Source: Halorussus vallis
GTDB taxonomy: Archaea > Halobacteriota > Halobacteria > Halobacteriales > Haladaptataceae
Length of the DNA stretch: 64,000 bases
Assembly: GCF_024138165.1 (NCBI RefSeq)
Contig: NZ_CP100000.1
Span: 2,108,001 to 2,172,000 of the forward strand
Reading direction: 5' to 3'
The notes below the pieces were generated by a model that saw only the letters and a list, made by a program, of their open reading frames with translations, ran no database searches and was not told where the DNA came from. This document shows, in pieces, positions 1-64,000 of this stretch. How positions within the stretch are numbered: the stretch's first letter is position 1; every line of letters starts with the position of its first letter. Made by a program: the position numbers and the translations under genes.

Positions 1-1
1 C

Positions 2-991
2 CCGGCGGGCGGCGGTCGGCTTCGGTTGACCCCCGGCGACTCCTTCCCCGTCGACGACGAACTCGCCGTCGCCGCGCCCGACGACCCGACGACGAACGTG
101 CTCGTCCTGACCAACGGGGAGAACCGCCCGCTCGTCACGGCGCTCTCGGTCGTCCGCGGCACGCGCGTGACCGTGAAGCGCCCGCCGACTTCGGTGTCGA
201 AGGACTACGACGTCGTCGTCTTCGGCGACGTGGCGCCGGGACGGCTCCTCGACGGAACCCGGCGGGTCGCCCACGAGACGCTGGCGCGTGGCGGCGCCGT
301 CGTGATTCAGGCCCGACCGAACCTCTCGGCCGTCGATTACGGGGGACTCCTCCCCGTCGAACCGAACGGCACGGCGACGAACCCGACGCTCGAACGGCCG
401 GCCGACGGTCCCCTCACCGAGGGGATGACGTTCCCCGCGCCGTCCTCGTACGTGACCGGCGACCTCCGGTCGGGGCGGGCGCTCCTCCGGACGGTCGACG
501 GCACGCCGCTGCTCGCCACCGCGAGCGTCGAGAACGGCCGCGTCCTCTACTACGGCTACCCGCCGAGCGACGAGGCGTTCGCGCACAACTACCGGTATCC
601 GGTGTTCTGGAAGCGCGTCGTCTACGAACTCACCGGTCGGCGACCCCCGGCGGAACTGAACCGGCGAACCGGCGAGCGCCTCCGATTCGGCGCGAACGCG
701 ACGGTCGAGACGCCGGCGGGGCGCCGGGAGGCGGGGTCGCTCGTCCTCCGGCGGGTTGGCTTCTACGAGTCCGGCGACCGCCGGTACGGCGCGTCGCTGG
801 CGAGCGCCGCCGAGTCGAACGTCACCGCGCCCGCCCTCGCCGCGGGCGGCGGAGCGAACGACGGGTCGGGCGGCGCGGCCGGGTCCGAGTCCCGCACCGT
901 CCCGCTGGAACTGACCGCGCTCGCCGCCGGACTCGCGGCGTGCGTCGTGCTGGCCGAACTGGGATTCCTGCGCTACCGGGGTGACCTCTGA
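2..991 (+). CDS. BatA/VWA-type membrane protein, C-terminal part (cut by left window edge)
   Basis: The frame is open to the first complete codon of the window, so the true start lies upstream; an internal TTG at 26 is not a credible start. The visible part reads like the periplasmic/extracellular C-terminal region of haloarchaeal BatA-like VWA proteins. It has a Rossmann-like segment resembling class-I amidotransferase folds (VLVLTNGE, then YDVVVFGDV), a beta-rich stretch, a Gly/Ala-rich linker, and one C-terminal membrane helix (about the last 30 residues) ending RYRGDL. Its stop overlaps the next start (TGATG), so it is translationally coupled to the VWA gene behind it. Family assignment comes from context and fold-like motifs only, because the VWA domain itself would lie off the window. 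Confidence 0.7.
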   Translation, partial: PAGGGRLRLTPGDSFPVDDELAVAAPDDPTTNVLVLTNGENRPLVTALSVVRGTRVTVKRPPTSVSKDYDVVVFGDVAPGRLLDGTRRVAHETLARGGAVVIQARPNLSAVDYGGLLPVEPNGTATNPTLERPADGPLTEGMTFPAPSSYVTGDLRSGRALLRTVDGTPLLATASVENGRVLYYGYPPSDEAFAHNYRYPVFWKRVVYELTGRRPPAELNRRTGERLRFGANATVETPAGRREAGSLVLRRVGFYESGDRRYGASLASAAESNVTAPALAAGGGANDGSGGAAGSESRTVPLELTALAAGLAACVVLAELGFLRYRGDL

Positions 992-3480
992 TGGTGCCGG
1001 CGACGCTCGTGCGACCAGAACTCGTCCGATTAGAACTCGTCCGAGCGGTCGCCCGGCGAGCGGCCGTCCCCGGCGTTTCCGTTCCGGGGTTCGACGCGAC
1101 GGTCGAGTTCGCCCGGCCCGCCGTCCTCGCCGCGCTCCCGGTCGCCGCGGTCGTCCTCGGGTTGCTCGTCCTCCGCCGCGGCGGCGGCCGGGCGGCGACC
1201 CCGGACGCGGGAGCGGGTCGGCGCGCCCGAATCGCGCTGTTGGCGACCCGGACGGTCGTCGTCGCCTGCCTCGTCGTCGCCGCGGCCGGCCCGACGACGG
1301 TCACCACCGCGACGACCCCGGGCGACCCGACGGTCACGATGCTGGTCGACCGGAGCGCGAGCACGGACGTCTACCCGTCGGTCGCCGACGACCTCGAGGC
1401 CGCCATCGAATCGGAGGGCGTCGCCGTCGACCGGGTTCGGGTCGCCGCGGGCAATCGCTCGCGCGTCGGCGACGGACTGCTCGCGAACCTCCGGCCGAAC
1501 GGGAGCGTGCTCGTGGTCTCGGACGGGCGGGTGACCGGGGGCGCGTCGCTCGCGCGCGCCGCCGACGTCGCCGAGTCCGTCGACGCGACCGTCAACCGGG
1601 TTCGGTTGACGCCGAACCGGACCGACCGTCGCGTCGCGGTCTTCGGACCGTCGAAGGTGAGCGTCGGCGTCGAGAACCGGTTCGCGGTCCGCGTCTCCGG
1701 CGTCGAGAGCGGAGAATCCGCCGGAGGCGGCGGAGAGGGCGCGAACGGCGGGGCTGCACCGACCGGCGCGACGGTGACCATCGAGGTCGACGGCTCGGTG
1801 GTCGACTCCCGGCCGGTCCCCGAGAACGGAACCGTCTCGGTCACCCGGAACTTCTCGTCCGTCGGCCCGCACCGAATCACGGCCCGACTGAACGGCGACG
1901 ACGTCCACGCGGCCAACGACGTCTACCGCAAGACGGTCCAGGCGGTCGAGCGACCGCGCGTGCTGTACGTCAGTCGCGGCGACTACGCGCTGGAGGAGTA
2001 CCTCCGTCGGCTCTACGACGTCGAGCGCGTCGCCGAGGTCCCCGAGGACCTCGGCGACTACTACGCGGTCGTCGTCCACGACGTCGCCGCGCCGGACCTC
2101 GGGTCGGTCGGCGCGCTCCAGAAGTACGTCATCGACGGCGGCGGCCTCGTGGTCGTCGGCGGCGAGCACGCCTACGAGAAGGGCGGCTACGGGTCGTCGC
2201 AGATTGCGTCGATGCTCCCGGTTCGCGTCGGCGGGTCGACGGGCCGACGGTCGCAGGTCGTCCTCGCCGTCGACGTGTCCGGGAGCGCCAAGTCGGGGAT
2301 GCGCGTCCAGAAGTCGCTGGCGCTCGACGTGCTCGACCAACTCGGCGGGCAGAACCGGGTCGGACTGGTCGCGTTCAACCGCCAGGCCTACCGGGTCGCC
2401 AACCTCACGGCGCTCGACGGTTCGCGCGCCGACCTCGAACGGAAGATACGAAGCCTCCGGAGCGGCGGCGGCACCAACGTCGCCCGCGGGCTCCTCGGCG
2501 CGTCGAACCTGCTCGGCGACCGGGGCGGAACCGTCGTCCTGCTCAGTGACGGCAGGGACGCGGCCAAACCGTCGTTCGCGGCGGCCGACCGGCTCGAATC
2601 GCGGGACGTCCGCGTCGTCACCGTCGGGGTCGGGTCGGTCAACGCGAAGGTGCTCCGCGGCATCGCCGAGCGAACCGGCGGAACGTTCCTCCCCGCCGAC
2701 GAGACGAATCGGCTCCGAGTGGAGTTCGGCGGGCCGAACCGGCGGTACGACGGCGACCACCTGGTCGTCGTCGACGACGGCCACTTCGTCACCCGCGGGG
2801 TCGACCCCACCGCGTCGCTCCCGGGGTCGAACGAGGTCGGCGTCAAGGCCGGTGCGAACCTGCTCGCGGCGACGGGTTACGGCGCGCCCGCGCTCTCGGC
2901 GTGGCGGTTCGGACTCGGCCGCGTCGTCGCCGTGACCGCCTACGGGGCCGACGGGAGCCTCGGCGGCCTCCGGACGCGGCCCGCCTCCCTGCTGCTCTCG
3001 CGGTCGGTGAACTGGGCCGTCGGCGACCCCCAGCGGAAGGCGACCGGCGTCGTCAGCGCGCCCGACACCCGCGTCGGCCGGCCGACCAGGCTCGTCTACG
3101 CGGGCGAGGAGCGCCCGAGCGTCGAGGGCATCTCGTTCTCGAAGGTCGCCGCCGACCGGTACGAGGCCCGGCCGGTCCCCGACGCGCGGGGATACCGGGA
3201 CGTCCTCGGGAGTTCGTTCGCCGTCAACTACCGGGCCGAGTACGCCGCGCTCGGCGTCTCGCCCGCACTGAAGCGGGCCGTCGAGCGGACCGGCGGCGAG
3301 ACGTTCGGCACCCGCCAGGCGAGCGCCATCGCCGACGCCGTGACCCAACAGACGACCCACCGGCGCCGAATCGAACGCCGGTGGGACTGGGCGCTGTTGC
3401 TCGCCGGCCTGGTCGTCTACGTCGGCGAGGTCTGCGCCCGGCGACTCGGGCGATACCGCGGACGAGGAGCGATTCCATGA
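991..3480 (+). CDS. Large membrane protein with two VWA-like domains around an amidotransferase-like domain
   Basis: 829 residues. Two membrane helices (about 43-62 and 80-99) are followed by a first VWA-like segment carrying a DRSAS metal-site motif (about 120). A central Rossmann-type segment (about 320-410, VLYVSRGDYALEEYL, then GGGLVVVGGEHAY) comes next. The canonical VWA domain has DVSGS at about 428, the MIDAS threonine in GGGTN at about 492, and LLSDGRDA. A final helix (about 796-815, ALLLAGLVVYVGEV) anchors the C terminus. VWA domains bind partners through a metal ion, and in MoxR operons they are thought to present substrates to the AAA+ ATPase. The start overlaps the previous stop and the end overlaps the next start, so this is an operon member. 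The domain calls are secure; the client is unknown. Confidence 0.85.
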   Translation: MVPATLVRPELVRLELVRAVARRAAVPGVSVPGFDATVEFARPAVLAALPVAAVVLGLLVLRRGGGRAATPDAGAGRRARIALLATRTVVVACLVVAAAGPTTVTTATTPGDPTVTMLVDRSASTDVYPSVADDLEAAIESEGVAVDRVRVAAGNRSRVGDGLLANLRPNGSVLVVSDGRVTGGASLARAADVAESVDATVNRVRLTPNRTDRRVAVFGPSKVSVGVENRFAVRVSGVESGESAGGGGEGANGGAAPTGATVTIEVDGSVVDSRPVPENGTVSVTRNFSSVGPHRITARLNGDDVHAANDVYRKTVQAVERPRVLYVSRGDYALEEYLRRLYDVERVAEVPEDLGDYYAVVVHDVAAPDLGSVGALQKYVIDGGGLVVVGGEHAYEKGGYGSSQIASMLPVRVGGSTGRRSQVVLAVDVSGSAKSGMRVQKSLALDVLDQLGGQNRVGLVAFNRQAYRVANLTALDGSRADLERKIRSLRSGGGTNVARGLLGASNLLGDRGGTVVLLSDGRDAAKPSFAAADRLESRDVRVVTVGVGSVNAKVLRGIAERTGGTFLPADETNRLRVEFGGPNRRYDGDHLVVVDDGHFVTRGVDPTASLPGSNEVGVKAGANLLAATGYGAPALSAWRFGLGRVVAVTAYGADGSLGGLRTRPASLLLSRSVNWAVGDPQRKATGVVSAPDTRVGRPTRLVYAGEERPSVEGISFSKVAADRYEARPVPDARGYRDVLGSSFAVNYRAEYAALGVSPALKRAVERTGGETFGTRQASAIADAVTQQTTHRRRIERRWDWALLLAGLVVYVGEVCARRLGRYRGRGAIP

Positions 3481-4112
3481 GCTACATCGGCACCACCATC
3501 AACGTCGCGCTGGCCCTCCTCGTGGGGCTGTCGGCCGTCGGCCTCGTCGGCACGACGGTCTACTACCAGGAGTCGGTCGAACGGCTCCACGCGGAGAACC
3601 AGCGCCTCGACGACCGCACGGACAGCCTGCAGACGAACCTGGAACGGAGCAACGAGCGACTCGAAGCCCGGAACCGGACGCTCCGGTCGATCAACGAGAG
3701 CCTCCGGACGCGACTCTCGGACATCCGGGAGGTCTCGAAGAAACTCCGGGCGACCGAGGCGAAGCTCAATCGGACGCGGTCGCGTCTCTCGGCGACGAAG
3801 CGCGATCTCGACCGGGCGAACGACCGGGTGTCGGACCTCAGTGCGAAGGTCTCCGAGTTGAAAGAGCGCAGAGCCACGCTCGAAGCCCAGCGAGCGCGAC
3901 TCGAAGCCAACCTCACCGCGGCCCGGAAGCTCACCGACCGGCTCAACGAGACGACCGAGCGGCTTCAGACCCGCCTCGACCGGATGAACGCGACCGCCGA
4001 CGAGAAGAACCAGACTATCGTGCGACTCCGCGATCGAATCAGGACGCTCGAAGCGGAGAACGAGCGACTCCGCAAGCGCATCCGGGAACTGGAGAACTCC
4101 TCGGGGGGATGA
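3477..4112 (+). CDS. Membrane-anchored long coiled-coil protein in the MoxR operon
   Basis: 211 residues from an ATG that overlaps the upstream TGA (ATGA). One N-terminal membrane helix (about 8-30, VALALLVGLSAVGLVGTTVY) is followed by roughly 170 residues of almost uninterrupted heptad-like sequence rich in Arg, Glu, Leu and Asn, with repeated LEARN/RLEAN-like units and almost no Pro or Gly. This predicts a long parallel coiled coil projecting from the membrane. Placed between the VWA protein and a short membrane protein, with MoxR and DUF58 next, it may be a stalk or scaffold for the complex. I recognise no named family. Coding is supported by conserved-looking codon use and tight spacing to both neighbours. 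Confidence 0.8.
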   Translation: MSYIGTTINVALALLVGLSAVGLVGTTVYYQESVERLHAENQRLDDRTDSLQTNLERSNERLEARNRTLRSINESLRTRLSDIREVSKKLRATEAKLNRTRSRLSATKRDLDRANDRVSDLSAKVSELKERRATLEAQRARLEANLTAARKLTDRLNETTERLQTRLDRMNATADEKNQTIVRLRDRIRTLEAENERLRKRIRELENSSGG

Positions 4113-4116
4113 GACG

Positions 4117-5022
4117 ATGAGCGACCCAACACCGACCGACGCGACGAACGACTCGGCGGCCGACGGGAGCGTCGACGACGTCCGGAGCGCGCTCGCCGAG
4201 ATTCGCCGCGAGAGCTACAAGGCGACGTTCGTCTACGCCAGCCTCGACGCGACCTGCGTCCTGTTCGCGGTCGCGCTCGTGCTCGACGCGGTCGGCGGTT
4301 CCTGGTTCGACGCGGCCGTCGCGGCGGGAGCGCTCGAACCGCTCGGCGTCCCCGCTCCGGACGTCGGCACGCTACTGGCGGTCGTCGCGGGCGCGGTCGC
4401 CTTCGGTGCGGAGGTTCGCCTGCGCTCCCGGCGGCCCGTCGCCGAGCGGTTCGAAGCGGCCAACCCCGAGGTCCGGGAGGCGCTCCGAACCGCCCGCGAC
4501 GCCGCGGCCGCCGACCGGACGAACCCGATGGCCCGGGCGCTGTACGAGGACGTCCTCGAACGCCTGCGGGAGACCTCCAGCGTCGGCCTGCTGAACGCGA
4601 CGCGACTCGCCGCCACGGTCGTCCTCGCGCTCTGCCTGAGCCTGGCGTCGGTCCAGACGGCCGTCGTCGGCCTCGAACTCGGCTCGCCGGTCGGCGGTTC
4701 CGGGTCGAACGCCGGCGGCGGGGCGACCCACGCCTCGGCCGCGGCGAACCTCTCGGACGCGACCCTGCGCGACGGCGACGAAGTGCTGGGGGACCCGACC
4801 GACGTCTCGGCCGGGTCCGAGAACCTGACCGCCGAGGTCGGCGCCGGTCCCGGCGGCGACGGCCAGCGCGAGTGGAACTACGACGGCGATGCGAGCGACG
4901 GCCGCGACGACGCGGCCGTCGACCCACAGCGGGCGGGGTTCGCGTCGCCGGAGCGCGTCGAAGACGCCGCGCTCGTGCGGCGATACGCCCGCGAACTCGG
5001 AGGAAACTCGACCGATGACTGA
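4117..5022 (+). CDS. Membrane protein of the MoxR operon, unknown family
   Basis: 301 residues beginning 4 bases after the preceding stop and ending in an 8-base overlap with moxR. An acidic N-terminal region is followed by two hydrophobic helices (about 42-62 and 82-98), a soluble segment with FEAANPEVREALRTARDAA, a third helix (about 163-183), and a disordered Gly/Asp-rich tail. The C-terminal part resembles a short docking tail (RVEDAALVRRYARELG). The topology suggests that the central segment contacts MoxR or DUF58 in the cytoplasm. I do not recognise the family; function is inferred only from the operon. Confidence 0.8.
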   Translation: MSDPTPTDATNDSAADGSVDDVRSALAEIRRESYKATFVYASLDATCVLFAVALVLDAVGGSWFDAAVAAGALEPLGVPAPDVGTLLAVVAGAVAFGAEVRLRSRRPVAERFEAANPEVREALRTARDAAAADRTNPMARALYEDVLERLRETSSVGLLNATRLAATVVLALCLSLASVQTAVVGLELGSPVGGSGSNAGGGATHASAAANLSDATLRDGDEVLGDPTDVSAGSENLTAEVGAGPGGDGQREWNYDGDASDGRDDAAVDPQRAGFASPERVEDAALVRRYARELGGNSTDD

Positions 5023-5968
5023 CGAGCTATCGACCCCCGACGACGTGACGAATCGAATACGAGCGATCCGGTCCGAGGTTCGACGGCGAGTCGTCGGGCA
5101 GGAGGCGGTCGTCGACCAGGTGCTCGCCTGCCTGCTCTGCGACGGCAACGCGCTGCTGGAGAGCACGCCGGGGCTGGGCAAGACCCTGCTCGTGCGCACC
5201 CTCGCGGCGGTCACCGACCTCTCGTTCTCGCGCATCCAGAACACCCCCGACCTGATGCCCTCGGACGTCGTCGGCACCGAGATGGTCCGGGAAACCGAAA
5301 CCGGCCGAACGTTCACCTTCGAGCGGGGGCCGGTGTTCGCCAACCTCGTGCTCTCCGACGAGATAAACCGGGCGACGCCGAAGACCCAGTCGGCGCTCCT
5401 GGAGGCGATGGAGGAGGGCCAGGTGACCGCCGGCAACGAGACGTACGACCTCCCCGAACCGTTCTTCGTGCTGGCCACCCAGAACCCCATCGACCAGGAG
5501 GGGACGTACCCGCTCCCGGAGGCCCAGGCCGACCGCTTCCTGCTGAAGATACTGCTCGACTACCCGTCGGCCGACGCCGAGCGCGAAATCGTGGACCGGT
5601 ACACCCGGGACGTCGACGCGACCGTCCCCGTCGAGAAGCAGGTTTCGGCCGGCGAACTCCGCCGGATGCAGCGACTCGCCCACAAGGTGCCAATGGCCGA
5701 CGACGTCCGGGACCTCGCGGTCGGCCTCGTCAGGGACACGCGGACCGCCGACGACCTGGAGTACGGGGCCAGTCCCCGCGCGAGCATGGCGCTCGTCAGG
5801 GCGGCGAAGGCACGCGCGCTAATCGAAGGGCGGACCCACGTCAGCGCCGACGACGTGGCCGCGATGGCGCCGCCCGTCCTCCGCCACCGCGTGGTGGTCG
5901 ACTTCCGGGCCGAGCGCGAGGGGACGACCCCCGACGACGTGGTCGCGGCGCTGCTCGACGACCGATGA
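5015..5968 (+). CDS. MoxR-family AAA+ ATPase
   Basis: 317 residues. Walker A is STPGLGKT (about residue 50), Walker B is VLSDEIN (about 112), then the sensor segment PFFVLATQNPIDQEGTYPLPEAQ is split here as FVLATQNP and GTYPLPEAQ, followed by the DRF arginine-finger region and the C-terminal lid domain. MoxR ATPases are hexameric chaperones that act with VWA proteins to mature or insert metal cofactors or membrane complexes. The ATG at 5015 lies inside the end of the upstream gene (8-base overlap) and gives a protein of normal MoxR length. Its stop overlaps the DUF58 start (ATGA). It is the catalytic core of the operon. Confidence 0.95.
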   Translation: MTDELSTPDDVTNRIRAIRSEVRRRVVGQEAVVDQVLACLLCDGNALLESTPGLGKTLLVRTLAAVTDLSFSRIQNTPDLMPSDVVGTEMVRETETGRTFTFERGPVFANLVLSDEINRATPKTQSALLEAMEEGQVTAGNETYDLPEPFFVLATQNPIDQEGTYPLPEAQADRFLLKILLDYPSADAEREIVDRYTRDVDATVPVEKQVSAGELRRMQRLAHKVPMADDVRDLAVGLVRDTRTADDLEYGASPRASMALVRAAKARALIEGRTHVSADDVAAMAPPVLRHRVVVDFRAEREGTTPDDVVAALLDDR

Positions 5969-6822
5969 TAACGACCGACTTCCTCGCCGAACTCGACCGG
6001 TTCGACGCCGCCCGGGACCGGCATGCACGCTCGCGAAATCAGGGCGAGCGGACGACCGACTCGGTGGGCGAGGGGCTGACGTTCGCCGACTACCGGCGGT
6101 ACGCGCCGGGCGACCAGCCGCGGTTCATCGACTGGAACCTCTACGCCCGCACCGACGAACTGTACGTCAAGCAGTTCGAGGCCGAGCGCAACTTCACGGT
6201 CCACGTACTGGTCGACGCCAGCGCGTCGATGGACTTCGGCGACGGCGACGCCCACAAGTTCGAGTACGCCGCGAAACTCGGCCTCGGCTTCGCCTACCTC
6301 ACCGTCCGGGAACACAACGAGTTCCGGTTCGCCGTCTTCGACGGGACCGCAGAGCGCCTCGACCGCGGGCGCTCGAACCGCGGCGAGGTGCTCGGACTCG
6401 TCGACCGGTGCAACGCGGTCGAACTCGACGGCGAGGCCGACTTCGAAACCGCGCTCGCCGACTACGCCGCGACCATCCGCTCGAAGGCGCTGGTGGTCGT
6501 CTGCAGCGACTTCCTCGCCGACCGCGACGCAGTCGACGCCGGCCTCGAAGCCCTGGCCTCGAACCGGTTGCTCCTCGCCCACGTCGTCTCGCCCGGCGAG
6601 CGCGACCTGCCGAGCGCCGGCGACACCGTCTTCGAGTCGCTCGAGTCCGACGAGCGCGCCCGGACCTACGTCGGCAAGCGACTCGCGCGGCGCTACCGCG
6701 ACCGCTTCGACGCCCACGCCGGGAGCGTCGAAGCGGTCGCTCGCGACCTCCGGGCGCGATACGAGCGACTCGATACGGACGCGCCGTTCTTCGAGTCGTT
6801 CGGCGACCTCTGGTTCGAGTGA
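5965..6822 (+). CDS. DUF58 family protein (degenerate VWA partner of MoxR)
   Basis: 285 residues. The N-terminal DUF58 signature is visible as GLTFADYRRYAPGDQPRFID then WNLYARTDELYVKQFEAE. It is followed by a VWA-like core with VDASASM in place of a full MIDAS and SKALVVVCSDFLAD. It overlaps moxR by 4 bases. DUF58 proteins nearly always sit beside MoxR and are taken to be its soluble adaptor. No membrane helix is visible, unlike the longer DUF58 proteins that carry two N-terminal helices, so this one is cytosolic. Family assignment is firm; the client of the complex is not known. Confidence 0.92.
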   Translation: MITTDFLAELDRFDAARDRHARSRNQGERTTDSVGEGLTFADYRRYAPGDQPRFIDWNLYARTDELYVKQFEAERNFTVHVLVDASASMDFGDGDAHKFEYAAKLGLGFAYLTVREHNEFRFAVFDGTAERLDRGRSNRGEVLGLVDRCNAVELDGEADFETALADYAATIRSKALVVVCSDFLADRDAVDAGLEALASNRLLLAHVVSPGERDLPSAGDTVFESLESDERARTYVGKRLARRYRDRFDAHAGSVEAVARDLRARYERLDTDAPFFESFGDLWFE

Positions 6823-6874
6823 GCGGTCTAAAATTGGATGACTCGAGCGAGTCGGTGCCGAGCGTTCGGGCGTT

Positions 6875-7069
6875 CTACCGAAGCCGCCGAGCCACTCGGA
6901 GCGCCAGCGAGACGAACGTTCCGAGGCCGGGGACGCGCGAGGAGAGCGCCGCGGCGCCGACGAGCAGGAGGCCGCTCTTCGGGCGGCCGCGGGCGAACGC
7001 CATCGCGGCGTCCACGAGCGTCGAGACGATGCTGAGCTTGTTGACGGACTTCGAGTCGAATGCGTTCAT
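6875..7069 (-). CDS. Small conserved-looking hypothetical protein, 64 aa
   Basis: Reading from the ATG at 7069 gives MNAFDSKSVNKLSIVSTLVD and then a hydrophobic segment (GLLLVGAAALSSRVPGLGTF) ending in RVARRLR. The frame continues upstream but without plausible sequence, so the internal ATG is preferred. The short amphipathic/hydrophobic middle with a basic tail suggests a membrane-associated peptide. It is convergent with DUF58 and divergent from leuS. I cannot name the family; coding is supported by composition and by ordinary GC3 bias. Confidence 0.6.
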   Translation of the reverse strand: MNAFDSKSVNKLSIVSTLVDAAMAFARGRPKSGLLLVGAAALSSRVPGLGTFVSLALRVARRLR

Positions 7070-7284
7070 GCCTCCGTAGGGAGGGCCTCCACGGACAAGT
7101 ACCGAACCCTTGGTCCGGTAGGCAGGACGAGAAACCGCAACCGCGGTTCTCGTCGGGGAGATGAGGAGTCGGCGAAGGCGGGAACAGGAGTCGCGCGGGC
7201 GGGGTCGACCCGCCGCGCCAGCGGCCAATGAGACAGTACTTTAGTGACGAATTCCAATGGACCGCTAACGGAGTCTCTCTTCAC

Positions 7285-9924
7285 ATGCAATCGGACGGAG
7301 CCGACGGATACGACCCGAGCGCGATAGAGCCGAAGTGGCAGCGAGCGTGGGACGACGCGGACGTCTTCGAGATCAGCGACGACGCCGAGGACCCCACCTA
7401 CGTCCTCGGGATGTTTCCCTACACCTCCGGGAACATCCACATGGGCCACGTCCGCAACTACACCATCACCGACGCCTACGCCCGCTACAAGCGGATGCGC
7501 GGCGAGTCGGTGCTCCACCCGATGGGGTGGGACTCGTTCGGCCTCCCCGCCGAGAACGCCGCCATCGAGCGCGACATCGACCCCGAGGAGTGGACGATGT
7601 CCTGCATCGACTCGATGCGCGAGGAGATGGAGGCGATGGGCTTCGGCTACGACTGGAGCCGCGAGATAACCACCTGCCAACCCGACTACTACCGCTGGAA
7701 CCAGTGGATATTCAACCGCTTCTTCGAGGAGGGGCTGGTCGAGCGCAAGGCCTCGGAGGTCAACTGGTGTCCGTCCTGCGAGACGGTGCTGGCCGACGAG
7801 CAGGTCGAGGGCGAGGCGGAACTCTGCTGGCGCTGCGACACCCCCGTCGAACAGCGCGACCTCGACCAGTGGTTCTTCACCATCACCGACTACGCCGACG
7901 AACTGGTCGACGCGCTCGACGAACTGGACGGGTGGCCCGACAGCGTCCGCGGGATGCAGCGCGACTGGATCGGCCGCCAGCACGGCGCGACGGTCGAGTT
8001 CAATGTCGAGGGACATGGCCCGGTCGAGGTGTTCACCACCCGACTCGACACCATCCACGGCGTCTCGTTCTTCGCGCTGGCGCCCGACCACGACATCGCC
8101 GAGGAACTGGCGGCCGAGGACGACGAAATCGCCCACTTCGTCGAGGAAGTCGCCGACCCCGAGGGCGACGAACCTCAGGGCGTCGCCACCGACCTGACCG
8201 CGACCAACCCCGCCACCGGCGAGGAGGTTCCGGTCTTCGTCGCCGACTTCGTGCTCTCCGACGTGGGCACCGGCGCGCTGATGGGCGTGCCCGGCCACGA
8301 CGACCGCGACCACGCGTTCGCCGAGTCGGTCGGCGCCGACATCGTCCCCGTCGTCGCGCCGTCGACCGACGACGTGCCGGACGTCTCCGAGGACGCTTAC
8401 ACCGAGGACGGCGTGCTGGTCAACAGCGGCGAGTACGACGGCCTCGACAGCGCCGAGGCCCGCGAGCGACTCACCGAGGACATCGAGAGCGCGGCCGACA
8501 GCACCCAGTACCGCCTCCGGGACTGGGGCATCTCCCGCCAGCGCTACTGGGGGACGCCCATCCCCATCGTCTACTGCGACGACTGCGGAGCGGTCACGGT
8601 GCCCGACGAGGACCTGCCGGTCGAACTGCCGGAGTTCGTCAACACATCGGGCAACCCGCTCGACGCTGTCGAGGACTTCGTTGAGACGACCTGCCCCGAC
8701 TGCGGCGGACCCGCCGAACGGGCGACCGACACGATGGACACGTTCGTCGACTCGTCGTGGTACTTCCTGCGGTTCATCTCGCCGGACCTGGAGGACGCCC
8801 CGTTCGACGTCAAGCAGGCCACCGACTGGATGCCCGTCGACCAGTACGTGGGCGGCATCGAGCACGCCGTGATGCACCTGCTGTACTCGCGGTTCGTCAC
8901 CAAGGCGCTCGCGGACATGGAGATGCTCGAACAGCGCGAACCCTTCGACGAACTGGTCACCCAGGGGATGGTGCTGCTGGAGGGCGACAAGATGTCCAAG
9001 AGCAAGGGCAACGTCGTCTCGCCCCAGAACATCATCGACCAGTACGGCGCCGACACCGCCCGGCTGTTCATCATGCAGGCCGCCCAGCCAGAGCGGGACT
9101 TCAACTGGACCGATGAGGGCGTCCGGTCGAGCCACCGGTTCCTGACCCGGCTGTACGACCTCGTCGAGGGCTTCGCGGCCGACGCGCCAGACGGTGAGGA
9201 CGACGACGTCGCGGGCTACGTCGAGCGCGAAATCGACCGCACCGTCGCCATCGCCCGGGAGGACTTCGAGACGCTGACGTTCAACACCGCGCTCCGGGAA
9301 CTCCGCGAACTGGTGAGCCTGCTCGAACGCTACGGCGAGTACACCGAACCCCACGCCGACACGGTCGAGTACGGCCTGCGGGCCATCGTCCGCCTGCTCG
9401 CGCCGGTCGTCCCCCACGTCTGCGAGGAACTCTGGGACGAACTCGGCGAAGAGGGCTTCGTGGCCGAGGCCGAGTGGCCGACCTTCGACGGCGACCTCTC
9501 GGAGGTCGAACTCGAACGCCAGTTAGTCGAGGAGACCCGCTCGGACGTCCGCCAGATAATCGACGTGGCGGGCATCGAGGACCCCGAGTCGGTGACGGTC
9601 GCGGTCGCGCCCGAGTGGAAGTACGAGGCCCACGAAATCGCCCGCGAGTCCGACAGCGACAACGTCATCGGCGAACTGATGCAGCAAGACGAGATTCGCG
9701 CCAAGGGCGACGCCGCCGCGAGCTACGGCCAACAGCTCCAGGACGACCGCCAGTCGCTGAAGGCCCAACTGCGCCCCAAGCGCGAGGTCGAGGTGCTTCG
9801 CCGCGCCGCCTGGCTGCTGGAGTCGGAGTTCGACGCCGACGTGACGATTCTGCCCGGCGACGAGACGAGCGAAGAGGACACCAAGCAGGCCCGACCCGGG
9901 CGGCCGGCCATCGACATCGAGTAG
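7285..9924 (+). CDS. leuS: Leucyl-tRNA synthetase, bacterial type
   Basis: 879 residues; charges tRNA-Leu with leucine. The class-I signature is PYTSGNIHMGHVRNY (about 46-60), followed by HPMGWDSFGLPAENAA, and KMSKSKGN at about 569. A CP1 editing insert lies between them, with zinc-ribbon cysteines CPSC/CWRC and CDDCG/CPDCG. GWDSFGLPAEN is the form seen in bacterial LeuRS; archaeal and eukaryotic enzymes have a different active-site context, so this enzyme is of bacterial descent. I chose the ATG at 7285 (MQSDGADGYDPSAIEPKWQ) because the upstream in-frame extension from 7228 is unlike the family and contains promoter-like sequence. Monocistronic. Confidence 0.96.
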   Translation: MQSDGADGYDPSAIEPKWQRAWDDADVFEISDDAEDPTYVLGMFPYTSGNIHMGHVRNYTITDAYARYKRMRGESVLHPMGWDSFGLPAENAAIERDIDPEEWTMSCIDSMREEMEAMGFGYDWSREITTCQPDYYRWNQWIFNRFFEEGLVERKASEVNWCPSCETVLADEQVEGEAELCWRCDTPVEQRDLDQWFFTITDYADELVDALDELDGWPDSVRGMQRDWIGRQHGATVEFNVEGHGPVEVFTTRLDTIHGVSFFALAPDHDIAEELAAEDDEIAHFVEEVADPEGDEPQGVATDLTATNPATGEEVPVFVADFVLSDVGTGALMGVPGHDDRDHAFAESVGADIVPVVAPSTDDVPDVSEDAYTEDGVLVNSGEYDGLDSAEARERLTEDIESAADSTQYRLRDWGISRQRYWGTPIPIVYCDDCGAVTVPDEDLPVELPEFVNTSGNPLDAVEDFVETTCPDCGGPAERATDTMDTFVDSSWYFLRFISPDLEDAPFDVKQATDWMPVDQYVGGIEHAVMHLLYSRFVTKALADMEMLEQREPFDELVTQGMVLLEGDKMSKSKGNVVSPQNIIDQYGADTARLFIMQAAQPERDFNWTDEGVRSSHRFLTRLYDLVEGFAADAPDGEDDDVAGYVEREIDRTVAIAREDFETLTFNTALRELRELVSLLERYGEYTEPHADTVEYGLRAIVRLLAPVVPHVCEELWDELGEEGFVAEAEWPTFDGDLSEVELERQLVEETRSDVRQIIDVAGIEDPESVTVAVAPEWKYEAHEIARESDSDNVIGELMQQDEIRAKGDAAASYGQQLQDDRQSLKAQLRPKREVEVLRRAAWLLESEFDADVTILPGDETSEEDTKQARPGRPAIDIE

Positions 9925-9935
9925 GCGAGTCGGCG

Positions 9936-10600
9936 GATTTTCGGTGGGATTATTGTAACAGGTTAAAATTGAAGTTCGGACTTGGACAAGCCTCAACGAG
10001 TTTCGTAATCCAAGCCCGCTTGGCCTTTTCCTCCTCTTCGGAAACTATGCCTTCCGCTTGTTTGAGCCGAAGACGTACGCTCTGTGCCTCGTTACGAATC
10101 ATCTCCCTGGCGCGTTTCCATTCTCGAGGGTTGTACGGGGGTTTCCCAGAGATATAAGATAGTGAAGGACTACCTGCAACTATTCGGCCTGGTCGATGTT
10201 TCGTCAATAATATCTGAACCTCCGTTTCGAACTCGTAGGTCAGAGACCGAATTTGTGAGCTACTCAAGTCGGTGAGAGCGTCGAGAGTGTACTCCTCTTC
10301 CCAAAGCTCGAACGTCTCCTCCATCACCTCTGACGGGAGTTCGGGCTGTTCTCGCTGTCGGATAAGCCGATCTACTTCCCTGGAAACTGATACGTGACCA
10401 TATTACAAAAATGACTGGTTAAAATCATCCGACGATAATAGCAGTTCTACTGATTTAACGTTCGACGGGCGACTTATTTCGGCATTCATCGTCCAGTCTG
10501 CAAACTCCGACGAACAGACAATCGCTCGAAAATCTACATAACGCGTCGTTGGTCCGAGGCGAATCCCAATCGTAATCACCCCCCACTGTCTTCGAAGAGG
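9936..10600. other. AT-rich island between leuS and a histidine kinase gene
   Basis: This stretch of about 650 bases is visibly richer in A+T (runs such as ttaaaattgaagttc and attacaaaaatgactgg) than the rest of the window. It holds one orphan reverse-strand reading frame (9950-10327). The remaining 275 bases carry no supportable gene. No terminal inverted repeats, transposase or tRNA attachment-like sequence are visible. It is best read as a small remnant of foreign DNA or an unusually diverged intergenic region. Confidence 0.55.
9950..10327 (-). CDS. Orphan hypothetical protein in an AT-rich island, possibly truncated
   Basis: 125 residues from a GTG at 10327 (next codon ATG). Acidic, helical sequence without membrane segments: ELWEEEYTLDALTDLSS, then EMIRNEAQSVRLRLKQAEG. 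Base composition is clearly more AT-rich than in the flanking genes, and codon use departs from the GC-ending pattern. Upstream the frame stays open for about 60 bases without a start codon. An ATG in another frame (about 10400, reverse strand) followed by VTYQFPGK ends after nine codons, so the original N terminus may have been lost by a frameshift. No family recognised; probably acquired and possibly decaying. Confidence 0.5.
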   Translation of the reverse strand: MMEETFELWEEEYTLDALTDLSSSQIRSLTYEFETEVQILLTKHRPGRIVAGSPSLSYISGKPPYNPREWKRAREMIRNEAQSVRLRLKQAEGIVSEEEEKAKRAWITKLVEACPSPNFNFNLLQ

Positions 10601-10602
10601 CA

Positions 10603-12057
10603 ATGGGGAGCGTGACGCGGATTATCACCGGCGTGGGCGAGCGGCGCACGGTTATCGGACTCGGAGTACTGCACGTCGCGGTTGCCCTCGGGTTCGTCGC
10701 CATGCCGGTCGTCGACATGCCGGTCGGCGACACCGTCGTCGAGACGATTCTCGTCGGCGGGAGCGGTATCGCGCTGGCCTACGGCGGCTATCGCCTCCCC
10801 GCGACGGACATTCGGCCGGACCTCTACCACATCGTCGGGACGTGGTGTCTACGCGCCATCGGGGTGATGCTCGGCATCGCCGCGCTCGGGTCGATAGTGG
10901 GCGGCGTCGACGAACCGGTTGGCGCCTTCGTCGTGCTACCGGCGCTCGCCAGCGTCGCCGGCCTCGGGATGGGATACCACGACGCCAGAGCCAGAACCCG
11001 TGCGGTGGACGCAGAGGAGCGCCGACGGGAGGCCGAACAGTACAGCCGGGAACTCGAACGCTACCAGACCATCGTCGAGACGGTCAACGACGGCATCTTC
11101 GTCATCGACGAGGAGAACCGCTTCACGCTGGTCAACGACGCCTACACCGAACTGGTCGGCTACGAGCGCGAGGAACTGCTCGGCTCGAATTCGGCGTTCC
11201 TCGCGACGGGAGATACGGACGTGGAGGCGATGTCGGATACCATCCACGAGGACCTAGGGAGCGGACTCGCCGGGCGCCAGACGTACGAGTCGAAGATACA
11301 GACCGCGTCCGGGGAGACGCGCGAGGTGGAGTCGACCGTCGCGCTCCTCCCAGAGCAGGAGGGCGCCGACCGGGACAAGGTCGTCGTGGTGCGCGACATC
11401 ACCGAGCGCAACGAGCGCGAGCGACGGCTCGAGAAGCAGAACGAGCGCCTCGACAGTTTCGCGGGGCTGGTCGCCCACGAACTTCGCAATCCCGTCACCA
11501 TCGGCCAGATTTACAGCCAACAACTCCCGTCGGACGGCGACCGGAAGGCGACCGAGTACATCACGGAAGCGTTCGACCGCATCGAACACATCATCGACGT
11601 CATGCTGGTCATCACGCGCGGTCGGAAGGCGGTCTCCGAGAGCGAGTCGGTCGAACTCGCCGACGTGGTGCGCGAGACGTGGGACGAGGCCGACTCCTCG
11701 GGTGCGACCCTCTCGGTCGCAGTCGACCGGGCGATAGAGGCCGACGAGACGTACGTCCGCCACCTGTTCCGCAACCTCTTCGAGAACGCGGTCGAACACG
11801 GCGGGTCGGACGTCACCGTCACGGTCGGCGACCTGCCCACCGGCTTCTACGTCGAGGACGACGGGACCGGTATCCCGAAAGACGACCGAGAGGTGGTGTT
11901 CGGGTCCGGATACACGACGGCGGGCGGTCGCGGCGGGATGGGCCTGGGGCTGACGTTCGTCCGGGAGATGGCCGACATCTACGGATGGACGTGTTCGGTC
12001 ACGGAGAGCGAATCGGGCGGCGCGCGTTTCGAGTTCGAGAACGTGACCGAGACGTAG
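10603..12057 (+). CDS. Membrane sensor histidine kinase with PAS domain
   Basis: 484 residues. Four N-terminal membrane helices (about 15-130) are followed by a short coiled linker, a PAS domain (about 155-265: TIVETVNDGIFVIDEENRF), HisKA with phosphoacceptor VAHELRNP at about residue 290, and HATPase_c with N-box NLFENAVEHGG, G1 VEDDGTGIP and G2 GGMGLGLTFV. Autophosphorylates on His and passes phosphate to a response regulator; no regulator is adjacent. The N-terminal four-helix module is related to that of the disrupted kinase at 48049 (GYRLPATDIRPD versus GVRLSETAIDPD), which makes them paralogues. The start ATG lies just after the AT-rich island. Confidence 0.93.
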   Translation: MGSVTRIITGVGERRTVIGLGVLHVAVALGFVAMPVVDMPVGDTVVETILVGGSGIALAYGGYRLPATDIRPDLYHIVGTWCLRAIGVMLGIAALGSIVGGVDEPVGAFVVLPALASVAGLGMGYHDARARTRAVDAEERRREAEQYSRELERYQTIVETVNDGIFVIDEENRFTLVNDAYTELVGYEREELLGSNSAFLATGDTDVEAMSDTIHEDLGSGLAGRQTYESKIQTASGETREVESTVALLPEQEGADRDKVVVVRDITERNERERRLEKQNERLDSFAGLVAHELRNPVTIGQIYSQQLPSDGDRKATEYITEAFDRIEHIIDVMLVITRGRKAVSESESVELADVVRETWDEADSSGATLSVAVDRAIEADETYVRHLFRNLFENAVEHGGSDVTVTVGDLPTGFYVEDDGTGIPKDDREVVFGSGYTTAGGRGGMGLGLTFVREMADIYGWTCSVTESESGGARFEFENVTET

Positions 12058-12086
12058 CGCGGAGCCCAGACGCTCGCCGACCTGCT

Positions 12087-12221
12087 TCAGGATCCGCCCA
12101 GGAACCGCATCGCCAGTCCGGCCAGAATCAGCAGGACGCCGATGATGGTCGCTATCGGGGGAATCGGGATGAACAGGAACACCACGCCGACGAGTATCAC
12201 GCCGGTCGATAATCTGACCAT
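12087..12221 (-). CDS. Tiny membrane protein, 44 aa
   Basis: Starts MVRLSTGVILVGVVFLFIPI and is hydrophobic almost throughout, ending LAMRFLGGS. Two short membrane segments are separated by the PIPPIATI turn. Proteins of this length and pattern recur in haloarchaeal genomes and I regard the gene as real. It lies convergent to the kinase gene and just downstream of the HD phosphohydrolase gene on the same strand, about 60 bases away. Function unknown. Confidence 0.75.
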   Translation of the reverse strand: MVRLSTGVILVGVVFLFIPIPPIATIIGVLLILAGLAMRFLGGS

Positions 12222-12281
12222 ACGTCCACGTTCGCCGGCCGGCCAGTTATGCCCACTGGCGGATTCACCCGATTCGCGCCG

Positions 12282-13532
12282 TCACGACTCCACGCCCAGC
12301 ACGCGCTCGGCCGCTCGACCTACTGCATCCGTGTGCCGCTCGGGCGCGTAGACGCCGAAGCGCCACTGCGCGCGGCCGGCCGCCAGCACGCCCTCGACCA
12401 GCGGCGACTCCTCGGGGAGTCGCCGCACCTCCTCGCCGACGACCACGCTGGTTGAGGACTCGGGAATCGAGGGTTCGCCCGGTGTGTCCACCAGCACGCG
12501 GTCGGGCGCGACGCCCGCGGCGGCGGCGATGTCGCGTTCGAACGCCCGGACCGTCTCGTGGTCGGCGGTGACGACCGCCTCGGGAACCGCGTCGAGTTCG
12601 GCCCACGCCGCCCGCTTGTAGAGGTCCCGGCGTTCGAGGCGGGCGGCGGTTTCGGCGGTCGTCTCGCACGCCCGGAGCGCCGCCAGCAGTTCGGCGTCGG
12701 TCATCCGGGCGAAGCGCTCGGGGTCGAGGTCGGTCGCGTCGGCGTCGAGCAGGCGCTCGCTGGCGCGTTCGAGCATCGCACCCGCGATGCGGGAGGTGTG
12801 GTGGCGGTAGACCGCGGCGTTCATCAGCGCGCGGGCGACCAGCACGCTCTCGGCGGTCGGGACGTTGCCCGCCGCGAGCACGAGGTCACCGTCCCGCAGA
12901 CGGAGCGCTGACAGCAGGCGCTCGGGGTCGATGGTGCCGTAGGGGACGCCGGTGTGGTGGGCGTCCCGGAGGAGGTAGTCGACCCGGTCGACGTCGAGTT
13001 CGCCAGCGACGAGGCCGCCGAGTTCGCCCTCGCCCGCGACCAGCGCGGCGACCTCGTCGGGGTCGAGGCCGTGGGATTCGAGGACCGTGGCGAGCGAGTC
13101 GTCGCCCGCGGGGTCGCCCTCGGTCGCCGGCCCGCCGGGAATACCTTCGCCGGCGACTCGAGTCGCGTCGCGACCCGAGTCGCCGGCGAGTAGGTGGCCG
13201 ATTTCGTCGTGGTGGCGGCCGAGGCGGCGCTGGATGATGCCCTCGGTCTGGTGGCCGTAGGGACCGTGACCCACGTCGTGGAGCATCGCGGCCGCCCGGA
13301 CGGCCTTCGCGCGCTCGCCGTCGACGCCGAGGTGGGCGAGCGCCTCGCGGGCGAGGTGGTAGACGCCGAGGCTGTGCTCGAACCGGGTGTGGTTCGCGGA
13401 GGGGTAGACGAGCCTGACCGTGCCGAGTTGCTTGATGTGGCGCAACCGCTGGAACTCCGGCGCGTCCAGCAGGTCGCGGGCGAGGTCCCCGACCGGGATG
13501 TGGTCGTGGACGCTGTCCTTGATGGCTTCCAT
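12282..13532 (-). CDS. HD-domain phosphohydrolase, SAMHD1/dGTPase-like
   Basis: 416 residues from MEAIKDSVHDHIPVGDL. Family motifs are EFQRLRHIKQLG, NHTRFEHSLGVYHLA (metal-binding His), AAMLHDVGHGPYGH (HD) and LDVDRVDYLLRDAHHTGVPYG, in the order of dNTP triphosphohydrolase-like proteins. Likely role: hydrolysis of deoxynucleotides or related phosphates with a divalent metal. An upstream in-frame extension of nine codons is possible, but the chosen ATG matches the usual N terminus. Between HLLAGD and the next conserved block is an extra Gly/Ala-rich segment of about 25 residues, encoded partly by a long inverted repeat (13147-13189). Confidence 0.9.
   Translation of the reverse strand: MEAIKDSVHDHIPVGDLARDLLDAPEFQRLRHIKQLGTVRLVYPSANHTRFEHSLGVYHLAREALAHLGVDGERAKAVRAAAMLHDVGHGPYGHQTEGIIQRRLGRHHDEIGHLLAGDSGRDATRVAGEGIPGGPATEGDPAGDDSLATVLESHGLDPDEVAALVAGEGELGGLVAGELDVDRVDYLLRDAHHTGVPYGTIDPERLLSALRLRDGDLVLAAGNVPTAESVLVARALMNAAVYRHHTSRIAGAMLERASERLLDADATDLDPERFARMTDAELLAALRACETTAETAARLERRDLYKRAAWAELDAVPEAVVTADHETVRAFERDIAAAAGVAPDRVLVDTPGEPSIPESSTSVVVGEEVRRLPEESPLVEGVLAAGRAQWRFGVYAPERHTDAVGRAAERVLGVES
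13147..13189. repeat. Long inverted repeat inside a coding region
   Basis: Arms of 21 bases around a single central base (13168). The only mismatch is between 13161 and 13175. It encodes part of the variable Gly/Ala-rich insert of the HD phosphohydrolase without breaking the frame. Its architecture matches the intergenic palindromes listed elsewhere in this window. Confidence 0.85.
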
Positions 13533-13613
13533 CGGCCGACCTTGGGAAAGCGCCGACAAAAAGGTGACAGGTCTGCCGCGACCGGCGGTCGCCGCGGGTC
13601 GGTCGGCGATGGC

Positions 13614-13835
13614 TCAGTCGTGGAGCCAGGACACCGCGAGAATCGAGAATACGGGCGCGTACGAGGCGAGCGCGAGCGCGGCCGCGCCGCCCACCAGCAG
13701 GGTCGCGAGTTCGTCGGGGACGACGAGGACGAAGTACGCGGCGAACCCGGCCGCGACGAGTAGTCCGATACCCGCGACCGAGAGGTGGGAACGGACGACG
13801 TCGACGAACCGTTCGGCGGGGAGTCGTTCGGACAT
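13614..13835 (-). CDS. Small two-helix membrane protein, 73 aa
   Basis: Starts MSERLPAERFVDVVRSHLSV and contains two membrane helices (GIGLLVAAGFAAYFVLVV and LLVGGAAALALASYAPVFSIL), ending SWLHD. The frame extends upstream, but the ATG at 13835 is the better start because the region above it is promoter-like. Divergent from the ArsR-like regulator gene and tandem with the HD gene. No named family recognised. Confidence 0.75.
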   Translation of the reverse strand: MSERLPAERFVDVVRSHLSVAGIGLLVAAGFAAYFVLVVPDELATLLVGGAAALALASYAPVFSILAVSWLHD

Positions 13836-13943
13836 GTGGCGTTCGTCTACCGATTGCAACTTTCGTCTTGAAATAATTGAGGGGTTTACGTGTCGGCGTC
13901 CGAAAGACGTTTACTCGCGCCGACGGTCGAGGAGCGTGAACAC

Positions 13944-14846
13944 ATGTCGGACGAACTGGACGTGACGGCGTCCGAAGGCCTCGACCCCGACGACGCGTTC
14001 ACGCTACTCGCCGACGAAACCCGACTGAAGATACTCCGGGCGCTCGGCGACGCCGCCGAACCCGAGGACTCGAACGCGCTGTCGTTCTCCGAACTCCGCC
14101 GACGGGCCGACGTCGCCCAGAGCGGCCGGTTCAACTACCACCTCAAGCGGCTGACCGGCCACTTCGTCGAGGGCGTCGAGGACGGCTATCGGCTCCGGTT
14201 TCCCGGCGTCCTGGTCTACCAGTCGATACGCGCCGGCACCTTCACCGAGGACGTGTCGGTGGCCCCCTTCGACCTCGACGCCGGGTGTCACGTCTGCGAC
14301 GGGACGCTCCGGGGGCGCTACGACGGCCTCGTGTTCCGAATCGACTGCGGCGACTGCGAGACGGAGTTCTACCACTGCCACCTGCCGCCGAGCAGCCTCG
14401 ACCCCGCGCGGCGCGAGGAGACGCTCCGGGCGGCCGACCAGCGCATCCGCGACCACCTCTCGTCGCTGTCGAACCGCATCTGCCCGCGGTGCGCCGGCCG
14501 GGTCCCGCCCGAACTCATGGTTCCGAGCGAGGACCACCGGTACGGCGACCCGGCCGCCACCAGCGCGCTCACACTCTACGAGTGCGACCACTGCGGCGCG
14601 TACAACTACACCCGGGTCGGCGCCCACCTCCTGTTCGAACCCGCGGTGGTGTCGTTCTGCTACCAGCGCGGCGTCGACCTCTCGACCCGCCGAGTCTGGT
14701 CACTGGAGTTCGTCTCCGCCGACACCCGGACCGAAGTGGTGTCCGAGGACCCCTGGCGAGTCGCCGTCGAGGTGGACGCCGGCGACGAGACGCTCCGCGT
14801 CGTCGTCGACGGCGACCTGAACGTCGTCGAGACGACCACGCGCTGA
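13944..14846 (+). CDS. ArsR-type winged-helix regulator with C-terminal zinc-ribbon domains
   Basis: 300 residues. An N-terminal winged helix (DAFTLLADETRLKILRALGD, then SFSELRRRADVAQSGRFNYH) is followed by a large C-terminal region with two CxxC pairs (CHVCDG with CGDCE; CPRCAG with CDHCGAYNYT) that should bind zinc. This arrangement is common in haloarchaeal regulators; the ligand is unknown. The start at 13944 (MSDELDVTASEGLDPDDAF) is chosen over an upstream in-frame ATG at 13890 because it matches the usual short N terminus. A T6 tract follows the gene. Confidence 0.85.
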   Translation: MSDELDVTASEGLDPDDAFTLLADETRLKILRALGDAAEPEDSNALSFSELRRRADVAQSGRFNYHLKRLTGHFVEGVEDGYRLRFPGVLVYQSIRAGTFTEDVSVAPFDLDAGCHVCDGTLRGRYDGLVFRIDCGDCETEFYHCHLPPSSLDPARREETLRAADQRIRDHLSSLSNRICPRCAGRVPPELMVPSEDHRYGDPAATSALTLYECDHCGAYNYTRVGAHLLFEPAVVSFCYQRGVDLSTRRVWSLEFVSADTRTEVVSEDPWRVAVEVDAGDETLRVVVDGDLNVVETTTR

Positions 14847-14882
14847 CCCGCCGGACCGACTCGGAGAACCCCCGACGGAAGG

Positions 14883-14888
14883 TTTTTT
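14883..14888 (+). terminator. T-tract terminator after the ArsR-like gene
   Basis: A run of six T about 37 bases after the stop, in an otherwise GC-rich gap. Intrinsic termination in archaea needs mainly a U-rich stretch. The next gene starts at 14922. Confidence 0.45.
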
Positions 14889-14921
14889 GCCCGACACGTC
14901 GTGTGTCGAACGATCAGGCCC

Positions 14922-15440
14922 ATGCCCGAACGCTCGGTGGGCGACCTCGGATTCGGCCTGCTGGCGGTCGGCGTCGCGGTCCTGTACGGCTACCTCTACG
15001 CGACGACCGACCACGACCCCTCGGACGCCGAACTCTGGTGGGTCGCCACGACCGGGGTCGTCGGCCTCGTGGCGCTGCTGCGGTACGCCTCCGCGCACTA
15101 CCGCCGGAACGAGGCCGTCGTCGACGCCGCCGTCTCCCTCCTCGGGTTCGGAGTCGCGCTCTTCCTCACCGTAAGCGGGAACGCGACGCTCGCGGGGTTC
15201 GGCGGACTCGTCGGGGTCGTCTTCGGCGTCGGCGCGCTCTACGAGTTCCACCATCGGGGAGAACTGGAGGGTCGATACTCGACGGTGCTCGCCGGCGTGC
15301 TCGGCGCGGCGCTCCTGGGATTCGGCGTCGTCCTCGCGGCGCGCGACTTCGGTTCGGGCCCGGCCGCAGTGGGAGTCGCCAGCGCCGCGGTCGGGGTCGT
15401 CGCGCTGGCGTGGGCCGCCCGGGCGGCGGTCGGTCGGTGA
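14922..15440 (+). CDS. Multi-pass membrane protein, 172 aa
   Basis: MPERSVGDLGFGLLAVGVAV opens a protein with about six hydrophobic helices arranged in pairs (LLAVGVAVLYGYLY; WWVATTGVVGLVALL; AAVSLLGFGVALFLTV; GFGGLVGVVFGVGALY; AGVLGAALLGFGVVLA; AAVGVASAAVGVVALAW). No catalytic motif is visible. The ATG at 14922 is preferred to an in-frame codon at 14901. It stands between the regulator and the alpha/beta-hydrolase-like gene on the same strand, with gaps of 75 and 69 bases. Function unknown. Confidence 0.8.
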   Translation: MPERSVGDLGFGLLAVGVAVLYGYLYATTDHDPSDAELWWVATTGVVGLVALLRYASAHYRRNEAVVDAAVSLLGFGVALFLTVSGNATLAGFGGLVGVVFGVGALYEFHHRGELEGRYSTVLAGVLGAALLGFGVVLAARDFGSGPAAVGVASAAVGVVALAWAARAAVGR

Positions 15441-15509
15441 GTCGGGGCGAGCGCCTCGTCTCGGGCCGGGAGCGAACCACTCAAACCCCGACGCGCCCAA
15501 CCCACGGCC

Positions 15510-16316
15510 ATGCCGACTGCCGACAACCACGGCGTCTCCCTCCACTACGAGATCGACGGCGGCGACGGGCGCGACGGCGAAGCCGAGACGGTCGCGCTGG
15601 TCCCGGACGCGTGCTACGGCGCCTGGCAGTGGGCCTGGCAGTACGACGCGCTGGCCGGCCCGTTCGAGGTCGTGACCTACGAGGCCCGCGGAACCGGGCG
15701 CTCGGACGAAGCGGACAGTTACAGAATCGAGGAGCAAGCCGCCGACCTGGAAGCCGTCCTCGCCGACGCCGGGGTGCGGAAGGCCCACGTCGTCGGCGCG
15801 GGAACGGGCGGGATGGTCGCGTTGCAGTACGCCCTCGACTACTCGCGTGCGCGGTCGTTGAGCCTGCTCGGCACCTCCCCGGGCGGACCGCGGGCGACGC
15901 CGACGCCGCCCGCGGTCCGCGAGCGACTCCGGGCCGGGCGCGACGACCCCGAGTCGCTTCGCACCTCGCTCGACGCGGTGGCGGGCGACGAACTGCTCGA
16001 AACCGAGGACCTGGTCGAGCGAATCGTCGCCTGGCGGGCCGCGGAGGACGCGACCCGCGAGGTCCAGCGGGCCTACTTCGACGCCGCCGACGCGTTCGAC
16101 GTCAGCGACCATCTCTACGAGATTACGGTGCCGGCGCTCGTGATGGTCGGGACCGACGACCGGGTCTACCCACCGGAGAACGGTCGCTTGCTCGCCGACC
16201 AACTCCCGAATGGCGAACTCGTCGAGTTCGCGGGCGAGCACCTCTTCTTCGTCGAGCGCTCGAAGGAGGTCAACGACGCGCTCGTCGGCTTCCTCGAAGC
16301 ACAGAGCGACGACTGA
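15510..16316 (+). CDS. Alpha/beta-hydrolase-fold protein lacking the nucleophile
   Basis: 268 residues with a recognisable fold: an entry strand VALVPDACYGAWQW, then EARGTGRSD, VVGAGTGGMVALQYALD, and a late VMVGTDDRVYP acid strand followed by GEHLFFVE with the expected His. The nucleophile elbow, normally G-x-S-x-G-G, reads GAGTGG at residues 96-101, so the catalytic Ser position (98) is Gly. If the sequence is right, the protein cannot act as a normal serine hydrolase. It may be a binding protein, or a cofactor-independent enzyme type that needs no Ser. It is followed on the same strand by an adenylate-forming enzyme that is also degenerate. Confidence 0.88.
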   Translation: MPTADNHGVSLHYEIDGGDGRDGEAETVALVPDACYGAWQWAWQYDALAGPFEVVTYEARGTGRSDEADSYRIEEQAADLEAVLADAGVRKAHVVGAGTGGMVALQYALDYSRARSLSLLGTSPGGPRATPTPPAVRERLRAGRDDPESLRTSLDAVAGDELLETEDLVERIVAWRAAEDATREVQRAYFDAADAFDVSDHLYEITVPALVMVGTDDRVYPPENGRLLADQLPNGELVEFAGEHLFFVERSKEVNDALVGFLEAQSDD

Positions 16317-16369
16317 CCTCCGGACCGACGATCGACCACCGGACTGGCGACTCACCCCCGGAGCACCGC

Positions 16370-16408
16370 CGGGCCGACCGGCGAATCGGCGATTCGCCGG
16401 TCGGCCCG
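16370..16408. repeat. Near-contiguous 19-bp inverted repeat, intergenic
   Basis: Perfect arms 16370-16388 and 16390-16408 with one central base. It starts 54 bases after the hydrolase-like stop and ends 43 bases before the adenylate-forming gene. No T tract follows. Arm sequence begins cgggccgaccggcgaatcg. Confidence 0.9.
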
Positions 16409-16451
16409 CGCGGGGACAACGCCTACGGCGTGGGGCGGCGAAGGTTTCGCC

Positions 16452-18023
16452 ATGACGCTCTCGCTCGAACGCCGAGCGGCGCTGTGGGGGGACCGAACCG
16501 CCGTCGTCGAGGACGGCGCCGACGAATCCGCGGGGGGACAGGCCGGGGCGGCGCCCGCCGGCGAGCGGGTGAGCTACGCCGACTTGAACGACCGGGCCGA
16601 GCGGTTAGCCCGGCGATTGGCCGCGCTCGGCGTCGAGGCGGGCGACGCCGTGGCGGTCGTCTCGCGCAACCGGGTCGAAGTGCTGGCGCTGCTGTTCGCC
16701 GTCCGCCGCCTCGGAGCGGTGCTCGCGCCCGTCTCTCACCGACTGACCCCCGCGACCGTCGAGGGGCCGTTCGAAACCGTCTCGCCAGAAGTCGTGGTCC
16801 ACGAGGCCGCCCAGCGCGACCTGGTCCGGGAGGTGGCCGACGACCGCTCCCAGGAGTTCGACGACCTGCGGCGCCACGACGGCGAGGACTACGAGCGAGT
16901 CGACCTCGACCCCGAGGACCCGCTGTTGTACCTCCACGCCACGGGGGAGGCCGACCGGTCGGCGGTCGGCGAGGACGACGAGGAACCCCAGCGCCCCGGC
17001 GAGTCGCTGAACGCCGACCCGACCGCGGCCGAGCGCGTCGTGGCGATGTCCGAGCGGGCGGTCGAGTGGAACTGCGTCACCGCCGCGGCGGCGTGGGGAC
17101 TCGGCCGCGACGACCGCGCGCCGACGCTCCTGCCGTTCTCGGACGCCGACGGCCTGCTCCGGACGGCGCTCCCGCTGCTGTACGTCGGCGGGCGCGTCGC
17201 GCTCCTGCGGGTCTTCGACGCCGAGAGCGCGCTGGCCGCGGTCGAGCGCGAGGGCGCGACCGTCTGTCTCGCCGGCGCGACCGAGTACCGCGAACTGGTC
17301 GAGTCCGACGCCTTCGAGTCGGCAACGCTCGACAGTTTAGAGTGGTTCGGCGCGATCGACCCGTTGCCGGTCGACGCCCGCGAGGCACTGGCCGACGAGG
17401 CGCCCGTGGTTCGAGTGTACGCGAGCGTCGAAACCGGCGCGAACTGCTACGTTCCGCCCGAGAGCGGCGGGGCGGAGGCGGGGCCGGACTTCGACCCAGA
17501 CCTCGTCGGTCGGCCCTTCCCCGACTGCGAGGTCCGGGTGGTCGCGGACGGCGAGCGAGTCGAGGACGGCGAAGTCGGGGAGTTCGAAGCCCGCGGGCGG
17601 GTGGTCGCGAGCGGTTACCTGGACGCCGACGGCGGACTCCGGGAGTTCTCGGGGTGGGTGTCGACCGGCGACCTCGCGGTGGGGGAGGACGGCGACTACT
17701 ACGTGCTCGGACGCGCCGGCGAGGCGTTCGAGGACGCCGACGGGCGCGTCCACCCCCGCGCCGTCGAGCGGGCGCTGGCGTCCCACGAGGACGTGACCGC
17801 GGCCGGTGCGGTGGCCGACGCCGACGGCCTGCGGGCCGTCGTCGTGGGCGACGCCGACCCCGGCGAACTCCGGGAGTACGTCGCCGACCGCATCCCGTCG
17901 GGGGTCGAACCCCGCGAAATCGTGGACGTCGAGCAGTTGCCCCGGCGGCCGACCGGCGAACCCGACCGGGCGAAGATTCGCCGCGAGTGGTTCGCCGACG
18001 AGGAGCGCATTGACGAGCGGTGA
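16452..18023 (+). CDS. Degenerate AMP-binding (adenylate-forming) enzyme
   Basis: 523 residues of the acyl-CoA synthetase superfamily. N-terminal RVSYADLNDRAERLARRLA, then GDAVAVVSRNRVE, VEWNCVTAAAAWGLG, YASVETG and SGWVSTGDLAVGEDGDYYV fit the fold in order. The phosphate-binding loop (normally SGTTGxPKG after LLYL) is replaced by HATGEADRSAVG plus an acidic insert. The A10 segment reads RRPTGEPDRAKIR, so the usual catalytic Lys after TG is Glu. Both losses argue against normal thioester-forming activity. It could be a pseudoenzyme or an altered ligase. Confidence 0.85.
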   Translation: MTLSLERRAALWGDRTAVVEDGADESAGGQAGAAPAGERVSYADLNDRAERLARRLAALGVEAGDAVAVVSRNRVEVLALLFAVRRLGAVLAPVSHRLTPATVEGPFETVSPEVVVHEAAQRDLVREVADDRSQEFDDLRRHDGEDYERVDLDPEDPLLYLHATGEADRSAVGEDDEEPQRPGESLNADPTAAERVVAMSERAVEWNCVTAAAAWGLGRDDRAPTLLPFSDADGLLRTALPLLYVGGRVALLRVFDAESALAAVEREGATVCLAGATEYRELVESDAFESATLDSLEWFGAIDPLPVDAREALADEAPVVRVYASVETGANCYVPPESGGAEAGPDFDPDLVGRPFPDCEVRVVADGERVEDGEVGEFEARGRVVASGYLDADGGLREFSGWVSTGDLAVGEDGDYYVLGRAGEAFEDADGRVHPRAVERALASHEDVTAAGAVADADGLRAVVVGDADPGELREYVADRIPSGVEPREIVDVEQLPRRPTGEPDRAKIRREWFADEERIDER

Positions 18024-18027
18024 CGGT

Positions 18028-19767
18028 TCACCGGAACCGGTGACGACAGGTGGTGGCGCGCCGCCGGTAGCCGACGTCCCGCGGCCACTCGTCTCCGAGT
18101 CCCAGGTAGTCGCCGAACCGCCCGGTCGACCGTTCGGCCGAGGCGAGTCGCAGCGCCTGCCGGAGGCCACCGCGAGTCGGTCGGTCGCTCGATTCGGCGA
18201 GTCGCGTCGCCAGTCGGTCGACCGTCTCGGGGTCGTCGGTCGCCGCGACCGCGAGAGCCGTCACGGCGGTCGTCTGGACGACCGGGTCGCCATCGGCGAG
18301 CAGGGCGGCGACCCGGTCGAGGTGCGTCCGGACGTTCTCGCGAAAGTTGTCGGCGCCGCGGAGGTCCGGCGTTCGGCGAACCGTCGCCGCGCCCTCGGCG
18401 ACGATGTCGACCGCCGTCTCCCGGACGACTCCGGACTCGGTTTCGAGCGCGTCGAGGACGAACGGGAGCGGAAGTTCGTGTCGGGCCATCCAGAGGACCG
18501 CCGCGCGAACTCGCGGCTCCGAGTCCGACCGGAGGATTCGGCGGGCGACGGTCGCCAGGACACCGTCGTCGAGGTCGTAGAACGAACGGCCGAGCGCGTC
18601 CGCGGCGGCCGCGCGGACGAGCGGCGATGAGTCGTCTCGAAGGGCGACGCCGAGACGGCGAATCGCCTCCTCGTCCGGGACGGCCCTGAGCGCACACGCC
18701 GCGGCGGTTCGGACGGCGGGCGAGGAGTCGTCGGTCAGCATCGCGAACAGCGCCGACGCGCGGGCGTTGGCTTCGTCGGCGTCGAGCGATTCGGCGGCCG
18801 CCCGCCGCACCTTCGGGTCGGCGTCCGAGAGGAGCGTCGACAGGGTGGAACCGGCTTCGCCGCCGTCGCCGGCGAGCGTCGCCGCCGCGGCGGTGGCCGC
18901 TCGGTACTTCGGGTTGTCGTCGGTCCGGGTGCCAACCGACGCGTGTCCGGTTCCGCTCGACTTTCCTCGGCGGAGGAGCGCGAGCGACGCGGCCGCGCTC
19001 GCTCGGACTCGCGGACGGTCGGCCGAGAGGCGGTCCGTCAGCCACGAAACCGCCCGCTCGCCCTCTCCTGCGAGCGAATCGTAGGCGGCCTCGGCACCCC
19101 ACCCGTCGAGGTGCGACAGCAGGCCGAAGATGTCGTCCGGGAGGTCGGCGTCGACGTCGCCGTCGGGCAACCGTCCGGTGTCGCAGGGAGCGACCGCGTA
19201 CTCGTCGGTGAGGTACTCCCGAAACGGGACGTCCGACCCGTGGACGGACGGAGCGGTCGCGAGGACGACGTTTCCGTCGGGTTCTGCGCGGCTCGCGAGG
19301 CCGGGTGCGTCCAGAAGTCGCTCCCGGCCGAGGTCCGCGACGAGTTCCGGACCGTAGTACAGCACCGGCGAGGAGGACGTCCACAGTTCGGCGGTCAGTT
19401 CGTCGCCGGGAAAGTGCTCGTACTCGGTCGCGAGTCGACCGAACGCGAACTCGCCGGCGTCGAAGACCGCCGCACCCAGTTCGACGACCGACAGGAACGT
19501 CAGGTTCGCCGCACGGTTCGGAACGTGGACGCGAAGCCGCGGCGACCCAGGGAAGGCGGAGACGGCGCACCGGAACGTCCCATGCCGGTCGAACCGGAAA
19601 TCGAACCACCGACCGTCCCGGTCGAGCGGTTCGGCGAGGACCTCTTCGAGAGGTTCGTCGCCGAGGAACTCCCCACCGCGGGAGGCGAACGCTCCACAGA
19701 CGCGGCGGACGAGTTCCTCGTCGACGGGGGTACGGGAGTGGAATTCCAGCCAGCGGTCGACGCCCAT
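18028..19767 (-). CDS. HEAT-repeat protein
   Basis: 579 residues. The first about 230 residues form a domain I do not recognise (WLEFHSRTPVDEELVRRVCG at the N terminus, YYGPELVADLGRERLLDAP inside). The C-terminal 340 residues contain about eight HEAT-like repeats with the pattern VRxAAAxALG (DPKVRRAAAESLD, SPAVRTAAACALR, SPLVRAAAADALG, EPRVRAAVLWMA). Such arrays are protein-protein scaffolds; haloarchaeal examples occur in regulatory and lyase-type systems. It is convergent with the AMP-binding gene (4-base gap) and divergent from the amidotransferase gene. Confidence 0.85.
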   Translation of the reverse strand: MGVDRWLEFHSRTPVDEELVRRVCGAFASRGGEFLGDEPLEEVLAEPLDRDGRWFDFRFDRHGTFRCAVSAFPGSPRLRVHVPNRAANLTFLSVVELGAAVFDAGEFAFGRLATEYEHFPGDELTAELWTSSSPVLYYGPELVADLGRERLLDAPGLASRAEPDGNVVLATAPSVHGSDVPFREYLTDEYAVAPCDTGRLPDGDVDADLPDDIFGLLSHLDGWGAEAAYDSLAGEGERAVSWLTDRLSADRPRVRASAAASLALLRRGKSSGTGHASVGTRTDDNPKYRAATAAAATLAGDGGEAGSTLSTLLSDADPKVRRAAAESLDADEANARASALFAMLTDDSSPAVRTAAACALRAVPDEEAIRRLGVALRDDSSPLVRAAAADALGRSFYDLDDGVLATVARRILRSDSEPRVRAAVLWMARHELPLPFVLDALETESGVVRETAVDIVAEGAATVRRTPDLRGADNFRENVRTHLDRVAALLADGDPVVQTTAVTALAVAATDDPETVDRLATRLAESSDRPTRGGLRQALRLASAERSTGRFGDYLGLGDEWPRDVGYRRRATTCRHRFR

Positions 19768-19902
19768 CGGGTCGACGGTCGAACCGGCCGAAGTAATAGT
19801 TTCTCACCCGACAGTCGTTCCGCCGGTCGCTCGCGGTCGGAGATACCGGCAGTACTCCCGGTAGCGCAAGTCCTTTTGACCGAGGGCGTCTGGAAGACGA
19901 CA

Positions 19903-20619
19903 ATGAGTCGATTGCGAATCGCGTTCATCAACGCCGCCCACGACGGGACGGACACCCGGCGGAACTTCCGGCGGGAACTCGACGCCGACCTCGTGGAGTT
20001 CGAGGCCACCGAGGGCCGCCTGCCCGACACCGTCGACTTCGACGGCGTGGTGGTTTCCGGGTCGCGGTCGTCGGTGTACTGGGACGAGGAGTGGATCGAA
20101 CCCACGAAGGAGTGGGTCGAGCGAGCCATCGACGCGGGTCTGCCCTGCCTCGGCGTCTGCTGGGGCCACCAACTGCTCGCCGACGTACTCGGCGGCGAGG
20201 TCCGGGACATGGGCGAGTACGAGATCGGCTACCGCGAGGTCGAACACACCGGCGACTCGCCGCTGTTCGAGGGCGTCAGCCGGCGGTTCACCGTCTTCAC
20301 CACCCACTCCGACGAGGTGGCCGAACTCCCGCCCGGCGCCGAGGAGATCGCCGTCAACGACTACTCGAACCACGGCTTCCGCAAGGGCCACGTCTTCGGC
20401 CTGCAGTTCCACCCCGAGTACGACACCGACACCGCCGAGACGGTGACGAAGGGCAAGGACCTCGGCGACGAGCGCCTCCAGCGCGTCCTCGACGGCATCA
20501 CCGAGGAGAACTTCGAGGCCGCCTGCGAAGCAAAGGTCGTCTTCGAGAACTTCTGCGACTACGTCCGCGAGGTCCGCAACGACGCTGCCGCCGAGGTCGA
20601 CTCGGCCTCGGCGGTGTAG
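19903..20619 (+). CDS. Class-I glutamine amidotransferase (GuaA-N-like)
   Basis: 238 residues. The nucleophile elbow is LGVCWGHQLLAD, the catalytic His is in GLQFHPEYD with nearby Glu, and an oxyanion-like segment GVVVSGSRSS is present. This is the stand-alone amidotransferase subfamily related to the GuaA glutaminase domain; it releases ammonia from glutamine or acts as a gamma-glutamyl hydrolase. The start ATG at 19903 (MSRLRIAFINAAHDG) is set by the strand-1 motif. No synthetase partner is adjacent. Confidence 0.92.
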   Translation: MSRLRIAFINAAHDGTDTRRNFRRELDADLVEFEATEGRLPDTVDFDGVVVSGSRSSVYWDEEWIEPTKEWVERAIDAGLPCLGVCWGHQLLADVLGGEVRDMGEYEIGYREVEHTGDSPLFEGVSRRFTVFTTHSDEVAELPPGAEEIAVNDYSNHGFRKGHVFGLQFHPEYDTDTAETVTKGKDLGDERLQRVLDGITEENFEAACEAKVVFENFCDYVREVRNDAAAEVDSASAV

Positions 20620-20758
20620 GTTACGACCGGGTCGGTTCAGCACGGCGGCGGGTTCGTCGGTCGAACGGAGGCCTGATTCTCAGACGTCGGTCGACGGCAC
20701 TCACAGCCGAGTCGACGCCGGAACGCGATTTTGCGCGGCGACAGAGTACTTAAACCCC

Positions 20759-21232
20759 ATGACCAATGAACCACTACACCCACCCCTGCTCGGCCGCTAT
20801 ACGGAGAAAATGAAAGACGAGATTTCCAACGGCCAGCGCGGAAACGCGGGCACCGAGACGACCGCCACGCCCCGCGAACCGGACCTGAACGTACCCCCGC
20901 TGTCGCAGGACAACGTGTTCGACGCGCTGTCCTCGCGCCGGAGTCGGTACGTACTGGTCCACCTCCGCGAGGAGGACGGGGCGGTATCGCTCGACGAACT
21001 GGCCGACGTGGTGGCGGCGTGGGAGACCGGCAAGGCCATCGACCTAGTTTCCGAGGAGCACCGCGAACGGGTGTTCACGTCGCTCGCCCACTCGCAGTTG
21101 CCCAAGCTGTCGATGATGGGACTGGTCAAGTACGACGAGCAGGACCTGCTGGTCGACCGCGGCCCGCACGCCGAACAGGCCGACGCGTACCTCGACATCG
21201 CGGTCGAGCGAGACGACAACGTCGAGCGGTAG
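20759..21232 (+). CDS. DUF7344-like winged-helix protein
   Basis: 157 residues. The middle has the haloarchaeal signature NVFDALSSRRSRYVLVHL, then EDGAVSLDELADVVAAWE and LAHSQLPKLSMMGLVKYD, a winged-helix domain seen in many halophile regulators and effectors. A TATA-like tacttaaa lies only about five bases before the first ATG (20759), so transcription may begin inside the gene. The ATG at 20810 (MKDEISNG), preceded by cggag, may then be the true start, giving 140 residues. Regulatory target unknown. Confidence 0.8.
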   Translation: MTNEPLHPPLLGRYTEKMKDEISNGQRGNAGTETTATPREPDLNVPPLSQDNVFDALSSRRSRYVLVHLREEDGAVSLDELADVVAAWETGKAIDLVSEEHRERVFTSLAHSQLPKLSMMGLVKYDEQDLLVDRGPHAEQADAYLDIAVERDDNVER

Positions 21233-21372
21233 ACCCCCGGCGAACCGACGGCGGCGGACGGTAGACGCTCCGAAATTTCCGGGAGCGTCCGGGGTCGCGG
21301 TTCGTCCGCGCCCCCGGCAATTCTTGCGAACGAAAGGGAGCGTTTTTGAGAGTTCGGGCCACACGTTTTTCC

Positions 21373-22536
21373 ATGCTCGATTACGTCTCGCTGGAGGAGG
21401 ACCTCGACGAGGAAGAGCGGATGATTCGAGACACCGCTCGCCGGTTCGTCGAGGAGCAGGTCGAACCCGACATCGGCGACCACTTCGAGGACGGCACCTT
21501 TCCCACCGACCTCATCCCCGAGATGGGCGAACTCGGCTTCTACGCGCCCAACCTGGAGGGGTACGGCTCGCCGAACGTGAGCGAGAAGGCCTACGGGCTG
21601 TTGATGCAGGAACTGGAGGCCGGCGACTCGGGCATCCGCTCGATGGCGAGCGTCCAGGGCGCGCTCGTGATGTACCCCATCCGCGCTTACGGTTCCGAGG
21701 AGCAGAAAGAGCGCTGGCTACCCGGCCTCGGCGAGGGCGAACTCGTGGGCTGTTTCGGCCTCACCGAACCCGAGCACGGCTCGAACCCCTCCGGGATGGA
21801 AACCTACGCCGAGAAGGAGGGCGACGAGTACGTCCTCAACGGCTCGAAGACGTGGATCACCAACTCCCCCATCTCGGACGTGGCGGTCGTGTGGGCCCGC
21901 GACCGCTCGGCCGAGGAGAACCCGGTCCGGGGCTTCCTCGTCGAGACGGACACGGACGGCGTGACGACGAACAAGATAGACGAGAAGCTCTCGATGCGCG
22001 CCTCCGTGACGGGCGAAATCGGCCTGAACAACGTCTACGTCCACGAAGAGGACGTTCTGCCGGGCGTCGAGGGGATGAAGGGCCCGCTGTCGTGTCTCAC
22101 CCAGGCGCGCTACGGTATCGCGTGGGGCGCGGTCGGAGCGGCGCGGGACTGCTTCGAGACGGCCCGCGACTACGCCACCGAGCGCGACCAGTTCGGCGGC
22201 CCCATCGCGCGCTTCCAGATCCAGCAGCAGAAACTCGCCGAGATGGCCACCGAAATCACGACCGCCCAACTGCTGGCCCACCGACTCGCCGACCTCAAAG
22301 AGCGGGGCGACCTGCGACCCCAGCACGTCTCGATGGCCAAGCGCAACAACGTCCGGATGGCTCGCGACCAGGCGAAGGTCGCCCGCGAGATGCTCGGGGG
22401 CAACGGCATCACCACCGACTACTCGCCGATGCGCCACATGGCGAACATGGAGACGGTGTACACCTACGAGGGCACCCACGACATCCACACGCTGATTCTG
22501 GGCCAGGATTTGACGGGGATTGCGGCGTTCGAGTAA
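21373..22536 (+). CDS. Acyl-CoA dehydrogenase, glutaryl-CoA dehydrogenase-like
   Basis: 387 residues. FAD-dependent enzyme; CFGLTEPEHGSNPSGM and YVLNGSKTWITNSPISD are the flavin-binding signatures, RDQFGGPIARFQIQQQKLA is typical of the C-terminal helical domain, and the catalytic Glu lies in YTYEGTHDIHTLILGQ. GTHDIHTLILGQDLTG is closest to glutaryl-CoA dehydrogenases, but substrate cannot be fixed by eye. The start is the ATG at 21373 (MLDYVSLEEDLDEEERM). It stands alone with no electron-transfer flavoprotein gene nearby. Confidence 0.93.
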   Translation: MLDYVSLEEDLDEEERMIRDTARRFVEEQVEPDIGDHFEDGTFPTDLIPEMGELGFYAPNLEGYGSPNVSEKAYGLLMQELEAGDSGIRSMASVQGALVMYPIRAYGSEEQKERWLPGLGEGELVGCFGLTEPEHGSNPSGMETYAEKEGDEYVLNGSKTWITNSPISDVAVVWARDRSAEENPVRGFLVETDTDGVTTNKIDEKLSMRASVTGEIGLNNVYVHEEDVLPGVEGMKGPLSCLTQARYGIAWGAVGAARDCFETARDYATERDQFGGPIARFQIQQQKLAEMATEITTAQLLAHRLADLKERGDLRPQHVSMAKRNNVRMARDQAKVAREMLGGNGITTDYSPMRHMANMETVYTYEGTHDIHTLILGQDLTGIAAFE

Positions 22537-22563
22537 GCGAACTCGGCGTCCGCGGTTTTCCTC

Positions 22564-22923
22564 TCACTCCGTCGGCGTCCCCGGCCGTTCGTGATTTACG
22601 AGGTGATAGAGCGGTTCGTAGTCGCCGACGTTCTCGAAATCGGCGAGCGTCTCCGCCATCACGGACTGGTGTTCGTGGTCGATGTCGTGATCCGAGTTCT
22701 GGTAGGCATCGTAGACGGCGTCCATGTCGTCGGCTTCCATGAAGTAGACGAGATACGTGCCGTCGTCGGTGTGTTCGAGGAACGCCGATTCGGTGTGCAT
22801 CCCTTCCTGCGCGAGCGTTTCGAGGGCTTCGTCCTCACGCGAGCGAACCTCGGCCATCCACTCGCGCAGGCGCTCTTCCTTCCCCGGTTCGACCTTCTGT
22901 TTCGTGAGAACGACGTCGGTCAT
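22564..22923 (-). CDS. DUF6176-like small protein
   Basis: 119 residues: MTDVVLTKQKVEPGKEERLR, then EGMHTESAFLEHTDDGTYLV and YFMEADDMDAVYDAYQNSDH. The alternating beta-alpha pattern with paired aromatic strand looks like a ferredoxin-like (ABM/dimeric alpha-beta barrel) fold, as in DUF6176. Role unknown; such folds often make small heme- or metabolite-acting dimers. It is convergent with the acyl-CoA dehydrogenase gene. The 210 bases upstream hold no supportable gene. Confidence 0.8.
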   Translation of the reverse strand: MTDVVLTKQKVEPGKEERLREWMAEVRSREDEALETLAQEGMHTESAFLEHTDDGTYLVYFMEADDMDAVYDAYQNSDHDIDHEHQSVMAETLADFENVGDYEPLYHLVNHERPGTPTE

Positions 22924-23133
22924 CGTTCGTCGGGACGCACGGCGGAGACTTAATCGTCAAGGGCCGAATAGATAAAGAACTAAGTATCAGTTCGGAGAAC
23001 GTGAGAGCGTCTTCTTTCCGGCCATAGCCGCGGCACCGACGGACGAATCACGTCCCGAAAGCCTGCGTGAGTACCACGAACGCAGACCCTGCACCGCACT
23101 TTGGCCGGTCGTCGCACGTAACGCGACGAAACT

Positions 23134-24051
23134 ATGACGACAGCAAATCGAGACGTTCACGGCGCGCTCGCATCGATTTCGGACGAATACGAGGTGGTCC
23201 GACGACTCCACGCCGTTCCGCCTCACGCAGTCTACGAGGTGACGATAGACGGGACGCGCGCGGTCTGTAAGGTCGCCCGGGGTCAGCGGGCCGACCCCGC
23301 CGCGGAGGCCCGCGTAATCGCTCGGATCGGGCGGACGACCTCGGTTCCCGTCCCCGAAGTCCTCGCGGTCGGAGAGGACTGGTTCGTCGCGGAGTGGCGT
23401 GACGGGCTACCTGGAGAAGCGACCGCCGACGCAGAACGCGCCCGGGTGATGGGCGCAGGACTGGCGACGCTGCACGCGGAAACCGCAGGGTCGTTCGCGG
23501 CGACCGGATTTCCGCGGGACGCGGGGGACGCGCTCGCGGTCGACGCTCGCGACTCGTGGCACGAAACCGTCTGCGACTTGCTCGCCGACCGGCGGGACTA
23601 CCTCGCGGCGTTCGGCTATTCGGAGGTCGCCGACGCCGCGCTGACGTTCGTGCGCGAGCGCCCCGACCTGCTGGACGGAGCCGGCGACCCCGTACTCACT
23701 CACGGCAACTACCTTCCCGAGCACGTCGCCGCGGAGGACGGCGAAGTCACCTGCGTCGTCGACTGGGAACACGCGCTGGTCGCCCCCGGGGAGTACGACT
23801 ACTGGCGGACGGCACTCCCCCTGCAGAGCGAGGCCGAACCGACCGAACGCGACGCCGTCCTCGCAGCGTTCCGCGAGGGATACGAGTCGGTTCGGCCCCT
23901 CCCAGAAGGGTTCGAGCGCCGCGGCGAAATCTATCGGCTAATCAACGCGGTGTCGTATCTGAAGGCGCTCCACCTCCAGCGCCAACAAACCGGGCAGGAG
24001 AAGGCCCGCACTGCGGCCGCATTCCGGGAGTACGTGTACGACACCGTCTGA
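23134..24051 (+). CDS. APH/choline-kinase-fold phosphotransferase with altered catalytic loop
   Basis: 305 residues. An ATP-binding N-lobe (AVCKVARGQRADPAAEARV) is followed by a C-lobe with VLTHGNYLPEHVAAED at about residues 187-202 and CVVDWEHALVAPGEYD. In active members the loop reads HGDxxxxN. Here the Asp base is Asn and the later Asn is His, while the metal-binding Asp of VDWE remains. It may act on a small molecule with weak or altered chemistry, or only bind it. No resistance function should be inferred. Single gene; the MOSC gene follows 65 bases later. Confidence 0.85.
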   Translation: MTTANRDVHGALASISDEYEVVRRLHAVPPHAVYEVTIDGTRAVCKVARGQRADPAAEARVIARIGRTTSVPVPEVLAVGEDWFVAEWRDGLPGEATADAERARVMGAGLATLHAETAGSFAATGFPRDAGDALAVDARDSWHETVCDLLADRRDYLAAFGYSEVADAALTFVRERPDLLDGAGDPVLTHGNYLPEHVAAEDGEVTCVVDWEHALVAPGEYDYWRTALPLQSEAEPTERDAVLAAFREGYESVRPLPEGFERRGEIYRLINAVSYLKALHLQRQQTGQEKARTAAAFREYVYDTV

Positions 24052-24116
24052 GCGTCGCTACGAACGAGTGACACACCGTCGCGAGAGCTAAGTCCCCGCG
24101 CTCCGAGCGATTCGAT

Positions 24117-24557
24117 ATGAACGGAACCGGACGCGTCGAGGCCATCCACCTCGCGCCCGAATCCGGCGCGGAAACCGAACCGACGGACTCCGTCGAGGCG
24201 GTCGCCGGCGAGGGACTGCGCGGCGACCGCAAGTTCGGCGGCGACAGCTTCGACCTGACGCTCATCGAGGCCGAGGCGGTAGAGGCCGCCGAGGCCGAGG
24301 CGGGCGTCGAGATGGGCGACGGCCGCCACCGCCGCCAGATAACCACCAGGGACGCCGCGCTGAACCACCTCGTCGGCGAGCGGTTCCGCGTCGGCGAGGT
24401 CGTCTGCGAGGGCGTCGAACTCTGCGAACCCTGCGGCCACCTCGAATCGCTCACCGAGGACGGCGCGGTGTCGGCACTGCTGCACCGCGGCGGCCTCTGC
24501 GCCGACGTGGTGGAGTCGGGCGACGTCTCGGTCGGCGACGAACTCGAAGTGCTGTAA
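24117..24557 (+). CDS. MOSC-domain protein
   Basis: 146 residues. The MOSC fold (C-terminal domain of molybdenum cofactor sulfurase) is shown by VEAVAGEGLRGDRKFGG, TLIEAEAVEA, RRQITTRDAALNHLVGERF, and the conserved cysteine in GVELCEPCGHLES. Stand-alone MOSC proteins such as YiiM-like enzymes use molybdenum cofactor to reduce N-hydroxylated compounds or deliver sulfur. The two cysteines in CEPC are close and the first is the likely cofactor ligand. Complete and of usual length. Confidence 0.9.
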   Translation: MNGTGRVEAIHLAPESGAETEPTDSVEAVAGEGLRGDRKFGGDSFDLTLIEAEAVEAAEAEAGVEMGDGRHRRQITTRDAALNHLVGERFRVGEVVCEGVELCEPCGHLESLTEDGAVSALLHRGGLCADVVESGDVSVGDELEVL

Positions 24558-24614
24558 CCTCGGATACGTGTCTCCCTGACAACCTATTTCTTCCCGCCGA
24601 CCGTAGCGGTCGCC

Positions 24615-25349
24615 ATGGGTTCTATCGCGCGACGCCTCGCCGCCGTCATCGTCGCCGTCGCCCTCGTCGTCACGGCGAGCATCGTCGGCGGGGTCTTCCT
24701 CCTCGTCGGTCTCGGCGCGACCGTCGCCGTCCTCGACCTCGCGGGGAGCGTCGCGGCGGTCATCGCGCTCTCGGAGTTCGGGTTCGTCGTGACGGGCGTC
24801 GCCTTCCTGCTCGTGACCGGTCGCGGGTTGGCGTACCTCGACGTGCGGGCGCCGACCAAGCGCGACCTCGCGTGGGCGGCGGTCGGGACGCTCGTCCTGC
24901 TGGGGATTCGGGCGGTCGGCGGGTTCCTGCTGGGCGCGGCCGGCGTCTCGCTCGGCGGGCGAGGCCTCGGCGGCCTGGCCGACCGCGGCCTGCTGGAGGC
25001 GCTCCTCGTGCTCGTCCCCCTGTCGGTGCTGGTCGTCGGTCCCGCCGAGGAACTGCTGTTCCGCAACGTGATACAGAAGTACCTCGCCGAGTCGTTCTCG
25101 CGCCGGGGCGCGATACTGGTCGCCAGCGTGCTGTTCGCGGTCGTCCACCTGCCGAACGCGCTCATCGCCGGACTCGACGCGGCGGGAGCGGCGGGCGTGC
25201 TCGCGCTGTTGTTCTGCATCTCGGTCGCGCTCGGCGCGATGTACGACTGGACGGGCAACCTGTTCGCGCCGGTGGTCGCCCACGGCCTGTACGACGCGGT
25301 CCTGTTCGCCGCGGCGTACCTCTCGCTGGTGGGCGGGCGACTCGCCTGA
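24615..25349 (+). CDS. CPBP-family intramembrane glutamic protease (type II CAAX endopeptidase-like)
   Basis: 244 residues with about six to seven membrane helices. The active-site motifs are GPAEELLFRNVIQKYL (EExxxR), VLFAVVHLPNALIAG (FxxxH) and VAHGLYDAVLFA (HxxxD/N). Members cleave within membranes or act in membrane-protein processing; many have no known substrate. It has a paralogue at 45004 with nearly the same EELLFRxVIQ block. Divergent context gives no pathway clue. Confidence 0.92.
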   Translation: MGSIARRLAAVIVAVALVVTASIVGGVFLLVGLGATVAVLDLAGSVAAVIALSEFGFVVTGVAFLLVTGRGLAYLDVRAPTKRDLAWAAVGTLVLLGIRAVGGFLLGAAGVSLGGRGLGGLADRGLLEALLVLVPLSVLVVGPAEELLFRNVIQKYLAESFSRRGAILVASVLFAVVHLPNALIAGLDAAGAAGVLALLFCISVALGAMYDWTGNLFAPVVAHGLYDAVLFAAAYLSLVGGRLA

Positions 25350-25394
25350 CGGCGGCCGCGGACGACGATTCGTCGGAGGTCGCGACCGGCGCCG

Positions 25395-26447
25395 CTATCC
25401 GAACCCTTCGCTCTCCAGGTAGTCGTCGGGCACGCCGAGTCGCCGGACGACGGCGGTCAGCCCCTCGACCATCACGTTGGTCCCGCATGCGTACACCTCG
25501 GCGTTCGCGGGGTCGATGCGGGCGTCGATGTCGTAGTTCGGTTCCTCGCCGGCGATGCGCTCCATCGCGTCGGTGAGGTCGACGTCGGCCAGCGCGTCGT
25601 CGACGACGTACTTCAGCAGCGTCTGCTGGACGTAGGCGGTTTCGCCCGCCCAGTCGGTGAGGTACTCCTCCCGGGAGAGCGTGGGCACGAAGTGGAAGTT
25701 GTCGTGTTTGTCGTCGAGCGCTCGGAACTCCTCGCGGTACGCCAAGTCGTCCCGCCACCCGGTGCCGAGGAACAGCCAGACGTCGCGCTGTTCGCCGCCG
25801 AACTCGTCGCGGCCCTCCTCGAAGGTGTACTCGATCATGCTCCGGAACGGCGCGACGCCGGTTCCGGTGGCGAGGAACACCACGTCTCGGCCGGAGGGTT
25901 CCTGGAGCGTGAACTCCCCGTTCGGACCCCGCAGGGTCACGTCGTCGCCCACCTCCGCCTCGCTACAGAGTTGCGTCGTGAGTTTGCCGCCGGGGACGCG
26001 CCGGACGCAGATTTCGAGCGCGTCGTCGTTCGGCGACGAGGCGATGGAGTAGGGCCGCGGCACGCCGCCGTACCGGACCGTGACGTACTGGCCGGGCGCG
26101 AAGTCGATGTCGGTCTCGTCCTCGTCGAAGCGGATCTTCAGCAGCGACGGGTAGGCCCGTCGGCTCCGCTGGCGGAGCGTCGAGAACTTCTTTTCGAGCG
26201 CGCCCGGCGGGTCGCCCTCGTCCCACGCCTCGCGGAACCGCTCCCAGTCGACGTCCTCGTCGTTGGCGGTTTCGGCCTGGGCCAGCAGTTCCTCGGCGTC
26301 GTGTCGCCGGAGGGTTTCGCGGACCTCGGTCTCGATCTCGTCGCGCCGGTTGTGGTCCATCGCCTCAACGTCGACGACCTCCGTGCCCTCGGTTATCAGC
26401 GGTAGCGTCTCGGCCGCCTCTCGTTGGGTGATTCGCTCCCGCCCCAT
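25395..26447 (-). CDS. FAD/NAD(P)-binding oxidoreductase, ferredoxin-NADP reductase type
   Basis: 350 residues. The reductase core has an FAD-binding RPYSIASSPND, GGKLTTQL, an NAD(P)-binding GTGVAPFRSMIEY, and VYACGTNVMVEG near the C terminus. About 100 extra residues precede it (MGRERITQREAAETLPLITE at the start), acidic and helical, with no cofactor motif. Likely passes electrons between NAD(P)H and a partner redox protein. No ferredoxin domain is fused; a free ferredoxin is encoded at 29748 but is not linked. It lies downstream of the aldo/keto reductase gene on the same strand, 66 bases apart. Confidence 0.88.
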   Translation of the reverse strand: MGRERITQREAAETLPLITEGTEVVDVEAMDHNRRDEIETEVRETLRRHDAEELLAQAETANDEDVDWERFREAWDEGDPPGALEKKFSTLRQRSRRAYPSLLKIRFDEDETDIDFAPGQYVTVRYGGVPRPYSIASSPNDDALEICVRRVPGGKLTTQLCSEAEVGDDVTLRGPNGEFTLQEPSGRDVVFLATGTGVAPFRSMIEYTFEEGRDEFGGEQRDVWLFLGTGWRDDLAYREEFRALDDKHDNFHFVPTLSREEYLTDWAGETAYVQQTLLKYVVDDALADVDLTDAMERIAGEEPNYDIDARIDPANAEVYACGTNVMVEGLTAVVRRLGVPDDYLESEGFG

Positions 26448-26491
26448 ATCGTCAGGCTAGTCGGGCGCGAGTCGGTTAAATCGGGCGGCGG

Positions 26492-26513
26492 ACGTTCGAT
26501 TCGAATCGAACGT
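26492..26513. repeat. Perfect 22-bp palindrome between two same-strand genes
   Basis: Two 11-base arms with no spacer (26492-26502 and 26503-26513). It touches the stop codon of the aldo/keto reductase gene (26514) and lies 44 bases upstream of the flavin reductase start. It could be a hairpin after the first gene or an operator for the second. Confidence 0.7.
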
Positions 26514-27308
26514 TCAGCGATTCCACGCCGCCGCGTCGGGGTCGACGAGTCGCTCGCGGCGGTCTATCGCGTCGATTCGCTCGCGCTCCTCGGCGGTGAG
26601 GGTCGGCGCGTCGAGGTTCGCCCGGAGGTGGTCCTCGCCGGTGGCCTTCGGAATCGGAACGACGCCCTCCCGGTCGTTCAGCCAGGCGAGGCTGACCGCT
26701 TCGGGGGTCGTGTCGTGCGCTTCGGCGATGTCGACTAGTTCGGGCACGTTGCCCGCTTCGCCGCGCATCAGCGGGGCGTAGGCGACCAGCGTCACGTCGT
26801 GTTCCCGGCAGTGAGCCAGCAGGTCGTCCTGCGGGAGCAGGGGATGGCACTCGACCTGGTTGGCGACGACCGGCGCGTCCAGAATCTCGCGGGCCTCGTC
26901 GAGCAGGTCGGGCGTGAAGTTACTGACCGCGACGTTTCGGGTCGTCCCCTCCTCGCGGAGGCGGTCGAACGCCGGAAGCGTCTCCTCGGGGTCGTAGGCG
27001 CCCGTCGGCCAGTGGACGTACAGCAGGTCGACCGACTCGACGCCGAGTCGGTCGAGACTCTCCGCGGCGGTCGCGCGCACGTCCTCGGGGGCGAGATTGT
27101 CCGGGTGGACCTTCGTGGCGAGGAACACCGCCTCGCGGTCGACGTCACTCTCGCGGATTCCGGCGCCGACGGCCGCCTCGTTGTCGTACATCTGGGCGGT
27201 GTCGAGGTGTCGATAGCCGAGTTCGAGCGCGGTCCGGACGGTCTCGGTGCACCGGTCGGGGTCGTCGTTGCCCGAGGTGCCGAGGCCGGGGCTGGGAATC
27301 GTCGTCAC
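26514..27308 (-). CDS. Aldo/keto reductase
   Basis: 264 residues from a GTG start (VTTIPSPGLGTSGND). The catalytic tetrad is visible: Asp and Tyr in LDTAQMYDNEAAVG, Lys in FLATKVHPDN, His in LLYVHWPTG. The late VVPIPKATGEDHLRAN binds NADPH. It reduces carbonyls with NADPH; the substrate is not predictable. The frame is open far upstream, but the family begins at this strand. A palindrome abuts its stop. Confidence 0.93.
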   Translation of the reverse strand: MTTIPSPGLGTSGNDDPDRCTETVRTALELGYRHLDTAQMYDNEAAVGAGIRESDVDREAVFLATKVHPDNLAPEDVRATAAESLDRLGVESVDLLYVHWPTGAYDPEETLPAFDRLREEGTTRNVAVSNFTPDLLDEAREILDAPVVANQVECHPLLPQDDLLAHCREHDVTLVAYAPLMRGEAGNVPELVDIAEAHDTTPEAVSLAWLNDREGVVPIPKATGEDHLRANLDAPTLTAEERERIDAIDRRERLVDPDAAAWNR

Positions 27309-27348
27309 GCCTCGAACGTGTCCGCGAGCGAGGAAAAGTCTACGCGCG

Positions 27349-27384
27349 GCGGCAACGCCCGCGGCGTGCCGCGGGCGTTGCCGC
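27349..27384. repeat. 17-bp inverted repeat directly after the MFS stop codon
   Basis: Perfect arms 27349-27365 and 27368-27384 with a two-base loop. On the reverse strand it begins one base after the stop codon (27386-27388) of the MFS gene, so the MFS mRNA would end in a very stable hairpin. No U tract follows. Confidence 0.9.
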
Positions 27385-27385
27385 A

Positions 27386-28666
27386 TCACCGCGAGGCGGC
27401 GTCCTCGCCGGGCGCGTCGCCGGCCGTGTCGTCGCCCACGTCCGCCCCGCTCGCGCCGAACGACGACGAGACGACCCGGACCGCCGCGACCCCGACGACC
27501 AGCGCGGCCCCCAGAACGCCGACCGCGACCAGCGGCGAAATCGCGTCGGCGACCGTCCCCGCGAGCAGGTAGAACGGGAGTTTCGCCAGCGCGTACGCCA
27601 TCGACGCCGCGCTCAGGACGGTCGCCCGGCCGACCGACTCGACGCGGTCGTTGACGTACTGGGAAACCAGCGGCGCGAGGAGCGCGTTCGACCCGCGCAC
27701 GGCGAAGAAGGCGGGGAAGGCCAGTAGCGGCCACGCAAGCGGTGCGAGCAGGAACAGACCGAGGAGCACCGGCGCGACGAGGAGCGTCCCGCGAACGCCG
27801 AAGCGGTCGCCGACCGGCCCGGCGCAGTAGCTCGCGACCGCCGCCACGGCCGTGAACGCCGCGTACAGCACGCCCAACGACGCCTCGGGGAACCCCAGCG
27901 ACCGCGTGGTGACCGGCTGAACGTACATGTTCGCCACGGTCGCGACGCCGAAGAAGAGCGCGGCGTAGGCGACGAACGACCGGAGCGGCGGCCGCGAGAA
28001 CCGCCGCCGGATGACGGGCAGGGCGTCGAACACCGTGAACGATTCGTCGCTTCCGTCGTTTCCGTCGCTCTCGGCATTTCCGCCGACGTACTGGCGGTTC
28101 TCCGGGAGCGTCAACAGGACGACGACGCCCGCGCCGTTGAGCACGCCGGAGGCAAGAAACGGTAGCGCGTGGTCGACGCTGTAGAGAACGCCGCCCGCGA
28201 GCATCGCGACGACGGTCACCGCGCGGTTGACCGACCCGCCGCGGCCGCGGACCCGGGCGAAGCGGTCGCCGTCGAGTTCCGCTTCGAGGGTGTCGTAGAG
28301 CCAGGCGTCGCCCGTTCCGGACTTGAACACCATCATGAGTGCCCAGAGGACGTAGAGGACCGCCAGTCCGAGGAACGACTCGACGACGACGAAGCCCAGA
28401 ATCGAGAGGGTCATGAACGCCGAACTCGCGAGCAGGCTGTTGCGCCGGCCGATGCGGTCGCCGACGTAGCCGGTCGGCACCTCGCCGACCACCGTGACCA
28501 CGGCGTAGAGCATCGAGAGCGTCGAGATGGCGGTGTAGTCGAGCCCCCGGTCGAGCAGGAAGAGCGTGAATATCGGCGAGAAGAAGCCGAACGAAACCGT
28601 CGCCTGGTAACAGTAGTACTTGGCGATGGTCGACGACGGCAGGCGGTCGGCGAGACGGGCGCGCAC
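27386..28666 (-). CDS. MFS transporter
   Basis: 426 residues, about twelve membrane helices. The loop between helices 2 and 3 has GEVPTGYVGDRIGRRNS, and a second copy of the motif, GPVGDRFGVRGT, starts the second half, as expected for the major facilitator fold. A cytosolic Asp/Gly-rich stretch sits mid-protein and the C terminus is acidic and disordered. Start is GTG (28666). Substrate unknown. It is upstream of the aldo/keto reductase gene on the same strand. Confidence 0.9.
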   Translation of the reverse strand: MRARLADRLPSSTIAKYYCYQATVSFGFFSPIFTLFLLDRGLDYTAISTLSMLYAVVTVVGEVPTGYVGDRIGRRNSLLASSAFMTLSILGFVVVESFLGLAVLYVLWALMMVFKSGTGDAWLYDTLEAELDGDRFARVRGRGGSVNRAVTVVAMLAGGVLYSVDHALPFLASGVLNGAGVVVLLTLPENRQYVGGNAESDGNDGSDESFTVFDALPVIRRRFSRPPLRSFVAYAALFFGVATVANMYVQPVTTRSLGFPEASLGVLYAAFTAVAAVASYCAGPVGDRFGVRGTLLVAPVLLGLFLLAPLAWPLLAFPAFFAVRGSNALLAPLVSQYVNDRVESVGRATVLSAASMAYALAKLPFYLLAGTVADAISPLVAVGVLGAALVVGVAAVRVVSSSFGASGADVGDDTAGDAPGEDAASR

Positions 28667-28772
28667 GGTACGGGACCGACTTGTCCGTCGTTCGGAATAA
28701 ACCCTCCCTGAACCGAATTCCTGTATCCGTTACGACAAAAGTTCGAAGGAACTGCGACGAGAGTGACGAGGT

Positions 28773-29009
28773 ATGAGCCAACGAGGCCCGCCGTGGGGAC
28801 TGCTCGGGGTCGGCGCGGCGGCGAGTCTCTGTTGCATCGGGAGTTCCGCGGTCGGCGGTGCGGCGCTCGCCGGCGGCGCGCTGGCCGGGGGTTTCGGCGC
28901 GGGCCTGATTCAGGCGCTGGTGACGGCGCTGACCGTCGGCCTCGTCGGTCTGGCGTGGCAGTGGCGGCGTGGCGGCGAGAGCGCCTGCGAACCCCGCGAG
29001 CGACGGTGA
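28773..29009 (+). CDS. Small two-helix membrane protein, 78 aa
   Basis: MSQRGPPWGLLGVGAAASLC opens a hydrophobic Gly/Ala-rich protein with a CC pair (SLCCIGSSAVGG), two helices (to LVTALTVGLVGLAWQW) and a basic tail with one Cys. This resembles small haloarchaeal membrane proteins sometimes found beside metal-transport genes; the paired cysteines suggest metal or disulfide chemistry, but this is a guess. Divergent from the MFS gene. Confidence 0.72.
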   Translation: MSQRGPPWGLLGVGAAASLCCIGSSAVGGAALAGGALAGGFGAGLIQALVTALTVGLVGLAWQWRRGGESACEPRERR

Positions 29010-29075
29010 GCGCCATCGCGGTCGGGGCGGTGTCGTCCGCCGGACGGCACCGCCCCGACCGTCACGAGGTAGTTC

Positions 29076-29543
29076 CTACTCGAACCGGCCGGTTTCCGCG
29101 CCGCACTCCTCGCAGACCGTCACGAGGGCGTCCCGGTCGTCGATCGCCCGGATGTCGTTCGACGTGCGCTCGTCGCAGTCCGGACAGTCACGGACCATGT
29201 CGAGGTCGTCGGTCCCCCGAGGTGCGCCGAGCGCGAGGGCGACGACGCGCTCGTCGCCCTCGTTGGTCCCCCGCTGGTACTCGCCGGGGGCGAACCGAAC
29301 GACCTCGCCGGACTCGACTTCCGCCTCGCCCGACTCCGTCTCGAAGGTCACCGTCCCCGACTGGACGTAGAAGATCTCCTCCTGGTCGCCGTGGGCGTGA
29401 TAGCCGAAGGAGAAACTGTCGCCCGGCGCCAGTTCGAAGTAATTTATCGCCACGTCGGTCGCGCCGAGGGCGTCGGTCAGCGGTCGCTTCACGTCCGCCG
29501 GTCCCATCCAGGACGCCACGTCGTCGATGGTGACTCGCTCCAT
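29076..29543 (-). CDS. Cupin-domain protein with C-terminal zinc ribbon
   Basis: 155 residues. The cupin barrel motifs are FGYHAHGDQEEIFYV (metal-binding His, His, Glu) and RFAPGEYQRGTN. After the barrel comes a zinc ribbon with RDCPDCDERT and TVCEECGAETG. The start at 29543 (MERVTIDDVASWMGPADVK) is the family-like one; longer frames are not credible. Likely a metal-binding sensor or a small dioxygenase-like protein; the ribbon may mediate contacts. No operon partners. Confidence 0.88.
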   Translation of the reverse strand: MERVTIDDVASWMGPADVKRPLTDALGATDVAINYFELAPGDSFSFGYHAHGDQEEIFYVQSGTVTFETESGEAEVESGEVVRFAPGEYQRGTNEGDERVVALALGAPRGTDDLDMVRDCPDCDERTSNDIRAIDDRDALVTVCEECGAETGRFE

Positions 29544-29685
29544 ACGTACCCGGGCGTCCCGGACTCCAAAACCGTACCGACGAACGACCACCTTAAACGC
29601 TCGGCGGAGAATCGCCAGCGTGCGACGGGACCCCGCTGACGTCCGGCGTTTTTAGCCCGGCCTAAACCTCTTCGAACGCCGATAC

Positions 29686-29741
29686 TTTTAAGTAGAGAGT
29701 GTCGTTTTAAGTGCTCTCTCGGCGTTGGAACAGATAGGTGA
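29686..29741 (+). promoter_or_regulatory. Promoter region of the ferredoxin gene
   Basis: Two TATA-like boxes TTTTAAGT, at 29686-29693 and 29705-29712, spaced 19 bases apart. Inverted hexamers agagag (29694-29699) and ctctct (29714-29719) flank the second box. A Shine-Dalgarno-like AGGTGA lies at 29736-29741, six bases before the ATG. The doubled box and the small palindrome suggest regulated transcription. Confidence 0.55.
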
Positions 29742-30068
<327 letters not shown>

Positions 30069-30107
30069 TCGAAATTTACTTACAGTTTCTGCGGGAAGCG
30101 AAGTTCG

Positions 30108-31481
30108 ATGATAGCGACAGCCCTCCGCACGCGCATCGTCATCTGTGTCGTCCTCTGTAACTGTCTCGCGCTCACCGTCCCTGCGTCGGCAGTGAGCGGG
30201 ACCCCAGTCGCCTCCGCGACGACGGCCCCTTCGACCGACGAACCGATTTCCTCGGGCGACTCGTTCTGCGCCGGCGAACGCCTCGGATTCGAAATCCGGA
30301 ATTCGACGCAGAACGCCGGGAAGTCGTACGAGATTCGCACGGCGACCGACAGCCAGAAGTTAGCCGCTCAGGTGTGGGTGAGAGAGAACGGGACCGGGGT
30401 CGTCGACACGACCGCCCTCGCTACCGACGGTGAAGCGAAATCGTACTTCGTCGCCGACGGAGACGGAACGCCGATCGTCTTCGAAGGCGGACGGAGCGTC
30501 AAAGCCGGGAACATCACCGAAGCGAAGTGGACCGTCCGGTCGGAACCCTGCGCTAAGTTCCCCGACCGACTCGTCGGCGTCTGGGACTGGCCGTACGAGA
30601 CCCAACTGTTCGTCGGGGGAGACGCCGAAGCAGTCGAAATCACGAGCGAGACGATGAACGCGACAGAGCTCGCGGCGGTCTTCGGCGGAACGAAGACCGC
30701 CGACGGCGTGCGAGTCGACGTCGCGGACCGGCAGACCGTTCCGGCGACGTTCCAGTACCGCCACACGGACGAACACGTCTTTCACGTGTCCGCGGTCGGC
30801 GGCGACGCGAACGCGACCGCTTGGCTGACTTTAGTGACATTCCCAGTACCACCCGTCAAATTCACCTCTGACGACGTGATTCGGGGCGGTCGAAACGGGA
30901 CGGCCGAGGTTTCGCTGGCGTTCGAGGGACCGCGCGTCGCCACGGTCACCGCGAGTCGAGGCGACGTCCGCCTGCACGCGACCGTCCGGGACGCCGACCG
31001 CGACGAGAACGTGACGCTTCGGTACGACGTCAACGCGATGGGGTCCATCACCGGCGAGACGAGCGACGAAACGGCCGCCGAGGCGGTCGACGTCGCCGGT
31101 GACGACCGCCTGCTCTCGGTGAACGTGAGCGAGAGTCCCGGCTCGCGGACGCACGGCGAGTACGAACTCGAACTGGCGAAGTCCCGAGACGGGGAGGTGG
31201 TAGACGTGACGATACTCAGAGTCGTGGAGTCAGAGCGGTCCGGAGAGACGCAGCGTACCGACGACTCGCCGACGACGAAGCGAAACGAAACCGCCGTTAC
31301 GGAAACGCCGACCGACGGCGCTTCGCCGACCACGGAGGGCGATGCGACCGCCGAAGAAACGAACGGCTCCGAGGCGACGACCGACGAATCGGCGACGTCT
31401 GCCGTTCCGGGTTTCGGTCTTGGAGCGGGACTCGCGGCGGTCGCCGTCGCACTCGGACTAGCCGCCGTGCGCCGTCGGTGA
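30108..31481 (+). CDS. Secreted surface protein with PGF-CTERM sorting signal
   Basis: 457 residues. Signal peptide about 1-29 (RIVICVVLCNCLALTVPASA). A beta-rich extracellular region with many N-x-S/T glycosylation sites follows (GERLGFEIRNSTQNAGKSYE near the start; similar to the BGTF-like surface domain of S-layer proteins). A Thr/Asp/Glu-rich spacer precedes the C-terminal VPGFGLGAGLAAVAVALG and RRR. The PGF motif, hydrophobic helix and basic tail form the archaeosortase A recognition signal, after which a lipid anchor is expected. TATA-like atttactta lies about 30 bases upstream. Surface role inferred. Confidence 0.87.
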   Translation: MIATALRTRIVICVVLCNCLALTVPASAVSGTPVASATTAPSTDEPISSGDSFCAGERLGFEIRNSTQNAGKSYEIRTATDSQKLAAQVWVRENGTGVVDTTALATDGEAKSYFVADGDGTPIVFEGGRSVKAGNITEAKWTVRSEPCAKFPDRLVGVWDWPYETQLFVGGDAEAVEITSETMNATELAAVFGGTKTADGVRVDVADRQTVPATFQYRHTDEHVFHVSAVGGDANATAWLTLVTFPVPPVKFTSDDVIRGGRNGTAEVSLAFEGPRVATVTASRGDVRLHATVRDADRDENVTLRYDVNAMGSITGETSDETAAEAVDVAGDDRLLSVNVSESPGSRTHGEYELELAKSRDGEVVDVTILRVVESERSGETQRTDDSPTTKRNETAVTETPTDGASPTTEGDATAEETNGSEATTDESATSAVPGFGLGAGLAAVAVALGLAAVRRR

Positions 31482-31500
31482 CACGGTCCAGTACGTCCGG

Positions 31501-31665
31501 CTAGTTCGGCCGGTCGACGTCGAACGCCTGTCGGAGGTACGCCAGCGCGTCGGTCTCCGCGAGGTACTCGAACTGCTCGCGGAAGTGAGTCTCGCAGAGG
31601 CCGACCCGAACGCCGCCCATCTCGGGGGCGAACTCCGCATCCCGGTTGCAGTAGTGACACCGCAT
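31501..31665 (-). CDS. Small zinc-finger protein (DUF6757-like)
   Basis: 54 residues: MRCHYCNRDAEFAPEMGGVR, then GLCETHFREQFEYLAETDAL. CxxC plus C-x2-H makes a zinc knuckle; the remainder is one helix. Start at 31665 places the knuckle at the N terminus as in homologues I recall; seven more in-frame codons exist upstream (ATG at 31686). Convergent with the surface-protein gene. Function unknown. Confidence 0.75.
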   Translation of the reverse strand: MRCHYCNRDAEFAPEMGGVRVGLCETHFREQFEYLAETDALAYLRQAFDVDRPN

Positions 31666-31714
31666 ACCTCGGGCTACGTCCCGCATCGAATTTAACTCTG
31701 TGCTTGCGGGTCGT

Positions 31715-32506
31715 TCACAGCGACACCGCCGACCGGAAGTGCCGGTACTCCGGTTTCGACAGGCCGGCCCGACCGACCTCGTGGCCGTGGGCGTCGGTCC
31801 CTCCGGTCGGCACGAGGTCGTAGTCGGCGATGGCGCGCTCGACCACGCGAGTGTCGACTTCGCGGTCGTAGGGGTAGTAGCGCTCGACCGCGTCGAGGTC
31901 GGCGGCGAGTTCCAGCGCCGCCTCCGGGTCGTCGTACCGGTAGGGGTGGGCGAGACCGACCAGGCCGGCGGCCTCCGAGAGGAGTTCGACCCCGCGCTCG
32001 AAACCAGTGACGTCCCGGGCGACGTAACAGGGGCCGTCGTTACCGATGAGATCGGCGAACACCGCGCCCACGTCGTCGTAGTCGGTTTCGGGGTGGTCGA
32101 CGACCGCTCGCGCGACGTGCGGGCGGCCGATGCCCGCGCGGGCTTCCAGGTCGAGGTCCACACCGAGGTGCGCCTCGACGTTCTCGATTATCTTGCGGCC
32201 GCGCTCGGCCCGGTCGGTCTGGAGGCGGTCGAGTTCGTCGACGAGGTCCTGGGTCGGGGTCACGCCGTAGGCGAGGAGGTCGACGCGCTCGCCGCCGTCC
32301 GGTTGAACGCGCAGTTCGATGCCGTGGACGACCGTCACCCCTTCGATGACGTCGACCGGCGTCGAGAGTTCGGGGTGGAGCCTGTCGTGGTCGGTGATCG
32401 CGACGACCGAGACGTCGGCGTCGCGGGCGGCCGAGGGCACCTCCGACAGTTCCATCTCGCCGTCGGAGTTGGTCGTGTGGACGTGGAGGTCGGCGAAGAC
32501 GCTCAT
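31715..32506 (-). CDS. PHP-domain metallophosphoesterase
   Basis: 263 residues. The metal-binding motifs occur in PHP order: FADLHVHTTNSDG, VAITDHDRLHPE, GIELRVQ, GLAHPYRY and PTGGTDAHGHE. Related members are phosphatases or 5'-3' exonucleases acting on oligonucleotides; the precise substrate is open. The ATG at 32506 begins at the first metal strand, so the protein is complete. Divergent from the DUF5789-like gene. Confidence 0.9.
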   Translation of the reverse strand: MSVFADLHVHTTNSDGEMELSEVPSAARDADVSVVAITDHDRLHPELSTPVDVIEGVTVVHGIELRVQPDGGERVDLLAYGVTPTQDLVDELDRLQTDRAERGRKIIENVEAHLGVDLDLEARAGIGRPHVARAVVDHPETDYDDVGAVFADLIGNDGPCYVARDVTGFERGVELLSEAAGLVGLAHPYRYDDPEAALELAADLDAVERYYPYDREVDTRVVERAIADYDLVPTGGTDAHGHEVGRAGLSKPEYRHFRSAVSL

Positions 32507-32598
32507 ACCGCCCTCAACGAGCGACGGACCGAAAGGGCTTCGCTATCGATTATCACCATTAAACACATTAAATTCGCTTGTACCCCTTGGCGGGAAGG

Positions 32599-32606
32599 TT
32601 TATCAT
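32599..32606 (+). promoter_or_regulatory. TATA box for a probably leaderless transcript
   Basis: TTTATCAT in an AT-rich stretch, about 31 bases before the ATG at 32630. This spacing fits a transcription start at or next to that ATG and helps decide against the earlier ATG at 32615. Confidence 0.5.
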
Positions 32607-32629
32607 TAACTTTGATGTCTATTGGGGTG

Positions 32630-32914
32630 ATGAGTCTGAAAGAAGCGACCGAACTCCTGCGCGACCACGACTACCCCGCGACCACCGACCAACTCGCCGC
32701 CACGTACGGCGACTACGAGATCGAACTCGCGGAAGGTAGCGAGACGCTCGCGGACGTGTTCGAGCGCATCGAATCCGAGACACTCCACGGTTCGGGGGAA
32801 GCCGAGGAGATGCTCTACTCCGCGGTCAGCGCCAAGGCCATCGGCCGGAAGGGCTACAGCGACCGTGACCCGACGACGCTCGGGACCATGGGACCGGAGC
32901 AAGTCTCCTTCTAG
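32630..32914 (+). CDS. DUF5789-like small protein
   Basis: 94 residues: MSLKEATELLRDHDYPATTD, then DYEIELAEGSETLADVF and AIGRKGYSDRDPTTLG, a pattern I recall for the haloarchaeal DUF5789 family. Predicted small helical/beta protein without motifs. An upstream in-frame ATG (32615) would add five residues, but the TATA box position favours 32630. Followed after 6 bases by a very strong hairpin. Confidence 0.8.
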   Translation: MSLKEATELLRDHDYPATTDQLAATYGDYEIELAEGSETLADVFERIESETLHGSGEAEEMLYSAVSAKAIGRKGYSDRDPTTLGTMGPEQVSF

Positions 32915-32920
32915 ACCACC

Positions 32921-32982
32921 TTTTTTCGAGGAGTGGTAGCCGTGAGCGCCTGTGGCGCTCCGGCTACCACTCCTCGAAAAAA
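32921..32982. terminator. Very strong bidirectional hairpin terminator
   Basis: Arms of 22 bases (32921-32942 and 32961-32982) begin and end in six T and six A. A one-base bulge (32943) and a further 7-bp stem (32944-32950 / 32954-32960) close on a three-base loop. It follows the DUF5789-like stop by six bases and has T tracts on both strands, so it could end transcripts from either side. Confidence 0.75.
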
Positions 32983-33001
32983 TTTGGACCAAAAAAGGCA
33001 C

Positions 33002-33040
33002 GCGAGCGAGACGACGGCATATCGCCGTCGTCTCGCTCGC
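33002..33040. repeat. 17-bp inverted repeat between convergent genes
   Basis: Perfect arms 33002-33018 and 33024-33040 with a five-base loop (atatc). It lies 20 bases after the preceding hairpin. A shorter perfect repeat follows at 33198-33219 (10-bp arms, two-base loop). Confidence 0.88.
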
Positions 33041-33257
33041 ATCTTCGGTAAACTGGTGCGGGCGCGAAGCGCCCTGAGCAGTCGCTGGTGCGCTTGCTCA
33101 CTCACTCGCTGCGCTCGTTCGCTCGCGGCGACCCGCAGGCGGTTGGTCAGTCAGTAGGAACAGTTGTCCGTGAAAATTCACAAAACTGGCCGGCCGGCCG
33201 CGACCGCGTGCGGTCGCGGTCGGGCGATTCGTCGCTCCGCCTTTGCTCGTTCGTCGG

Positions 33258-34268
33258 TTAAATCCACTCGACAGCGCCGTTCAGTTCGAGGGGCACCGAC
33301 CCCTTGCTGTAGGCCTCGACGCGGCCCGAGGGTCGAGCGCGGAAGACCACGGCCGGGCGGTGTCGCACGCCCGGTTGCTCGCCCCGCACGGCGGCCCACT
33401 CGTCGTCGCGGAACCCAGAGCAGTCGACGAACAGCACCGCGCCGCCGCCGTGTTCGCTCAACTGGCCGGAGGTCTTCGTCTCGGCGGTCTCCCGGACCGC
33501 GGCGACCGGCGTCCCCGCCCGCCGACGCGTCGGCGGGCGCGGGCGCGTGACCTCCACCAGCGGCGACTCGCCGCCGTTCGGCGACTCCGCGCGGAAGTCC
33601 AGCGAGTGGCCGGTCGTCACCTCGATTTCGGGCGTGACGTCGTAGCCGGCGTCGGCCAGCACCTTCGCGGCGGTGAACTCGCTCATCGCCGAGGCCATCC
33701 GCACGGGGTCGACATGCGGACTGGTGCCGAGTTTCGACGCCATCGTGTACCGGTGGTCGTCGAGCGCGCCCGCGCTGAGGAACTCCTCGTAGAACGCCAG
33801 GGCCTCCTCGTAGGTCGCGTCGGGGAACCCCGCGGCGTGTTCGCGCAGGAACTCCCGGGAGGAGTGGCGACCGTCCTTCGAGAACAGGACCGGGAGGAAG
33901 AACCACGAGAAGTGGTCGTAGTCGGCCAGCCACGGCGCCTCGACCCGGAGGTCGGCCAGCAGTTCGCGCTGGGCCCACCGGGCCACCGGGTAGGGTATCT
34001 CCTCGAAGGTGTACTTCTCGGTGCGCCAGAGCACCGACGGCGTCTCGGTGTTGCCGAGCCAGAACGCCTCGTCGTCGTTCCAGGTGAACAGTGCGAGGTC
34101 GCCGTTGTCCATCTCGATGCGCCGAGCCTCGTAGCCGGAGGGGCCCACGTAGTGGGTTCCCGGGAGGGTCGCGCCGAACTTCTCGTCTAAGGGGTCGAGC
34201 AGGTCGCGCTCGATTCGGTCGTCTGACCACCGCTCCTGGGAGCGGCGAAAGCGGAGCGGGCTTGCCAC
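33258..34268 (-). CDS. DUF5784-like protein, possible PD-(D/E)xK nuclease fold
   Basis: 336 residues from a GTG start (VASPLRFRRSQERWSDDR), which matches the family N terminus; the frame extends upstream without family-like sequence. Conserved-looking blocks: LDEKFGATLPGTHYVGPSGY, WLGNTETPSVLWRTEKYTFE, DYDHFSWFFLPVLFSKDGR. Near the C terminus MASAMSEFTAAKVLADAGYD, then HSLDFRAES and SPLVEVTRPRPP give an E...D...ExT order like PD-(D/E)xK nucleases. This fold suggestion is inference. Convergent with the DUF5789-like gene. Confidence 0.82.
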   Translation of the reverse strand: MASPLRFRRSQERWSDDRIERDLLDPLDEKFGATLPGTHYVGPSGYEARRIEMDNGDLALFTWNDDEAFWLGNTETPSVLWRTEKYTFEEIPYPVARWAQRELLADLRVEAPWLADYDHFSWFFLPVLFSKDGRHSSREFLREHAAGFPDATYEEALAFYEEFLSAGALDDHRYTMASKLGTSPHVDPVRMASAMSEFTAAKVLADAGYDVTPEIEVTTGHSLDFRAESPNGGESPLVEVTRPRPPTRRRAGTPVAAVRETAETKTSGQLSEHGGGAVLFVDCSGFRDDEWAAVRGEQPGVRHRPAVVFRARPSGRVEAYSKGSVPLELNGAVEWI

Positions 34269-34515
34269 GTCCGAACGTAGCCACGCGGGGAATTTACGTG
34301 TTGTGCCGCACCGGACGGGCGGCGATACGCCGTCGGACGGCCGCGCAGGTGGCCGAGGACCCGATGCGGCGCGAACGCGAGGGCCCGGCCGACGGAGCCG
34401 TGCCACCCGAACTCGCGTCCTTGCCCGTAAATTTCCAGGAATTTTCGGTCGGACGGATGTGTGATTATCCGTTACATTCATTACCACCGCTTTCCAAGGT
34501 ATGAGTGTGGTTGTC

Positions 34516-34692
34516 ATGTCAATGGGTGCCTATGACGAAGACGAACACGAACGCCGGGAACGGAAAAACAGCGAAGTCGACGCCAGTTTCGACGACGAGC
34601 GAACCACCTACCACGGAAAGGTGGAGTACGACTCCGGCGATTCGGCCGAAGACCTCCTCGACAAATTCGAGGAGATAAAGTCGGCGAAGTGA
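34516..34692 (+). CDS. DUF5786-like small acidic protein
   Basis: 58 residues from MSMGAYDEDEHERRERKNSE, then DERTTYHGKVEYDSGDSAED and LLDKFEEIKSAK. A highly acidic protein nearly invariant among halophiles as far as I recall. Three in-frame ATGs (34501, 34516, 34522) are possible; MSMGAYDE is the form I know. Divergent from the DUF5784-like gene. Function unknown. Confidence 0.82.
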   Translation: MSMGAYDEDEHERRERKNSEVDASFDDERTTYHGKVEYDSGDSAEDLLDKFEEIKSAK

Positions 34693-34811
34693 CCGTAGTA
34701 ACGATTTGACCGAACGACGAACCGCGACACTCGAGGAAATTCGCTTCTCGCGACGATACTCGCGGACACCGCGCGTTTACCTCGACGCCGGCGACTGCTC
34801 GGCGGTGGAAC

Positions 34812-35678
34812 TCACTCCCAGCCAGGCGTCTCGGGCGCGCCGCGGGCCTCCTCGACCGACTCGGCCAGCGTCGGTTCGGGGGCGGCCGACCCGACCTCGT
34901 CCGCACGAGATTCCCAGTCGGCGGCGGCGCGGCCGACCCACGAATCTGCCTCGCCGACCCGTTCGAGCGCCTCGTCGAAGCGCCCGCGGTCGACGGTGGT
35001 CGTCCCGGGCGTCCCCGCCACCGCGGCGGCGGCGAACAGCGCGCGGTCGTCGGCGGTGAGGTCGTCGTTCGCGGCGCGCTCGACCACGCCGGTGAGTCGG
35101 TCGGGGTCGGGGAAGACGAACACCTTCTGTCCGATGGCTTGCGGGCCGAGCAGCAGGCCCGAGAGGTCCTCCGGCGGTTCGTCGTCGATCAGGCGGTCGC
35201 CCGCCGCGCCGAACGCATCCTCGACCCGCTCGCACTCGGTTTGCTGGTCGAGTTCGAGGTTGTGGCCGGGGTACTCGTCGCACTCGGTCGGGTAGACGTC
35301 CTCGCCGTGGATGCGACACTGGAGGGTCGTCGGGTCGAGGAACGCGCAGGTCGGCAGCCACGTCGGCTCGGTCCCGAACGGGCCGACCGGCTTGGGTGGC
35401 TTTCGCAGGCCGAGGAAGAACGCGGGCTTGCCGCCGATGGCCGAAACCGGCACGCCGTCTATCTCGACGCCGTCCTCGTCGCGCCACAGTCGCGGCGTCA
35501 GCGCGTCGCCGAGGCCGGCGTCGACGAACGCCCGGGCGTCGTCGCGGCTCAGCGGGACGAGGTTGTACGCGTCGTCCAGCGGCACCCGCGGCCCGCGGCG
35601 CTCGTGGTCGCTCTCCTCGGGCGCTATCGCTCGCCAGTCGATGCAACAGCCGGCGCATCCCTCGCAGTTCACCTTCAT
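34812..35678 (-). CDS. YkgJ-type cysteine-cluster protein
   Basis: 288 residues. The N-terminal MKVNCEGCAGCCIDWRAI, then CAFLDPTTLQCRIHGEDVYP and TECDEYPGHNLELDQQTEC are the YkgJ/Fe-S or zinc cluster cysteine signature. A long acidic helical C-terminal half follows. Members are thought to bind an Fe-S cluster or zinc; some are linked with flagellin or protein methylation in bacteria, but no such context is seen here. The ATG at 35678 starts directly at the cluster. Confidence 0.87.
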   Translation of the reverse strand: MKVNCEGCAGCCIDWRAIAPEESDHERRGPRVPLDDAYNLVPLSRDDARAFVDAGLGDALTPRLWRDEDGVEIDGVPVSAIGGKPAFFLGLRKPPKPVGPFGTEPTWLPTCAFLDPTTLQCRIHGEDVYPTECDEYPGHNLELDQQTECERVEDAFGAAGDRLIDDEPPEDLSGLLLGPQAIGQKVFVFPDPDRLTGVVERAANDDLTADDRALFAAAAVAGTPGTTTVDRGRFDEALERVGEADSWVGRAAADWESRADEVGSAAPEPTLAESVEEARGAPETPGWE

Positions 35679-35786
35679 GGGAGGGTGTCCTCCGTAACTC
35701 TCCGAGGTACGGACCGCGACGGCATAAGGTACCGGATGACGGAACTCCGGGCGGCACTTATCCCGACGGACCTCGTAGTCGGAACC

Positions 35787-36116
35787 ATGACGGACGATGC
35801 CATCGCGCCGGACGCCGACCTCGAAGCGCAGGCGGACGTCGATTCGGACGAGACGGTTCGGGTGTGGCTGGTCGAGCGCACCTACTCCGACGACGAACAG
35901 AACATCGTCATCCTCGTCTACGCGACGCCCGACGGCGAGCGCTACCTCCGCAAGGAGCGGGCGTTGACGAGTTTCGGCGACGACCGACCGACCACGGCGG
36001 CCCTCGACGCGCCGCCGGAGAACCTCGGCTCGGTCGACGACCCCGAAACCCGCGAGCAGTACGCGGGCGAGGCCGCCAGGACCGCCGAGCAGTACGACCC
36101 GACCGACGAGATCTAG
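35787..36116 (+). CDS. Hypothetical protein, 109 aa
   Basis: MTDDAIAPDADLEAQADVDS opens an acidic protein with a small beta domain (ETVRVWLVERTYSDDEQNIV, then YATPDGERYLRKERALTSFG) and a helical tail. No family recognised. The start at 35787 is preferred to an in-frame ATG at 35737, whose extra 17 residues look like upstream untranslated sequence. Its stop overlaps the stop region of the convergent HalOD1 gene by four bases. Confidence 0.72.
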   Translation: MTDDAIAPDADLEAQADVDSDETVRVWLVERTYSDDEQNIVILVYATPDGERYLRKERALTSFGDDRPTTAALDAPPENLGSVDDPETREQYAGEAARTAEQYDPTDEI

Positions 36117-36436
36117 CTCGTCGGCCGAACGAAGACGTGCCCGCTCGCGGCGACCGTCACCGCGTACCGGCCGACGGTGAACCGGACTCGGCCCTCGTCC
36201 CGAGACGCGCCGCCGCGAGTCGGCCGGAAGATATCGTTGAGCGCGTCGGGGTCGACGCTGTCGTAGAGCCGGACGCTCATGTCGGCCGCCGGCCGGCCGG
36301 ACGCCGCTTCGAGGGCGTCGAGGACCGTGTGGACGAGTTCGTCGCCGCTCTCGGGGTCGTGGTACGTCTGGTAGACCGCCGAGGAGTACGTGCCCAGCGC
36401 CGTCGCAGTCGCTATCGGTGAGTTCGATTCGGCCAT
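36113..36436 (-). CDS. HalOD1-domain protein
   Basis: 107 residues from MAESNSPIATATALGTYSSA. The core LVHTVLDALEAASGRPAAD, then VRLYDSVDPDALNDIF and RVRFTVGRYAVTVAASGHV fit the haloarchaeal HalOD1 output domain, usually attached to or found near two-component proteins. Here it is stand-alone. Molecular role not established. Convergent overlap of four bases with the gene at 35787. Confidence 0.87.
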   Translation of the reverse strand: MAESNSPIATATALGTYSSAVYQTYHDPESGDELVHTVLDALEAASGRPAADMSVRLYDSVDPDALNDIFRPTRGGASRDEGRVRFTVGRYAVTVAASGHVFVRPTS

Positions 36437-36597
36437 GTCTGAGTTCCCGGTCGCACCGCGGCGCGACCTTGTCAACAGTTACCACTCGGTTCGGCATATA
36501 TCGTTCGGTCCTTCCCCGGACACGGTTTCGATACTTCGTCCGTCTCGGAACCGCGTTCTCGGTAGGGCTTTGGTCTTCGCACGCGTTTCGACTACTC

Positions 36598-36807
36598 ATG
36601 GCCCGGGAATCCTGCGACGGTTGCGGGAAGTCGGTGAAGATCGCCGGCGGCATCGCCAACCTCTGGACGCTGGAGAAGGAGGCGACGGGCGGGATGACCC
36701 TCGAGTTCGAGTCCGACGGCACCGAACACTTCCTCTGTTTCGACTGCATCGACCGCCTGTCGGAGGACCCCACGGCGGCGGACGTCCGGGCGCTCGGCGA
36801 CGCCTGA
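36598..36807 (+). CDS. Small CxxC zinc protein (DUF7561-like)
   Basis: 69 residues: MARESCDGCGKSVKIAGGIA, then GGMTLEFESDGTEHFLCFDC. Two CxxC pairs (CDGC and CFDC) form a zinc ribbon around a beta hairpin. Very typical haloarchaeal small protein; function unknown. Start at 36598 puts the first knuckle at residues 6-9. Two long palindromes follow. Confidence 0.8.
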   Translation: MARESCDGCGKSVKIAGGIANLWTLEKEATGGMTLEFESDGTEHFLCFDCIDRLSEDPTAADVRALGDA

Positions 36808-36810
36808 TCT

Positions 36811-36848
36811 GCGAGTCGGGCGGCGGCGCGTCGCGCCGCCCGACTCGC
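36811..36848. repeat. 15-bp inverted repeat after a stop codon
   Basis: Perfect arms 36811-36825 and 36834-36848 with an eight-base loop, starting three bases after the stop of the small zinc-protein gene. No T tract. Confidence 0.88.
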
Positions 36849-36888
36849 GCAGGAAACGAGCAGACGCTCCGAAGAGGCCGCCGCGCCC

Positions 36889-36929
36889 GCCGACCCGGCC
36901 GCCGTCGAATCGACGGCGGCCGGGTCGGC
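36889..36929. repeat. 20-bp inverted repeat with one-base spacer
   Basis: Perfect arms 36889-36908 and 36910-36929 around a single A. It is the second palindrome in the 179-base gap, 58 bases upstream of the next start. Confidence 0.9.
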
Positions 36930-36986
36930 CATCTGTGGTGACGGGTCGGCGAACCGTTTTACGTACGAGAACGTCGTTCGTCCGCC

Positions 36987-37175
36987 ATGGTGGGGCTCGC
37001 AGGGGTGGTCGCGGTCGCGCTGGGAGCGTACGTCATCTACGTCGCGCCGGGGCTCGTCCGGCGGTTGAATCGGCTCACCGACCGACCGCCGGGGGAGAGC
37101 ATCGCCGACGTGTGGGCGGTCAGGTTCGTCGGCGCGCTCGTCGTCGGCTACGGGGTGACCCTGCTCGTCGGGTGA
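36987..37175 (+). CDS. Small two-helix membrane protein, 62 aa
   Basis: MVGLAGVVAVALGAYVIYVA, a Leu/Arg loop (RLNRLTDRPPGESIADVW) and a second helix (FVGALVVGYGVTLLVG) to the end. A helical hairpin with a cytoplasmic or external loop. TATA-like ttttacgta lies about 30 bases upstream. Recurs in haloarchaea as an unnamed family, as far as I can judge. Flanked on both sides by long palindromes. Confidence 0.75.
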   Translation: MVGLAGVVAVALGAYVIYVAPGLVRRLNRLTDRPPGESIADVWAVRFVGALVVGYGVTLLVG

Positions 37176-37198
37176 GCGACCCGTCGGGAGTCGCCGAG

Positions 37199-37241
37199 CG
37201 TCTTCGGACTCGCCTCCGGCGCGGAGGCGAGTCCGAAGACG
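37199..37241. repeat. 19-bp inverted repeat after the small membrane-protein gene
   Basis: Perfect arms 37199-37217 and 37223-37241 with a five-base loop, 23 bases after the stop codon. Confidence 0.9.
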
Positions 37242-37326
37242 GCTATCGGGTCGGAGTTCGGGCGATGCCGACCGAAGGGCGTCGCATCCGGTGGTTTTAG
37301 GCCCCCGCCCGTCGTCGTGCCCGACA

Positions 37327-39159
37327 GTGAACCCCGAGCGGATTTTCGAGGAGTTTCCCGCGCCCTCCTATCGCGGGAACCAGAAGCGGGCGCTCGCCGA
37401 CATCCGGGACGCCTTCGACGACGGCAACGACGTGGTGCTGGTGCGCGCGCCGACCGGGAGCGGCAAGTCGCTGCTCGCGCGGGCCATCGCGGGCTGCGCC
37501 CGCCGGGTCGACGAAGCCGACCCGAGCGACGCGACGGGGGCGTACTACACCACCCCGCAGGTGTCCCAACTCGACGACGTGGCCGAGGACGACCTGCTGA
37601 CCGACCTCAAGATAATCCGGGGCAAGAGCAACTACTCCTGCATCCTGCCGGGCGAGACGAACACGCCGGTCAACCGCGCGCCCTGCGCCCGCGAGAAGGG
37701 CTACGACTGCTCGGTCAAGCACCGGTGTCCGTACTTCTCGGACCGGGCCATCGCGAGCAACCGCGAGATAGCGGCGATGACGCTGGCGTACTTCATGCGG
37801 ACCGCCGGCTCCGAGGTGTTCCGCAAGCGGGACGTGGTGGTCGTCGACGAAGCCCACGGACTGGCGGAGTGGGCTGAGATGTACGCCGCCATCGACCTGA
37901 ACGCCCGGACGGTCCCCATCTGGGACGACCTGAAGGTGCCCGAAATCGACGGCCTCGACCGGGCGGTGACGTACGCCGAGCGAGTCCGGAACGCCTGCAA
38001 GCGCGAGAAGGACGACCTCATCGCCAAACCGGAACTCGACCCCCACGAGGCGGCCGAGCGCGACCGCCTGCAGGAACTCATCGGCGAACTCGACTGGTTC
38101 GTCGAGGACTACCGCGACAGCGAGAGCGCGACCACCTGGGTCGTCGACCAACCCGACGGCGAGGGCGGCGCGGTCACCATCAAGCCGATGAACCCCGAGC
38201 GCTACCTCAGCCACACCGTCTGGGACCGGGGCAACAGGTTCGCGCTCCTCTCGGCGACCATCCTGAACAAGGACGCCTTCTGCCGGCAGGTCGGCCTGAA
38301 CCCCGACAACGTCGCGCTGGTCGAGGTCGGCCACACCTTCCCCGTCGAGAACCGGCCGCTGTACGACGTGACCCAGGGGAAGATGACCTACGAGCACCGC
38401 GAGGAAACCCTGCCCGCCGTCGCCCGGACCATCGTCCGCATCATGCAGGCCCACCGCGGCGAGAAGGGCCTGATTCACGCCCACTCCTACGCCATTCAGG
38501 AGCGACTCGTCGACCTGCTCGACGACTTCGGCGTCGGCGACCGAATCCGGGCGCACACCCGCGAGAACCGCGACGCCGAACTCGAAGCCTGGAAGGCGAC
38601 CGACGGCGAGGAGGTGTTCCTCTCGGTCAAGATGGAGGAGGCCCTCGACCTGAAGGGCGACCTCGCGCGCTGGCAGGTGCTCTGCAAGGCGCCGTACCTC
38701 AACACGGGCGACTCACGGGTCGCCCACCGCCTCGAGTCCGGCCAGTGGGCATGGTACTACCGGGCCGCGCTCCGGACCGTCATCCAGGCCTGCGGTCGGG
38801 TGGTGCGGGCGCCCGACGACTACGGTGCGACCTACCTCGCCGACACCAGCCTGCTCGAACTGTTCGAGCGCGCCGAGAGCGACACTCCGGCGTGGTTCGC
38901 CGAGCAGGTCACCCGGACGAGCGACCCCGACCTCCCGGAGTTCTCGCCGCGCGACGCCAGCGAGTCGATGGGCGGCGCGACCGGCGGCCGCGGCCGCCGG
39001 TCGCGCTCGGGGTCGACCGGAGGCTCCTCGGGCGGGTCCCGCTCGGGAGCGGGGTCAGGCACTGCGACCGGCGGAGTTTCGGGCGGAAGCGACCGGTCGA
39101 CCGGCCGCGACTCCTCGGGCAAGAAGAGTCCGATGGCCGACGTCTGGGACGTGGAGTAA
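37327..39159 (+). CDS. XPD/Rad3-like Fe-S DNA helicase
   Basis: 610 residues from GTG (VNPERIFEEFPAPSYRGNQ). Superfamily-2 motifs: Walker A APTGSGKS at about 41, DEAH in VVVDEAHGLAEW at about 174, ALLSATIL, HAHSYAIQERL, FLSVKMEEALDLKGD and QACGRVVRAPDDYG. Between motifs I and II four cysteines (NYSC, APCAREKGYDC, HRCPYF) match the XPD-family 4Fe-4S cluster. Unwinds DNA 5' to 3'; archaeal members are probably repair helicases. The C terminus is a Ser/Gly/Arg-rich flexible tail of about 70 residues, unusual in length. The start fits the Q-motif position. Confidence 0.93.
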   Translation: MNPERIFEEFPAPSYRGNQKRALADIRDAFDDGNDVVLVRAPTGSGKSLLARAIAGCARRVDEADPSDATGAYYTTPQVSQLDDVAEDDLLTDLKIIRGKSNYSCILPGETNTPVNRAPCAREKGYDCSVKHRCPYFSDRAIASNREIAAMTLAYFMRTAGSEVFRKRDVVVVDEAHGLAEWAEMYAAIDLNARTVPIWDDLKVPEIDGLDRAVTYAERVRNACKREKDDLIAKPELDPHEAAERDRLQELIGELDWFVEDYRDSESATTWVVDQPDGEGGAVTIKPMNPERYLSHTVWDRGNRFALLSATILNKDAFCRQVGLNPDNVALVEVGHTFPVENRPLYDVTQGKMTYEHREETLPAVARTIVRIMQAHRGEKGLIHAHSYAIQERLVDLLDDFGVGDRIRAHTRENRDAELEAWKATDGEEVFLSVKMEEALDLKGDLARWQVLCKAPYLNTGDSRVAHRLESGQWAWYYRAALRTVIQACGRVVRAPDDYGATYLADTSLLELFERAESDTPAWFAEQVTRTSDPDLPEFSPRDASESMGGATGGRGRRSRSGSTGGSSGGSRSGAGSGTATGGVSGGSDRSTGRDSSGKKSPMADVWDVE

Positions 39160-39169
39160 CTCGGAGCGA

Positions 39170-39211
39170 GTCGGCGCCGTGACCGCCGCTCGCGGCGGTC
39201 GCCGCGCCGAC
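39170..39211. repeat. Imperfect inverted repeat after the helicase gene
   Basis: An outer 7-bp stem (39170-39176 / 39205-39211), a four-base internal mismatch region and an inner 8-bp stem. Starts 11 bases after the stop; weaker than the other palindromes. Confidence 0.55.
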
Positions 39212-39267
39212 AGAGACGGGCGGTGCCGTGATTTTATACGAGATGCCGTCGAACCCCGGCCCGGACC

Positions 39268-40287
39268 ATGGGGGGTTTCAAAGACGACGCGGAGCGAGCA
39301 GAATCGACGCGAAACACCGACCGAACGCCGGGGATGGACGCTCCGTCGGCGGCGACCGACGACCCAGGGCCGGACGACGCGGGCGGCGCAGAATCGAACG
39401 ACGCGGGCGACCGGCGCTCGGCATCGCCGAGCGCCGGTCGCAGGAGCGTCCTCCGCGCGCTGGGGGCCGGCGCGGCACTCACCGCGCTCGGGGGGGCGAG
39501 CGAGGCGCGCTCGGCCGACCCGCCGGCCGAACGCGCCGTGTCCAAACGGGCGGCCGAGGCCCGCGAGCGGGCGCGCCAGGACGAGAACGTCGACCCGGTG
39601 TGGGGGTTCCCGGCGCTGTCGGACGAAACCCAACCGCCGGTCCGCCCCCAGCACGAGGTCGAACTCCAGATTCGGCCGCGCGACGCGCCGGTCCCGGAGT
39701 TCGTCTTCGACCCGACGGGGCTGTACATTGAATCCGGCGACACCGTCCGGTTCAGCTACGCGTCGCCCCACCACACGGTGACGGCGTACCACCCGGAGTT
39801 CGGCTACCTGCCGCGAGTCCCCGAAGGGGTGCCGCCGTTCTCCGCGCCCGCGCTCCCGCACGGCGGCTACTGGCTCTACACCTTCGACCAACCGGGCGTC
39901 TACGACCTCCACTGCGCGCCTCACGAGATATTCGGCCACGCGATGCGAATCGTCGTCGCGTCCCCGAGCGGGCCGGGCGCCGACCCCCTGCCGGACCTCT
40001 GCGCGCAGGGCGGCGCGACGACCGGGACGGCCGCGACGACGGTTCCGGAGGGCGGCGAAACCACCGCGGAAGGCGCGACGACCACCGACGAGGGGGGCGA
40101 AGGAGGTGAAGGAGGCGAAGGCGGCGAGGAGGAACTCAGCCCGCCCCGACTCGGCGCCTACGCGGTGCTAACCGACGACGCGCTCGACCCCGGGAACATC
40201 GTCGAGCAGAAACGGGTGCGCTGGGAGGACCTCGCGCCCGAGAGCAAACAGCTGTTCGTCAGGTTCGAAGGGTTTCCGCCCTGCTAA
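39268..40287 (+). CDS. Tat-exported cupredoxin (halocyanin/plastocyanin-like)
   Basis: 339 residues. An acidic N-terminal segment precedes a twin-arginine signal RRSVLRALGAGAALTALGG. The copper domain has SPHHTVTAYHPEFGYLP (first His), and CAPHEIFGHAMRIVV supplying Cys, His and Met. A Gly/Glu-rich repeat (EGGEGGEGGEGGEE) links to a conserved-looking C-terminal tail (RLGAYAVLTDDALDPGNIVE). Carries electrons or copper outside the membrane. The unusually long N terminus before the twin arginines may mean a later true start, but no better ATG is obvious. Confidence 0.88.
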   Translation: MGGFKDDAERAESTRNTDRTPGMDAPSAATDDPGPDDAGGAESNDAGDRRSASPSAGRRSVLRALGAGAALTALGGASEARSADPPAERAVSKRAAEARERARQDENVDPVWGFPALSDETQPPVRPQHEVELQIRPRDAPVPEFVFDPTGLYIESGDTVRFSYASPHHTVTAYHPEFGYLPRVPEGVPPFSAPALPHGGYWLYTFDQPGVYDLHCAPHEIFGHAMRIVVASPSGPGADPLPDLCAQGGATTGTAATTVPEGGETTAEGATTTDEGGEGGEGGEGGEEELSPPRLGAYAVLTDDALDPGNIVEQKRVRWEDLAPESKQLFVRFEGFPPC

Positions 40288-40314
40288 GGCGGGACCGCTG
40301 AGACGAACTCCGGG

Positions 40315-40800
40315 TCAGCGGTCGAGCGATTTGCGCATCTCGACCACAGGGAACGCGACCGGCCGACCGTCCAACTCCTTTCGAATCGTGCGTTCGGCGA
40401 CCCGTCGGTATCCGGCGCGGTCGTAGAATCCGGTCGCGTTCAACGACGACCAGCAGACGAGTTCGTCGAGTCCCCGACGCCGGGCCTCGCCTTCGAGGCG
40501 GGCGAGGACGGCAGAACCCACCCCGCGTCCGTGGGCCGCCGGGTGGACGTACACCGCCCGAACCTCCGCTTGGCCGGGGACGAGTTCGCCGTACGCGGCG
40601 ACTTCGCCGTCGCGTTCGGCGACGACGAGAAAGTGGCCGTCCTCCTCGACGGGGTATCGCTCCGGGCCGCCGTCCTTCCGCGCCCACGCAGCCACTTGGC
40701 GCTCGTCGTAGGCGTCGGGAGCGCGTGCCCGAATCGCCGCGACGTGCAACGCCAGGATGGCGGGCGCGTCGTCGGGGCGGGCGAGTCGAACGTCTGGCAC
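40315..40800 (-). CDS. GNAT-family N-acetyltransferase
   Basis: 161 residues from GTG. Motif A is VRAVYVHPAAHGRGVGSAVL (acetyl-CoA pyrophosphate loop RGVGSA), preceded by HFLVVAERDGEVAAYGEL and followed by SSLNATGFYDRAGYR (motif B). Transfers acetyl to an amine; substrate unknown. Convergent with the cupredoxin gene; complete. Confidence 0.9.
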   Translation of the reverse strand: MPDVRLARPDDAPAILALHVAAIRARAPDAYDERQVAAWARKDGGPERYPVEEDGHFLVVAERDGEVAAYGELVPGQAEVRAVYVHPAAHGRGVGSAVLARLEGEARRRGLDELVCWSSLNATGFYDRAGYRRVAERTIRKELDGRPVAFPVVEMRKSLDR

Positions 40801-40834
40801 GGTTGTATGTGAGAGCCTGCCGAGGTAAGCGAGT

Positions 40835-40862
40835 CGGTCGCGCAGATTCGTCTGCGCGACCG
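40835..40862. repeat. 12-bp hairpin with ttcg loop
   Basis: Perfect arms 40835-40846 and 40851-40862 with a four-base loop, 34 bases downstream of the stop of the 30-residue gene on the reverse strand. Possibly a terminator or an RNA stabiliser. Confidence 0.6.
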
Positions 40863-40895
40863 CGATTTCGCGCGGGAGTCGTCGAGATTCCGCCG

Positions 40896-40988
40896 TCAGA
40901 TGAACGAGGCGGCGTAGGCGACGCCCGAACTGATCATCAGCAGGACGAAGAACAGCGAGATGAGCTTCTGTCGTACCTTCGAGTCCAT
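40896..40988 (-). CDS. Thirty-residue membrane peptide
   Basis: MDSKVRQKLISLFFVLLMIS then SGVAYAASFI: a basic N terminus and one membrane helix to the C terminus. I recall closely similar 30-residue proteins in many halophiles, so the gene is very likely real although extremely short. It lies between the GNAT and taw2-like genes on the same strand. May be a subunit or regulator of a membrane complex; no data. Confidence 0.72.
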   Translation of the reverse strand: MDSKVRQKLISLFFVLLMISSGVAYAASFI

Positions 40989-41126
40989 ATCTCGTGCGAG
41001 TGATTCGACCGAGATAACGGTTTGGGTCGGCGCGAAGAATCGGAAGTCCGCCCGTTCGCCGAGCGACCGCGAGTTCTGTCGGAAGCGCGTTCCGACACCG
41101 ACGGACGCGACCGTCGAAGCCGCCGA

Positions 41127-42197
41127 CTACTCCACCCGCGCGTCCACCACGACGTGCCAGACGCCCTCGCTGTGACTCTTGACCTTCCGGCGGTCGAGCA
41201 CCTCGACTTCCCGCCCGCGCTCGCTCGCAGCCTCGCGAAGCCGCGAAATCGGTCGGTCCCAGAGGCGTTTCTCGGGCGTCGTTTCGTGGAGGTGGACGAC
41301 ACCGCCGGGTTCCAGCGCGTCAAGGGCGGCGTCGAGGTACTCGTAGGAAGCGTCGGACGAAGCCCGACTGTCTTCCGAGCGTGGCTCGGAAGCATCGTAG
41401 TAGCCCATCACGACCCGGTCGACCTTCGGGTCGATTTCGACCTCCCGGCAGTCGGCCCGGAAGGCGTTCACGCGGTCGGCGATGTCGTTGAGCATCGCGT
41501 TCTCTATCAGATAGCGGAACGCCGCCGGGTTCTTCTCGACCGCCGTGACCTCCGCGCCGGCCCGGGCCATCGGAAGCGCGAAGTAGCCGATGCCGGCGAA
41601 CATGTCGAGGACGCGCTCGCCGGGTTCGACGACCTCGCCCATCCGGGCGCGTTCGGTCTTGTTGCCCGGCGAGAACATCACCTCCGAGAAGTCGAGCGCG
41701 TACCGGGTGCCGTGTTCGACGTGGACCGTCTCGGTGTCGCCCGCGCCCGCGACGACCGACACGTCGGGTTCGCGGTGTTCGCCCGAGACGCCGCCACGGG
41801 AAAGCACCGTGTCGGCCTCGCCGTGGAGGTCGAGTAGCGCCTCGCCGACCTCCTCGCGCTCTGCCGCGTCGAGGTCGCCGTCGAACGCCACCAGGACGAC
41901 GCTCCCCACGACCGCCCACGACTTCGGCGCGCGCTCGACGTCCTCGTCGGCCCACCCGCGCTCGCGGAGGTGCGAGTCGAGGTCCGACAGTCGGCGCTCG
42001 GGGTCGACCTGCTCGACCACGAACAGCACCGCGGTTTCCTCGGGCGGTTCGGTCACGGGGAGCGCGACCGACTCGGCGTCGTACTCCCGGACCCGCCGGG
42101 AGTCGTCGTAGACACCCTCCGCGCGCAGGGAGTCGGCGAGAATTTCGCTGTCGGGTTTCGGGACGACGGCGGCCAGCGGGACGTCGCGTTCGCTCAT
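41127..42197 (-). CDS. Trm5/Taw2-family tRNA position-37 enzyme, probably Taw2
   Basis: 356 residues. The SAM-binding core has GERVLDMFAGIGYFALPMAR, VTAVEKNPAAFRYLIENAML and HGTRYALDFSEVMFSPGNKTER. In place of the NPP-type catalytic motif of Trm5 methyltransferases it reads VDRVVMGYYDASE, and the end HSEGVWHVVVDARV resembles TYW2/Taw2, which transfer the aminocarboxypropyl group in wyosine synthesis on tRNA-Phe. The Taw2 call is favoured but not certain. The start overlaps the NMD3 stop (ATGA), so the two are cotranslated. Confidence 0.85.
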   Translation of the reverse strand: MSERDVPLAAVVPKPDSEILADSLRAEGVYDDSRRVREYDAESVALPVTEPPEETAVLFVVEQVDPERRLSDLDSHLRERGWADEDVERAPKSWAVVGSVVLVAFDGDLDAAEREEVGEALLDLHGEADTVLSRGGVSGEHREPDVSVVAGAGDTETVHVEHGTRYALDFSEVMFSPGNKTERARMGEVVEPGERVLDMFAGIGYFALPMARAGAEVTAVEKNPAAFRYLIENAMLNDIADRVNAFRADCREVEIDPKVDRVVMGYYDASEPRSEDSRASSDASYEYLDAALDALEPGGVVHLHETTPEKRLWDRPISRLREAASERGREVEVLDRRKVKSHSEGVWHVVVDARVE

Positions 42198-43333
42198 TCG
42201 TCTCCGTCGCCGTCGTCCGGCACGACGTGGAGGCCCGCGCGACTCTTCAGCACCGGCACCGTCTCGGCCTCGGGGTCCATGTAGTCGGGGCGGGCGATGG
42301 TCTTGGCCTGGTACGTCTCGGGGTCGAGGACCTGCACCGCGCGCTCGTCCTCCACCGTCACGAGGGTGGTCTCCTCGGCGTCCTCCAGATAGCCCAGGCG
42401 GCGCGCCTCGGGCGCGTCGCCCTCCTCGAAGGAGGCCTCGTACTGCTCGCCGGTGGTGAGGCGAGTTCCCTTCAGGTTGCCGCGGACGCTCCGGACGACG
42501 ACGGGGCCGTCGCCGTCCTCGGGGTCGATTATCTCGCCCGGCGCGTACGGCGGCAGGCGGACTGCGTAGGTCACCCGGTAGACCTCGTTGCCGTCCTCGT
42601 CCTCGGTGACCAGCGTCTCGGAGTCGGAGTAGCTACCGCCGAACTCCTCGACCATCTTGGCGGCGATCTTCTTGCCGATGTTGGAGGTCGAGATCTTGAT
42701 GTCGATGCCGTCGTCGGTCTCCTTCGACTCGGTGACGAAGGCGTCGCGGTCGCCGGTCGCCTCCATATCGGCGACGATGTCGTGGGCGATGACGTCGGCG
42801 CGCTCGACCTCCTCGGGGGTCGGGTCGCGGTCCCGCGCCCGGACCTGGACGATGCTGGCGTAGTAGTCGCCGGCGATACGACCGCACCGCGTGCAGGTCT
42901 GTCTGGAAATCATCACCGGCACCATCACCTCCTCCTCGACGAAGGTGTCCCGGACGATGCCCGAGAAGTGACAGTGCATCCGGATGGTGTTCTGGTCGAT
43001 CTGCTCGGGTTCGACCTGCCAGGAGACGTCGCGGGCGTCGAGGTGGACGCCGAGCGCGTTGCTGACCTCCTCGATGGCGACGTCGGTGTAGTCCTGGGCG
43101 TCGACGTCGACCCAGCGGTTACCGCGGTAGACGGCGCCGCACTGGGCGCAGACGCGGACCTCGATGCGGTCGGGCGCGTCCACGAGGTCGAAGCGGTCGA
43201 AGTAGCACGCGTCGCAGAGCTTTCGCTCCTTGCCGCGTTTGCCGACCGCGTCAGGGAGCGCCTCGCGCTCCGCGAGGTCGGTTTCGATGGGGTCCCCGCA
43301 GTTCGGGCAGAACTCGCGGGCTTCGGTTGTCAT
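42194..43333 (-). CDS. NMD3 ribosome-biogenesis protein
   Basis: 379 residues. The N terminus carries cysteine pairs FCPNCGDPIE, KLCDACYFDR, RVCAQCGAVYRGN, and later QTCTRCGRIAGDYY, as in archaeal NMD3. LSH-like and beta domains follow. Eukaryotic NMD3 is the 60S export adaptor; in archaea it is taken to act in large-subunit assembly or quality control. Coupled to the downstream Taw2-like gene, giving a translation-related operon. Complete. Confidence 0.95.
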   Translation of the reverse strand: MTTEAREFCPNCGDPIETDLAEREALPDAVGKRGKERKLCDACYFDRFDLVDAPDRIEVRVCAQCGAVYRGNRWVDVDAQDYTDVAIEEVSNALGVHLDARDVSWQVEPEQIDQNTIRMHCHFSGIVRDTFVEEEVMVPVMISRQTCTRCGRIAGDYYASIVQVRARDRDPTPEEVERADVIAHDIVADMEATGDRDAFVTESKETDDGIDIKISTSNIGKKIAAKMVEEFGGSYSDSETLVTEDEDGNEVYRVTYAVRLPPYAPGEIIDPEDGDGPVVVRSVRGNLKGTRLTTGEQYEASFEEGDAPEARRLGYLEDAEETTLVTVEDERAVQVLDPETYQAKTIARPDYMDPEAETVPVLKSRAGLHVVPDDGDGDE

Positions 43334-43444
43334 GGACGAGCCTAGGTCGTTCTCACTTTTAAGTCTGTAGAAGCGTAGACGCCCGCGAAACTGCGCGACG
43401 GCCGAGAATTCGGCGGCGTCGAACGAAGGAGGTGAGTCCGCCGA

Positions 43445-43903
43445 CTACGAGTCCCTCGTCGCGACCAGGATGCCGACGCCCAGAAGCAACAGACTCGCGC
43501 CGACCCAGTGCGGGTTGAACGCCTGCGTGCCGTGGACCACGTCGTGGATGCCCAGCACGTAGTGGTCGACGGTGCCGTCGAAGACGTTGAACAGGCCCGC
43601 GCCGACGAGAACCGCCCCGAACGCACGGAGTGCCGAGTGCGACGCCGCCGACCCGTTCAGTTCGCGCCAGACGACCGCCATCCCGACGGTCATCACGCCG
43701 ACCATCGCGAGCGAGAACAGGCCGTCGTAGTAGATGTTCGTCCGGAGGCCCGAGAGGGTGTTCGGCGTGAAGAAGTCCGAGAGCAGGTGGTGCCACTGGA
43801 GAACGAGGTGGAAGAGCAGGACGTCCAACAGCGCGCCGGCGCCGAAGCCGAAGACGCCCGCGCCGAGCAGGACGGTCCGCTCGCCGCCGGTTCGAGCGCT
43901 CAT
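43445..43903 (-). CDS. DUF2243 membrane protein
   Basis: 152 residues from MSARTGGERTVLLGAGVFGF. About four helices with the family signature GALLDVLLFHLVLQWHHLLS and NVFDGTVDHYVLGIHDVVHG. Conserved His and Asp within membranes suggest metal binding, but the function of DUF2243 is unknown. A longer in-frame start exists but adds a basic, low-complexity stretch. Confidence 0.88.
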   Translation of the reverse strand: MSARTGGERTVLLGAGVFGFGAGALLDVLLFHLVLQWHHLLSDFFTPNTLSGLRTNIYYDGLFSLAMVGVMTVGMAVVWRELNGSAASHSALRAFGAVLVGAGLFNVFDGTVDHYVLGIHDVVHGTQAFNPHWVGASLLLLGVGILVATRDS

Positions 43904-43957
43904 ACGCGGCGTTCGACCGGAACGCGGAAATCCTCGGTGGCCCGGCAAACTGGAGAA

Positions 43958-44007
43958 CTCGCCGGCCTAGGCGAATCGGCCGCGGCCGATTCGCCTAGGC
44001 CGGCGAG
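43958..44007. repeat. Perfect 50-bp palindrome
   Basis: Two 25-base arms with no spacer (43958-43982 and 43983-44007); the left arm starts ctcgccggcctaggcgaatc. It lies 15 bases downstream of the epimerase stop (reverse strand) and 54 bases upstream of the DUF2243 start. This is the longest uninterrupted palindrome I found in the window. Confidence 0.95.
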
Positions 44008-44022
44008 GCTTTCGGGTTTCGC

Positions 44023-44919
44023 TTACTCGCTCCGGACCAGTTCCGGTCCCGCCACGTCCTCGTCGGCCGCCTCGCGCCACGAGTGCTCGGGTTCCCAGTC
44101 GAGCACCTCGCGGGCCTTCGCCACCGACAGCGCCGCGTCGTCGCCCGAGACGTTCGAGTCGTCGGGCACCTCGCCGAAGAACTCCCGGAGCGCGTCCTCA
44201 ATGGGCCGTTCGAGGTAGTTGTCGGCCGCGGCGGCGTGGAACGGTTCGTGGCCGGAGAAGTCGGCTTCCAGCGCGGCCAAGACGATACCGGCCACGTCGC
44301 GGACGTCGACGTACGACCAGAAGTTGCCCGCGCCCGCCGCGAGATCCTCGCGGGCGTCGACGCACGCGTACTCGCCGGGGTACTGTATCCACGACGGGCG
44401 GACGGAGGCGACGGGGACGCCGTACCGGCGCGCGACCATATTCCCGACCTCCTCGCCGACCACCTTCGAGGTGCCGTAGGGGTCCTCGGGTCGTAGCGAG
44501 TGGGCCTCCCGAATCGGGAGGTAGGCGGGCAGACGCTTCTCCTCGGCGAACGCGAAGCCGTAGGCGCTCTCGCTGGAGGCCCAGGCGATTCGGGCGCCAG
44601 CACGGCCCGCGCCCACGAGGACGTTGTACGCCGCCAGCACGTTGGTTTCGAACACCCGGCCGCCCGCGTGGCGGGTCGGCGAGGGGAGGGCGGCCCAGTG
44701 GACCACCGCGTCGGGGTCGAGGTCGGCCAGCAGGTCCAGCGCCTCCCCGCGGTTCGTGAGATCAGCGGCGCGGAAATCGAGGTTCTCGCGGGCGTCTACC
44801 TCCCAACCGGGGTGGCTCCGGTCGACGCAGACGACTCGCCACCCCTCGTCAGCGAGGTGGCCGGCTATCCAGCGGCCGGAGCGACCGAGACCGCCCGTGA
44901 CGACGACGGTTCCTGGCAT
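44023..44919 (-). CDS. NAD-dependent epimerase/dehydratase (extended SDR)
   Basis: 298 residues. Nucleotide-binding VVVTGGLGRSGRWIAGHLAD, DAVVHWAALPSPT, catalytic Ser in WASSESAYGFAF and the Tyr-x3-Lys in YGTSKVVGEEV. Acts on a nucleotide sugar or related alcohol. No sugar cluster is nearby. Complete, followed by the 50-bp palindrome. Confidence 0.92.
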   Translation of the reverse strand: MPGTVVVTGGLGRSGRWIAGHLADEGWRVVCVDRSHPGWEVDARENLDFRAADLTNRGEALDLLADLDPDAVVHWAALPSPTRHAGGRVFETNVLAAYNVLVGAGRAGARIAWASSESAYGFAFAEEKRLPAYLPIREAHSLRPEDPYGTSKVVGEEVGNMVARRYGVPVASVRPSWIQYPGEYACVDAREDLAAGAGNFWSYVDVRDVAGIVLAALEADFSGHEPFHAAAADNYLERPIEDALREFFGEVPDDSNVSGDDAALSVAKAREVLDWEPEHSWREAADEDVAGPELVRSE

Positions 44920-45003
44920 GCGCCGGGATTCGAGGGCATCGGGGTAAAAGGTGGGCGTCGCGGAAAGACTCCGCGAGGCACGCCACGGAAATCGGGAGAA
45001 TCG

Positions 45004-45756
45004 CTACCAGAAGCCGGTTCCGGCGGACATCTCCACCAGCCCCGAGGAGAGTGCCCAGTACGCCAGCGCGAAGATGAGCGCGTCGTAGAGGCCGTGGACC
45101 AGAATCGGCACCACCAGGTTCTCGGTCCAGACGTAGAGGTAGCCCAGCAGAATCGACAGGCCGAACAGGATGACCAGCGTCACGCCCACCGCCACCGGGT
45201 TCGGCGTGGCGATGACGGTCGTCGGGATGTGGACGAGTGCGAACAGGACGCTCGAGATGAGTATCGCGGGTAGCGTCGAAATCGCGTCGTCGAGGTACCG
45301 CTGGATGACGCCGCGAAACAGCAGTTCCTCGGCGGGGCCGACGACCAGAATCGACAGCGGGACCAGCGCCAGCAGCGTGGTTAGGTAGCCCTCCTCGGCC
45401 AGTTGCGTCACCGAGTTGCCGGCCAGCGGGAGGCCGAGCGCCTGGGCGGTCAGGATGGCGACGAGGCGGAAGACGAACAGCGCGACGGTCCCGCCGACGA
45501 CGAAACCGAGCGCGCGACCGGTCGGCGAGCGGACGTTGAGGTAGTCGAACCCGTGACTGGTCGCCCGGAGGAAGACGAGCGCGGCGGCGACGAAGCCCAG
45601 TTCCTGGAGGACGAGCGCGGCGACGAACTGCGTGAGCGCGTCGAGCGACACCACGATAGCCGGAATCGACAGCAGGACGCCCAGGACGATTCCCAGCACG
45701 GTGAGGCCGGTGGCGACGCCGACCCGCCGGAGCGGACTGGCCGCGGAGTGTGACAT
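45004..45756 (-). CDS. CPBP-family intramembrane protease, second copy
   Basis: 250 residues from MSHSAASPLRRVGVATGLTV, about seven helices. Motifs GPAEELLFRGVIQRYLD, VLFALVHIPTTVIA and VHGLYDALIFAL match the copy at 24615. The upstream in-frame sequence is not membrane-like and is excluded. Probably a paralogue with a different substrate; the divergent htpX gene is another membrane protease, which makes this a small membrane-quality-control cluster. Confidence 0.92.
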   Translation of the reverse strand: MSHSAASPLRRVGVATGLTVLGIVLGVLLSIPAIVVSLDALTQFVAALVLQELGFVAAALVFLRATSHGFDYLNVRSPTGRALGFVVGGTVALFVFRLVAILTAQALGLPLAGNSVTQLAEEGYLTTLLALVPLSILVVGPAEELLFRGVIQRYLDDAISTLPAILISSVLFALVHIPTTVIATPNPVAVGVTLVILFGLSILLGYLYVWTENLVVPILVHGLYDALIFALAYWALSSGLVEMSAGTGFW

Positions 45757-45899
45757 CACGGAGAAGTGACAACGCGAGACGACAAATAGATTGCCGGGCG
45801 GCCGACCGCGCCGCGAGGGCCGGATTCGGCGGGGCGCGGGGTTCGACGAGGCGCGAAACACGACGAACGTTTAAACCGGCTGAGACCCTACGGACGCCC

Positions 45900-46766
45900 A
45901 TGAAGTGGAAGGCAGACTGGGGACTTCGCGGGCGGATGGCGCTGACGATGTTCCTGCTGTTCGCGCTGTACATCGTGTTCATCGGCGTCCTCTCGCAGTT
46001 CGTCCAGATACTCTCCCTCGTACTGATAATGGGCGCGTTCTCGCTCGCCCAGTTCTTCTTCAGCGACAGGATTACGCTGTGGAGCATGGGCGCACACGAG
46101 GTCAGCGAACAGGAGTACCCCGAACTCCACCGGATGGTCGGTCGACTGAGCCAGCAGGCCGACCTGCCCAAGCCGACGGTCGCCGTCTCGGACAGTCGCG
46201 TCCCGAACGCGTTCGCCACCGGGCGCTCCCAGAAGAGTTCGGCGGTCTGCGTGACGACCGGCCTGCTCAACACCCTCGACAGCGACGAACTGGAGGGCGT
46301 GCTGGCCCACGAACTCGCCCACGTCAAGAACCGCGACGTGATGGTGATGACCATCGCGTCGTTCCTCTCGACCCTCGCGTTCCTCGTGGTCCGGTGGGGC
46401 TGGTGGTTCGGCGGCGGCGACGACGACAGCCCGCAGGTGTGGGTCGCCATCCTCGCCTCGCTGGTCGTCTGGATCGTCAGCTTCCTGCTCATCCGGACGC
46501 TCAGCCGCTACCGCGAGTTCGCGGCCGACCGCGGCGGCGCGAGCATCACCGGCAAGCCCTCGGCGCTGGCGTCGGCGCTGATGACCATCGACGGCCGGAT
46601 GGACAAGGTCCCCAAGCGGGACCTCCGCGAGAAGTCGGAGATGAACGCGTTCTTCATCATCCCCCTGAAGGGCGACTTCATCGGGAAAATCTTCAGCACC
46701 CACCCGAGCACCGAAGCGCGGGTCGAGCGCCTGCGCGACCTCGAACGCGAGATGGAGTCGGCCTGA
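45900..46766 (+). CDS. htpX: M48-family membrane metalloprotease HtpX
   Basis: 288 residues. Two N-terminal helices (about 12-55), zinc motif VLAHELAHVKNRD with the downstream Glu in YREFAADRGGASIT, two further helices between them, and STHPSTEARVERLRDLE at the C terminus. Degrades misfolded membrane proteins at the cytoplasmic face. Start ATG at 45900 follows a TATA-like gtttaaacc about 30 bases upstream. Divergent from the CPBP protease gene. Confidence 0.95.
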   Translation: MKWKADWGLRGRMALTMFLLFALYIVFIGVLSQFVQILSLVLIMGAFSLAQFFFSDRITLWSMGAHEVSEQEYPELHRMVGRLSQQADLPKPTVAVSDSRVPNAFATGRSQKSSAVCVTTGLLNTLDSDELEGVLAHELAHVKNRDVMVMTIASFLSTLAFLVVRWGWWFGGGDDDSPQVWVAILASLVVWIVSFLLIRTLSRYREFAADRGGASITGKPSALASALMTIDGRMDKVPKRDLREKSEMNAFFIIPLKGDFIGKIFSTHPSTEARVERLRDLEREMESA

Positions 46767-46777
46767 GCGGGGACGCG

Positions 46778-46809
46778 GGTCGAATCGGCTCGGTCGAGCC
46801 GATTCGACC
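46778..46809. repeat. 15-bp inverted repeat after htpX
   Basis: Perfect arms 46778-46792 and 46795-46809 with a two-base loop, 11 bases after the htpX stop. Confidence 0.9.
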
Positions 46810-46845
46810 GAATACGAACCGTGCGCTGTTCTTTCGGGTGTCAGT

Positions 46846-46892
46846 TCCGTGGTGCGAGTCGCGACGCGCCGCGTCGCGACTCGCACCACGGA
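46846..46892. repeat. 22-bp inverted repeat between convergent genes
   Basis: Perfect arms 46846-46867 and 46871-46892 with a three-base loop. It ends 16 bases before the stop codon of the convergent DsrE-like gene; together with the repeat at 46778 it fills the 142-base gap. Confidence 0.92.
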
Positions 46893-46908
46893 CAATCGAG
46901 CCCCCGGT

Positions 46909-47247
46909 TCAGGGAATCTTGACGTACGCGTAGCCGTCGGCCTGCAACTTCGCGAGTTCGCCCACGCCCGTGGGCACCGTCTCGATACCGTCGAGGAGGT
47001 CCGACTCGTCCACGCCCCGGGAGTCGAGGCTGTTCCGGCACGCGAGTAGCGAGACGCCGTTCTCCGCCAGGGCCTCGACGCGTTCGGGGTCGGTCGAGTC
47101 GGTTGTCAGCAGGGCGACGCCGTCGCCGTTCGCCACGAGCGCGGACGACTCGACCGCGGTCGAGTCGTCCGCGAGCAGGTTCTCGACGTTCGACACCGCG
47201 TGGTCCTGTTCGCCGCGTTCGCCGCTGAAGTGGAGTACGACGTTCAC
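46909..47247 (-). CDS. DsrE/F-like small protein
   Basis: 112 residues from GTG (VNVVLHFSGERGEQDHAVS). The fold is shown by a strand-helix start, ENLLADDSTAVESSALVANG, then SLLACRNSLDSRGVDESDLL and VPTGVGELAKLQADGYAYV. The single Cys in LLACRNSL is at the position of the active Cys of DsrE-type sulfur-transfer proteins. Likely sulfur handling or a regulatory homologue. Frame extends upstream but the family begins here. Confidence 0.85.
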   Translation of the reverse strand: MNVVLHFSGERGEQDHAVSNVENLLADDSTAVESSALVANGDGVALLTTDSTDPERVEALAENGVSLLACRNSLDSRGVDESDLLDGIETVPTGVGELAKLQADGYAYVKIP

Positions 47248-47337
47248 GGTTGCGTCTTCGGTCCGGGTCACCGTCTGCGTGTCGGCGGGCGGGTTTCGGT
47301 ACCGCCTCTTTTTGTCGCCGGGTGCGTAGACGGCCCC

Positions 47338-47943
47338 ATGGGATTGTTCGACGGACTGCGGGAGGTGCTCGGCATCCGCGCGGAGGCCGACGCCACGCGG
47401 AAGGCCGACCCCGAGGACCTCTTCGGGATGAGCACGGCTCACATCACGATGGAAGCGGAGTTGGGCTACGAACCGACCGGCGACGCCGCGCTGTTCTTCT
47501 CGGAGGTCGACAACACCGACTTCTCGACGGTGGTCGAGGAGGTCCGCGAGATACTCGACGTGGGCGAGGAGGAGACGGGCACCCGCACCGAGGACTTCGT
47601 CGACGACTACGGCTACTCGTGGATCGTGTTCTGCGACTCGGACTTCGAAGACCTCGTGACCAGCATCCACTTCGCCTCCGACACCCTCATCGAGCGCGAC
47701 TACGGGTCGCGGCTTCTCGGAGCGATGTTCGCGTTTCGGAAGGACGACCAGCTCGCCTACTGGGTGTACTCGTTCCGCCGCGGGGCGTACTACCCGCTGG
47801 TGCCGAAGGGGACGAGTGACCGCGACTCGAAGGCGGAGTTCAAACTCGAGAGCAACCTGGACGGCGAACTCTCGATAGAGAAGGACAAGGAGTACTGGTA
47901 CGCGCTGTTGCCCGACACGCCCGGCGCCCACCCCTGGGAGTGA
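47338..47943 (+). CDS. pspAB: PspA-associated protein PspAB
   Basis: 201 residues: MGLFDGLREVLGIRAEADAT, then ADPEDLFGMSTAHITMEAEL and VDDYGYSWIVFCDSDFEDLV match the haloarchaeal PspAB family, which accompanies PspA/IM30-type membrane-stress proteins. No pspA gene is adjacent here; the neighbours htpX and the CPBP protease also handle membrane stress. Divergent from the DsrE-like gene. Start ATG at 47338 fixed by the MGLFDGL motif. Confidence 0.85.
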   Translation: MGLFDGLREVLGIRAEADATRKADPEDLFGMSTAHITMEAELGYEPTGDAALFFSEVDNTDFSTVVEEVREILDVGEEETGTRTEDFVDDYGYSWIVFCDSDFEDLVTSIHFASDTLIERDYGSRLLGAMFAFRKDDQLAYWVYSFRRGAYYPLVPKGTSDRDSKAEFKLESNLDGELSIEKDKEYWYALLPDTPGAHPWE

Positions 47944-48048
47944 ATTCGGGACGACTTGGCGGGACGGACTTCGGCCGGCATTTAAAGGGAGTTGTTCGAA
48001 CAAGCCTCAGTTACACGCAGGTCGGTTCAGTATCGCCCACCGAGAACC

Positions 48049-49484
48049 GTGTCCGAGTACGATGGTCGAAGGCTGGGAGAGGGTGTCGGTGAACACTGGC
48101 GCCGACTCGTCGGGGCGGCAGGCGGCAGACGCCTCGTCGTCGGACTGGGCGGCGCCTACGTCGCGGTCGGGGCCGCGCGCGCACTTTTCGTCGTGGCCAC
48201 GGGACGGCCGTCGCTGGCGGCGGTCGTGGATTTCCTGCTCGTCGGCGTCCCCGGCCTCATCGTCCTGTACGGCGGCGTTCGACTGTCGGAAACCGCCATC
48301 GACCCGGACACGTATCCGCGAATCGTCGCCTGGTGTCTGGCCGGGTTCGTCGTGGTGCTGGCCGTAATCGAACTGCTGAACCTCGAACCCGGGGTGACTA
48401 TCGCCTATCCCCGGTGGTCGTTCACCCTCGGAACCGCGTTCGGAATCGCGGCCGGGTTCGGTGTCGGCGTGAACGACGCGCGCGCGCCATCACGCACGCA
48501 CGAGCGGTCGAGCGGCACAACCGAACCCTCGAACGCCAGAACGACCGACAGGACTCGTTCGCCCGGATGGTCGCCCACGAACTCAAGAACCCGCTCTCCA
48601 TCGCCCAGATATACCTCGAACGAGTCGCCGAGGGCGACGACGCCGCGTTCGGGGAAGTGAAGACCGCGCTCGAACGCGTCGAGGAGATGATAGAGATCAT
48701 CCTCGTGACCGCGCGCGGAACTGGCGGTTCGCCCGACCGCGAGACGGTTTCGCTGGACGCGGTCGCGACCGAGGCGTGGGCCGACCTGCCGGTCGAGGGC
48801 GCAGACCTCGTCGTCGAAACCGAGCGGACGGTGACCGCGGACCCGATTCACCTGCGGCACCTGCTCGAGAACCTGTTTAAGAACGCGGCAGAACACGGCT
48901 CCGCGAGCCCTCGCCAGAACGACGGAGACGCGGCGGAGCACGGCGACGGCCGGCTGACGGTCCGCGTCGGGGCGCTCTCGGACGGATTCTACGTCGAAGA
49001 CGACGGCCCGGGTATCCCCGAAGACGAGCGCGAGGCCGTCTTCGAGGCCGGCCACACCACGGACCGCGACGGAATCGGGATAGGGCTGACGTTCGTCGTT
49101 CAACTGGTCGAGGCGTACGGCTGGCACTGCAGCGTCACGGACGGCGCCGACGGCGGTGCGCGCTTCGAGTTCACGGCGGTCGACGGAGTCTCGCCCGGCG
49201 GCGAGACACCCCGTCTCGACGCCGTGACGACGAGTCGACGCGAGCCGCTGGAGTTCAGTTCTCGACGCACCGCGGGAGTTCGACCTCGAAGATGGCGCCC
49301 CGCGGGTCGTTGTCGCGCACCGAGAGTCGGCCGCCGTAGGACGACACCAGCGTGTCGGCCAGAAATAGCCCGAAGCCGTGGTCGCCGCCGTCGGCCGCCT
49401 CGAAGACGTCGGGCTTGTCCGGGTCGGGGATTCCCGGTCCGTTGTCGGCGACGCGGACCGTCACCGTCTCGGCGGCCTCCGTGA
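48049..49484 (+). pseudogene. Membrane sensor histidine kinase, frameshifted
   Basis: The first part (48049-48480, GTG start VSEYDGRRLGEGVGEHWRR) encodes four membrane helices like those of the kinase at 10603. The kinase core (ARMVAHELKNPLSIAQIYLE, NLFKNAAEHG, VEDDGPGIPEDERE, GIGIGLTFVV) is in another frame. The switch falls in a (CG)5 run at 48477-48486. By alignment with the paralogue (YHDARARTRAV versus VNDARA + RAITHARAV), an extra CG unit explains it. The core frame also runs to 49484, through about 230 bases of the convergent kinase gene, with an Arg-rich tail unlike the family. No PAS domain. Confidence 0.85.
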
Positions 49485-50343
49485 CCCGGAGGTCGACCCG
49501 GGGCGTCTCGCTGTCGTTGTGTTCGACGGCGTTCGAGAGCAGGTTGCCGAACACCCGCGAGAGCGCTTCGTTCGCGACCACGCAGGCGTTGTCCGGGACC
49601 TCGGCGTCGAACTCCGCCGCCTCGAACGTCGAACCGACCCGTTCGAGTTCGGCCGCGAGGAGGTCGGCGAGTTCGACGCGTTCGAGGTCGGCCTCGTTCA
49701 GCACGGTCCGGGTGACGGTCCGCGAGGAACGAATCAGGTCGGTTGCGTCCTTGCTCTGGGCCTCTACAGTGTCCAGCCACTCCGCGCCGTCGGCGTCGAC
49801 GTGTTCCCGGAGGATGGCGGCGTGGCTCTGGACCACCGAGAGGTCGTTGAGGATGTCGTGGCGCAGCAGGCGGTTCAGGAAGAAGACGGCGTCCCTGGCC
49901 CGCCTGACCTCGGCCGCCTCTCGGCGGACCCTGACGACGAGGACGCCGGACGTGAAGCCGACGATGGCGCCCGCGTCGGCCGCGAACAGCAGGCTGAACG
50001 CGGCCTCGCCGACGGCGTGTTCCTCCGCGAGTCGGATGGCGACGGTGAACCCCTGGATGCAGAGCATCGTGGCCAGGCCGCCGACCGACCAGAAGAAGAC
50101 GCGCCACTCCTTCGCGGCCGGGAGTTCGCTCGCGCGGAGCCAGTAGCCGGCGTAGACGACCGTCCCCGAGAGCACGAGTCCGAACGCCAGCGCGACGACC
50201 GACGGCGCGAGGATGCCGTCCGACTGGAGGTCCTCGACCAGGTTCAAAATCGCGCCGAGCGAGAGGAGCACGCCGAGTCCGGTCACCGCCCACGGGGCGA
50301 ACCCCGAGCGAGCGTCTTCTGCGGCGAGAGACGGGCGGTCCAT
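49255..50343 (-). CDS. Sensor histidine kinase
   Basis: 362 residues from MDRPSLAAEDARSGFAPWAV. Four membrane helices in the first 145 residues, phosphoacceptor region LNRLLRHDILNDLSVVQSHA, N-box NLLSNAVEHNDSE, ADNGPGIPDPDK and GGDHGFGLFLADTLV. The RHDILND form is the haloarchaeal HisKA variant. Membrane sensor with no PAS domain; partner regulator not adjacent. Its 3' end overlaps the run-on frame of the broken kinase. Reverse-strand TATA-like aacttatgg lies 30-40 bases upstream. Confidence 0.92.
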   Translation of the reverse strand: MDRPSLAAEDARSGFAPWAVTGLGVLLSLGAILNLVEDLQSDGILAPSVVALAFGLVLSGTVVYAGYWLRASELPAAKEWRVFFWSVGGLATMLCIQGFTVAIRLAEEHAVGEAAFSLLFAADAGAIVGFTSGVLVVRVRREAAEVRRARDAVFFLNRLLRHDILNDLSVVQSHAAILREHVDADGAEWLDTVEAQSKDATDLIRSSRTVTRTVLNEADLERVELADLLAAELERVGSTFEAAEFDAEVPDNACVVANEALSRVFGNLLSNAVEHNDSETPRVDLRVTEAAETVTVRVADNGPGIPDPDKPDVFEAADGGDHGFGLFLADTLVSSYGGRLSVRDNDPRGAIFEVELPRCVEN

Positions 50344-50661
50344 GGACGTTCGTCCCGACGTTTCGTAGTAACTACCATAAGTTTCGCGTATCCGGGCGCG
50401 CCCGGAGAGACTTCGTCCGGCGGTTTCGGAACGATGTCGGGGAGCAGCTACAGAATCCATCTGATTCGCGACACATCCGACCCGACGGGACGGTCCGTCC
50501 GGAGATACTCAGTTAAGCGGACATTTTCGCCCCGGCGGCGCACTTTTCCGGTATATATACTCGTCTCGACGGCCGGCCGTGGCCCATTCAGTCTGCCAGT
50601 TTCACTTTCACTTTGGTGTTAACGGGGATTTATATGTGGAGGGGCACAAGGCAGGAATACG
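50344..50661. promoter_or_regulatory. 318-bp divergent intergenic region with two radA promoter candidates
   Basis: No gene seen. It contains TATATATA at 50552-50559, which would give a leader of about 80 bases, and TTTATATG at 50629-50636, about 26-33 bases before the radA ATG, giving a leaderless or near-leaderless mRNA. Two starts could allow constitutive and damage-induced expression; this is inference. Confidence 0.5.
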
Positions 50662-51693
50662 ATGCCAGACGAAGACCTCGAAGAACTCCCAGGCGTCGGC
50701 CCCGCCACGGCCGAGAAGCTCCACGAAGCAGGTTTCGACTCCTATCCCAGTCTCGCGGTCGCCAGCCCCGGCGAACTCTCCAACACCGCAGACGTCGGCG
50801 AGTCGACCGCCGCCGACATCGTCCAGGCCGCCCGGAAGGCCGCCGACGTCGGCGGCTTCGAAACCGGTTCCGCGGTGCTCGAACGCCGCGAGCAGATCGG
50901 TAAGCTCAGCTGGAAGATCGACGAAGTCGACGACCTGCTCGGCGGCGGCGTCGAAACCCAGTCGATCACCGAGGTGTACGGCGAGTTCGGTGCCGGCAAG
51001 TCCCAGGTCACCCACCAGCTCGCGGTCAACGTCCAGCTTCCCCGCGAACACGGCGGCCTCGGCGGCAGCGCCATCTTCGTCGACAGTGAGGACACGTTCC
51101 GGCCCGAGCGCATCGACGACATGGTCCGCGGCCTTCCCCACGAGTCGCTCCAGGCCGCGATGGACGAGCGCGAGATCGAGGGCACGCCCGACGACGACGA
51201 GGCGATGGAACTGCTGATCGAGGACTTCCTCGACAAGATCCACGTCGCGAAGGCGTTCAACTCCAACCACCAGATGCTGCTGGCCGAGAAGGCCCAGGAA
51301 CTCGCGAGCGAGCACGCCGAGAGCGAGTGGCCCGTCCGCATCCTCTGCGTCGACTCGCTCACCGCTCACTTCCGCGCCGAGTACGTCGGCCGTGGTGAAC
51401 TCGCCGAGCGCCAGCAGAAACTCAACAAACACCTCCACGACCTCGACAAGGTCGGCAACCTCCACAACGTCGCGGTGCTGGTGACCAACCAGGTCGCCTC
51501 GAACCCCGACTCGTTCTTCGGCGACCCGACCCAGCCCATCGGCGGCAACATTCTGGGCCACAAGTCCACCTTCCGTATCTACCTTCGCAAGTCGAAGGGC
51601 GACAAGCGCATCGTCCGACTGGTCGACGCGCCGAACCTCGCCGACGGCGAGGCGGTCATGCGCGTCCAGGACGGCGGTCTGAAGCCCGAGTAG
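50662..51693 (+). CDS. radA: RadA recombinase
   Basis: 343 residues, archaeal RecA/Rad51 homologue; pairs homologous DNA strands in repair. An N-terminal helix-hairpin-helix domain ([20 protein letters not shown]) precedes Walker [10 protein letters not shown] (about residue 107), Walker [15 protein letters not shown]1 [30 protein letters not shown], and the C-terminal [20 protein letters not shown]. No intein is present in the Walker A or other common insertion sites. Immediately downstream of a TATA box; the next gene is unrelated. Confidence 0.98.
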
Positions 51694-51747
51694 TCGGAAC
51701 GCATCGGCCCGCAGCCTTTTCGCCGACACTCCCTAGCCTCGTAGGGA

Positions 51748-52746
51748 ATGCGTGCACGCACCGGCTTCGCCGTCGTGCTCACGGCCGTTCTGGTCGCGCT
51801 GTCGGCGCTCGTCGTCCGACCCTTCCTGAGCTACGTCCTCGCGGCGATACTGCTGGCGTTCGTCCTCCACCCGGTCCAGGAGCGACTGGAACCCCGCGTC
51901 GGCCCGCGAACGTCGGCGCTCGCGCTCGTCTGTCTCGCTATCGCGGTCGTCGTCGTGCCGACCGGTCTGTCCCTCCGGACCGCACTCGAACAGGTCGGCG
52001 ACGTGCCGACGAGCGTCGCGGAACTCCCGGCGTTCCGGTCGCTCGAACGACTGCTCCGGCGAACGCTCGGCGTCGACGTCCAGATCGGGGTCGCGCTTCG
52101 GGGGCTTCTCGACCGGTTCACCGCCGCCGTCGGCGACCGGGCGTCGCGGCTGGTTCGGTCGGGGTTCCACGCCTTCCTCGGCGGCCTCCTGCTGTTGTTC
52201 CTGCTCTACTACCTGCTCGTGGACGGCGAGCGGTTCGTCGGGTGGGCGAAACACGTCACACCGCTCCCCCGCTCGGTCCAGGACGAACTGTACGCCGAGG
52301 CCGAGCGGACCACCTGGGCGGTGCTGAAGGGTCACGTCTTCGTCGCCGTCGTCCAGGGGTTCGTCTCGGGAATCGGCCTGTTCGTCGCGGGCGTTCCGGA
52401 CGCGATCTTCTGGACGGTCGTGATGATGTTTCTGGCGATGGTGCCGATAATCGGCGTCGCACCCGTGCTGGGCGGGGCGACCCTCTACCTGCTGTCCCAG
52501 AGCCGACCGCTCGCGGCCGTGCTGATGGTCGTCTACGGCATGACCGTGGTCGCGATCACCGACGACTACCTTCGGGCGCTGGTCGTCGACAAGGAGTCGT
52601 CGCTCCACTCGGCCACCGTCCTGCTCGGCGTGTTCGGCGCGGCCTACCTCTTCGGCGCCGTCGGCCTGTTCGTCGGGCCGATACTGCTCGGCCTCTCGAA
52701 GGCGACCATCGAGGTGTTCAGCGACTACTACGACCTGGCGGGGTGA
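51748..52746 (+). CDS. AI-2E-family transporter
   Basis: 332 residues with about seven to eight helices: LVVRPFLSYVLAAILLAFVL near the start, LLLLFLLYYLLVDGERFV in the middle, VPIIGVAPVLGGATLYLL and FGAVGLFVGPILLGLSKATI near the end, in family order. Members export a variety of solutes or act as Na+/H+ antiporters; signalling by AI-2 is not implied. Starts 54 bases after radA, preceded by a small tcccta/taggga inverted repeat. Confidence 0.9.
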   Translation: MRARTGFAVVLTAVLVALSALVVRPFLSYVLAAILLAFVLHPVQERLEPRVGPRTSALALVCLAIAVVVVPTGLSLRTALEQVGDVPTSVAELPAFRSLERLLRRTLGVDVQIGVALRGLLDRFTAAVGDRASRLVRSGFHAFLGGLLLLFLLYYLLVDGERFVGWAKHVTPLPRSVQDELYAEAERTTWAVLKGHVFVAVVQGFVSGIGLFVAGVPDAIFWTVVMMFLAMVPIIGVAPVLGGATLYLLSQSRPLAAVLMVVYGMTVVAITDDYLRALVVDKESSLHSATVLLGVFGAAYLFGAVGLFVGPILLGLSKATIEVFSDYYDLAG

Positions 52747-52779
52747 GGGCGGGCCCGAGAGAAAAGCGGTTCGCCGCGT

Positions 52780-53208
52780 TCAGTCCTCGTCCTCTTCGGT
52801 CGTCGTCTTATCCAACTCCTTCTCGCCCTCGTAGATCTCCGCGCCGTCCTGGACGACCTTCTCGGCGAGCACCGCGCACTTCACCCGCATCGGGCTGATG
52901 TCCACCCCGAGCATGTCGATGACGTCGTCGCGGTCCATCTCGGCCATCTCCTCGACCGACATGCCTCGAAGCTTCTGGGAGAGCATGCTCGCGCTGGCCT
53001 GGCTGATGGCGCAACCGTCGCCGCGGAACGCCACGCGTTCGATGGTCTCTTCGTCCTCGTCGAGTTTCACGTCGATGGCGATCTCGTCGCCGCACATCGG
53101 GTTCTCGCCAGCGTGAGTGTAGGTCTTCTCGTCCAGTTCCCCGTAGTTGCGGGGGTTCTTGTAGTGATCGAGAATCTGCTGGCGATACATGTCCGAGCCC
53201 ATGGTCAT
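52780..53208 (-). CDS. sufU: SufU/IscU-type Fe-S scaffold or sulfur acceptor
   Basis: 142 residues from MTMGSDMYRQQILDHYKNPR. Cysteine ligands lie in NPMCGDEIAIDV, GDGCAISQASASMLSQKL and MRVKCAVLAEKV, with the Asp after the first Cys. The SufU-like insert between the second and third Cys (SVEEMAEMDRDDVIDMLG) is present. Receives sulfur from the cysteine desulfurase, whose gene (sufS) lies 3.3 kb away on the same strand. The start could also be the ATG at 53202. Confidence 0.9.
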   Translation of the reverse strand: MTMGSDMYRQQILDHYKNPRNYGELDEKTYTHAGENPMCGDEIAIDVKLDEDEETIERVAFRGDGCAISQASASMLSQKLRGMSVEEMAEMDRDDVIDMLGVDISPMRVKCAVLAEKVVQDGAEIYEGEKELDKTTTEEDED

Positions 53209-53288
53209 CTTGGTTCGGGCTAGGCGAGTGTTCGGTAAAAGGATTCCGTCGAGAAACGCGGCGGAGACGGACGAAAGACGGGACGAAC

Positions 53289-53735
53289 TCAGACGACGTA
53301 GCCGATGAGTGCGGCGTCGAGCACCAGCAGGAGTGCGACCAGCGAACTCGTCCGGAACGCCATCTTGAGCCGGGTCGGCAGTTCCGCGAGGGTCGCGTTC
53401 CGGGCGTTCTTCGTCTCCCACCACGCCCAGAGGCTGGTGAGCGCGAACAGGCCGTACAGCGTCATCATGGCGACGATGGCGGTGCCGCGGTCGCCCGGCG
53501 GGAGTTCGTTGTCGTAGAGTCGCCACAGCGCCGCGCCGCCGGACGCGCCCATCACCAAGATACCGCTGAAGGCGAACCACTTCAGCGAGTCGAGCACGTC
53601 GAGCGCGAACTCGGGGTTGTCGTTGCGCCGCGCCGCCGGGATGACGAGCATCGCGGTGACGAGGTAGCCGCCGGTCCAGAGGACGGCCATCAGGACGTGG
53701 GCACTCATCGCGACCGCGAGAGTCCAATCTACCAT
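53289..53735 (-). CDS. CopD-like four-helix membrane protein
   Basis: 148 residues from MVDWTLAVAMSAHVLMAVLW. Four helices: TLAVAMSAHVLMAVLWTGGY with a His like the metal- or heme-binding His of CopD-type proteins, WFAFSGILVMGASGGAALW, TAIVAMMTLYGLFALTSLW and SSLVALLLVLDAALIGYV. Possible role in copper uptake or heme-linked membrane redox; inference. Upstream of sufU on the same strand, 80 bases apart. Confidence 0.8.
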   Translation of the reverse strand: MVDWTLAVAMSAHVLMAVLWTGGYLVTAMLVIPAARRNDNPEFALDVLDSLKWFAFSGILVMGASGGAALWRLYDNELPPGDRGTAIVAMMTLYGLFALTSLWAWWETKNARNATLAELPTRLKMAFRTSSLVALLLVLDAALIGYVV

Positions 53736-53843
53736 GCGCGGCTGTGCGGACGGCGGCGGTATAAAGCGGGTTGATTCAGTCCCGTGAGAGACGACACCAT
53801 CACCGATGTAACTGGAACCGACAGACAGCAGCGCCACGGTCAA

Positions 53844-53903
53844 CAGCACCACGCAGTCGACAGTACCGCTACGGCCGGCAGCACCACACAGTCGACAATA
53901 CCG
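53844..53903. repeat. Direct tandem duplication, period 35 bp
   Basis: Units starting at 53844 and 53879 share cagcaccac(g/a)cagtcgaca(g/a)taccgc, differing at two positions over the first 25 bases. It abuts the dispersed repeat copy that starts at 53905. Confidence 0.75.
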
Positions 53904-53904
53904 C

Positions 53905-54010
53905 GACTCACACGATGCAAGCGAGTACCCGCACCGCAACCGCCTCGGCCACAGACCTCCCCAACCGATTCCTTCGCGTCCCTCCGTGACGCTCAGTCAT
54001 CCCTCGCGCA
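53905..54010 (+). repeat. Dispersed repeat, single copy A
   Basis: About 106 bases matching the copy at 59461-59563 in the same orientation, with a three-base gap and scattered substitutions. Shared blocks are ctcacacgat, ccgcaccgc, cctcccca(a/g)ccga and ccctcgcgc. Intergenic and not protein-coding by composition. Confidence 0.8.
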
Positions 54011-54078
54011 GGATGGTCGCGGCACGAGGCCGCGATCAACCCGTGCGCGCCGAGTCGACGGTGGAGACGCGCGTCGCG

Positions 54079-55344
54079 TCAGGTCGCCGCGTTCTCCGAC
54101 CGCTCGGTCGCCAGCCCGTACTTCGCGGGGTCGATCTCCTCGACCGACGGGACGCCCCGGAGGAGCGGGTGGGCCAACCAGAAGGCCGTCACGAACAGGA
54201 ACCCGACACCTGCGGCGGCGACCACGGCGGTGGGCGACCAGAGGTCCCCGGCCGCGCCGCCGAGCAACGACCCGAACGGCGCCGCAGCGGTCGAGACGCT
54301 CATCCCGACCGACGACACCCGCCCGAGCAAGTCGTCCGGGACGACCGACTGCTTGAACGCCGCGAAGACGACGTTCGTGACGCCGACGGGAATCCACGCG
54401 AAGAAGAACAGCGCGGCGGTGCCGAGCGTCCACGGACTCGCCAGCGCGGCCAGCCAGAGCGACCCGCCGATTCCGAACCCGACCGTCGAGAGCGCGAACA
54501 GCGAGTAGCGCTTCATCGGCGAGGCGACCAGCGCCCCGACCAGGATGCCGCCCGTCACGGCCGCCAGCAGGAGGCCGTAGGTTTCGGCACCGCCGCGGGC
54601 CTCGGCGAACGCCGGCAGGACCGCCATCGCGGCCCCGATGGTGAAGTTGACGACGACCGACCCGGCCATCACGGGGACGAGGATGGTCCCGCGGACGTAG
54701 TCGACGCCCTCGCGGAGTTTCGCGAGATAGTCGGCCAGCGCCGCGGCGTCTTCGTCTCGCTCGGCGCGGTCGGCCTCCGGGACCCCCGCAAGCGCGAACA
54801 GTCCGGCCGCGGCGGCGAACGTCACCGAGTCGATGGCGTAAATGGCGACCGCGCCGACCACCGCGACCAGCACGCCGCCCGCGGCGTTGAACGCGAGGTC
54901 GACACCCTGGTAGGCGAACGAGAACGCCGAGTTGGCGTCGACGAGTTCGTCGTCGTCGACGATTCGGGGAAGCGCGGCGGTCTCGGCCGGATAGACGAAC
55001 TGGTTGGCCAGCGAGAGCACCGGCATCACGACCAGCACGAGTCCGACCGTGAGGTGGCCGGTCAGCCACGCGAGCGGGACGACCAACACCAGCAGGGCCT
55101 GGACTATCTGGGAGGCGACGAGCGTCCGGCCGATTTGCCAGCGGTCGACAAGCGGGCCGGCCAGAAACTGGAGCGCCTGCGGAGCGAGCACCAGCGCACC
55201 CGCCAGTCCGGTGTAGAACGACGACCCGCCGAGTTCGAGCACCAGCCACATCGCCGCGACGTAGTAGAGGCTGTCGCCCGCGTTCGTGACGAGGCGGCCG
55301 GCGAACAGCCGACGGAAGGTGGGGTTACGGAGTACCGATTTCAT
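54079..55344 (-). CDS. MFS transporter (EntS/MFS_3-like)
   Basis: 421 residues, twelve helices. MKSVLRNPTFRRLFAGRLVT is the usual opening; GPLVDRWQIGRTLVASQ is the loop 2-3 motif, and QSVVPDDLLGRVSSVGMSVS late in the protein is typical of the EntS/MFS_3 branch of exporters. Substrate unknown. Reverse-strand TATA-like atattataaaca lies about 95-105 bases upstream, so the leader would be long. Confidence 0.9.
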   Translation of the reverse strand: MKSVLRNPTFRRLFAGRLVTNAGDSLYYVAAMWLVLELGGSSFYTGLAGALVLAPQALQFLAGPLVDRWQIGRTLVASQIVQALLVLVVPLAWLTGHLTVGLVLVVMPVLSLANQFVYPAETAALPRIVDDDELVDANSAFSFAYQGVDLAFNAAGGVLVAVVGAVAIYAIDSVTFAAAAGLFALAGVPEADRAERDEDAAALADYLAKLREGVDYVRGTILVPVMAGSVVVNFTIGAAMAVLPAFAEARGGAETYGLLLAAVTGGILVGALVASPMKRYSLFALSTVGFGIGGSLWLAALASPWTLGTAALFFFAWIPVGVTNVVFAAFKQSVVPDDLLGRVSSVGMSVSTAAAPFGSLLGGAAGDLWSPTAVVAAAGVGFLFVTAFWLAHPLLRGVPSVEEIDPAKYGLATERSENAAT

Positions 55345-55462
55345 GGAGGACGGAAGGAGTTCCCGTCAAAAAGGTGTTCGCAGAAATACACTTCTGTCGG
55401 CGAGCGAAGCGAACGTCGTTTCTGTTGAGATGTTTATAATATGACGACGCAAACCGGCTCGG

Positions 55463-55579
55463 TCAGCCCCGAAACGCCCGGACGTAGAGGTACAGCAGTA
55501 CTGCCACGGTCGCAACGAGGGCGAGGAGGACGCCGACGGCGAGGAGCCAACCGTACCAGGGAGACGCTTGCGCGGACAT
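55463..55579 (-). CDS. Tiny single-helix membrane protein, 38 aa
   Basis: MSAQASPWYGWLLAVGVLLA then LVATVAVLLYLYVRAFRG. One membrane helix with a short polar N terminus and a basic C terminus. Short haloarchaeal proteins of this shape recur. It lies 54 bases after the HD gene start on the same strand, so it may share its transcript. Confidence 0.65.
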   Translation of the reverse strand: MSAQASPWYGWLLAVGVLLALVATVAVLLYLYVRAFRG

Positions 55580-55633
55580 CGGGTCGAAAGAGAGGCCGAA
55601 CCGTCGTAACTGTTCGGCGGCAGGAACGTCTCG

Positions 55634-56266
55634 TCAGGCGTCGCCCGCGACCTCTCGCTCGAAGCGGTCGGCGAACTCGCGGACGTACTCGGCCCGCCCT
55701 GCCGCGAGTTCGCGGCCCACGTCGGTGTACATCCGGTCGGGGAGGTCAAGTAGCTTCTTGTGAATGTGGTTAAACTGGGTCGCGCCGGCCGCGGAGTCGT
55801 CGGCGGCCGGCGGTAGGTCGGGGTCGTGCATCGGCGAGCAGAGTTCGCCGCCGTAGGCGAAACACCGGGCGACGCCGACCGCGCCCAGCGCGTCCAGGTT
55901 GTCGGCGTCCGAGAGGAGTTTCGCTTCGAGCGTCCGGGGTTCGACGTCGTTCGAGTAGCGGTGGGCGCGGATGCAGTGTCGGACCGCCTCGATGGTTTCG
56001 GCGTTCGCGCCGAGGTCAGCCAGAATCTCGGCCGCCTCGCTCGCGCCCCACTCGGCGTGGTCCGCGATTTCGCCGCGGTCTTCCTTCCCTCGGCCGACGT
56101 CGTGGAGCCAGACCACCGCGAACAGCACGTTCTCGTCGACCGGGTCGTCGCAGTCGGCCGCCAGCGTCTCGGCGAGGCGGGCGACCCGCCGGACGTGCTG
56201 CCAGTCGTGGGCCGGCGAAACTCCTCCGAAGTACGTCCGGGCGCGCTCTCGGACTTCGTCTTGCAT
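55634..56266 (-). CDS. HD-domain metal-dependent phosphohydrolase
   Basis: 210 residues from MQDEVRERARTYFGGVSPAH. The HD fold has HDWQHVRRVARLAETLAAD, VVWLHDVGRGKEDRGEIADH and AKLLSDADNLDALGAVGVAR, i.e. H...HD...D. GATQFNHIHKKLLDLPDRMY is typical of YedJ-like members, which hydrolyse nucleotides. Different subfamily from the enzyme at 12282. Confidence 0.9.
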   Translation of the reverse strand: MQDEVRERARTYFGGVSPAHDWQHVRRVARLAETLAADCDDPVDENVLFAVVWLHDVGRGKEDRGEIADHAEWGASEAAEILADLGANAETIEAVRHCIRAHRYSNDVEPRTLEAKLLSDADNLDALGAVGVARCFAYGGELCSPMHDPDLPPAADDSAAGATQFNHIHKKLLDLPDRMYTDVGRELAAGRAEYVREFADRFEREVAGDA

Positions 56267-56474
56267 GGGAGAGCCGACCGGCGAAACTGTCAAAAGCGTG
56301 TCGGAGGTCGAGTGGTGGTAAGCGACGGAAGCAGATTCGGGTCACGGCGTGCGCTGGCTTGCGGTTACTCATCGTCATCGGGAGTAGCTAGCTGCCCCGT
56401 CTCCTCGTCTAACTCACAGCGATACGGAACGGGGTAAAGACCACGACGAAGTGAAGATACGCCCGAGAACGCGC

Positions 56475-57719
56475 TCAGGCGAAAATCTGCCGAGCGTCGT
56501 CCAGACCCTCGACGAGCGCGTCGATTTCGTCGGTCGTGTTGTAGAGGTAAAACGACGCGCGGGCCGACGCCGCGACGCCGAGTTTGTCGTGGAGCGGCTG
56601 GGTGCAGTGGTCGCCCGCCCGGATGGCGACCGCGTGGTCGTTGAGGATGGACGCGAGGTCGTGGGCGTGGACGCCGTCGAGGTTGAATCCGACCAGGCCG
56701 CCGCGCTCGGTGGGGTCGGTGGGACCGTAGATTTCGATGTCGCCGAACTCGGCCAGGCGGTCGAGGGCGTACTCGGTCAGAGCCTCCTCGTGGCGCTGGA
56801 TTTTGTCCAGTCCGATGTCGTCGGTGTAGTCTGCGGCCTCGGCGAACGCGATTCCTTGTGCGATGGAGGGCGTGCCGGCCTCGAACTTCCACGGCAGGTC
56901 GTTCCAGGTCGACTCCTCGTAGGTGACCTTCCGAATCATGTCGCCGCCGTAGAGGTACGGCTCCATCTCCTCGAGAATCTCCTCCTTACCGTAGAGGCCG
57001 CCGATGCCGGTCGGGCCGGCCATCTTGTGGCCAGAGAAGGCGTAGAAGTCGACGTCGAGGTCCTTCACGTCCACGGGGCGGTTCGGCACCGCCTGCGCGC
57101 CGTCGCCGAAGATGAGCGCGTCGTGGTCGTGGGCGATGTCGGCCAGTTCGGCGATGGGGTTGACGGTGCCCAGCGAGTTCGAGACGTGGACCGCGCTCAC
57201 CAGTTTCGTGTCGTCGGTGATCAGTTCCTTCGCGGCCTCCATGTCGAGGTGGCCCTCGTCGGTGACGGGGATGTACTTCACGTCCGCGCCGGTCTTCTTG
57301 GCCGTCTGCTGCCAGGTGACCAGCGAGGCGTGGTGCTCCATCTCGGTGAGGACGACCTCGTCGCCGGGACCGAGTTCGTTCAGGCCCCACGAGTAGGCGA
57401 CCAGGTTCTCGGCCTCGGTGGTGTTCTTCGTGAACACCATCTCCTCGCGGCCGTCGGCGCCGACGAAGTCGGCGATGGTGTCGTGGGCCTCCTCGTAGGC
57501 GATGGAGGCCTCCTGGCTCAACTGGTGGATGCCCCGGTGGACGTTGGCGTTGTACTCGTAGTAGTACTCGCTGATGGCCTCGACGACCCGCTTGGGGGTC
57601 TGGGTCGTCGCGGCGTTGTCGAGGTAGACGACCTGTTGGCCGTCGAACTCCCGCTGGAGCACGGGGAAGTCCTCCCGTATGCGCTCGACGTCGAGCGCGT
57701 CCGATTTCTGAATTCCCAT
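56475..57719 (-). CDS. sufS: Cysteine desulfurase SufS
   Basis: 414 residues, PLP enzyme that mobilises sulfur from cysteine. VVYLDNAATTQTPKRVVEAI at the start, PLP-binding His in MEHHASLVTWQ, Lys232 in AFSGHKMAGPTGIG and active Cys372 in IRAGDHCTQPLHDK, the short-loop position of class II (SufS) enzymes. Partner of the sufU product. A 257-base divergent gap with several hairpins lies upstream, and a 7-bp inverted repeat (57737-57743 / 57751-57757) sits just before the start. Confidence 0.96.
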   Translation of the reverse strand: MGIQKSDALDVERIREDFPVLQREFDGQQVVYLDNAATTQTPKRVVEAISEYYYEYNANVHRGIHQLSQEASIAYEEAHDTIADFVGADGREEMVFTKNTTEAENLVAYSWGLNELGPGDEVVLTEMEHHASLVTWQQTAKKTGADVKYIPVTDEGHLDMEAAKELITDDTKLVSAVHVSNSLGTVNPIAELADIAHDHDALIFGDGAQAVPNRPVDVKDLDVDFYAFSGHKMAGPTGIGGLYGKEEILEEMEPYLYGGDMIRKVTYEESTWNDLPWKFEAGTPSIAQGIAFAEAADYTDDIGLDKIQRHEEALTEYALDRLAEFGDIEIYGPTDPTERGGLVGFNLDGVHAHDLASILNDHAVAIRAGDHCTQPLHDKLGVAASARASFYLYNTTDEIDALVEGLDDARQIFA

Positions 57720-57770
57720 TAGGCCGACCTAAGAGTCGAAGGATGAACATTCCTTCGGTCCGAGCGCCCT

Positions 57771-57824
57771 CGCGTAACCGCGAGTGGTTACGCGGCGCCT
57801 CGGCACCGTGCCGAGACGCCGCGT
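57771..57824. repeat. Two adjacent inverted repeats between divergent genes
   Basis: First repeat: 9-bp arms 57771-57779 and 57786-57794. Second: 17-bp arms 57790-57806 and 57808-57824 with one mismatch and a one-base spacer. They overlap by five bases, so only one can fold at a time. Confidence 0.75.
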
Positions 57825-57901
57825 CGAGGTGCTAGGTTGAAGCGCCGCGACGGACCGGGTAACTCCGCCCGGGTGATTCCTCCTCGAACCTCGAAACGCG
57901 A

Positions 57902-57938
57902 GGCCCGCGCCGACCGCGGGCCGCGGTCGGCGCGGGCC
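57902..57938. repeat. 18-bp inverted repeat between divergent genes
   Basis: Perfect arms 57902-57919 and 57921-57938 with a one-base spacer, 39 bases upstream of the start at 57977 and on the far side of the sufS promoter region. As both flanking genes point away from it, it cannot be a terminator of either. Confidence 0.9.
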
Positions 57939-57976
57939 GGGAACGTCGTTAAGAGCCTGGGCCCCTTTCGGGCGGT

Positions 57977-58195
57977 ATGGTCTCGAAACGCCGACTCGCC
58001 GCGAGTCTCCTCCTGCTCGGACTGGCGTTCGTCGGGGCGTTCCACGCCGTCGCGGCGTTCGTCTACGACACCGGACTCGCGCCGGTCGGCGTCGGAATCG
58101 TGGGCGTCTCGATGCTGAGCCTCATCGTCGTGAACCTGCCGATGCTCGGGGAGGGCGACGGCTCCGAGAGCGACGAGACGGACCGCGAGAACTGA
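57977..58195 (+). CDS. Small two-helix membrane protein, 72 aa
   Basis: MVSKRRLAASLLLLGLAFVG begins helix one, LAPVGVGIVGVSMLSLIVVN is helix two, and the tail is acidic (GDGSESDETDREN). Positive N terminus and acidic C terminus suggest both ends cytoplasmic. No family recognised. Convergent with the DUF424 gene. Confidence 0.75.
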   Translation: MVSKRRLAASLLLLGLAFVGAFHAVAAFVYDTGLAPVGVGIVGVSMLSLIVVNLPMLGEGDGSESDETDREN

Positions 58196-58228
58196 GAGCC
58201 GGAGCCAGGCTTCGAACTCGCCCGACGC

Positions 58229-58519
58229 CTACATCCGGAGGAACTGGGCGTGGCGCGTCGACTCGACGTCGAGGACGTTCGCCTCGTCGACGAATCCCTC
58301 GCGAACCGCGAGGTCGACCGCCTCGGTGCCGACGATGTTTGCGACCGACGCCCGGGCGAGGCTGTCGGCGACCGCGCTCTCGTCGACGGACTCGCCGCCG
58401 TAGAACTCCTCGGTGACCGTCAGCGAGATGGCGCCCTCCTCGAACGTCTCGCCGAGCACGTCGTCGTCGCAGACTGCCACGAGCAACCCCTCGTCGGTCT
58501 GGCGTTCGTTGAGTATCAT
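58229..58519 (-). CDS. DUF424 protein
   Basis: 96 residues from MILNERQTDEGLLVAVCDDD. Family pattern: LGETFEEGAISLTVTEEFYG, then SVANIVGTEAVDLAVREGFV. DUF424 proteins are short archaeal proteins often found with translation genes and their role is not established. The start overlaps the TPR gene stop by four bases, so they are coupled. Confidence 0.9.
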   Translation of the reverse strand: MILNERQTDEGLLVAVCDDDVLGETFEEGAISLTVTEEFYGGESVDESAVADSLARASVANIVGTEAVDLAVREGFVDEANVLDVESTRHAQFLRM

Positions 58520-59271
58520 CGATTCCCGTGCTGTTGGACGAGTTCCTCCTCGGCGGCCTCGCGCATCCGTTCGGCCTCCTCGGCGACCTCCTCGGCCTCG
58601 TCGTACTCGCCGACCTCTTCGAGCGCGCGGGCCTTCTCTTCGAGCACCTGGGCGTTGCGCAGGCCGAGTCGAATCGCGTTGTCGATGCTGTTGAGCGCGT
58701 CCTCCGAGAGGCCCCGCTCCAGCAGGAAGAACCCGCGGTTGAACCACGCTTCGGCGAAGCGCTCGTCTATCTCGACGGCGCGTTCGGCATGTTCGAGCGC
58801 CTGTTCGCTCCGGCCGGACTCCCAGAGCGCGTAGGCGAGGTTGGTCTCGGCGGTGGCGGCGTGCTCGCTATCGTCGTCGATACGAAGCCCTTCCTGGTAC
58901 GCGCCGATGGCCTCGTCCCACTCTTCGAGTTGGGAGTGGGCCGCGCCCTTGTTCACCCAGGCCTCCTGTTCGAGTTTGCTCCCCTCGTCGGCGAAGTAGG
59001 CGGTCCGCTCGAAGGTGTCGGCGGCCTGCTCGTAGCGGTTGATGCTCATGTAGTTCAGCCCCACGTCGAGCAGTTCCTCGGCGTCGACGGCGTCGTTCGA
59101 GACGTTCTGCTCGTCGAGCAGGTCGGCGACGACCCGCGAGTCGACGGGGTCGACCTTGTCGGGGTCGACGTCGAGTTCGGGCGGGTCGAGGTCGAACTCC
59201 TCGTAGGGGTCGTCGAAACCGTCGCCCTCCGAGAAGCGGTGGGGACGGTCCTCGTCCTTCGGGTCGGTCAT
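58516..59271 (-). CDS. TPR-repeat protein
   Basis: 251 residues. An acidic N-terminal region (EFDLDPPELDVDPDKVDPVD) is followed by about five tetratricopeptide repeats: LLDVGLNYMSINRYEQAADT, WVNKGAAHSQLEEWDEAIGA, NLAYALWESGRSEQALEHAE, WFNRGFFLLERGLSEDALNS and an acidic last helix. A soluble protein-interaction scaffold, coupled to DUF424. Confidence 0.9.
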   Translation of the reverse strand: MTDPKDEDRPHRFSEGDGFDDPYEEFDLDPPELDVDPDKVDPVDSRVVADLLDEQNVSNDAVDAEELLDVGLNYMSINRYEQAADTFERTAYFADEGSKLEQEAWVNKGAAHSQLEEWDEAIGAYQEGLRIDDDSEHAATAETNLAYALWESGRSEQALEHAERAVEIDERFAEAWFNRGFFLLERGLSEDALNSIDNAIRLGLRNAQVLEEKARALEEVGEYDEAEEVAEEAERMREAAEEELVQQHGNR

Positions 59272-59876
59272 GTGGGACGGATTTGGGATTCAGCGGGGTT
59301 AAGACCTGCGCCATCGGTTCGTCTACGCGGTGTTCTCGGGCGTGGTAGAGTCGTGGCTTTTCAGTCGGTACGGAATGTGAGATGCGGCGACCGGAGAACC
59401 GCAATGCGACAACGACTGTGACCGCGGCCGCGACGGCAGAACGACAGCAGCGCAGACCGCTACTCACACGATACAAATGAGCAACCGCACCGCCACCGCA
59501 AGCCACACCCTCCCCAGCCGACTCCTTCACGCCCTTTCGGGCGCTCAGGCGTCCCTCGCGCGAACGCGGCGCTCCGCGCCGCGTTTCCGCGCGCCGTCAC
59601 CAAATCCAGTTTCGCGCTTCTTCACAGCCGCCGCGGCGCGCGAAGTCGCACCCGTCAGGGTGCGACCGTGCGAGGGAGTCGGTTGGGGAGGCGTGTGGCT
59701 GCGGTGCTGTCGCGGTGCGGGTTCTCATTTGTATCGCGATTAGCTAGCTTCATTTGCGCTTTAATCGTCGCAAGTGCGGAGTCGTCTCAGCCACTTGCTC
59801 CGACGCGAACCGAGATTAACCTCACAACGTAGCGCGACCACCTACCTTCAAGCCGGAACCCGTCAACATCGTACGC
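59272..59876. other. 605-bp gene-free gap dominated by a foldback repeat element
   Basis: No supportable gene. The stretch 59272-59460 shows nothing clear. 59461-59739 holds two repeat copies in opposite orientation (separate entry). The remainder is the thpR promoter side, AT-richer near 59740-59765. A frame across the repeats (59477-59743) is an artefact of the element. Confidence 0.7.
59461..59739. repeat. MITE-like foldback element: two dispersed-repeat copies in inverted orientation
   Basis: Left copy 59461-59563 (plus orientation) and right copy about 59667-59739 (minus orientation) share, reading inward, the words cgatacaaatgag, ccgcaccgc, agccacac and ctcccca(g/a)ccgactcc. They can pair imperfectly to form a stem of about 75-100 bp around a loop that holds a smaller perfect hairpin (gtcgcaccc / gggtgcgac). 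A third copy is at 53905. No transposase or clear target-site duplication is seen. Confidence 0.8.
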
Positions 59877-60434
59877 ATGCGACTGTTCGTCAGCGTCGAC
59901 CTGCCCGACGACCTCGCGGAGAAAGTCGCGGCTATTCAGGAGGAGTTCGCCGACGCCTCCGGCCTGAACTTCACCGACCCCGGCCAGGTCCACGTCACGC
60001 TCAAGTTCCTCGGCGACGTGACCGACGGCGAACTTCCGCGGGTCAAGAACGCCGTCCGGCGCGCGGTCGGCAAGGCCGACGTCGGCCCCTTCGAGGCGAC
60101 CTACGAGGGTCTGGGCGTCTTCCCGGACATCAGCTACATCAGCGTCGTCTGGCTCGGAGTCACCGACGGCACCGAGGAGATGACCGCCCTCCACGAGGCC
60201 ATCGAGCGCGAGGTGACGCGACTCGGCTTCGACCCCGAGGACCACGACTTCACGCCCCACGTCACGCTCGCCCGGATGGAGCACGCGGGCGGTAAGGAAC
60301 TGGTCCAGGACAACGTCGAGGAGCTGGAACCGACCGTCGGCACCGTCGAGGTGTCCGAGATCCACCTGACCGAGAGCGTGCTGACCGAGGAGGGACCGGA
60401 GTACTCGACGCTCGAATCGTTCGCGCTCGAATGA
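59877..60434 (+). CDS. thpR: RNA 2',3'-cyclic phosphodiesterase (ThpR, 2H family)
   Basis: 185 residues. The two HxTx motifs are VHVTLKFLGDV and PHVTLARMEHAG, in a tandem fold starting MRLFVSVDLPDDLAEKVAAI. Hydrolyses terminal 2',3'-cyclic phosphate of RNA and, in vitro in relatives, joins tRNA halves by 2',5' bonds. Coupled by a four-base overlap to the GNAT gene behind it. Confidence 0.94.
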   Translation: MRLFVSVDLPDDLAEKVAAIQEEFADASGLNFTDPGQVHVTLKFLGDVTDGELPRVKNAVRRAVGKADVGPFEATYEGLGVFPDISYISVVWLGVTDGTEEMTALHEAIEREVTRLGFDPEDHDFTPHVTLARMEHAGGKELVQDNVEELEPTVGTVEVSEIHLTESVLTEEGPEYSTLESFALE

Positions 60435-61087
60435 CCGCCGCCGAGTCGCCGTCTAGCGTCCGAATCCGCCTTGCAGAGGAGCGCGACGCGCCCACCATTC
60501 GGGACATCTACGCGCCGGCGGTCACCGACTCGGCCATCTCCTTCGAGGAAGAACCGCCGACCGAAGCCGAGATGCGCGAGCGAATCGCCGACACCCTGCC
60601 CGAGTACCCCTGGCTGGTCTGTGAGCGGGGAGGCGGCGACGAAAACGACGACGACGACAGGGACTCCGAAGTCGCGGGCTACGCCTACGCCGGTCGGCAC
60701 CGCAAGCGGCCGGCCTACCGGTGGTCGGTGGACGTCTCCGTTTACGTCGCCAAGAACCACCGGCGGGCGGGGATCGCCCGCGGCCTCTACGAGTCGCTGT
60801 TCGCGCTCCTCCGGTTGCAGGGGTTCGTGAACGCCTACGCCGGCATCGCCCTGCCGAACGACGCAAGCGTGGCGCTCCACGAGTCGTTCGGCTTCGAACC
60901 GGTCGGCGTCTACGAGTCGGTCGGGTACAAGCGCGGAGCGTGGCGCGACGTCGGGTGGTGGCAGAAGCGGTTGCGCGATAGGCCCGACGACCCCGGCGAC
61001 CCGCGGAGTCTGGCAGAAGTCGAAGTGGGCGAGAGCGAGCAGTTCGAAAGCGCGCTGTCGGCGGGCGAGGCGGCCCTCGGACGCTGA
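60431..61087 (+). CDS. GNAT acetyltransferase, phosphinothricin-acetyltransferase-like
   Basis: 218 residues. RLAEERDAPTIRDIYAPAVT at the start, then WSVDVSVYVAKNHRRAGIAR (acetyl-CoA loop), AGIALPNDASVALHESFGFE and GVYESVGYKRGAWRDVGWWQ, in the order of phosphinothricin acetyltransferase-like enzymes. An acidic insert (GGGDENDDDDRDSEV) interrupts the first half and the C-terminal 35 residues are disordered. Real substrate unknown. Overlaps thpR by four bases. Confidence 0.9.
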   Translation: MTAAESPSSVRIRLAEERDAPTIRDIYAPAVTDSAISFEEEPPTEAEMRERIADTLPEYPWLVCERGGGDENDDDDRDSEVAGYAYAGRHRKRPAYRWSVDVSVYVAKNHRRAGIARGLYESLFALLRLQGFVNAYAGIALPNDASVALHESFGFEPVGVYESVGYKRGAWRDVGWWQKRLRDRPDDPGDPRSLAEVEVGESEQFESALSAGEAALGR

Positions 61088-61147
61088 ACGAGCGGCCGGC
61101 CCCAAAGCAACACGATTTTAAGCCACGGCGGGGAAGAACGTGGTACC

Positions 61148-61300
61148 ATGAGCAAGAAGTCGAAGGCGAAGAAAAAGCGCCTCTCGAAACTCGACCGGCA
61201 GAACAGCCGCGTCCCCGCGTGGGTCATCATGAAGACCGACCGCGAGACGATGCGAAACCCCAAGCGCCGCAACTGGCGCCGCAACGACACTGACGAATAA
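61148..61300 (+). CDS. rpl39e: Ribosomal protein eL39
   Basis: 50 residues: [20 protein letters not shown], then [20 protein letters not shown]. Basic, extended large-subunit protein that lines the exit tunnel. Its TAA overlaps the eL31 ATG by one base (TAATG). First gene of the ribosomal cluster. Confidence 0.97.
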
Positions 61301-61578
61301 TGAGCGCCAACGACTTCGAGGAGCGTGTCATGACCGTGCCGCTCCGGGACGCCAAGGCCGAAGCGAAGCACAAGCGCGCCGACAAGGCGATGTCGCTCGT
61401 CCGCGACCACCTCGCCCAGCACTTCAAGGTAGAGGGCGAAGAGGTCCGACTCGACCCCTCCATCAACGAGGCCATCTGGTCGCGCGGCCGCAAGAAGCCC
61501 CCGAGCAAGCTTCGCGTCCGCGCCGCGCGCTTCGAGGAAGAGGGCGAGACGATAGTCGAAGCGGAACACGCCGAGTAG
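61300..61578 (+). CDS. rpl31e: Ribosomal protein eL31
   Basis: 92 residues: [20 protein letters not shown], then [20 protein letters not shown] and [20 protein letters not shown]. Sits at the exit-tunnel rim of the large subunit. Coupled upstream to eL39 and followed after four bases by aIF6. Confidence 0.97.
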
Positions 61579-61582
61579 AGCT

Positions 61583-62248
61583 TTGTTCCGCGCCGCCTTT
61601 TTCGGGTCGTCGTACGTCGGCGTCTTCGCGCGAGCGACTGACGAGTATCTCCTCGTCCGTCCCGACGTCGAAGGCGACCTCGTCGCCGACCTCGGCGAGG
61701 AACTCGGCGTCGAAACCGTCGAAACCACGGTCGGCGGTTCGTCGACGGTCGGCGCGCTCGCCGTGGGCAACGAGAACGGCCTACTGGTGAGCGGCCGCGC
61801 GACCGACCGCGAGCGCGACCGCATCGCCGAGGCCATCGACGCGCCCGTGGTGGAACTCCCCGGCAAGATCAACGCCGCGGGCAACGTCGTCCTCGCCAAC
61901 GACCAGGGCGCGTACGTCCACCCCGACCTGCCCCGGGAGGCGATTCGGGCCGTCAAGGACGCGCTCGACGTGGAGGTCGAACGCGGCGAACTCGCCGACG
62001 TCCGCACGGTCGGCACCGCCGCGGTGGCGACCAACCGCGGCGTGCTCTGTCACCCGAAGGCGACCGACGACCAACTCGACACGCTGGAGGACGTGCTGGG
62101 CGTGCCCGCCGACATCGGCACCATCAACTACGGCGCGCCGCTGGTCGGGTCGGGCCTGCTCGCCAACGAGAACGACTACGTGGTCGGCCAGGACACGACC
62201 GGTCCCGAGATGGGCCGCATCGAAGACGCGCTCGGCTACATCGACTGA
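61583..62248 (+). CDS. eif6: Translation factor aIF6
   Basis: 221 residues from TTG. The five-fold pseudosymmetric repeats are visible: [80 protein letters not shown] and [20 protein letters not shown]. Binds the large subunit and prevents premature joining. In most haloarchaea I know, the eL20 gene follows at once; here an arsenic module intervenes. Confidence 0.96.
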
Positions 62249-62353
62249 GTTCTCGCCTCGCCTTCTCGCGTTTTCGTCACTTCCCTCGTTTTCGTCACTT
62301 TCGCGTTTCCATCTTCAGTCTCTCGCTCACTCGTCCTCCGTCTCCCGTTCGAG

Positions 62354-62387
62354 CGTTGCGAGTGCCGCCGCGGCGGCACTCGCAACG
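62354..62387. repeat. Perfect 34-bp palindrome upstream of arsR
   Basis: Arms 62354-62370 and 62371-62387 without spacer, 106 bases after the aIF6 stop. Its right end touches a TATA-like gtttatctga, so it lies just upstream of the ars promoter. Confidence 0.92.
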
Positions 62388-62407
62388 TTTATCTGAATAC
62401 TTGTTCA
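62386..62407 (+). promoter_or_regulatory. ars promoter and candidate ArsR operator
   Basis: TATA-like gtttatct at 62387-62394 overlaps an inverted sequence tgaatacttgttca (62394-62407; arms tgaa and ttca), 12 bases before the arsR ATG. AT-rich dyads of this kind are typical ArsR/SmtB binding sites, so autoregulation is expected. Confidence 0.6.
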
Positions 62408-62419
62408 ACCGTTCTTCCA

Positions 62420-62830
62420 ATGGCACAAGCCAACGACCGACTCCGGCGGCTGGTCGCCGACGAGGTCGGCGACTGCTGCGACGCCGACCTCGAAGCCCAC
62501 CTCGACGACCTGCGGGCGCTCGACGGCGAAACCGACCCCGACGCGATTCCCGACCGGGTTCGCGTGCTCTCGGCGCTGGCGAGCGACACCCGGTACCGAA
62601 TCGTCCAACTGCTCGCGGCCGCCGAGGAGGACCTCTGCGTCTGCGAGTTGACCCCGCTGCTCGACGTGAGCGACAGCGCGGTGAGTCACGCGCTCTCGGA
62701 GCTAACCGACGCGGGACTCGTCTCGCGGCGCAAGCAGGGCAAGTGGCGCTACTACGGCGCGACCGAGCGCGCCGAGGCGCTGCTCGGCGCGCTCGGGGAT
62801 GGCGCAGTGAGTGCGGAGGTCGAACGATGA
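62420..62830 (+). CDS. arsR: ArsR-family metalloregulator
   Basis: 136 residues. Winged helix: RVLSALASDTRYRIVQLLAA, DLCVCELTPLLDVSDSAVSH, LTDAGLVSRRKQGKWRYYGA. Cys73 and Cys75 in DLCVCEL are the classic arsenic-sensing pair. An extra CC pair occurs at 19-20. Represses its own operon and releases DNA on binding arsenite or antimonite. Coupled to the next gene by a four-base overlap. Confidence 0.93.
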   Translation: MAQANDRLRRLVADEVGDCCDADLEAHLDDLRALDGETDPDAIPDRVRVLSALASDTRYRIVQLLAAAEEDLCVCELTPLLDVSDSAVSHALSELTDAGLVSRRKQGKWRYYGATERAEALLGALGDGAVSAEVER

Positions 62831-63288
62831 GCGAGCGCGTCGGAGTCGCGTTCGTCTGCGTCCAGAACGCGGGGCGAAGCCAGATGGCGACCGCGTTCGC
62901 GGAGCGCGAGGTGCGCGAGCGCGGCCTCGACTGGCTCGACATCGTCACCGGTGGCACCGACCCCGCCGACCACGTCCACGAGGAGGTCGTCGAGGTGATG
63001 GCCGAGGAGGGAATCGACCTCTCGGAGCAGACCCCGCGAGAGGTGACCTTCGAGGAGTTGCAGGACTGCGACTACGTCGTCACGATGGGCTGTTCGGCCA
63101 AGGACGTCTGTCCCGCGACGTGGTCGGGCGAGAACCGCGACTGGGGCCTCGACGACCCCGACGGGAAGGACCTCGACGCGGTGCGCGCGATTCGGGACGA
63201 AATCGAGTCGCGGGTGGCGGCGCTGTTCGACGAACTGGAGGCCGAGCGTGGGTCGGAGGGCGAGAGCGAGCGCGACGCCGAACCATGA
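62827..63288 (+). CDS. arsC: Arsenate reductase, low-molecular-weight phosphatase type
   Basis: 153 residues. P-loop FVCVQNAGRSQMA has Cys11 and Arg17 (CX5R), and further cysteines 81, 89 and 95 in ELQDCDYVVTMGCSAKDVCP allow the disulfide relay of thioredoxin-linked ArsC. Reduces arsenate to arsenite. The C-terminal 25 residues are acidic. Expression follows arsR by overlap. A plain protein-tyrosine phosphatase role is less likely given the arsR partner. Confidence 0.9.
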   Translation: MSERVGVAFVCVQNAGRSQMATAFAEREVRERGLDWLDIVTGGTDPADHVHEEVVEVMAEEGIDLSEQTPREVTFEELQDCDYVVTMGCSAKDVCPATWSGENRDWGLDDPDGKDLDAVRAIRDEIESRVAALFDELEAERGSEGESERDAEP

Positions 63289-63527
63289 GCGCCGAACCGG
63301 CGGAGGAGACGCTGGACTGCGTCGCGGGGTGTTCGCCGAGCGCCAAGTTGGTCTACAAACTGCTGGAGTACGGCGGGCCGCGGACCCAGTCTGAACTGGT
63401 CGACGCCGCGGGGTTGTCGCGGGACGCGATTCGCGCGGGCGCCGAGGCGCTCGTCCGGTGCGAGGCGGTGGAGGCGTATCGGGACCCGAGCGACGCCCGG
63501 CGGAAGGTGTACGAACTCCGCGACTGA
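63285..63527 (+). CDS. Small winged-helix protein of the ars module
   Basis: 80 residues: LDCVAGCSPSAKLVYKLLEY, then TQSELVDAAGLSRDAIRAGA and DARRKVYELRD. A compact winged helix (MarR-like) with CxxxC at 12-16 that could bind a thiophilic metal. Overlaps arsC by four bases, so it is part of the operon; it may be a second sensor. No arsB or acr3 efflux gene is in the window. Confidence 0.8.
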   Translation: MSAEPAEETLDCVAGCSPSAKLVYKLLEYGGPRTQSELVDAAGLSRDAIRAGAEALVRCEAVEAYRDPSDARRKVYELRD

Positions 63528-63645
63528 GCCGGTGGGTCGACGGTTTCGGGTCGACGCGCGCCGCGAGCGGGAGCCGCCGACGCGAGTTCCGTCACGCCGT
63601 TTCCGAGTAGGAAGATTCTTCCCTCCGGGAACCCCACCTTCACGC

Positions 63646-63822
63646 ATGAGTGAGTTTACTGTTCGCGGTCGCTACCAGGACCGGGACGGCTGGCGGAACT
63701 TCGAAACCAGCGTCGAGGCCGAGAACGAGAACGTCGCGCGCGAACACGCCTACGCCAACTTCGGCGGACGCCACGGGCTCAAGCGTACCCAGCTCGAGGT
63801 CGAGGAGGTCGAAGCGCGATGA
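63646..63822 (+). CDS. rplX: Ribosomal protein eL20 (LX)
   Basis: 58 residues: MSEFTVRGRYQDRDGWRNFE, then AREHAYANFGGRHGLKRTQL. Small large-subunit protein of the archaeal LX/eL20 type. Overlaps the prefoldin gene start (ATGATG). Normally follows aIF6; here it is about 1.4 kb away. Confidence 0.95.
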   Translation: MSEFTVRGRYQDRDGWRNFETSVEAENENVAREHAYANFGGRHGLKRTQLEVEEVEAR

Positions 63823-64000
63823 TGGGTGGCGGCGGCAACCCCGAACTTCAGGAGCTCTCCCAGCAGCTCCAGCAGCTCGACGAGGAGAAGCAGGAACTCG
63901 AAGGCGAAATCGAAGAACTCCGAAACGAGAAGCAGGAGATGGGCGACGCCATCGACACCATCGAGGCGCTCGAAACCGGCTCGGTCGTCCAGGTGCCCCT
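63819..64000 (+). CDS. pfdA: Prefoldin subunit alpha (cut by right window edge)
   Basis: The first about 60 residues are visible: MMGGGGNPELQELSQQLQQL, then EKQELEGEIEELRNEKQEMG and IEALETGSVVQVP, i.e. the N-terminal coiled coil and the beginning of the beta-barrel segment. Prefoldin alpha forms hexamers with beta that hand unfolded proteins to the thermosome. Start ATG at 63819 or 63822; both overlap the eL20 stop. Confidence 0.94.
   Translation, partial: MMGGGGNPELQELSQQLQQLDEEKQELEGEIEELRNEKQEMGDAIDTIEALETGSVVQVP

Follow-up and report, generated by a model that had tools for sequence, protein, structure and literature searches.

How does a near-perfect palindrome come to lie in frame within an otherwise conserved enzyme, and was it brought there from elsewhere in the genome or made where it stands? 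An HD phosphohydrolase gene of Halorussus vallis raises this question. The gene lies in the window, that is, the whole stretch of 64,000 nucleotides analysed here, and three of its features are concerned:

12282-13532, minus strand: HD-domain phosphohydrolase gene, 416 amino acids, containing the insertion
13107-13187, minus strand: in-frame insertion relative to homologues, 81 bp or 27 codons, placed to within a few codons
13147-13189, unstranded: palindrome in the HD gene, arms of 21 bp with one mismatch, 1-nt spacer

An extra segment in the HD phosphohydrolase

The inverted repeat with 21-bp arms and one mismatch, which a first-pass annotation had located at 13147-13189, is found at exactly that place. 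Its arms (13147-13167 and 13169-13189, 21 nt each) are 95% complementary across a spacer of 1 nt, and the minus-strand translation of the repeat is LLAGDSGRDATRVAGE of the HD protein. The palindrome is beyond chance, as 4th-order Markov shuffles of the window yielded no perfect palindrome with arms longer than 13, and a genome search showed its sequence to be single-copy in the 5.05-Mb genome. The surrounding open reading frame matches the Pfam families HD (PF01966) and HD_assoc_2 (PF19276).

The protein was compared with 29 homologous loci from the genus, the family and the order. The homologues contain the conserved blocks LHDVGHGPYGHQTEG...HHDE and ...HGLDP...GELDVDR, linked by a short stretch, LLADGxLAxVL, and between these blocks only the window protein carries 27 additional residues. 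The segment that the first-pass annotation had called extra is indeed missing from nearly all of the 29 haloarchaeal homologues, and its conservation in distant homologues, which would have spoken against that claim, was not seen. The same loop is longer in G001 (H. halobius, +10 aa) and in G003 (H. litoreus, +5 aa), with unrelated sequences. The palindrome falls almost entirely within the 81-bp insertion and fills about half of it. The other, non-palindromic half is rich in GGCGAC, and GGCGACTCG and GGCGACGACTCG flank the insertion at its two boundaries, an arrangement compatible with either junction duplication or slippage. The AlphaFold model of the protein is poor (pLDDT 45.6) and therefore gives only a weak indication that the insert lies in a coil (about residues 117-146). 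The insertion with its palindrome would have arisen on the branch of this species alone, lengthening a loop, and no function is assumed for the palindrome.

Abundance of palindromes in Halorussus

Perfect palindromes with arms of at least 16 bp and a loop or spacer of at most 8 nt were counted across genomes, with genes called by a simple gene caller of our own. The window genome (G000) holds 68 of them in 504 kb, or 135/Mb, which extrapolates to ~680 genome-wide. Called genes contain 24 of these 68, which answers a question raised by the first-pass annotation: genes other than the HD gene do hold in-frame palindromes. In the window itself, palindromes outside the HD gene include:

16370-16408, unstranded: intergenic palindrome, arms 19, spacer 1
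27349-27384, unstranded: palindrome between genes, arms 17, spacer 2; the left arm can be aligned to H. marinus and the alignment ends near the palindrome centre
36889-36929, unstranded: intergenic palindrome, arms 20, spacer 1
37199-37241, unstranded: intergenic palindrome, arms 20, spacer 3
38975-39006, unstranded: in-frame coding palindrome, arms 16, spacer 0, in the gene at 37327-39159 (plus strand); the Gly/Arg-rich segment is shorter in H. marinus
39407-39441, unstranded: in-frame coding palindrome, arms 16, spacer 3, in the gene at 39334-40287 (plus strand); coincides with an indel relative to G006
43958-44007, unstranded: intergenic palindrome, arms 25, spacer 0
46778-46809, unstranded: intergenic palindrome, arms 15, spacer 2
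46846-46892, unstranded: intergenic palindrome, arms 23, spacer 1, in the same intergenic spacer as the preceding one; this spacer measures 142 bp, against 24 bp in G006
47140-47173, unstranded: in-frame coding palindrome, arms 17, spacer 0; the G006 orthologue has perfect core arms of 11 bp at the same site, so the palindrome was extended in place
57902-57938, unstranded: intergenic palindrome, arms 18, spacer 1; in this intergenic spacer G006 holds a different palindrome (arms 15, spacer 2) and H. marinus none
62354-62387, unstranded: intergenic palindrome, arms 17, spacer 0; the intergenic spacer of 171 bp corresponds to one of 99 bp in H. marinus

Two congeners are likewise rich in palindromes, G006 with 181/Mb and G011 (H. 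amylolyticus) with 94/Mb. The remaining sampled congeners and relatives, many of them represented by samples of 40 kb, give a pooled density of 8.3/Mb, and H. marinus (G009) has no perfect palindrome in 360 kb. Markov-shuffled sequence is essentially free of palindromes with arms of at least 16. For 20-bp arms with 0-1 mismatch, densities are 70/Mb in 0.82 Mb of the rich genomes, 3.4/Mb in the poor relatives and 0 in shuffles. The rich genomes do not form one clade in a tree built from the HD gene only: G000 pairs with the poor genome G017, and G006 and G011 fall into an unresolved group with the poor G009. The G011 total includes one entry made up of 16 consecutive G and then 24 C (L127:11785-11824, G011 C2). 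It lies in a convergent spacer and was scored as a palindrome, and it could be either a genuine palindrome of homopolymers or an artefact of assembly.

Anatomy and genomic context

The arms fall into a distinct length class of 15-20 bp with a sharp cutoff (19 bp, n = 20; 20 bp, n = 13; 21 bp, n = 1), and their GC content is 82% as compared with 67% in the flanks. The two arms are most often separated by 0 or 1 nt (66 of the 135 palindromes examined). Perfect palindromes with 16-bp arms reach 131/Mb in rich genomes, those with one mismatch 78/Mb and those with two 64/Mb, an order opposite to that in poor genomes and in shuffles, and single mismatches lie mainly at the palindrome centre or at the outer end. 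Strand-blind counts of mismatches (G-T 12, A-C 16) show no excess of G-T.

The sequences themselves have little in common. There is no common core, since shared stretches above 11 nt are almost absent among the 135 arms, and direct repeats of 4-6 bp flanking the palindromes do not exceed the control, so that target duplication is absent. All ten window palindromes tested are single-copy in the 5.05-Mb genome, and each was therefore made separately. The first-pass annotation had described the HD palindrome as being of the same type as the intergenic ones; this is true of its form (size, spacer, GC and near-perfection) but not of its sequence, which is unique in 5.05 Mb. From its form, we infer that it was born by the same process as the genome-wide set.

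Palindromes are enriched in intergenic DNA, and about one third of them lie in coding DNA. Intergenic cases occur in all orientations, roughly in proportion to spacer length (divergent 27, tandem 39 and convergent 14, where spacer length predicts 20, 48 and 11). An Rfam search of the window returned no match.

The genome also carries a dispersed element near gene ends (window 32909-33040; by the positions of its T-run, L040:1406 and 12628, L050:11261 and 12192, L039:7800, L052:6244 and L066:13510). Its layout is GAAGATGCG-[stem]-CGCGTGTCC-TTTTTTGGTCCAGATTTTTTCGAGGAGCGGTGGC-[second hairpin]-CGACGAAGAAAAAAGGTGG, in which the flanks are common to the copies and the stem, of 17-20 bp, is perfectly or nearly perfectly paired and differs in each copy. 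The element is also present in H. halobius, has no Rfam match at the gathering score and is possibly a terminator-like RNA element.

Comparison with orthologous sites

The nearest relatives compared share only ~80% DNA identity, so that no clean pair of states before and after palindrome formation is available. Of 52 alignable palindrome sites, 23 align free of indels; among shifted controls, the figure is 373 of 468 windows (Fisher p = 1.5e-7). Over the orthologous site, the palindrome-bearing genome shows a median length gain of 21 bp, close to the size of one arm, the value for controls being 0 (p = 0.0009), and about one fifth of the comparable sites show zero net length change. Palindrome-bearing spacers exceed their orthologues by a median of 103 bp, as compared with 6 bp where spacers hold no palindrome (p = 0.008, small n), a gain that must be read in the light of the greater room that longer spacers offer to palindromes anyway. 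The orthologous spacers are usually without palindromes.

In the clearest case (G006, position 1,468,097), the right arm is a gene end conserved in H. marinus, and the greater part of the left arm has no counterpart in that species and provides the stop of the neighbouring gene. Elsewhere, the orthologues of window 47140 and L043:1323 already have a shorter or imperfect palindrome, and a change from imperfect to perfect with no change in length is seen at these two sites and at position 99613 of the G006 HD region. Where both arms align without indels, the two show no excess asymmetry that would mark one as source and the other as target, and alignments of one arm only are not enriched over controls (8 of 52 versus 46 of 468). 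Orthologous genes in the HD regions of G006 (115714; L135:15714) and G011 (20882; L125:882) hold coding palindromes with arms of 15 and a spacer of 5 that have the same GCTCG loop and differing arms (GTCGGTCGCGTTCGC and GGCGACCGCGCTCGC), a possible recurrent hot spot or conserved hairpin.

Origin of the palindromes

The reading preferred here, with a probability of roughly 0.6, is a lineage-specific, locally templated inverted duplication, most probably by replicative template switching. The nascent strand, or the opposite strand at a fork, would briefly template about 12-20 nt, and the newly made sequence would be the reverse complement of its neighbour. The copy could be inserted, with a net gain of about one arm, or could replace existing sequence and thereby homogenise the arms; the products would persist in intergenic DNA and, frame and folding permitting, in variable protein loops. 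Template switching is favoured because inverted copies of neighbouring sequence and extension in place are its known products elsewhere. In other organisms, it creates and homogenises such stems (PMC8794818, PMC8604942, PMC3820800), and quasipalindrome correction, like the process proposed for Halorussus, generates or perfects short local inverted repeats both inside and outside coding sequence, whether or not the length changes. However, such corrections are known as single events, whereas the palindromes number in the hundreds in the genomes of certain Halorussus species, and their arms stop sharply at 20 bp. An excess of inverted repeats in prokaryotic genes has likewise been attributed to template switching, but it is mild, concerns repeats of 6-9 bp and is weakest in archaea (PMC4060949), in contrast to the great excess of 15-20-bp perfect palindromes in Halorussus. 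The HD insert also counts against template switching in that about half of its 81 bp is non-palindromic. Moreover, the GC content of the arms lies above what random local copying would give, so GC-rich stems must be favoured. The enzymatic step and the identity of the source arm are what we infer here.

The palindromes may instead stem from the repair of broken ends, an unlikely course of events in which an end folds to a closed hairpin that, after off-centre opening and fill-in, leaves a zero-spacer palindrome, as in P-nucleotides. A fold-back loop requires about 3 nt, and the preponderance of 0- and 1-nt spacers is in keeping with hairpin opening. Inverted duplications are reported to form at breaks in Mre11-deficient yeast (PMC10622511). 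Against this, Mre11 and Rad50 are intact in 16 of 16 genomes examined with no Mre11 change that the rich ones share, and the length-neutral rewriting of imperfect palindromes is left unexplained. Template switching predicts arm asymmetry and an excess of one-arm alignments, and both may have been erased at ~80% identity and by repeated events; their absence nevertheless means that hairpin-end opening stays a live alternative to template switching.

Selection is an improbable cause. Stems that act in RNA as terminator or stabiliser hairpins, or in DNA as cruciform sites, would be kept perfect while their sequence drifts, which would agree with the high arm GC, with the intergenic enrichment and with the dispersed 3'-end element, whose stem stays paired but variable. 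Yet the contexts track intergenic length, a third of the palindromes are coding, orthologous spacers are usually palindrome-free, G-T mismatches are not above A-C, and sister species manage without palindromes. Gene-end terminators were rejected as an explanation for the bulk of cases, as divergent spacers are not depleted and a third of cases are coding.

Mobile palindromic elements often leave target-site duplications when they are MITEs and none when they are PATEs. That a mobile element of the RPE, PATE or MITE kind, with very fast divergence or a hypervariable stem, underlies the set is very improbable, even if the insertion-like length gain, the burst-like spread among species and the in-frame insertions recall one. 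Rickettsial palindromic elements are ~150-bp elements of ten sequence families with a conserved encoded peptide (PMC10969869). Like them, the Halorussus insertions are palindromic and preserve the reading frame of the host gene, and the HD insertion is in frame and missing from nearly all homologues; unlike them, the Halorussus palindromes are 30-50 bp long and of unrelated sequence, with no family or conserved peptide. The PATEs and IS605-type ends of Haloquadratum are similarly haloarchaeal, with palindromes of ~20 bp and no target duplication, but they are repeat families whose members carry similar palindromes near their termini and share a conserved oligonucleotide at the terminus (PMC3119063); the single-copy Halorussus palindromes show neither. 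A mobile family was thus rejected on the single-copy sequences, the lack of a common core and the lack of target duplication, and some events are extensions in place. Finally, growth of the HD loop by slippage of GGCGAC-like repeats with an incidental palindrome, or palindromes that are assembly artefacts, is scarcely credible: the differing expansions in G001 and G003 and the GGCGAC-rich half with its boundary sequences would suit slippage, but a 21-bp arm with one mismatch is beyond chance and has hundreds of companions, coding cases keep their reading frames, and the pattern recurs in three separate assemblies.

Of the two origins that the first-pass annotation had considered for the intergenic palindromes, mobility finds no backing, nor does kinship with the rickettsial elements, and self-generation does: they were very probably made in place, in the same form as the HD palindrome. 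What survives of its notion of a coding capture is that an enzyme conserved in its other parts has received an in-frame insertion specific to this lineage, but no intergenic element was captured, and the data fit a palindrome that originated at its site.

Candidate genes

The repair and polymerase candidates tested were Mre11-Rad50, ExoVII, PolY and RNase HII, and none of these separates rich from poor genomes. Loss of a hairpin nuclease was rejected, since each of the 16 genomes examined has an intact Rad50 (888 aa) and Mre11. A single position in these two proteins sets every rich genome apart from every poor one, a conservative E>D exchange in Rad50, the zinc-hook model of which is too weak for use, and Mre11 has no change common to the rich genomes. 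ExoVII is patchy, with strong matches in the rich G000 and the poor G001, G004, G009 and G013 and no strong match in the rich G006 and G011. PolY and RNase HII are present once each per genome, except in the incomplete G012. The Mre11 of the window genome (L158:3668-5191) has 507 aa, compared with 411-483 aa in congeners, owing to private insertions in the C-terminal part that leave the catalytic motifs unaltered.

A more speculative and unlikely reading is that in some Halorussus species a dedicated or strongly dysregulated activity writes GC-rich inverted duplications and was repeatedly gained or lost within the genus. Such an activity could be a polymerase, a nuclease or a mobile factor, with a limit of ~20 bp per arm, and would bring about a genome-wide turnover of palindromes and new in-frame protein segments.

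Implications

Palindromes made by template switching are normally rare and observed singly. Those in Halorussus seem to be new in their scale, their size class and their confinement to certain lineages, and the open literature searched, a body that leaves most subscription journals outside, yielded no report on palindromes in the genomes of this genus. A lineage with hundreds of palindromes beside near-empty sisters would allow direct comparative and genetic tests of why palindromes form, and the process would offer a simple route to additional protein segments without mobile elements.
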